IMG/VR virus record: IMGVR_UViG_3300025127_000294
Location: 1-23,093 of that record
Reading direction: 5' to 3' (one strand)
Length of the DNA: 23,093 nt
Source: a virus
Positions 1-23,093 of the stretch are shown here, piece after piece; the stretch's first letter is position 1, and each line of letters starts with the position of its first letter. Made by a program: the position numbers and the translations under genes. The notes beneath the pieces are model-generated. The model did no database searches. It was not told the DNA's origin and saw nothing but the letters and a program-made list of their open reading frames with translations.

Positions 1-1
1 C

Positions 2-241
2 GAGTTGTGTCAGGTACATCCCTGCGTCAAAGACCTAGATGCTGTACGCCAGCTTATCCTGATGGACATGGCATTCAACATGGGTGTGCCTCGCCTGTGC
101 AAATTCAAAAAGATGTGGAATGCAATACACGAGAACAACTTTGATGCTGCCAGCATTGAGATGATGGACTCTCGTTGGGCACGTCAAGTAAAGTCGCGGG
201 CCAAGAAGTTGTCTGATGCAATGAAGTCAGGAGAGTTTTAA
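2..241 (+). CDS. Endolysin, T4-type lysozyme (GH24), 3' part only
   Basis: C-terminal part of a phage lysozyme that cleaves the glycan of peptidoglycan at lysis. The reading frame is open to the left edge, so the TTG at 5 is not a credible start and the N-terminus, which carries the catalytic Glu in this family, lies outside the window. What remains matches the C-terminal half of T4 lysozyme from memory: the DMAFNMGVPRL segment corresponds to the T4 region around MVFQMG, and SRWARQVKSRAKKL followed by SG corresponds to SRWYNQTPNRAKRV followed by TG. The gene ends in TAA directly followed by the next ATG, and the AGGAG at 229-233 inside it serves the next gene. Membership of the family is well supported; activity cannot be judged without the missing half. 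Confidence 0.88.
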   Translation, partial: ELCQVHPCVKDLDAVRQLILMDMAFNMGVPRLCKFKKMWNAIHENNFDAASIEMMDSRWARQVKSRAKKLSDAMKSGEF

Positions 242-490
242 ATGCCTATAGAATTAAAACAAAAACAATACACTGATAAAACGCTTCCCCCAAGAAAAGC
301 AGCACCCAGTGCTGAAGTTGCAAATGATGGCGCAGATGTAATGAATGACCTAGTGCAAAAACAAAAAACTCAAAATAGAGCGAATAGTGCTGTGGGTAGA
401 ATTACTAAATTTCAAGATAATCCTTTGTATACAGCAAGAGACGCAAGACAGTCACTACGTAAAAAATCTAAAGCCCCTGTTGGAGTTTAA
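242..490 (+). CDS. Small basic hypothetical protein (82 aa)
   Basis: I do not recognise a function. The protein is hydrophilic and Lys/Arg/Gln/Asn-rich, with no membrane segment and no cysteine, and ends in a basic run (SLRKKSKAP). Low complexity suggests it is partly disordered. Its ATG directly follows the lysozyme stop, with AGGAG at 229-233 eight bases upstream, so it is co-translated with the endolysin. The gene is visibly A-rich compared with its neighbours, which may mean recent acquisition or simply a Lys/Asn-rich product. A nucleic-acid-binding or minor virion role is possible but unsupported. The reverse strand here holds an open frame that I consider a shadow. Confidence 0.7.
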   Translation: MPIELKQKQYTDKTLPPRKAAPSAEVANDGADVMNDLVQKQKTQNRANSAVGRITKFQDNPLYTARDARQSLRKKSKAPVGV

Positions 491-501
491 ATTGTAAACA
501 G

Positions 502-693
502 ATGCTACACGTCTTTCTACTGTTTGTTTTCGTAGGCGTAGGAGATGACAAGAAGCTGGTCAGCAAGGACATGCACTTCAAAGACCTACGAGAGTGCGTT
601 TGGTACGCACAAACCCTACACAAACAAGGCAACCTAATAACGGCATATTGTGTGCCGAAGTTCATAACAGACGGCAACGTAAAGGTATACTGA
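502..693 (+). CDS. Small membrane-anchored or secreted protein (63 aa)
   Basis: The first 13 residues form a hydrophobic stretch (LHVFLLFVFVGVG) followed at once by a charged segment (DDKK), so the protein probably inserts in or crosses the inner membrane by this N-terminus. The rest is about 48 residues with two cysteines (in RECVWYA and AYCVPKF), which could form a disulfide in the periplasm. It reminds me of small proteins of unknown function next to lysis genes in marine phages, but I cannot name a family. The start has no clear Shine-Dalgarno sequence and lies 11 bases after the upstream stop. The TGA overlaps the next start as TGATG, so the two are probably translationally coupled. Spanin-like or envelope-modifying roles are guesses. 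Confidence 0.68.
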   Translation: MLHVFLLFVFVGVGDDKKLVSKDMHFKDLRECVWYAQTLHKQGNLITAYCVPKFITDGNVKVY

Positions 694-1388
694 TGGACCC
701 CATTAGCGCGATGGCTACCGCATCGGCTGCATTCGGTGCAATCAAAAAGGGCTTTCAAGTAGGACGTGATATTGAGGCAATGGCCTCTGATCTGTCCCGC
801 TGGATGGGTGCCATGTCTGATTTGGACATGCTGGAGAAAGAGGCAAAAAACCCTCCTATCTTTAAAAAGCTGTTTGCCGGTAAGTCTGTAGAACAAGAAG
901 CGATGGAGACGTTTGCTGCCAAACAAAAGGCAGAAAGCCAGCGCAGAGAGTTACAAAACTGGATTGGCATGACGATGGGTAAGTCCAAGTGGGACGAACT
1001 TGTTCGCATGGAAGGCCAGATTCGCAAGCAACGTCAAGAAACATTATACAAACAACGGCAACGTAGGCACAAGTTTGTAGAGATTGTAGCATGGATAGTC
1101 ATGGTTACTTTTGGTATAGGTCTTCTTTTCGGTTTTGTTTTGTTTCTCAAAGGCACAGTTGCTAACGCTGCAGACCCAGAGTATGTAACCTGTAGGCTCA
1201 AAGGCTGCACTAAGATAGACAACCAACGAGTCTGTATATATCACGGAGCCAACAACACCGTAGATCAAGTCTGGATAGACTTTCACGAATTCTTTCCCAA
1301 AGAGATACAGTGCAAGTACGACCCCAAAAACGAAAAACCTCCCACGATGCGCGAAACATTTGAAGCAATCGAAAAGTCAAGAAAATAA
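693..1388 (+). CDS. Single-span membrane protein with cysteine-containing exported tail (231 aa)
   Basis: Start at 693 is preferred over an upstream ATG at 594: it has AAGG at 682-685 with 7-base spacing, forms a TGATG junction with the previous gene, and the extra 33 residues would only read that gene out of frame. Residues 1-128 are helical and charged (Met, Lys, Glu and Arg rich), ending in a basic stretch RQRRHK. Residues 129-153 form one strong membrane segment. Residues 154-231 follow, with four cysteines (167, 172, 181, 207), and an Ala-Asn-Ala at 158-160 resembles a signal-peptidase site. By the positive-inside rule the basic N-terminal half is cytoplasmic and the tail periplasmic. 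Next to the endolysin it could act in lysis or superinfection exclusion; no family name is justified. Confidence 0.78.
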   Translation: MDPISAMATASAAFGAIKKGFQVGRDIEAMASDLSRWMGAMSDLDMLEKEAKNPPIFKKLFAGKSVEQEAMETFAAKQKAESQRRELQNWIGMTMGKSKWDELVRMEGQIRKQRQETLYKQRQRRHKFVEIVAWIVMVTFGIGLLFGFVLFLKGTVANAADPEYVTCRLKGCTKIDNQRVCIYHGANNTVDQVWIDFHEFFPKEIQCKYDPKNEKPPTMRETFEAIEKSRK

Positions 1389-1394
1389 TTCTTG
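1378..1394. repeat. Short inverted repeat over the stop codon
   Basis: CAAGAA, a 5-base loop, then TTCTTG make a 6-bp stem that includes the TAA of the membrane-protein gene and the first bases of the -35 element of the next promoter. It is too AT-rich and lacks a T-run, so it is a weak candidate for an attenuating hairpin or an operator-like site. Confidence 0.3.
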
Positions 1395-1420
1395 CTAATT
1401 TAAATAAATAGGTGTATAAT
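1392..1420 (+). promoter_or_regulatory. Sigma70-like promoter
   Basis: TTGCTA at 1392-1397, 17 bases, then a perfect TATAAT at 1415-1420. A transcript from it would begin near 1427, about 14 bases before the ATG at 1441. The -35 matches four of six consensus bases. The distance from the -10 to the start codon (26 bases, first base to first base) is the same as for the promoter at 5730-5758, which raises my confidence. Confidence 0.6.
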
Positions 1421-1440
1421 GACTAACAGGGAGACAGACA

Positions 1441-1646
1441 TGAAACGACTTGCCTACGAAGCCCTGAAGCACAAGTACGAGGCTCAGAAAAAAGATGCGC
1501 TATTTGTATACGCAAATTACACAAACAATCCGGCGGCTATCGGTGAACATCCGCAACTGCTTGAGGAAATGGACAAGGCAGTCGCAAGCTGGGCAGATGC
1601 TCAAGACAAACTGGATGCGCTTGAAAATTTGTATAGCAAGGCTTAA
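1441..1646 (+). CDS. Small helical hypothetical protein (68 aa)
   Basis: A short, charged, probably all-helical protein with the heptad-like segments RLAYEALKHKYEAQKKDALF and DKAVASWADAQDKLDALENL, no membrane segment and no cysteine. I have seen similar small proteins just upstream of head-tail genes in marine phages but know of no function. Start choice: the ATG at 1419 is inside the TATAAT box, so a transcript from that promoter could not encode it; the ATG at 1441 has GGGAG at 1429-1433 with 7-base spacing and is preferred. If transcription comes from further upstream, the 75-aa form from 1419 (AGGTG only 4 bases upstream) is still possible. It precedes the adaptor gene by 11 bases. Confidence 0.72.
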
Positions 1647-1657
1647 CGGGTATTAAG

Positions 1658-2320
1658 ATGACATTCTTACAACTTATCAACGCTGTACTACGAGAGATCA
1701 ATGAGGTGGAGATTACTACAGTCTCTACGACACGAGGCATCCAGACATCAGTCAAGGACTTTATCAACAAGGCACAGCGCGATATTATCAACTCCGAAGT
1801 TGAGTGGCCGTTTACTGTTGTTAGTCAGTCTTTTACTACTACTGCGGGAACAGCAGAGTATGCACGGGAGTCAGATGCAAAGACGGTTAATTACGATAGT
1901 TTTACTGTTCAAGAGTCCGCGTCAACAGCAGAAAAAAAATTAAGATACCTTTCATTTAACGAATACTTAGATCGACGTAATGAGGCCGACACAAATCCTG
2001 ATACTGGTTCACGTGCTTTACCAGAATTCATATACAAAACACCAGATCAAAAGTTGGGTCTGTCCCCTGTGCCTGACAAGTCTACCTATACAGTTAGGTA
2101 CTATTACTACAAAACAGTAAGCGACATGTCGGCAAATACAGATACTCCAACTATTCCGGAACGCTTTCACGATGTAATCGTCAATCGCGCTCGTTACTAC
2201 ACACACATGCTTCGTTCAGATATTCAATTTTCACAGCTTGCTCTTCGTGATTACACGGAGGGCTTGTCTCGTATGCGTATCGAATTGATTAATCGTAAGG
2301 ATTATATGAGGGCTGTCTAA
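1658..2320 (+). CDS. Head-tail adaptor protein (220 aa)
   Basis: Likely the adaptor that binds below the portal and links it to the tail nozzle in short-tailed phages. The pattern matches what I know of the phage SU10-type adaptor family: an N-terminal helix (VKDFINKAQRDI, 32-43), a conserved Trp-Pro at 50-51, a beta segment with TTAGTAEY at 61-68, a central Tyr-rich strand pair (RYYYYKT) and a C-terminal helix beginning PERFHDVIVNRARYY. The length of about 220 residues fits. No cysteine is present. The stop overlaps the start of the nozzle-like gene (TAATG), as expected for partners made in fixed proportion. The Shine-Dalgarno is weak (GGG). The adaptor call rests on remembered family pattern, not on a search. 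Confidence 0.68.
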   Translation: MTFLQLINAVLREINEVEITTVSTTRGIQTSVKDFINKAQRDIINSEVEWPFTVVSQSFTTTAGTAEYARESDAKTVNYDSFTVQESASTAEKKLRYLSFNEYLDRRNEADTNPDTGSRALPEFIYKTPDQKLGLSPVPDKSTYTVRYYYYKTVSDMSANTDTPTIPERFHDVIVNRARYYTHMLRSDIQFSQLALRDYTEGLSRMRIELINRKDYMRAV

Positions 2321-3843
2321 TGCCAGATACTTCACTGCTGAGTCCGTTTGTTGTGAAGCTAGGCGGCGGCCTGATGCTCGACAAGGATGCCTTTACTCTC
2401 CCGCCGGGAGCAGCAACTCAGTTGCAAAACTTTGAGCCGGATATCAACGGTGGCTATCGTCGCATCAACGGCTTTGCCAAGTTCAACTCAAATATTGTAC
2501 CACAGACTAGCGCATCCACCGAAAAAGTTCTTGGCTTACACGTTTACAAAGATCAGGTTATTGCCGCACGGGGCACAAAAGTGTTCAAGGGCGGCGCAAC
2601 CGGATCGTGGACAGAGATAGACACGGGGCGTACGAGTGCCGGAAGGTACAACTTCGTCAACTTTAATTTCGACGGTACGGACAAGGTTGTGTATGTTGAC
2701 GGTGCAAATCTTGCATCGGTCTTCAACAACAGCAGCGTTACTGACGTAAGTGCCAGCGGGAGACCGGCAGACCCTAAATTTGTAGAGGTGTTTCGAAGCC
2801 ACGTATTCTACGCGGGTATGTCTGCAAGTCCACAAGAACTTATCTTCAGTGTACCGTTTGATGAGGATGACTTTACTCCGGGCACCGGTGCAGGATCAAT
2901 CAAGGTCGATGGCGTCATCAAGGGCATCAAGGTCTTCCGTGAAAGTCTCTTTGTTTTCTGCGAAGACTCTATCTTTAAGATCACAGGTTCAAGTTTGTCG
3001 GATTTTGCAGTCGTACCAGTTACACGTAAAATCGGCTGTGTAGATGGTTTTAGCATTCAAGAAATATCGGGTGACATCGTTTACCTCGCACCTGACGGAC
3101 TGCGTACGATTGCGGGTACGGAAAGAATTGGTGACGTTGAACTTGGCACCGTGTCAAAGCAGATACAGCCCCGTCTAGATAACGTGTCTACAGAAAGAAT
3201 ATCCTCTGTCGTCATACGAGGAAAAACGCAGTATCGTTTATTTTTTCCCACAGACGCACAGCAAGCATCAGCGGCTCTTGGCATCATCGGGGTTATTAAG
3301 GCTGGTACAGAAGGCGGCATAGGCTGGGAGTACGCAGACATTAAAGGCATCAAGCCCGCCTGTTGTGCGTCTGGGTTTATCGGCGGAGTCGAAACAATCT
3401 TACACGGCGGATACGACGGCTACATTCACAAGCAGGAGACTGGCAACACCTTTGACGGTACCAACATAGCCGCAGTCTACCGTTCTCCCGACTACACGAT
3501 GGGTGATGCTGGCATCCGCAAACTAATGCAACGTATCATCTGGAACTACGATAACGACGGAGCCGTAAACTCCAAGTTTCGTATTCGCTACGACTTCAAC
3601 TCGTCAGACGTGCCTCAACCTACAGAATATGATTTAACTACGGGTGCGGCGATTGCCCTCTACGGACTCGCCGCATCGACTTACGGCACTGCTGTGTATG
3701 GATCATCGGGTACTCCGCTGGTCCGACAGAGTGTAGAGGGCGGAGGATTTACAGTAGCAGTGCGTTTGGACGACAGACAGGGAGCAGCCCCCATCTCAGT
3801 AAAAGGCTATCAACTTGAATTTACGCCGGGGGGCAGGAGATAA
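2320..3843 (+). CDS. Tail nozzle / head-completion protein (507 aa)
   Basis: Probably the nozzle that closes the distal end of the short tail and retains packaged DNA. The N-terminus carries the pattern I associate with these proteins (LPPGAA from residue 27, then NFEPDINGGYRRINGF at 37-52). The body is beta-rich with repeated strand-turn units such as VFRSHVFYAG and VFRESLFVFC, which suggests a propeller-like fold. Four cysteines are present, including an adjacent pair in the PACCAS segment. AGGG at 2309-2312 lies 7 bases before the start. Position directly after the adaptor and before the first fibre supports the role. Alternatives are a P22 gp10-like stabilisation protein or another tail-tube component; these overlap in function. 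Confidence 0.62.
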   Translation: MPDTSLLSPFVVKLGGGLMLDKDAFTLPPGAATQLQNFEPDINGGYRRINGFAKFNSNIVPQTSASTEKVLGLHVYKDQVIAARGTKVFKGGATGSWTEIDTGRTSAGRYNFVNFNFDGTDKVVYVDGANLASVFNNSSVTDVSASGRPADPKFVEVFRSHVFYAGMSASPQELIFSVPFDEDDFTPGTGAGSIKVDGVIKGIKVFRESLFVFCEDSIFKITGSSLSDFAVVPVTRKIGCVDGFSIQEISGDIVYLAPDGLRTIAGTERIGDVELGTVSKQIQPRLDNVSTERISSVVIRGKTQYRLFFPTDAQQASAALGIIGVIKAGTEGGIGWEYADIKGIKPACCASGFIGGVETILHGGYDGYIHKQETGNTFDGTNIAAVYRSPDYTMGDAGIRKLMQRIIWNYDNDGAVNSKFRIRYDFNSSDVPQPTEYDLTTGAAIALYGLAASTYGTAVYGSSGTPLVRQSVEGGGFTVAVRLDDRQGAAPISVKGYQLEFTPGGRR

Positions 3844-3846
3844 TAC

Positions 3847-5733
3847 ATGGCAGGTTATACCAGACAATCTACATACACTGACGGCGACGTTATCAACGCA
3901 GCGGACTCCAACGACGAGTTCGATCAGGTACTTGCTGCGTTCAACAACTCGACTGGTCACAAGCACGACGGTACTGCTGCAGAGGGTCCAGTTATTGGAC
4001 TCATTGGCGATCCGGGAGAGACAACGCCACTCAACAAAGTCGTTATTGACAACCCCAACAATCAGATTGAATTTTCGGTTGACGTATCCAGTTCTTCTGT
4101 AGAGCAGCTTGTTATCAAAGACGGCGTGATTGAGCCGACAACCAACAACGACATTGATCTGGGTTCCTCGAGCAAACAATTCAAAGACCTGCACATCGAC
4201 GGGGTTGCAAACGTGGACAGCATTGCGATGCCGACCACAACCGTCACGGACATCCTAGACGAAGACAACATGTCGTCTAACAGTGCTACTGCGCTTGCCA
4301 CACAACAGTCGATCAAAGCCTACGTCGATACACAACTCACAGCAGAAGACCTTGACTTCCAAGCGGACAGCGGTGGCGCACTCTCTATTGACTTAGATAG
4401 CGAAACGCTCACATTCACTGGTGGTACTGGTATTGACACTAGCGGCTCTGGGAATGCCGTTACTTTTGCTATTGACTCTACTGTAGCCACCCTGACGGGT
4501 TCGCAGACCTTGACGAACAAGGCAATAGACGCTGACAATAACACCCTGTCGAACATCGAAGTGGACAACCTCAAGTCGGGCGTTCTCGACACGGACCTGT
4601 CGAGTGTTGCCGGAACAGATACCACCCTTGCATCAGCCAAAGCTATTAAGGCATACGTAGATGCACAGATACAGACGGAAGACACTCTAGAGGAACTGAA
4701 CGACACAAACATCTCGTCGCTTGCATCGGGTCACATTTTGATCTACGACGGCTCTGACAGTTTTGACAACAAGGCTATCTCCGGTGACGTTACACTCGCC
4801 TCTACGGGTGCTGTGACGATCGCCAACGATGCTGTCGAAACAGCGATGGTCAACGAGAACGTCGTCAGCGGTCAGACTGCAATCACCTCTGGCGATGTCA
4901 ACATCACCAACGACACACTGCTTCTGCACGATGCAGATGCCAGTGCCCTGAAGAAGGTCACGGTCACTAACCTGATTTCTAGTGCCGGTGGCCTGACAGA
5001 AGTCGTAGCTGATACCAGTCCCCAGCTTGGGGGCAATCTTGATGTAAACGGTAATGACATCGTATCTGTATCAAACGGCAACATCGACATCCTTCCCAAC
5101 GGCTCTGGTGTGGTCAACCTTGATGGTAACGGCTCGTCTGGCGGTGTTTCCATCTCCGACGGTCTTATTGACATTCGCACTGGCACAGGCAGCGTAGCGA
5201 AGGTGAATTTCTACTGCGAGTCGAGCAATGCACACGCACAGACCTTACAGGCACAACCACACTCTGCAGGTGTGACTAACACTCTCACTCTTCCTGCCGG
5301 TGGCAATCAAGAGATTGTGGGTACGACTGCCACGCAGACCCTGACCAACAAGACCCTGACTACACCGACTATTGACCTGTCAGGTGTTACGTCGTCGGGC
5401 GACTTGGCTGTTGCCAACGGTGGCACGGGTGCATCTAGTGCGTCGGCTGCACGTACGAATCTTGGCTTGGCTATCGGTTCTGACGTACAGGCGTACGACG
5501 CAGAACTCGCTGCACTGGCTGGCCTCACATCTGCTGCAGACAAGGGTATCCAGTTCACTGGTTCTGGCACCGCAGCGACATACGATCTGACAGCAGCAGG
5601 TAAAGCACTGCTGGATGACGCCGACGCGGCAGCACAGCGTACGACTCTTGGTCTTGGTACGGCGGCTACGGCAAACACAACAGCCTTCGATCCGGCTGGT
5701 GAGGCGGTTGCTCTAGCTATCGCACTGGGTTGA
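3847..5733 (+). CDS. Tail fibre protein (628 aa)
   Basis: A fibre that is probably attached to the nozzle by its N-terminus. Residues 1-60 form the anchor (starting AGYTRQSTY, with GHKHDG at 37-42). The module from about 66 ([14 protein letters not shown]) to 110 is followed by a shaft of low-complexity, Thr/Asp/Ser-rich beta units. A segment with [10 protein letters not shown] recurs later as [10 protein letters not shown], and QTLTNK occurs twice, so the shaft contains internal duplications. Near the end, [18 protein letters not shown] (from 523) is a motif common to many phage fibres. The protein stops soon after this without a recognisable receptor-binding tip, so it may be a shaft or connector for proteins encoded downstream. 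AGGAG at 3835-3839 precedes the ATG by 7 bases. The sampled end of this gene is about 60% GC, higher than the right half of the window. Confidence 0.85.
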
Positions 5734-5758
5734 CAAACTACGCAAAACAATCTATAAT
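5730..5758 (+). promoter_or_regulatory. Perfect-consensus sigma70 promoter
   Basis: TTGACA at 5730-5735, exactly 17 bases, and TATAAT at 5753-5758: 12 of 12 consensus bases at the optimal spacing. The -35 overlaps the TGA of the 628-aa fibre gene. Transcription would start near 5765, giving a leader of about 14 bases that holds AGAGGG and the ATG at 5779. By chance a perfect match with this spacing is not expected in a window this size. It should let host RNA polymerase transcribe the host-recognition block separately from upstream genes. Confidence 0.85.
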
Positions 5759-5778
5759 ATATCCGAAGAGGGATACCA

Positions 5779-6108
5779 ATGGCAAACTCATTTAAACTGG
5801 TGACAGACACTGGAGTAGGCACTTCCGCTGCCACGGTTCATACTGGTGCTAGTTCTACCGAAACAACAATCATTGGCATGTCGATTGCGAACATTCACAC
5901 TTCACAGATTGAGGTAGATGTACAGCTTGAGAACAATGACGGTGACAATATCTACATTGTAAAGGATGCACCTATTCCTGTGGGTAGCAGCCTTGTTGTT
6001 GTGGGCGGTGAACAGAAAGTAGTTATGAACGCAAGTGATGTTTTGAAAGTTACGTCAAACGTCGCATCTAGCGCAGACGTTGCTTTGTCTATTCTTGAAA
6101 TTACGTAA
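5779..6108 (+). CDS. Small beta-rich tail-associated protein (109 aa)
   Basis: A hydrophobic-alternating, beta-sandwich-like protein with the segments IIGMSIANIHTSQIEVDVQL and YIVKDAPIPVGSSLVVVGG, no charge clusters, no cysteine and no membrane segment. I recall proteins of this pattern beside tail fibre genes of marine phages, where they are annotated only as hypothetical or structural. It is the first gene behind the consensus promoter, with AGAGGG at 5767-5772 spaced 6 bases from the ATG, so it may be made in large amounts. A decoration protein or a fibre-to-nozzle adaptor are both reasonable; neither is shown by the sequence. Confidence 0.72.
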   Translation: MANSFKLVTDTGVGTSAATVHTGASSTETTIIGMSIANIHTSQIEVDVQLENNDGDNIYIVKDAPIPVGSSLVVVGGEQKVVMNASDVLKVTSNVASSADVALSILEIT

Positions 6109-6117
6109 GGAATAATC

Positions 6118-8367
6118 ATGGGTTATATCGGCGCAGGTATATCAAAATTTAACACCGCAGATGGACTGACTGTCAGCGGCAACACTGATATTGACGGTGG
6201 CACAATCAAGCTGGATGGTAATTACCCAACAGGCACAAACAACGTGGCATTGGGTGACACTGCACTTGATGATGGCAGCTTGTCAGGTGGTAACAATACG
6301 GCGATTGGTTCTGCTGCGCTGAGTGCAAACACTACTGGTGCAAATAACACAGCAGTAGGGGTTGAAGCACTTGTCGCAAACACTACTGCTGAATTAAACA
6401 CTGCGATGGGATATCGGTCTTTATATCTTAATACCACTGGTGAACTTAATACAGGAATAGGTGGCTTTGCATTAAACAAAACCACAACAGGTGTTAGGAA
6501 CACAGCGGTTGGCTATACGTCAATGAACTCAAATACCACTGGTGGGTATAACACTGCGTTGGGTTCTCACTCACTTGACGCAAATACTACGGCTAGTGCG
6601 AACACCGCAGTCGGATACTCTGCGCTTGGAGCAAACACTACTGGCGGTGACAATACCGCTGTCGGGTATAATACGCTAGACGCCAACACAGAAGGTGCCA
6701 ACAATTCAGCATTTGGTGTGGGTGCGCTTGGGGCTAATACAACGGCAAGTAATAACACCGCGATGGGTAAAAATGCCCTTTCCGTAAACACCACTGGCAC
6801 AGAGAATGTTGCTGTTGGTTCTATTTCATTGGATGCTCTTACAACAGGCATTTACAATACTGCTGTGGGTCACGGTTCATTAGGGTCAACTACCACCGCA
6901 GCTAACAACACTGGCATAGGACAGGGTGCTTTGGCATCCAACACTACTGGTGCAAGCAATACTGCGGTTGGTAGGTCTTCATTGCTTGCGAACACCACCT
7001 CTAGCGAAAACACCGCTGTTGGCTACAATGCACTGACAGCACAAACCACCGGAACTGCTAACACCGCTATTGGCTGGCAAGCAATGGTAAGCAACGTACA
7101 CGGTGATAGAAATGTTGCTGTGGGTAACGAGGCACTTGAGGCGTACAATCCGACATCTGCTGGCACAGATTCGTACAATGTTGCTGTAGGTTTCCGTGCG
7201 CTGACTGCCAACACTACAGCAGGAAACAACACTGCAATCGGTGGATTGGCTCTTGATGCTAATACCACTGGCGCTCTTAACACCGCAATCGGTCAAAACT
7301 CTATGACTGCAAATACTACAGGCGAAGAGAATGTTGCGGTAGGCAGGTCTAGTTTGCAAAACAACACCACAGCAAACGCCAACACGGCTGTTGGTTATGC
7401 AGCACTCGGTTCAAACACCACGGCAAATAACAACACAGCCGTTGGCTACACTTCTATGTATGCCAATACAACAGGCCATTCCAATGTCGGGGTGGGCTAT
7501 CAAAGTTTGTATAACAATACCGAAGGCACATCCAATGTCGCCGTAGGTTGGAACGCCGCAGATGCAAATACCACAGGGTCAGCCATAACCGCTGTCGGTG
7601 AACATTCACTAGGTGGGAACACTTCAGGCGATAACAATACTGCTTGTGGTAGAGAAGCCCTTAAAAACAACACCACAGCAAGCACCAACACAGCTGTTGG
7701 AAAAGCGGCACTTAAAGCGAACACCACTGGCAGTGCCAACGTAGCTGTCGGGAGCGATGCTTTACTCGTAAACACCACTGGCGCAAGCAATACTTCAGTA
7801 GGCAGTATCTCAGGAGATGCTATAACAACAGGTAGCAACAATACGTCAATAGGGCATCAAGCAAATCGTATAACGACTAATGGAGATAACAACACTATTG
7901 TTGGAACGCTTTGCCGTTCATCTGGCACTGGTGATTCTAATATGGTTGTTGTTGGTTCTAACGGTATGGTTGGAAAAGGGTCAAGTACAGCCTTTATATC
8001 TGGCGGTAACGGCCCAGTTTACGCTGGTAATAACTCATCAAACTTTGCCACAACCTCTGACCGCCGCATTAAGAAAAACATTGAAGATAACAATACAGGG
8101 CTTGATGCAATCAATCAGGTTCGTATTCGTAACTTTGAGTATCGCACCCCTGACGAAATTGATGAACTGCCATCTCATGCAGCTATTGACAAGCAGGGTG
8201 TGCAACTTGGTGTTATCGCTCAAGAGATACAAGAAATCTTACCTGATGTAGTCAGGGAAGAAACTACAGGCTGTCTCAGCGTAGACCCTGAAAATATGAC
8301 TTGGTATTTGGTAAATGCCGTAAAAGAACTCTCAGCAAAGGTAGCCGCACTGGAGAACGCAGAATGA
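6118..8367 (+). CDS. Repeat tail fibre with S74 self-cleaving chaperone (749 aa)
   Basis: A long fibre for host binding. Residues 1-41 are a short anchor (GYIGAGISKFNTADGLTVSG, then GTIKLDGN). Residues 42-608 are about 33 tandem units of 17 residues with consensus NTAVGxxALxxNTTGxx, similar in style to the beta-roll head repeats of trimeric YadA-type adhesins. The C-terminus is a peptidase S74 intramolecular chaperone: Ser647 and Lys652 in SDRRIK match the Ser/Lys dyad (Lys at +5), GVIAQE lies at 698-703, and a coiled coil ends the protein (AVKELSAKVAALENAE). In this family the domain trimerises the fibre and then cuts itself off near that Ser. AAGGA at 6107-6111 gives a 6-base spacing. The stop overlaps the next start (ATGA). 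The receptor is unknown. Confidence 0.88.
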   Translation: MGYIGAGISKFNTADGLTVSGNTDIDGGTIKLDGNYPTGTNNVALGDTALDDGSLSGGNNTAIGSAALSANTTGANNTAVGVEALVANTTAELNTAMGYRSLYLNTTGELNTGIGGFALNKTTTGVRNTAVGYTSMNSNTTGGYNTALGSHSLDANTTASANTAVGYSALGANTTGGDNTAVGYNTLDANTEGANNSAFGVGALGANTTASNNTAMGKNALSVNTTGTENVAVGSISLDALTTGIYNTAVGHGSLGSTTTAANNTGIGQGALASNTTGASNTAVGRSSLLANTTSSENTAVGYNALTAQTTGTANTAIGWQAMVSNVHGDRNVAVGNEALEAYNPTSAGTDSYNVAVGFRALTANTTAGNNTAIGGLALDANTTGALNTAIGQNSMTANTTGEENVAVGRSSLQNNTTANANTAVGYAALGSNTTANNNTAVGYTSMYANTTGHSNVGVGYQSLYNNTEGTSNVAVGWNAADANTTGSAITAVGEHSLGGNTSGDNNTACGREALKNNTTASTNTAVGKAALKANTTGSANVAVGSDALLVNTTGASNTSVGSISGDAITTGSNNTSIGHQANRITTNGDNNTIVGTLCRSSGTGDSNMVVVGSNGMVGKGSSTAFISGGNGPVYAGNNSSNFATTSDRRIKKNIEDNNTGLDAINQVRIRNFEYRTPDEIDELPSHAAIDKQGVQLGVIAQEIQEILPDVVREETTGCLSVDPENMTWYLVNAVKELSAKVAALENAE
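6241..7941 (+). repeat. 51-bp (17-residue) coding repeat array, about 33 units
   Basis: Tandem degenerate units encode N-[TV]-A-[VIM]-G-x-x-[AS]-[LM]-x-x-N-T-T-x-x-x. Almost all are exactly 17 residues; the first is 18 and unit 18 (from residue 315) is 22. DNA identity between units is moderate, so the array is old or under protein-level selection rather than freshly amplified. It could serve as substrate for unequal exchange that changes fibre length. Confidence 0.9.
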
Positions 8368-9359
8368 CTAGAGCAAGAGATATAGCAGACCTCGTTGATT
8401 CCAGCGGCGATATCGTTGCAGGGGCATTAGGTAACGTCCCTAATAGAAACCTCATCATCAACGGAGCCATGCAAGTTGCCCAGCGAGGAACCAGCCATAC
8501 AACAGAAGGTTACGGTTCTTTAGATAGATACTCTCTCGCACTTTCTGGCGCATCAGGAGTAACAATGTCGCAAGAAGCATTTTCAACTGCTGACAGAAAC
8601 TCTCTTGGATTTGAAAAATACCTAAAACTAGAAGTAACAACTGCAAACAATAACTGCGGTGTTTATCACTACATTGAAGCGTCAAATGCTGTAAATTTAA
8701 TTGGTAACAAAGCCACACTTTCTTTCTATGCAAAAGGAACTAATCCCGCTGGTGGCAGTTTTACAATGCAACCCGCGTGGTATAATACATCTAGTGGTGG
8801 TGGTGATAATGCAGTTGCCCAGTCTCTTACTGTAACTTCATCGTGGGTAAAATACAGCTTTACTTTTGATATTCCAGCCCCTGCTAATACTACTATAGAT
8901 AACAGCGCATACCTTTCAATTCCGTTTATTCAACCTGCAGGAGACACTAACACAACTGCGTGGGAGTTAAATTTGGCTGGGTTGCAATTTGAACTAGGCT
9001 CCAACGCATCCGACTTTGAACACCGCAGCTTTGGCGAGGAACTGGCCCTGTGTCAGCGTTTTTATTATCAGACACCAGATAGTGAGCATAGTGTTCACAC
9101 AGTCCGCAGTTACAATAATGGTAATCAATACTATGGAACAGTTGCTTTTCCTGTCACAATGAGAGCAAACCCCACTTTTAGTACACAGACTAACACAATT
9201 AATTTACCTTCGATTTCTAATACAACAGGAACATTTACGGCTCATAATAGAACAAGGCACAGGTGTATTATACGCATTGTCCCTGCCAGCGATGCGGGTA
9301 CTTATACATACACTGTCATAGCTATTAACAACGCCATGAAGTTCGATGCGGAGTTGTAA
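8364..9359 (+). CDS. Carbohydrate-binding-like tail protein (331 aa)
   Basis: A candidate receptor-binding or tail-tip protein. The N-terminus (TRARDIADLVDSSGDIVAG) resembles short virion-anchor segments of phage fibre proteins. NRNLIINGAMQVAQRG at 27-42 begins a jelly-roll-like module that ends with GLQFELG (206-212) and EHRSFGEELALCQRFYY (219-235), a combination widespread in phage tail proteins and reminiscent of carbohydrate-binding modules. The C-terminal domain (236-331) has AFPVTMRANPT at 261-271. Three cysteines occur (98, 230, 301). The ATG at 8364 overlaps the S74 fibre stop, with GGAG 8 bases upstream; a longer frame from 8301 only overlaps the fibre gene. Glycan binding is inferred from the fold pattern. 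Confidence 0.78.
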   Translation: MTRARDIADLVDSSGDIVAGALGNVPNRNLIINGAMQVAQRGTSHTTEGYGSLDRYSLALSGASGVTMSQEAFSTADRNSLGFEKYLKLEVTTANNNCGVYHYIEASNAVNLIGNKATLSFYAKGTNPAGGSFTMQPAWYNTSSGGGDNAVAQSLTVTSSWVKYSFTFDIPAPANTTIDNSAYLSIPFIQPAGDTNTTAWELNLAGLQFELGSNASDFEHRSFGEELALCQRFYYQTPDSEHSVHTVRSYNNGNQYYGTVAFPVTMRANPTFSTQTNTINLPSISNTTGTFTAHNRTRHRCIIRIVPASDAGTYTYTVIAINNAMKFDAEL

Positions 9360-9361
9360 AA

Positions 9362-9571
9362 ATGAATGAAATGAACATTACATCAGCACAATACCAACAA
9401 AATTCAATTTTAAATGACAGTGATGAACTTGTGCTGGATGGTATAAATCACTCAATTAAGGCAACGGTTGACGGTGTGCAGCTAGACATACCTCTTGACC
9501 CAGACAATCGTCACTACGCAGAAATCATGCGTCAGGTAGAAGCTGGTGACCTGACCATAACAGACGCCTAA
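9362..9571 (+). CDS. Small fibre-linked protein, possible assembly factor (69 aa)
   Basis: A small acidic soluble protein ending in IPLDPDNRHYAEIMRQVEAG, a pattern that I associate with short proteins encoded beside tail fibre genes (DP.N..Y.E....V..G near the C-terminus). No membrane segment and no cysteine. Its start is 2 bases after the preceding stop, with GGAG at 9350-9353 and 8-base spacing. Lying between two fibre genes, it may be a fibre assembly chaperone or a minor tail component; this comes from position and loose resemblance only. Met4 at 9371 is an alternative start. Confidence 0.68.
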   Translation: MNEMNITSAQYQQNSILNDSDELVLDGINHSIKATVDGVQLDIPLDPDNRHYAEIMRQVEAGDLTITDA

Positions 9572-9587
9572 TTTACAGGAGAATAAA

Positions 9588-9833
9588 ATGGACGAACTTA
9601 CAACAGAACAAATCGCACAGAACTACACCGCTATGGGTCATTCCGTGCAACTCATCACAGACGTGATTGCAGGTGATGCAATGGCAGATGAAGAAGCAGA
9701 AGAGCGTCAGGGTTGCGTAGACCGCAATGTTGAGCATCTGCAACTGATGGTAGCTAAAGACTACTGGACAGATGAGAACATGACAGCAGTCAACGCTGCA
9801 ATCACAGCAGGTCAAGACTACACTGCCGAATAA
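9588..9833 (+). CDS. Small acidic fibre-linked protein (81 aa)
   Basis: An acidic, probably helical protein with a central Asp/Glu/Ala-rich segment (GDAMADEEAEERQ), one cysteine, and a C-terminal part VEHLQLMVAKDYWTDENMTA. I recall this last pattern in small proteins next to marine phage fibre genes, without a known function. AGGAG at 9577-9581 lies 6 bases before the ATG, a strong start. It sits between the 69-aa protein and the second S74 fibre. A chaperone or cap for one of the two fibres is a fair hypothesis but unproven. Confidence 0.7.
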   Translation: MDELTTEQIAQNYTAMGHSVQLITDVIAGDAMADEEAEERQGCVDRNVEHLQLMVAKDYWTDENMTAVNAAITAGQDYTAE

Positions 9834-9851
9834 TAAACCGGAGAACCGTTA

Positions 9852-11561
9852 ATGGCTTACTTAGGCAAATCACCATCACAGGGTGTACGTAATCGTTACT
9901 ACTTCACTGCATCAGGCGGTGAGACATCAATCAGCGGTGCGCTGACAGGTGGCACCCTGACATTCACTGACGGCAACTATGTTGACGTGAACTTGAATGG
10001 TGTGACCCTAGTAGCTGGTACGGACTACAACACAAGCACAGCGAACACTATTGCTGGCTTGTCGGCATTGACTGCAAGCGATGTAGTTGAGATTGTAGTG
10101 TATGACGTGTTTAGTGTGTTTGGCGGCAACGTCAACGGGCCGTTTACCATTAGTGGTAATCTGTCTGTAGATAATGGCACCATCAAGCTAGATGGCAATC
10201 ACCCTGTTGGCACACAGAATGTTGCGCTAGGAGATACTGCACTAGACAGTAATACCACTGGCGGCAGAAATACTGCCATCGGTGCAAACGCGATGACTAC
10301 CTATAATGTCACAGATAGCGGAAACGATTTTAACGTAGCCGTTGGTTACAACTCTTTGACATCTCTTACAACAGGCTTTTCAAACACGGGTGTTGGTTCT
10401 TTAACTTTAGAGTCCACAACCACGGGAGCGAACAACACTGCCTGTGGGTATGGTGCGCTAGATAGCAATACAACAGCAAATAACAATACGGCTGTCGGTT
10501 ATGATGCACTTACCGCAAACACCACTGGCCCAAGAAATGTGGCACTTGGGTATGAGGCTGCAAAATCCAATACAACAGGCGATGCTGGAACTGCGCTTGG
10601 GTATGAGGCATTGCGAACAAATACGACAGGCAATTACAACACTGCTGTTGGTAAGGGTGCGTTGTACGGAAACACTACGGCATCTAACAATTCAGCTTTT
10701 GGTTTCAATGCACTGGCCGCAAACACCACTGGCACTAAAAACTCCGCACTAGGTATGCAATCCCTAGACGCAAACACCACGGGCAGTGACAATACCGCAA
10801 TTGGTTACAACGCACTTACATCGAATACTACAGCAGTTGACAACACTGCCGTTGGCAAGGATTCGTTGCTTGCAAATACCACTGGTGACAACTTGACTGC
10901 TGTTGGTGACCAATCTGGCTATTACAACACTACTGGAAGATGGAATACATTTATCGGTAAGATGGCTGGGTTTAACAATACTACTGGACAAGCTAATCTG
11001 TTTATCGGTAGCGGCTATGCTCCCGCTGGTCATGCTATGACGACAGGCTCACAAAACGTAATTATTGGTGGCTACAACGGCAATCAAGGCGGCCTAGACA
11101 TCCGCACATCCGACAGCAACATCGTGCTGTCTGATGGGGCTGGTAATCCTAGATTACGCATTAGTTCTGACCCTTATCTTTTTGTACAAGCAGTTTATGA
11201 TGCAACGACATCCAGTGCTGCAAATGTTTTTGTAAGCACACAAGGTCTTTTGCAAAGGTCAACATCATCGTTGCGTTACAAGAATACAGTAAGTGACGCA
11301 ACACACGGCCTAGCAGAACTACTTGCACTGCGTCCTGTTACATATAAAGGCAACAATGATGGTGACACAATCTTTGGCGGCTTGATTGCTGAAGAAGTGC
11401 ATGATGCTGGCCTGACAGAGTTTGTGCAGTATGACGATGACGATAGACCGGACGCACTGGCATACGGCAATATGGTATCGCTGTGCATCAAAGCTATCCA
11501 AGAACAGCAAGCAACAATCACAGCACTTGAGGCTCGTATAGCCACACTAGAAGCTGAATGA
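9852..11561 (+). CDS. Second repeat tail fibre with S74 chaperone (569 aa)
   Basis: A paralogue in design of the 749-aa fibre but with a different anchor. Residues 1-110 start MAYLGKSPSQGVRNRYYFTA, an N-terminus I recognise from marine phage fibres, and form a separate beta domain. GTIKLDGN at about 109-116 introduces the repeat array (123-381, 15 units, mostly 17 residues), which then degenerates into looser units. The S74 domain has Ser472 and Lys477 in SSLRYK (Lys at +5) and GLIAEE at 510-515, and ends in a coiled coil (QATITALEARIATLEAE). The usual Asp after the catalytic Ser is replaced by Ser. GGAG at 9840-9843 gives an 8-base spacing. The stop overlaps the start of the next gene. Confidence 0.87.
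   Translation: MAYLGKSPSQGVRNRYYFTASGGETSISGALTGGTLTFTDGNYVDVNLNGVTLVAGTDYNTSTANTIAGLSALTASDVVEIVVYDVFSVFGGNVNGPFTISGNLSVDNGTIKLDGNHPVGTQNVALGDTALDSNTTGGRNTAIGANAMTTYNVTDSGNDFNVAVGYNSLTSLTTGFSNTGVGSLTLESTTTGANNTACGYGALDSNTTANNNTAVGYDALTANTTGPRNVALGYEAAKSNTTGDAGTALGYEALRTNTTGNYNTAVGKGALYGNTTASNNSAFGFNALAANTTGTKNSALGMQSLDANTTGSDNTAIGYNALTSNTTAVDNTAVGKDSLLANTTGDNLTAVGDQSGYYNTTGRWNTFIGKMAGFNNTTGQANLFIGSGYAPAGHAMTTGSQNVIIGGYNGNQGGLDIRTSDSNIVLSDGAGNPRLRISSDPYLFVQAVYDATTSSAANVFVSTQGLLQRSTSSLRYKNTVSDATHGLAELLALRPVTYKGNNDGDTIFGGLIAEEVHDAGLTEFVQYDDDDRPDALAYGNMVSLCIKAIQEQQATITALEARIATLEAE
10218..10994 (+). repeat. 51-bp coding repeat array of the second fibre, 15 units
   Basis: Same N-[TV]-A-[VIL]-G-x-x-[AS]-[LM]-x-x-N-T-T-x-x-x units as in 6241-7941. 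The second unit (from residue 140) is 21 residues long. After 10994 the phase is lost in units of 20-21 residues. The opening segment, GTIKLDGN and VALGDTALD, is nearly the same as in the first fibre, so the two arrays share an origin. Confidence 0.88.
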
Positions 11562-11767
11562 TGAAAATGACCCAGCAAGTAGAGCCAGCACTCAAGGTAC
11601 AGATGGAACTAGAGGCACACGAAAAAGAGTGCGCCATGTTTCGTGAGTTGGTTCATGGCAAGTTAGACAGCTTGGATAAGCGCATGTGGCGTCTTGAGGC
11701 GTTGATTATGGCGTCTACGATAGGTGTAGTGGCTATGATTATTACAGTTGTAATGAAGTTAGGATAG
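11558..11767 (+). CDS. Small C-terminally anchored membrane protein, holin-like (69 aa)
   Basis: Residues 5-46 are a charged amphipathic coil (EAHEKECAMFRELVHGKLDS then LDKRMWRLE); residues 47-67 form one membrane segment (EALIMASTIGVVAMIITVV), followed by Lys-Leu-Gly. This coil-plus-C-terminal-anchor plan resembles XhlA-type hemolysin/holin proteins of phages, so it is the best holin or holin-partner candidate here, although it lies 11 kb from the endolysin. There is no clear Shine-Dalgarno; the start overlaps the fibre stop as ATGA, so it is probably read by coupled translation. Met2 (11561) or Met4 are alternative starts. A virion membrane-contact role is the alternative. Confidence 0.68.
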   Translation: MMKMTQQVEPALKVQMELEAHEKECAMFRELVHGKLDSLDKRMWRLEALIMASTIGVVAMIITVVMKLG

Positions 11768-11770
11768 ATA

Positions 11771-13114
11771 ATGGCGGAATCAGACCTGCAGGGTAAAACT
11801 GGTGAAGAACTAGAAAAAGCTATAGTTCAAAAAACTGCTGAAAAAGCGGAAGCTACAGTCCTTCCTACCGGAGTTGAAATTACCCCAGAAAAAATATCTG
11901 TAAAAGCTGATGAACTGATTGATGAAGCATCAGGGCAAATGCCAGAACAAACCCCTGTTCAGGCTGCTGCTAAAATTGACACTGCTAAATTTGATCAAGA
12001 AAAACCAGTTGTAACCACTCCTGCACAAATAACTGCTGATCAAGTGGGAACTGTAGCTCCAGCAGGGGTGGCAACAGGCACGTTATCTAGTGAAAGTTTA
12101 ATGCAGGCTGCACAAGGAGAACTTTCTCCAGAAAGTTTAGCAGTAGGAGCCACTCAAGAACTTGATCCTAGAGCCACCACACAGTATCAAATAGCTGAAT
12201 TGTTTAAAACAATAGAAGACGGTAAGCCGTTACCCGCATGGGCTGCACCTGCAGTAAGAAATGCCAGTGCTATGATGCAACAACGAGGATTGGGTGCATC
12301 CTCTATGGCAGCAGCAGCAGCGGTACAAGCCGTAATGGAATCAGGCATACCCATTGCAGCACAAGATGCTCAAAAATACGCTGCCATACAGATGGCAAAC
12401 CTGTCGAATCAACAACAGGCTGTTTTACAAAACGCTGCAGCTTCAGCACAGATGGACACAGCCAACTTAAACAACAGACAAGTAGCTGCTGTAAACAATG
12501 CAAAAGCTTTTCTTGCGATTGATTCACAAAACTTGACTAATGAACAGCAAAGTGCTACAATTAGTTATCAAGGTCAACTACAAGCCATGCTGTCTGATAC
12601 AGCGCAACAAAATGCAGCTAATCAGTTGAATGCAAAAGCAGAAAACGAAATTGACATGTTTTTTGCTGAGTTAGGCACTCAAATAGAATCTGCAACATTA
12701 AATAGAAAAGCCGCCGTAGAGCAGTACAACGTATCACAAGAAAACTCCATGTCCCAGTTTAATGCACAAATGGAGACTGCACGAGATCAATTCAACTCTA
12801 ACATGTCCGTGCAGATTGCACAAAGTAATGCACAGTGGCGTCGAGACACTAACACTGCTAACACTGCTACACAAAATGCAGCCAATCAAACAAACGCACA
12901 AAACTTGTTGGGGTTAACTCAACAAGCTCAAGCTAATTTGTGGCAAGTGTATAGGGACCAAGCAGCTTGGAACTTGCAAATTTCAGAAAACAATCTGTCA
13001 AGGGCACACAACGCTGCATTGCAGTCTATGGCTATTTCTGCAAACGGCGACATGTACAGTGACAAGTTTGATGATTTTTTAATAATCAAAACGATTGACA
13101 ACATCTTTAACTAA
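11771..13114 (+). CDS. Gln/Asn/Ala-rich helical protein, candidate internal virion protein (447 aa)
   Basis: Residues 1-140 are acidic and Pro/Thr/Ala-rich, probably extended. From about 150 to 430 the protein is Ala, Gln and Asn rich and almost certainly helical, with few prolines and no cysteine. At 209-274 three tandem 22-residue units begin ANLSNQQ, ANLNNRQ and QNLTNEQ, which is twice an 11-residue helical repeat. The C-terminal helix contains NLWQVYRDQAAWNLQISENN. Such proteins next to large virion genes in short-tailed phages are often internal or ejection proteins, which is my best guess. AGGA at 11761-11764 precedes the ATG by 6 bases. Base composition is lower in GC than the fibre genes. 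Confidence 0.72.
   Translation: MAESDLQGKTGEELEKAIVQKTAEKAEATVLPTGVEITPEKISVKADELIDEASGQMPEQTPVQAAAKIDTAKFDQEKPVVTTPAQITADQVGTVAPAGVATGTLSSESLMQAAQGELSPESLAVGATQELDPRATTQYQIAELFKTIEDGKPLPAWAAPAVRNASAMMQQRGLGASSMAAAAAVQAVMESGIPIAAQDAQKYAAIQMANLSNQQQAVLQNAAASAQMDTANLNNRQVAAVNNAKAFLAIDSQNLTNEQQSATISYQGQLQAMLSDTAQQNAANQLNAKAENEIDMFFAELGTQIESATLNRKAAVEQYNVSQENSMSQFNAQMETARDQFNSNMSVQIAQSNAQWRRDTNTANTATQNAANQTNAQNLLGLTQQAQANLWQVYRDQAAWNLQISENNLSRAHNAALQSMAISANGDMYSDKFDDFLIIKTIDNIFN
12395..12592 (+). repeat. Three tandem 22-residue (66-bp) helical repeats
   Basis: Units at residues 209-230, 231-252 and 253-274 of the 447-aa protein share the opening (A/Q)NL(S/N/T)N(Q/R/E)Q and a small-residue-rich remainder. 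The DNA is well diverged, so only the protein pattern is retained. A 22-residue period fits long helices with 11-residue phasing. Confidence 0.6.
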
Positions 13115-13126
13115 GTAGGTACTAGA

Positions 13127-13591
13127 ATGAGTTTGTTTAGCACAGGATTAACTGCAATAGGATCTGTTCTTGCGGGAAAGCTTGTTGGTAAGGGCTTGGA
13201 AGCTGGGTACGATAAGTATGTAGCGGGTACAGGTGTAGATAGTTTTTTAGGTAGTTTTGGAATAGGCTCTTCTGAAGTTGGAAAAGTAGGTTCTTCTGCA
13301 GCAACTGCTGTAGCTGAAGCTTTAGGCACTGACTTTGACGATTTGCCTGCTGTATCACAGATGAGTGTTCCGACAACTGGTGGCAACACTGCCGGTAGGT
13401 TTGCACCGGGTAAAGCTGCAACGGTCCCTATGGGATCATCGAATAGGGTCCCTGATGCCATAGCAAGAACAAACGTAAGAAACTCTTTAATTTCTCGTGT
13501 GCAGACTGTTAGTACACCCCGTGCTGCAGCAGTCGCTCCAAATATACGTCTGGGAAGTTCACAGGTAACAAAGATTAAGCGAAAGAAGTAA
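13127..13591 (+). CDS. Gly/Ala/Ser-rich small protein (154 aa)
   Basis: I do not recognise it. The N-terminal 30 residues are Gly/Leu/Val-rich (SLFSTGLTAIGSVLAGKLVG) and might associate with a membrane or pack in a helical bundle; the middle is Gly/Ser/Ala-rich and the C-terminus is basic (VTKIKRKK). No cysteine. It is flanked closely by the 447-aa and 180-aa genes, suggesting joint function in the virion interior. The upstream ribosome site is weak (TAGGT). A 285-aa open frame on the opposite strand spans this gene and the next, but it is Ser/Pro low-complexity and I take it to be a shadow. Confidence 0.68.
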   Translation: MSLFSTGLTAIGSVLAGKLVGKGLEAGYDKYVAGTGVDSFLGSFGIGSSEVGKVGSSAATAVAEALGTDFDDLPAVSQMSVPTTGGNTAGRFAPGKAATVPMGSSNRVPDAIARTNVRNSLISRVQTVSTPRAAAVAPNIRLGSSQVTKIKRKK

Positions 13592-13594
13592 ATT

Positions 13595-14137
13595 ATGGCA
13601 ATCGACAAACTAACTCCTCTCGCAGCCCCGCCGGGGCATTCTCTTACTGGTCCTAGAGGCAAGTGGCCGTGGGAACGTCCGCCCCGGTTTGCAAATCCCG
13701 ACGACGCTATTGATTTTGTTTTAGATAAACTAGACAATCCTAAATCGGAAGACAGTCTGGTTAAACTGATGCTTGCGGGTATTACGGTGGAAGAGATCGT
13801 AGCACAAGTAGCATTCAAAGGTTTTACACAAGGCACGTTTAACCCAGATGTAGCTGAGTTGATTAAGCCAGCTATCGGCGTGTACCTCATGGGATTAGCC
13901 GATAAAAACGGTCTACAGCCACAGTTGTTTGTTGAAGAAGAGGCAGAAGAAGAAGTAGATGACATCACGTTTTACAAGATACTCAAGCAGCGTAATCCTA
14001 AGTTGTTTGATGCTATGAACGAAGAAGTTAACAGGTCACAGCGAATGCAAGAACAAGAAGCTTTGAGGGGCGCATCCCCTGCTCCCACACCAGAAATACC
14101 ACCTAGTTTCCTCGACACACCAGCGGAAGGAGTGTAA
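13595..14137 (+). CDS. Hypothetical virion-block protein (180 aa)
   Basis: The protein starts with a Pro-rich segment (LTPLAAPPGHSLTGPRGKWP and WERPPRF) that I recall at the N-terminus of unannotated proteins of marine phages. Residues about 35-110 are predicted helical (DDAIDFVLDKL, LVKLMLAGITVEEIVAQVAF). An acidic cluster (VEEEAEEEVDD) lies near 125, and the tail is Pro-rich. No cysteine, no membrane segment. The stop is 2 bases before the 1094-aa gene, and its 3' end supplies the very strong GGAAGGAG site for that gene. A scaffold, chaperone or small internal protein for the adjacent giant proteins is possible, but nothing in the sequence decides it. Confidence 0.7.
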   Translation: MAIDKLTPLAAPPGHSLTGPRGKWPWERPPRFANPDDAIDFVLDKLDNPKSEDSLVKLMLAGITVEEIVAQVAFKGFTQGTFNPDVAELIKPAIGVYLMGLADKNGLQPQLFVEEEAEEEVDDITFYKILKQRNPKLFDAMNEEVNRSQRMQEQEALRGASPAPTPEIPPSFLDTPAEGV

Positions 14138-14139
14138 CT

Positions 14140-17100
14140 ATGGTCGCTCCATTACTAGCACTAGCATACATGGCCTCAAAAAAGGTAGATCAAAATCGCA
14201 GACGTAAGCAAGCTAAAGATGCTGCAGAAGCTGAAAAGGATAAGAACGCTCCCAGATATTTTGGGTATGACGCGCAAGGAAGATTTATAGCTGGAGTGAA
14301 GTCCAACACCCCAGAATACTCAGTTATAACGGATGTCACTCACTTTTCTATGGGGGGAGGCGAACCTCAAAAACTAGAAAAGCCGTTTACTCCACAGCCT
14401 GTTTACTGGGACAGAGAAAACAAATCACAAGTTTCTGCTGCACAATACTTGGCTATGTCACAGGGAAAATTTGATTCTGGTTCTTCTGTATCATCAAGTG
14501 ATCTTCCGGGTATCGGCTTGAGAGTAGAAACTAAAGCCCCAGCCTATCAATTCTCTGCTGACATGAGCAATATAGTCAAGATTGGAATGACAACTCGCAC
14601 AGGGGTAGACTACTTGCCGTCTCAGATATTGGATTCTGTGATAGGGGATGATGAAGAGGATTCGTATACAGTTCTTTGGAACGGTAAACCGTGGGGAACA
14701 GGAGTAGAAGGGCTGGCAGCAGCACGAACAGCTAGATCAGCAGCTACTGGCCCTGAACAATACCAAGAAATATCTACGATTAGTCCCACTGGAATGGTCA
14801 GTACCGCTTTTAAAGAAATAGACGAGCCTGAAGAACCAGCCAAAATATACTACGGGGCTGAACCTGTTGGAGAGGGTAACGAAGGGTACGAGGTTGCATT
14901 AGCACGGGCTTTAGCCGACGGAGAAAATGCTAAAACAATTAGGCAGCTAAAAGAAGGCAAATTTACGCTGGCTCTTGAAAAACCAGAACCAGAAGACCCG
15001 CCAAAGGGCACGGTATACAGGGTTGGCGATCCCGACGACCCAGATAATCCCAGAGTATTTTTGGACATTTCTGCAGCAAAAAGATTTGCTACGGAAAACA
15101 ATGTACCACTGGGTGAAATAGAAATTGTTGAAGATGCTGCTGTAGAAGGGGCTGGTGGTGATAGAAAAATTGTTTCGTCCGGTGGTATTAGTTTGTTTGA
15201 ACCGCCAAAAGAAGAAGATCCTGCAAAGACGGCTGTCGAACAAGCTTACGTCCCGCGACAAGTAGGAGGGGAAGATAAATTTGTTTACGTTAATGTATCT
15301 GATTTGACTCCTGATGAAACTAAAAAGTATGCGAAGGGAGAGTACAGGGTACGCATTGTAACGAACGACACGGAGTTTTCAAAGGGAGAATTTCCTACTG
15401 GCTCTAGGAGTTCTAACGCAAGTCAACAGTCTGCTATAGACCTATCAGAGTTTTCTGGGGGTTTTGTTAAAACAGTGGACGCTGACGGCAGCCCTACTAC
15501 AATAGGTTTTGGATTTGCAACAGGATCTAAGTCTGAAAAAGACCCTTCTATACGTGTGGGATCAGCTATTCAATCTGTTTTGAAAAATCCTGAAGCATTT
15601 ACAAAGCTGCAAAATGATCCGTTACAATACGCTGCGTTTTTAGAAGCGGTGAGTAATCAGGTAATGGCTGCATATCAAAAAGATTCCGCAACAAATGTAG
15701 TTACTGGAGTTACTCCACAACTACCCGTAGAAGTTCTCAGTATAACTAGAGACTATGCCATGAAAAAGTTTGCGGGTTTGTCTAACATACCCGGTATAGA
15801 GCAGCTTCTTATGCAAAAGTTTGATGAACGTCTAAATTTCAGACGCACATTCGCAGAAAGCACAGCAACAGATCAAACTGGTGCAGGTATGGCTGTAGAA
15901 AACACCGTAGAGATTCCTGATCCTGAAGACCCAAATGGAACTGTTACACGAAATGTAATCATGGGTGTTGCGTACGATCCAAAGTACAAAACTACCATCG
16001 AAATACTTTCTGGATCTTACGAACTTTCCAAAGATACAATAGCTTCATTTATGATCCCCAAAGAGGGAGCAGAGGCTATAGATGTAGATGGCTCACCTGT
16101 AACCATAATGGCAAAAGAACAGCCTGTGATGGAAATGGTGCAGCAAATGATAAGCACACCGTTCTACTTTACGGACAACGAGGGCCAAAGACGACAAGGC
16201 AGTTTGTTTGACGCCTTTGCTTTTATAACGCGGCCTGAAAAATTGCGTCAGTTTAAAAACATGAAAGTCAGTCCACAGATAGAGCGTGACCTTGCTGGAA
16301 TGTTTATTGATGCGACAGAGGGCAACGCTTTGTACGGTATTCGTTTGCTTGAGAATCTTGCTCCGTTTGGATCTAACATAGCAGGAAGAGTCCTTGATGC
16401 ACAATACGGCACAGACAATGTAGATAAACTTTCATTAGGTGGCAACGCATCGTCAAATGCGGCAGGAACAGCATTCGGAACACTGAACAACATTCGTGCC
16501 ACTTACTTTTTGCCGAACCCAGAAACAGGAGAACCTGATCCTCGTCGTCCCATCGACTTGACTATGGCAGCGGGTGAGTTTGTTTTGGGCGTAGACGGTA
16601 TTGTGTACTTGTTAGACAAAGCAGGAGAGTTTGTAAGCCGGGGCTTTGGTAGCATAATACCACAAGAACAAGTTTACCAAAGGGCGTTGGGTTCTGTGGC
16701 TCAAGTTCGTATGAACGTCATGTCCGCTGAACAAGCAGCACGATCTGTTGAAGAGGGTGGACGAGGACAAAGCGTAGAGGCTAATCAGGCAGCAGCACGA
16801 AGAAATCAAGCTCTACTTGAGCAGATACTAGATGATCTTCAAAGCGATGCAATAGATACTGTAACTATTGGCGGTAGAGAACAACAAATAGCCAGAAAGC
16901 TTATTGCAGCACGTAGGCTATACAAATATCTGTCCGCTTATCAGATGGCTGCAGCTATTCAGGGTGGAACGGGAGGACGTACAATATCTGACCAAGACGT
17001 TGAAAACATGCTCAGTGCCTTTAACTTTACTACAATCAGTACGCCTGAAGCCGAACTAGCTACCCTCGACGCTGCTATGGGCATGATGAAGCGTATCAGA

Positions 17101-17424
17101 GATGTCAACGGTGCTATCGGAAGCAGCAGCAAGTTAACACGATATGCAGGATTCACCTACGAAAGACTTGAGGGTGCGGCACAAGGAACTGGTAGAGTAA
17201 CTGTGTACAGAGATGTCCTCAACGCTCGTGACTACTTGGCTGAACCCGGAGCCACACAGCGAGGCGGAGATGGAAGTCAGCCTACTGTCACTGTGACTCG
17301 TGACGCACTTAACGCTTACCTTCTTAGTAATAATTTGCCAACTTTATCTCCCGATGTTAAACCAGAAGATCACCCAAGATATAATGAGTACTTACAAGTT
17401 ATGGGATTAGGAGCGCAGTCTTAG
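14140..17424 (+). CDS. Large candidate internal virion (ejection) protein (1094 aa)
   Basis: Function not recognised. After a short hydrophobic N-terminus (VAPLLALAYMA) comes a basic stretch (NRRRKQAKDA). Two similar modules occur at about 176-205 (YTVLWNGKPWGTGVEGLAAA) and 235-262 (KIYYGAEPVGEGNEGYEVAL), with a looser third near 292-325. The middle (about 440-830) is mixed alpha/beta; the C-terminal third is helical with Gln/Ala/Arg-rich segments. No cysteine in 1094 residues. GGAAGGAG at 14125-14132 with 7-base spacing predicts high translation. Its size and place next to a 1657-aa protein resemble the pairs of large internal proteins that short-tailed phages inject. I see no convincing lytic transglycosylase motif. 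Alternatives are a tail lysin or other structural protein. Confidence 0.7.
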   Translation: MVAPLLALAYMASKKVDQNRRRKQAKDAAEAEKDKNAPRYFGYDAQGRFIAGVKSNTPEYSVITDVTHFSMGGGEPQKLEKPFTPQPVYWDRENKSQVSAAQYLAMSQGKFDSGSSVSSSDLPGIGLRVETKAPAYQFSADMSNIVKIGMTTRTGVDYLPSQILDSVIGDDEEDSYTVLWNGKPWGTGVEGLAAARTARSAATGPEQYQEISTISPTGMVSTAFKEIDEPEEPAKIYYGAEPVGEGNEGYEVALARALADGENAKTIRQLKEGKFTLALEKPEPEDPPKGTVYRVGDPDDPDNPRVFLDISAAKRFATENNVPLGEIEIVEDAAVEGAGGDRKIVSSGGISLFEPPKEEDPAKTAVEQAYVPRQVGGEDKFVYVNVSDLTPDETKKYAKGEYRVRIVTNDTEFSKGEFPTGSRSSNASQQSAIDLSEFSGGFVKTVDADGSPTTIGFGFATGSKSEKDPSIRVGSAIQSVLKNPEAFTKLQNDPLQYAAFLEAVSNQVMAAYQKDSATNVVTGVTPQLPVEVLSITRDYAMKKFAGLSNIPGIEQLLMQKFDERLNFRRTFAESTATDQTGAGMAVENTVEIPDPEDPNGTVTRNVIMGVAYDPKYKTTIEILSGSYELSKDTIASFMIPKEGAEAIDVDGSPVTIMAKEQPVMEMVQQMISTPFYFTDNEGQRRQGSLFDAFAFITRPEKLRQFKNMKVSPQIERDLAGMFIDATEGNALYGIRLLENLAPFGSNIAGRVLDAQYGTDNVDKLSLGGNASSNAAGTAFGTLNNIRATYFLPNPETGEPDPRRPIDLTMAAGEFVLGVDGIVYLLDKAGEFVSRGFGSIIPQEQVYQRALGSVAQVRMNVMSAEQAARSVEEGGRGQSVEANQAAARRNQALLEQILDDLQSDAIDTVTIGGREQQIARKLIAARRLYKYLSAYQMAAAIQGGTGGRTISDQDVENMLSAFNFTTISTPEAELATLDAAMGMMKRIRDVNGAIGSSSKLTRYAGFTYERLEGAAQGTGRVTVYRDVLNARDYLAEPGATQRGGDGSQPTVTVTRDALNAYLLSNNLPTLSPDVKPEDHPRYNEYLQVMGLGAQS

Positions 17425-17425
17425 C

Positions 17426-20400
17426 ATGGCAGAACCAGAAAACATCACACAAGAAGAAGATCTTGGTCCTCGCGTTGAAGAAGCACCAAGTGAGCCGTTA
17501 CAAAAGTCATTCCTAGAACGAATGCAATCTTCTATCGGAGCTAGACCTGCAAGTCCGGTTGACCTTGTTGCTGTGCGTGATCCTGAAATACCGCCATTCA
17601 AGTCATCAACTCCGTTTGAAAAAACTCGCCCCTTTTATGGCACTCCTAGTGAGCAAGCGACTGGTATTAGAGTGGACGGGGGGCAACCTCCGTCAGTGGT
17701 GTTCTCTGATCCGCAGCGAGGCGCACCCGCTGTCGTAGGAGAACCAGAAGTCACATACGAACCCTTTTCATTGTTTGGTTTACCCAGTTTTGGCATAGAT
17801 ATTCCCGCAGAACAAAAGTTTAACAAGCTTGCTGATATTGACTACAGCAAACTTAGTCCCATACTGTCAATCAACGAAGTATATGATTTTAGCAACCCTG
17901 AACAAGTTGCAGCAATAAACTCATACACAGGGATTGTTGACAGGGATGGTAGAAAAATACCGTTTTCTCCGAACGCATCAATAGATGATAAAATACGGGT
18001 AGCAGATAACTTTGAAGCTGTGTCGTTTTTTAAAGCGGCTAGGGATGCGGATGACATAGTAGATAGTATACCGTGGGAAACTGTGATAGCAAAACGCCTA
18101 GAGCTTCCTGCTGACTTTGCAGACAGGCAGGGACGTGTGCCTCTCAAGGTTCCCTTTATGGATATAGGTCTGCCCCCTACAGCCCATCAAAAACTTTTAG
18201 GGTTCAACTACCTCACATACACACTTCCAAACTACGCAGAGCCTGACCTTCGTAGAGCAGAAGCCTTGCGCCACATGAATCTATCCTTACTGGAATTGAG
18301 TGAAACATACCCCGAACTAAAAGATGCTCGTACACGACTGGGTATCCTTGACTACACAGCAGCCATAAAGTTTTACGACGGTAAAAAAATAATTGCTGAG
18401 TATGGTCGCACCGCCGCCAGAGCCGGATTTGAATTTGCTGGGTGGTTTGTTGGCGAAGGGGCACAAGCAATAATGAGTGTTGGTAAACTGTTTGATTTTG
18501 AAACGCCAGAGGGCGGTTTACTTGACAGTAAAACCCGACAAGAAACACTTACATCATTTATTCCGCGATACGCTGATGGTCTTCAGCGGCGTCTTTTACA
18601 AAACGGTGTAGACGTATCCTTTGGTGTAGCGGAATATCTTGTTAGACATTCTATGAGCCTACCTCCACGAGTTGTAGGTAACGCCGTAGAACTTATCATG
18701 CCTACATCTTTAGCGGCAAAAGCTAAACAAACACTTTCTACTGCCGACTACAAAGCTTTTCAAATGTATAGAGAAGCACAAGCAAAAACTGGCAGAACAG
18801 ATATAGACGGATTTGAATTCTTAAACGAGTTTGTAGAAAGTAACAAAGCTTCACTTGTGACTCGTGGAGTCAACAACCTTCTTATGAATAAAATCGTAAA
18901 CGTGCCCCTGTTTGGTCGGGGTGGAAAATGGGCACGAGTGGGACTTGTAAGCCGCCTCAACGCAGGTAAAAATCTAGCTGAGATGGAGTTACCCCTGCCA
19001 CAGAGAGAGGGTTATGCAACTATCTTGACAGTACGGGATAGGTCAACAAAATTACGGGACGACATACTAGGCAGGGCAGCAGCAGAAAAACGTGCCCCGA
19101 CTAAAAAAGAAATGGATCGTATAGAAATCTATGAAGCCAAGATAAAAGAAGCGAATATAGACTTGATGGCTGAAGTTGCACAACAAAACGTGCCTAATTT
19201 TATGCGTACTATGGCACGTCAAAATAACTTCATGGTAATTGGTTCCGCTGTGGGTGGACAAATGATACAGCACTTGGGTGGTGATCCGGGGTTGGGTGAG
19301 GCTATAGGCTTGGGTACATCACTCGTTGTTTTAGCAGGATCAAGTCAAGCAGCAATCAAATGGGTGCGATCTACCTATAAAAACGCTGACAAAAAAGCTG
19401 TAGATCAAGCAGAATTTATCGCACAAGGCATCAACACATTCGATCCTCAATATGCAGAGGCAATCCTCACCCGCGCAGGATACATGAGAGAATTGCGTGA
19501 CGCCTTAATAGAAGAAGGCGTTCCTGCCGAAGTAGTTAACTTATCTATAGGACAACTTACAGGACTCGCTGTTCTACAGGCTCTTGATGCTACCACACGT
19601 CAAAACATATCTGCTAAACAAATCGGAAAGTTTGGCAAAGAAGTACAAGACATAATAGACATACACGCTGCTGAAACGGAGCTTGTTGTTGAGCTTCGTG
19701 AAGTCTTCAGCAGAATGGCACAAAACACCTACCCAGAAGGCAGTGCTGCGTCAAAGATGCAAGAGTTGATTGGTAATGCTATTGATTTTGCAGAGAAGGA
19801 CATAGACCAAAGAGTTGCGGACTTCGACGTTTTGATTAGCACCGCATCTTACAAAGTACAGGCTATGGTCGAAAACAACACAGGAAAGTCGCTTAGTCAC
19901 ACCGGTTTAGGAAAAAGGTATTTAGACGATTTTGAAACTGCTCTTACAAACTTGACTGAACTTGGTATTGAGTTGTCTGAAAATACCGTAGAGGCAGTGC
20001 AAGAAATAGCTAGAGAACGAACAGGAGCAGTTTTATCTGTAGCAGAAGCCCGTGCTAGTGCAGCACTTTCAGAATTAGGAGACATAACATCAGGGCAAGC
20101 TGCAGCAACGGATTTTGTTGGAGAGAAGGGTGTAAAACCATTCGGTAGAGCCGCTCGTGTAACCAAAGATGACATACCAAAGTTTGAAACGGGAGAAGAC
20201 TTACAGTCTATTGTAGTTGAAACCTCTCACGTCAGGGATCGTGAAAATGCCAGTGCAGGATTTAGAGTTCTTGATAGAGAGCAGTACATGATACAAACTC
20301 CGAACGGAGGATTCATGACTGTGGGCACACAGCCGTACGTGGATGGTGGCAGCTTACTAGATGGTTTGATAGGTGCTTTAGGAATAGACACAGGTGTTGA

Positions 20401-22399
20401 CCTTATAGATTTTGCTACAGGCAAGAATCTGTCTCCAAGCACGGTGGCCGCAACCACGGGAACATTTAGAAGAGCAGCAAATAACTTCTTTGAAATGATG
20501 GCTGACGAGGGAGAGGACGTAGCACAGACAATCAAAAACACCGTAGAACTAGCTGGTGCTGACACCTCTTTTGCTACTCAATTTGCAAATCTATCAAGCT
20601 TAAAAGGCAACAACGACGCTATAATTGCAGCTATGTATCAGCGGCACTTGGCAAGCCAGTCTAATAGTGTTGTTGACACAATGAAGATATCAATGACACA
20701 GTTGCGTAAATTTGACAGCATGTTCAGAGAAATGGGTTTTAAAGCGAAGTCACCGGAAGCACAAACTCGTTACAGCAATATAAGCAGTGATGTAGAAGAA
20801 ATGTTTGGGCAGTTTGTGGTGGACACAGATGATGGTCCAATGTCTATTGGTCAACTCTTTGTACAACTTAAAGATAATGAAGCACCCGTAGATGTAGCTA
20901 CGGCACTAGCAGGATTTCGTAAAGAGTGGACTGATTACAAAGCCAACTGGTTTGACGATCCTGAAGTTGCAAGATGGATGGGCTGGGGAAAACGCGCCGC
21001 GACCCCACCAAGCGCGGATGAACCTCTGGGACTAATGAAAGAAAAAGTTTCGCAGCCTAAAAACTGGATAAACTTTGACACAATGGACTCTAATAACGTG
21101 CAGGATATGTTCCAAACGTGGAGAAAAACTGCAGGTTCTAGACGTGCGTCTCGTAATAACGCTAAACATATTGACCCCAATTCAGATTTAGGAAAAGCGT
21201 CTATTGCTTCCATGCGTGTTCAAATATCATCGTGGGTACAGAGCTACACCAAATCTGCAAACTTCAGTATAGAAGTGCTAGATGAAAAGCTTAGACTAAT
21301 GCAAGAAAACTTTGTAGGTGTTGATGCAAACGGAAAAGATGTTCCGCTATTTCCAGAGATAGGAAAATTAATAGATGACACCAGAGGGTTAGAGTCGGGC
21401 AGTGTTAGTGCTGCAGTGTTAGCTGAAGTAAGACAAGCAGAAAACAGCGCGGTTGATACTATGGCGGCGGAGTTCAAAAGAAACAAAAACAGCTACACAA
21501 AGGATATGAACACCGCTATAAAGACGCTTCAAAATTTTGCAACTGGCAAAGTGAATCCGTCTGACCTCATAGGCACCCTTCTTAACGGTGGTCCCCTCTT
21601 GGTAAAAGATTTTAGAGAAGCTCTCAAAAAGACAAAAAAGGCAGATGGAAGCTTTTTTGTAGATGATGACATTGATGTCCTTCTAGGGGATATGGCTGTG
21701 CAAGCTATAGAAGATACAATATTTACCCCGACAGGTAGACTCGACGTTAATCCTAGAAATCCAAATCAACTAATTCCGTCGTACGATTTTAACGTAGACA
21801 TGCTTGCTGATTTCATAGGCTACGGTAACAGGGATAAAGAACAGGCCATGATCAAAGTCTTTGGTCAGGCTAGATACGATGTAGCTAAAAAAATGGTTGA
21901 GTTTATACGCAACAAAGAAAACTCATCTTTGGGCGGTTTGAATGTCAGCGGAATACCGCGCCGCTTTTCAGTTGAAAGTTACATATCCAGATTCTACGCA
22001 ATCAACCGCGATGTCATAGGCCCACAATACGTAGCCACAGAGTCGATACTGCAAAGGATGCGTTTGCGTAACTTTAGTATGGTGCAAGCTGCTCTTACTG
22101 ATCCTAAAGTTGGAGAGTTGTTTCTTGAAATGCTAGAGTCTGGCAAGCCGCTTCCTCCTAAAAAAGAAAAAGAATTAACCACCCTTCTCACAGCAGTGTA
22201 CGTTAAGCTCAGCGCTACTTTGCCACAATACGCTCGTGAGGGAGGAGTTGCAAAGGAAGACTTAGTAGGACTTCCCGGATGGAAAGTAAGAGAGATGACG
22301 GAAGAACCGTTGAGCGGCAGTGTGTTTCCGTTGCATCCTGAATATAAAATGGAAATGATCAGAAGAATACCGACCCAAAGACCTGTAATTACAAACTAG
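17426..22399 (+). CDS. Giant candidate internal virion (ejection) protein (1657 aa)
   Basis: The largest gene here, 4,974 bases. Residues 1-130 are Pro/Glu-rich and probably flexible. Most of the rest is helical. A hydrophobic, Gly-rich stretch at about 600-640 (FMVIGSAVGGQMIQHLGG, then LGTSLVVLAGSSQAA) could insert in a membrane. The C-terminal 300 residues are charged and end in RRIPTQRPVITN. There is no cysteine at all. The size exceeds T7 gp16 (about 1,318 aa), which also lines the ejection channel; similarity is in size and position only, and no peptidoglycan-cleaving motif is evident. The ATG follows the preceding stop by one base, with AGGAG at 17409-17413, rather far (12 bases) upstream. 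Other large virion-carried proteins cannot be excluded. Confidence 0.7.
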   Translation: MAEPENITQEEDLGPRVEEAPSEPLQKSFLERMQSSIGARPASPVDLVAVRDPEIPPFKSSTPFEKTRPFYGTPSEQATGIRVDGGQPPSVVFSDPQRGAPAVVGEPEVTYEPFSLFGLPSFGIDIPAEQKFNKLADIDYSKLSPILSINEVYDFSNPEQVAAINSYTGIVDRDGRKIPFSPNASIDDKIRVADNFEAVSFFKAARDADDIVDSIPWETVIAKRLELPADFADRQGRVPLKVPFMDIGLPPTAHQKLLGFNYLTYTLPNYAEPDLRRAEALRHMNLSLLELSETYPELKDARTRLGILDYTAAIKFYDGKKIIAEYGRTAARAGFEFAGWFVGEGAQAIMSVGKLFDFETPEGGLLDSKTRQETLTSFIPRYADGLQRRLLQNGVDVSFGVAEYLVRHSMSLPPRVVGNAVELIMPTSLAAKAKQTLSTADYKAFQMYREAQAKTGRTDIDGFEFLNEFVESNKASLVTRGVNNLLMNKIVNVPLFGRGGKWARVGLVSRLNAGKNLAEMELPLPQREGYATILTVRDRSTKLRDDILGRAAAEKRAPTKKEMDRIEIYEAKIKEANIDLMAEVAQQNVPNFMRTMARQNNFMVIGSAVGGQMIQHLGGDPGLGEAIGLGTSLVVLAGSSQAAIKWVRSTYKNADKKAVDQAEFIAQGINTFDPQYAEAILTRAGYMRELRDALIEEGVPAEVVNLSIGQLTGLAVLQALDATTRQNISAKQIGKFGKEVQDIIDIHAAETELVVELREVFSRMAQNTYPEGSAASKMQELIGNAIDFAEKDIDQRVADFDVLISTASYKVQAMVENNTGKSLSHTGLGKRYLDDFETALTNLTELGIELSENTVEAVQEIARERTGAVLSVAEARASAALSELGDITSGQAAATDFVGEKGVKPFGRAARVTKDDIPKFETGEDLQSIVVETSHVRDRENASAGFRVLDREQYMIQTPNGGFMTVGTQPYVDGGSLLDGLIGALGIDTGVDLIDFATGKNLSPSTVAATTGTFRRAANNFFEMMADEGEDVAQTIKNTVELAGADTSFATQFANLSSLKGNNDAIIAAMYQRHLASQSNSVVDTMKISMTQLRKFDSMFREMGFKAKSPEAQTRYSNISSDVEEMFGQFVVDTDDGPMSIGQLFVQLKDNEAPVDVATALAGFRKEWTDYKANWFDDPEVARWMGWGKRAATPPSADEPLGLMKEKVSQPKNWINFDTMDSNNVQDMFQTWRKTAGSRRASRNNAKHIDPNSDLGKASIASMRVQISSWVQSYTKSANFSIEVLDEKLRLMQENFVGVDANGKDVPLFPEIGKLIDDTRGLESGSVSAAVLAEVRQAENSAVDTMAAEFKRNKNSYTKDMNTAIKTLQNFATGKVNPSDLIGTLLNGGPLLVKDFREALKKTKKADGSFFVDDDIDVLLGDMAVQAIEDTIFTPTGRLDVNPRNPNQLIPSYDFNVDMLADFIGYGNRDKEQAMIKVFGQARYDVAKKMVEFIRNKENSSLGGLNVSGIPRRFSVESYISRFYAINRDVIGPQYVATESILQRMRLRNFSMVQAALTDPKVGELFLEMLESGKPLPPKKEKELTTLLTAVYVKLSATLPQYAREGGVAKEDLVGLPGWKVREMTEEPLSGSVFPLHPEYKMEMIRRIPTQRPVITN

Positions 22400-22408
22400 G
22401 AGTGAAAC

Positions 22409-22696
22409 ATGAAAACCTACACTAACGGCCAACGCAAAGGCATGATGTACGGCGGTGCTGCAAAGCGCAAGCCAATGATGTACGGCGGAATGGCAACCAA
22501 AAAGAAACCCCGCAAGAAGGCTCAAGCGGGGGGCATGATGACCGCAACACAGGGTCAACAGAATCAGATGCAAAATCAAACCATGCAAAAGCCAAAGATG
22601 CCAATGATGGCTGACGGCGGCAAGCTAAAGATGGTAAAGAACAAGGCCGGTGATATGGTTCCGTTTTACGCCGCAGACGGCAAAGGCAAAAGCTAA
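22409..22696 (+). CDS. Basic Met/Gly/Lys-rich MMYGG protein (95 aa)
   Basis: Low-complexity, strongly basic protein. MMYGG occurs at residues 12-16 and 23-27, each followed or preceded by Lys/Arg clusters (AAKRKP, ATKKKPRKKAQ). The centre is Gln/Met/Asn-rich (GQQNQMQNQTMQ) and the end has ADGGKLKMVKNKAGDMV. I recall similar short MMYGG proteins at the end of structural operons in marine phages, without known function. AGGAG at 22398-22402, 6 bases before the ATG, makes a strong start. Charge suggests binding to nucleic acid or to an acidic partner; a packaged DNA-associated protein is one idea. It is the last gene of the plus-strand operon. Confidence 0.75.
   Translation: MKTYTNGQRKGMMYGGAAKRKPMMYGGMATKKKPRKKAQAGGMMTATQGQQNQMQNQTMQKPKMPMMADGGKLKMVKNKAGDMVPFYAADGKGKS
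22442..22488 (+). repeat. 14-bp direct repeat encoding MMYGG
   Basis: ATGATGTACGGCGG occurs at 22442-22455 and again at 22475-22488, 33 bases apart and in the same frame. It reflects an 11-residue repeat in the 95-aa protein. Confidence 0.85.
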
Positions 22697-22908
22697 ACGT
22701 ACTTGCCTGACTTCTCTATGATCTCATCTGACATAGATTTGACGTAACGAAGCAGGGTTGCTATTGAGTGTGCGCCGTCATACTCTGGCAACCCGCTGTT
22801 CATTGTTTTCTCAAACTCCTCTGGATTGACACAATCGCAGACCAGTTCAAGTTTACCGTCTTGCATGAGATTCACTTCGAAGTTAAACAGCTTCGCTTTT
22901 TTGGACAT
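22693..22908 (-). CDS. Small acidic hypothetical protein (71 aa)
   Basis: I do not recognise a family. The preferred start (MSKKAKLFNFEV) is at 22908, where GTGAG lies 7 bases upstream; a longer frame starting at 22974 would add 22 residues that overlap the upstream gene. The protein alternates short strands and helices (NFEVNLMQDGKLELVCD, then a helical C-terminus TLLRYVKSMSDEIIEKSG) and has two cysteines in CDC. Its TAG stop shares two bases with the TAA of the plus-strand MMYGG gene, so the genes converge with no gap. The start overlaps the upstream minus-strand gene by 26 bases, indicating an operon. It probably belongs to an early or middle gene set, by strand. Confidence 0.7.
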   Translation of the reverse strand: MSKKAKLFNFEVNLMQDGKLELVCDCVNPEEFEKTMNSGLPEYDGAHSIATLLRYVKSMSDEIIEKSGKYV

Positions 22909-23092
22909 CAGATAACTCACTAATAGGTAGATTGTAACAATCGGCTTTGAATGTAAAACCGTTTGCGGGGTCAATGTCGCCCCGTTTATACTTTGTTGCC
23001 TTTGTGTAGAAATCTTGTTTTGGTATGGAACCTAATATCCACGCACGAGATGTGTCAGTAAGAATACGAACAAAAACGTAACTGTCACAGTT
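22883..23092 (-). CDS. C-terminal part of a minus-strand gene (69 aa visible)
   Basis: An open frame enters from the right edge and ends in TAA at 22883-22885; its start lies outside the window. The visible protein includes SYVFVRILTDTSRAWILGSI, PKQDFYTKATKYKRGDIDP and NGFTFKADCYNLPISEL. A strand-strand-helix order with Trp-Ile-Leu-Gly and a closing helix resembles the C-terminal part of some phage proteins annotated as restriction-endonuclease-like (PD-(D/E)XK fold), but the residues that would show this are missing, so the resemblance is tentative. It overlaps the next gene by 26 bases in another frame. Two cysteines are present. Confidence 0.62.
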   Translation of the reverse strand, partial: NCDSYVFVRILTDTSRAWILGSIPKQDFYTKATKYKRGDIDPANGFTFKADCYNLPISELSDVQKSEAV

Positions 23093-23093
23093 T

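Follow-up and report, generated by a model that had tools for sequence, protein, structure and literature searches.

Gene order and a candidate promoter at the fibre junction

The window analysed here is a viral contig of 23,093 bases in which a block of fibre genes lies on the + strand. The first tail fibre gene (3847-5733, + strand, 628 aa) was assigned by PHROG tail fibre matches and by its likeness to gp43-bearing loci, and is a homologue of HMO-2011 gp43. Directly downstream of the junction lies a gene of 109 aa (5779-6108, + strand), a homologue of the HMO-2011 gp42 'putative structural protein' with 55% identity. Searches of PDB and Pfam with the 109-aa protein revealed no match, and its AlphaFold model was of no use (pLDDT 44). 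After a gap of 9 nt follows a 749-aa repeat-rich fibre or spike protein with a C-terminal Peptidase_S74 intramolecular chaperone (6118-8367, + strand), then a fibre protein with a PHROG tail fibre match (8361-9359, + strand; its 352-aa ORF opens at 8301, 8361 being the likelier start) and a second repeat-rich fibre of 569 aa with a weak S74 match (9852-11561, + strand). All three are presumed to be co-transcribed. The C-terminal residues of the first fibre (..AIALG or ..AIAL and stop; window 5700-5733) are alike in otherwise unrelated phages with the 109-aa gene, and a matching fibre C-terminus was seen upstream of this gene in loci L031-L080.

The 507-aa tail protein of the window showed 54.5% identity to Pelagibacter phage HTVC033P and 50.5% to HMO-2011, and the tail genes follow the HMO-2011 order gp45-gp44-gp43-gp42. 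A close relative of 61 kb (G002) encodes an HMO-2011-like TerL (53%) and DNA polymerase (41%), both genes lying outside the 23-kb window fragment. The 507-aa identity, the gene order and these two G002 genes make it very probable that the window belongs to an HMO-2011-type phage. A near-DNA search of the window against phage records returned a 65-bp match only. The host of the phage, and with it the sigma factor, is presumably alphaproteobacterial.

Direct reading of the window confirmed the first-pass annotation, which had described a perfect box with 17-nt spacing overlapping the fibre stop codon. TTGACA-N17-TATAAT lies on the + strand at 5730-5758 and equals the E. coli sigma70 (RpoD) consensus at 12/12 hexamer positions and in its 17-nt spacing, within the 16-18 nt of sigma70-type promoters. 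The -35 hexamer TTGACA occupies 5730-5735 and contains the fibre stop TGA (5731-5733); the spacer AACTACGCAAAACAATC covers 5736-5752 and the -10 hexamer TATAAT 5753-5758. An extended -10 TGn is absent in the window, where ATC precedes TATAAT; most relatives have the extended -10 TG (TGG or TGA), in contrast to the window clade. By geometry, transcription is predicted to start at 5765 on the + strand, about 7 nt past the -10 hexamer, which would leave a leader of 14 nt before the ATG at 5779. A putative Shine-Dalgarno-like AAGAGGG (5766-5772, + strand) precedes this ATG. The box occupies a gap of 45 nt, the largest intergenic gap in the gene run of the window, with the Shine-Dalgarno-like motif close behind; the next largest gap measures 30 nt (1389-1418) and the remainder 18 nt or less. 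We discounted another box, TTGCTA-N17-TATAAT at 1392-1420, as it reaches 10/12 and its -10 overlaps the Shine-Dalgarno/ATG region of the next gene.

The 12/12 site is the single one in the window with both hexamers perfect; 11/12 sites do not occur and the next best reaches 10/12. Markov-1 shuffles (spacers 16-18, both strands) gave about 0.017 perfect sites per window. Promoter-like sites as a class are barely enriched (34 found vs 27.7 expected), which favours a chance match. From the single genome a chance origin of the perfect box is unlikely; it is the conservation in relatives that decides the matter.

The box accompanies the HMO-2011-type backbone

Relatives of the 109-aa gene were gathered from the window protein (80 loci) and from HMO-2011 gp42 (80 loci). 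Their upstream regions are bimodal: among 90 distinct ones, 43 carry a 12/12 box with N17 and five a 10-11/12 box with N17, and the others show no convincing box. Shuffled upstream regions never reached 12/12 (0/1,800), and intermediate-scoring boxes were not found among HMO-2011-type loci.

The presence of the box tracks the phage backbone. When upstream regions were assigned as HMO-2011-type by adjacency to HMO-2011-type tail/fibre genes, 43 of the 45 distinct upstream regions in this class had a box of at least 10/12 directly before the 109-aa gene, compared with 1 of the 32 that belong to other phage types (Fisher P 5e-18, an overstated value because the sequences are related). The lone box-bearer of other type, L190, comes from a contig of 53 kb, the fibre of which is a partial match to that of the window. 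Cultured HMO-2011 has TTGACAAAGCCACAAAAGTATGGTATAAT between gp43 and gp42, although the 109-aa proteins of HMO-2011 and the window share no more than 55% identity. The box thus recurs at the very junction at which the first-pass annotation had proposed to look for it in related genomes. Kept across many divergent relatives, and expected at only 0.017 per window, it leaves a negligible probability for a chance match, a reading already refuted by conservation.

Loss of the box in relatives that keep the gene order, named beforehand as evidence against a promoter, does happen but is rare. Two of the 45 HMO-2011-type upstreams lack it, namely L197 and L046, the latter a close relative of the window with the same gene order and a 507-aa homologue of 65% identity. 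It is also missing in cultured CRP-9, CRP-13 and HTVC033P; CRP-1, CRP-207 and CRP-738 have nothing comparable past the fibre gene. The absence from L046, L197, CRP-9, CRP-13 and HTVC033P shows that the box is dispensable and not essential for the HMO-2011-type group. On a tree of the 109-aa protein, presence and absence of the box need five label changes and the gene passes from one phage type to another, so loss and gain cannot be polarised.

Hexamers are retained while spacers diverge

An alignment of 29 distinct 29-mers, pre-selected at 10/12 or better and therefore favouring low hexamer divergence, showed a pairwise difference of 0.039 per hexamer site vs 0.433 per spacer site. At least 41 changes are needed among these variants, and the hexamers take only 4 of them (binomial P 9e-6). 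Bases 1-5 of TTGACA are invariant and base 6 is A in 26/29 variants, and in TATAAT three of the six bases are invariant and the other three are kept in 27-28 of 29. The spacer is 17 nt long in every box-bearing relative of the 109-aa junction; its sequence is unconserved. Given the conservation in 43/45 upstreams and the 0.04 vs 0.43 differences per site in hexamers and spacer, the box is almost certainly a selected sigma70-type promoter.

Exchange events around the junction

The fibre block is a hypervariable, mosaic patchwork. Comparison of the window with relative G003 revealed 98% DNA identity of the 109-aa gene starting at its ATG (5778). The spacers of the two promoters are unrelated and both promoters are 12/12, which, beside a 98%-identical gene, suggests that the promoter was swapped for an equivalent and not lost. 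Window and G002 are alike from 5726 on, just before the box; the fibre ends upstream differ. In L022 an Endonuclease_7-domain gene (~9530-9960; 6e-27, endonuclease VII-like) is inserted between fibre stop and promoter. The L022 promoter is intact, and the stop of the inserted gene overlaps TTGACA, as that of the window fibre does. These three cases indicate that the promoter is kept or equivalently replaced through exchange events.

The breaks of DNA identity at 5726 (window/G002) and 5778 (window/G003), and an endonuclease gene inserted exactly at the junction in L022, would also suit a conserved recombination joint, a landmark for fibre module exchange that does not act as a promoter. Homology at such a joint should keep the whole stretch; however, the spacers are unrelated and conservation is limited to the two hexamers and the spacing of 17 nt, and we regard this explanation as very improbable. 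We tentatively consider, at rather low probability, that promoter and 109-aa gene together make up a start cassette, complete in itself and open to exchange, at the site of swapping of host-recognition genes. If true, a full-consensus host promoter would be held by selection and replaced by unrelated but equally perfect versions, and an incoming fibre block would be expressed at once by any host RNAP, independent of the upstream operon.

Two short islands of 97-98% DNA identity (window 5778-6175 and 9577-10136) are shared with relatives whose remaining genes show far less similarity. The islands lie on either side of variable fibre genes and may be potential homology arms for swapping these. 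G002 (L083-L086) contains a 4.7-kb stretch twice (3641-8351 vs 56779-61489, 99.5% identity), one copy of which ends at the ATG of the 109-aa gene; this is either assembly redundancy or a real repeat.

Polymerase search and further host-type boxes

Searches by tblastn with T7 and HTVC019P RNAP queries, aimed at the T7-like class, revealed no match in HMO-2011, G002, G003, G004, G006 or the window fragment, with HTVC019P as positive control (1.6e-126). They replaced a PF00940 search of 17 records, in which the control genomes gave no match.

Exactly two sites in HMO-2011 (55 kb) reach 12/12, and the structural strand carries both: one at the gp43/gp42 junction and one at 53368, which heads the leftward operon 21.6 kb upstream of the junction box. 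According to the HMO-2011 annotation this one-strand operon spans about 36 kb. The same pair of 12/12 boxes at head and junction was found in G003 and G004, with a third 12/12 site within a coding region of G004; in G002 and G006 the box near the operon head scores 11/12. The distance from head to junction is about 20-22 kb in HMO-2011, G002, G003, G004 and G006, circular closure being assumed for G003 and G006.

A further 11/12 box, TTGACA-N16-TATAAC, precedes the coat gene in HMO-2011, six relatives and CRP-1; its spacer is one base shorter than that of the fibre box and its last base is C. It does not occur in the own clade of the window (L003). As the conserved sequence TTGACA-N16-TATAACTATA it is located in L102 within the long gap that precedes the coat gene (22393-22634; HMO-2011 37393-37632), and the coat-gene box was also seen in L005, L013, L016, L020, L022, L028 and L114. 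Another 11/12 site, TTGACA-N17-TACAAT, occurs within the coding sequence of the fibre, some 480-780 nt before the junction (HMO-2011 32482, G003 16436, G004 10462, L022 ~9045). Its TTG and ACA codons stay and their neighbours vary. We set it aside as a promoter, since it lies within coding sequence and is probably coding.

The first-pass annotation had seen the fibre box as possibly standing outside a late control exerted by a phage factor or polymerase. This view finds no support, as a T7-like RNAP was not detected in the HMO-2011-type genomes searched and more host-type boxes occur. With no T7-like RNAP found and boxes at operon head and coat gene, host promoters look like the usual means by which these structural genes are read. 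Host-type promoters within the structural operon are thus likely the rule in these phages and no escape from another control.

A proposed role for the fibre box

We propose, with a probability of roughly 80%, that the box is a working promoter for RNAP with the host primary sigma, which restarts transcription of the 109-aa gene and the fibre genes within the structural operon. From sequence features we infer RNAP binding, the start, the extent of the transcript over the fibres, its timing and the reason for selection. Host RNAP would bind the box and initiate at about 5765, some 14 nt ahead of the 109-aa gene, and the transcript would read this gene and then extend over the downstream fibre genes. 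In this way the fibre block would have its transcription restarted and raised about 20 kb past the head promoter of the operon, and the distal, swappable host-recognition genes would get enough mRNA whatever the upstream content.

Between the box and 9042 no terminator-like site was found on the + strand, so the 109-aa/fibre block should be transcribable without upstream promoters. The earlier claim that the box drives the host-recognition block is in keeping with this, with the placement at the start of the block and with the conservation; the exception to late control attached to that claim was not supported.

The promoter might instead serve the 109-aa gene alone, setting the dosage of a small virion protein, with the fibres mainly read from upstream promoters. 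The box always adjoins the 109-aa gene and is retained when either flanking sequence differs, which fits such a restricted use. However, the absence of a + strand terminator-like site from the 109-aa gene to 9042 and the mere 9 nt to the next gene imply that the transcript should continue, and we consider the restricted use rather doubtful.

It is also conceivable, though unlikely, that the box is in addition an operator or depends on a phage factor and is a regulated promoter. The -10 of most relatives is embedded in the palindrome GTATAATTATAC (or within AAGTAT...ATACTT), the junction and head boxes of HMO-2011 have TGGTATAATTATACT in common, by which one regulator could switch both, and the motif TATAATTATAC is common in this upstream set. 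The window clade, however, has CTATAATATATCC without a palindrome and is still 12/12, and the same extended sequence is present ahead of sliding-clamp genes on phage contigs of a very different type, which fits plain use of host sigma70. Being palindromic, the -10 GTATAATTATAC at the junctions of L005 and L016 yields a TATAAT on the opposite strand as well, with TTGCCA 18 nt off (11/12), and divergent antisense transcription is possible there.

Promoters with the exact consensus can escape slowly. An exact consensus need not mean a strong promoter in the presumed alphaproteobacterial host.

Comparison with known promoters and phages

As a promoter, the box is of a known kind; unusual are the full consensus as a common natural state and its position marking a mosaic joint. 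Phage promoters read by unmodified host RNAP, such as T7 A1, T5 N25 and similar ones, are early promoters. Like these, the fibre box is a strong host-type sequence on phage DNA; unlike them, it lies in a structural operon. According to PMC12464699, the full consensus sequence does not occur in any natural sigma70 promoter of E. coli, whereas at this phage junction it is the common natural state, and the junction boxes form a family of natural full-consensus sigma70 promoters, most of them adding the extended -10 TGn. The consensus is that of E. coli and the host sigma presumably alphaproteobacterial; in the alphaproteobacterium R. etli, the primary sigma SigA uses the RpoD consensus (PMC4943231).

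With the HMO-2011-type phages (PMC9038755), a dominant marine group, the window shares backbone genes and the gp44-gp43-gp42 order; HMO-2011 has the box and several isolates are without it. That paper mentions neither promoters nor RNA polymerase, our literature search for promoters in these phages returned nothing on point, and we found no description of their mode of late-gene transcription. Pelagiphage HTVC027P, which is without its own RNAP, is reported to use host RNAP throughout infection (PMC12753301). HTVC027P resembles the HMO-2011-type in being marine, in the lack of an RNAP and in having structural genes read by host RNAP, but belongs to a different phage group. Conserved host-type promoters along the structural operon provide a specific and testable map, with positions at head, coat and fibre, and tie the placement of promoters to mosaic exchange of host-range genes.

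The extended consensus TTGACA-N17-TATAATTATACT also stands before a 223-aa gene in L213, L227, L228, L248, L251, L259, L264, L265, L267 and L278. The Pfam match of the L227 copy of this gene is the gp45 sliding clamp. With a gp45-clamp gene standing behind it in other phage contigs, the extended consensus is not confined to the fibre junction.
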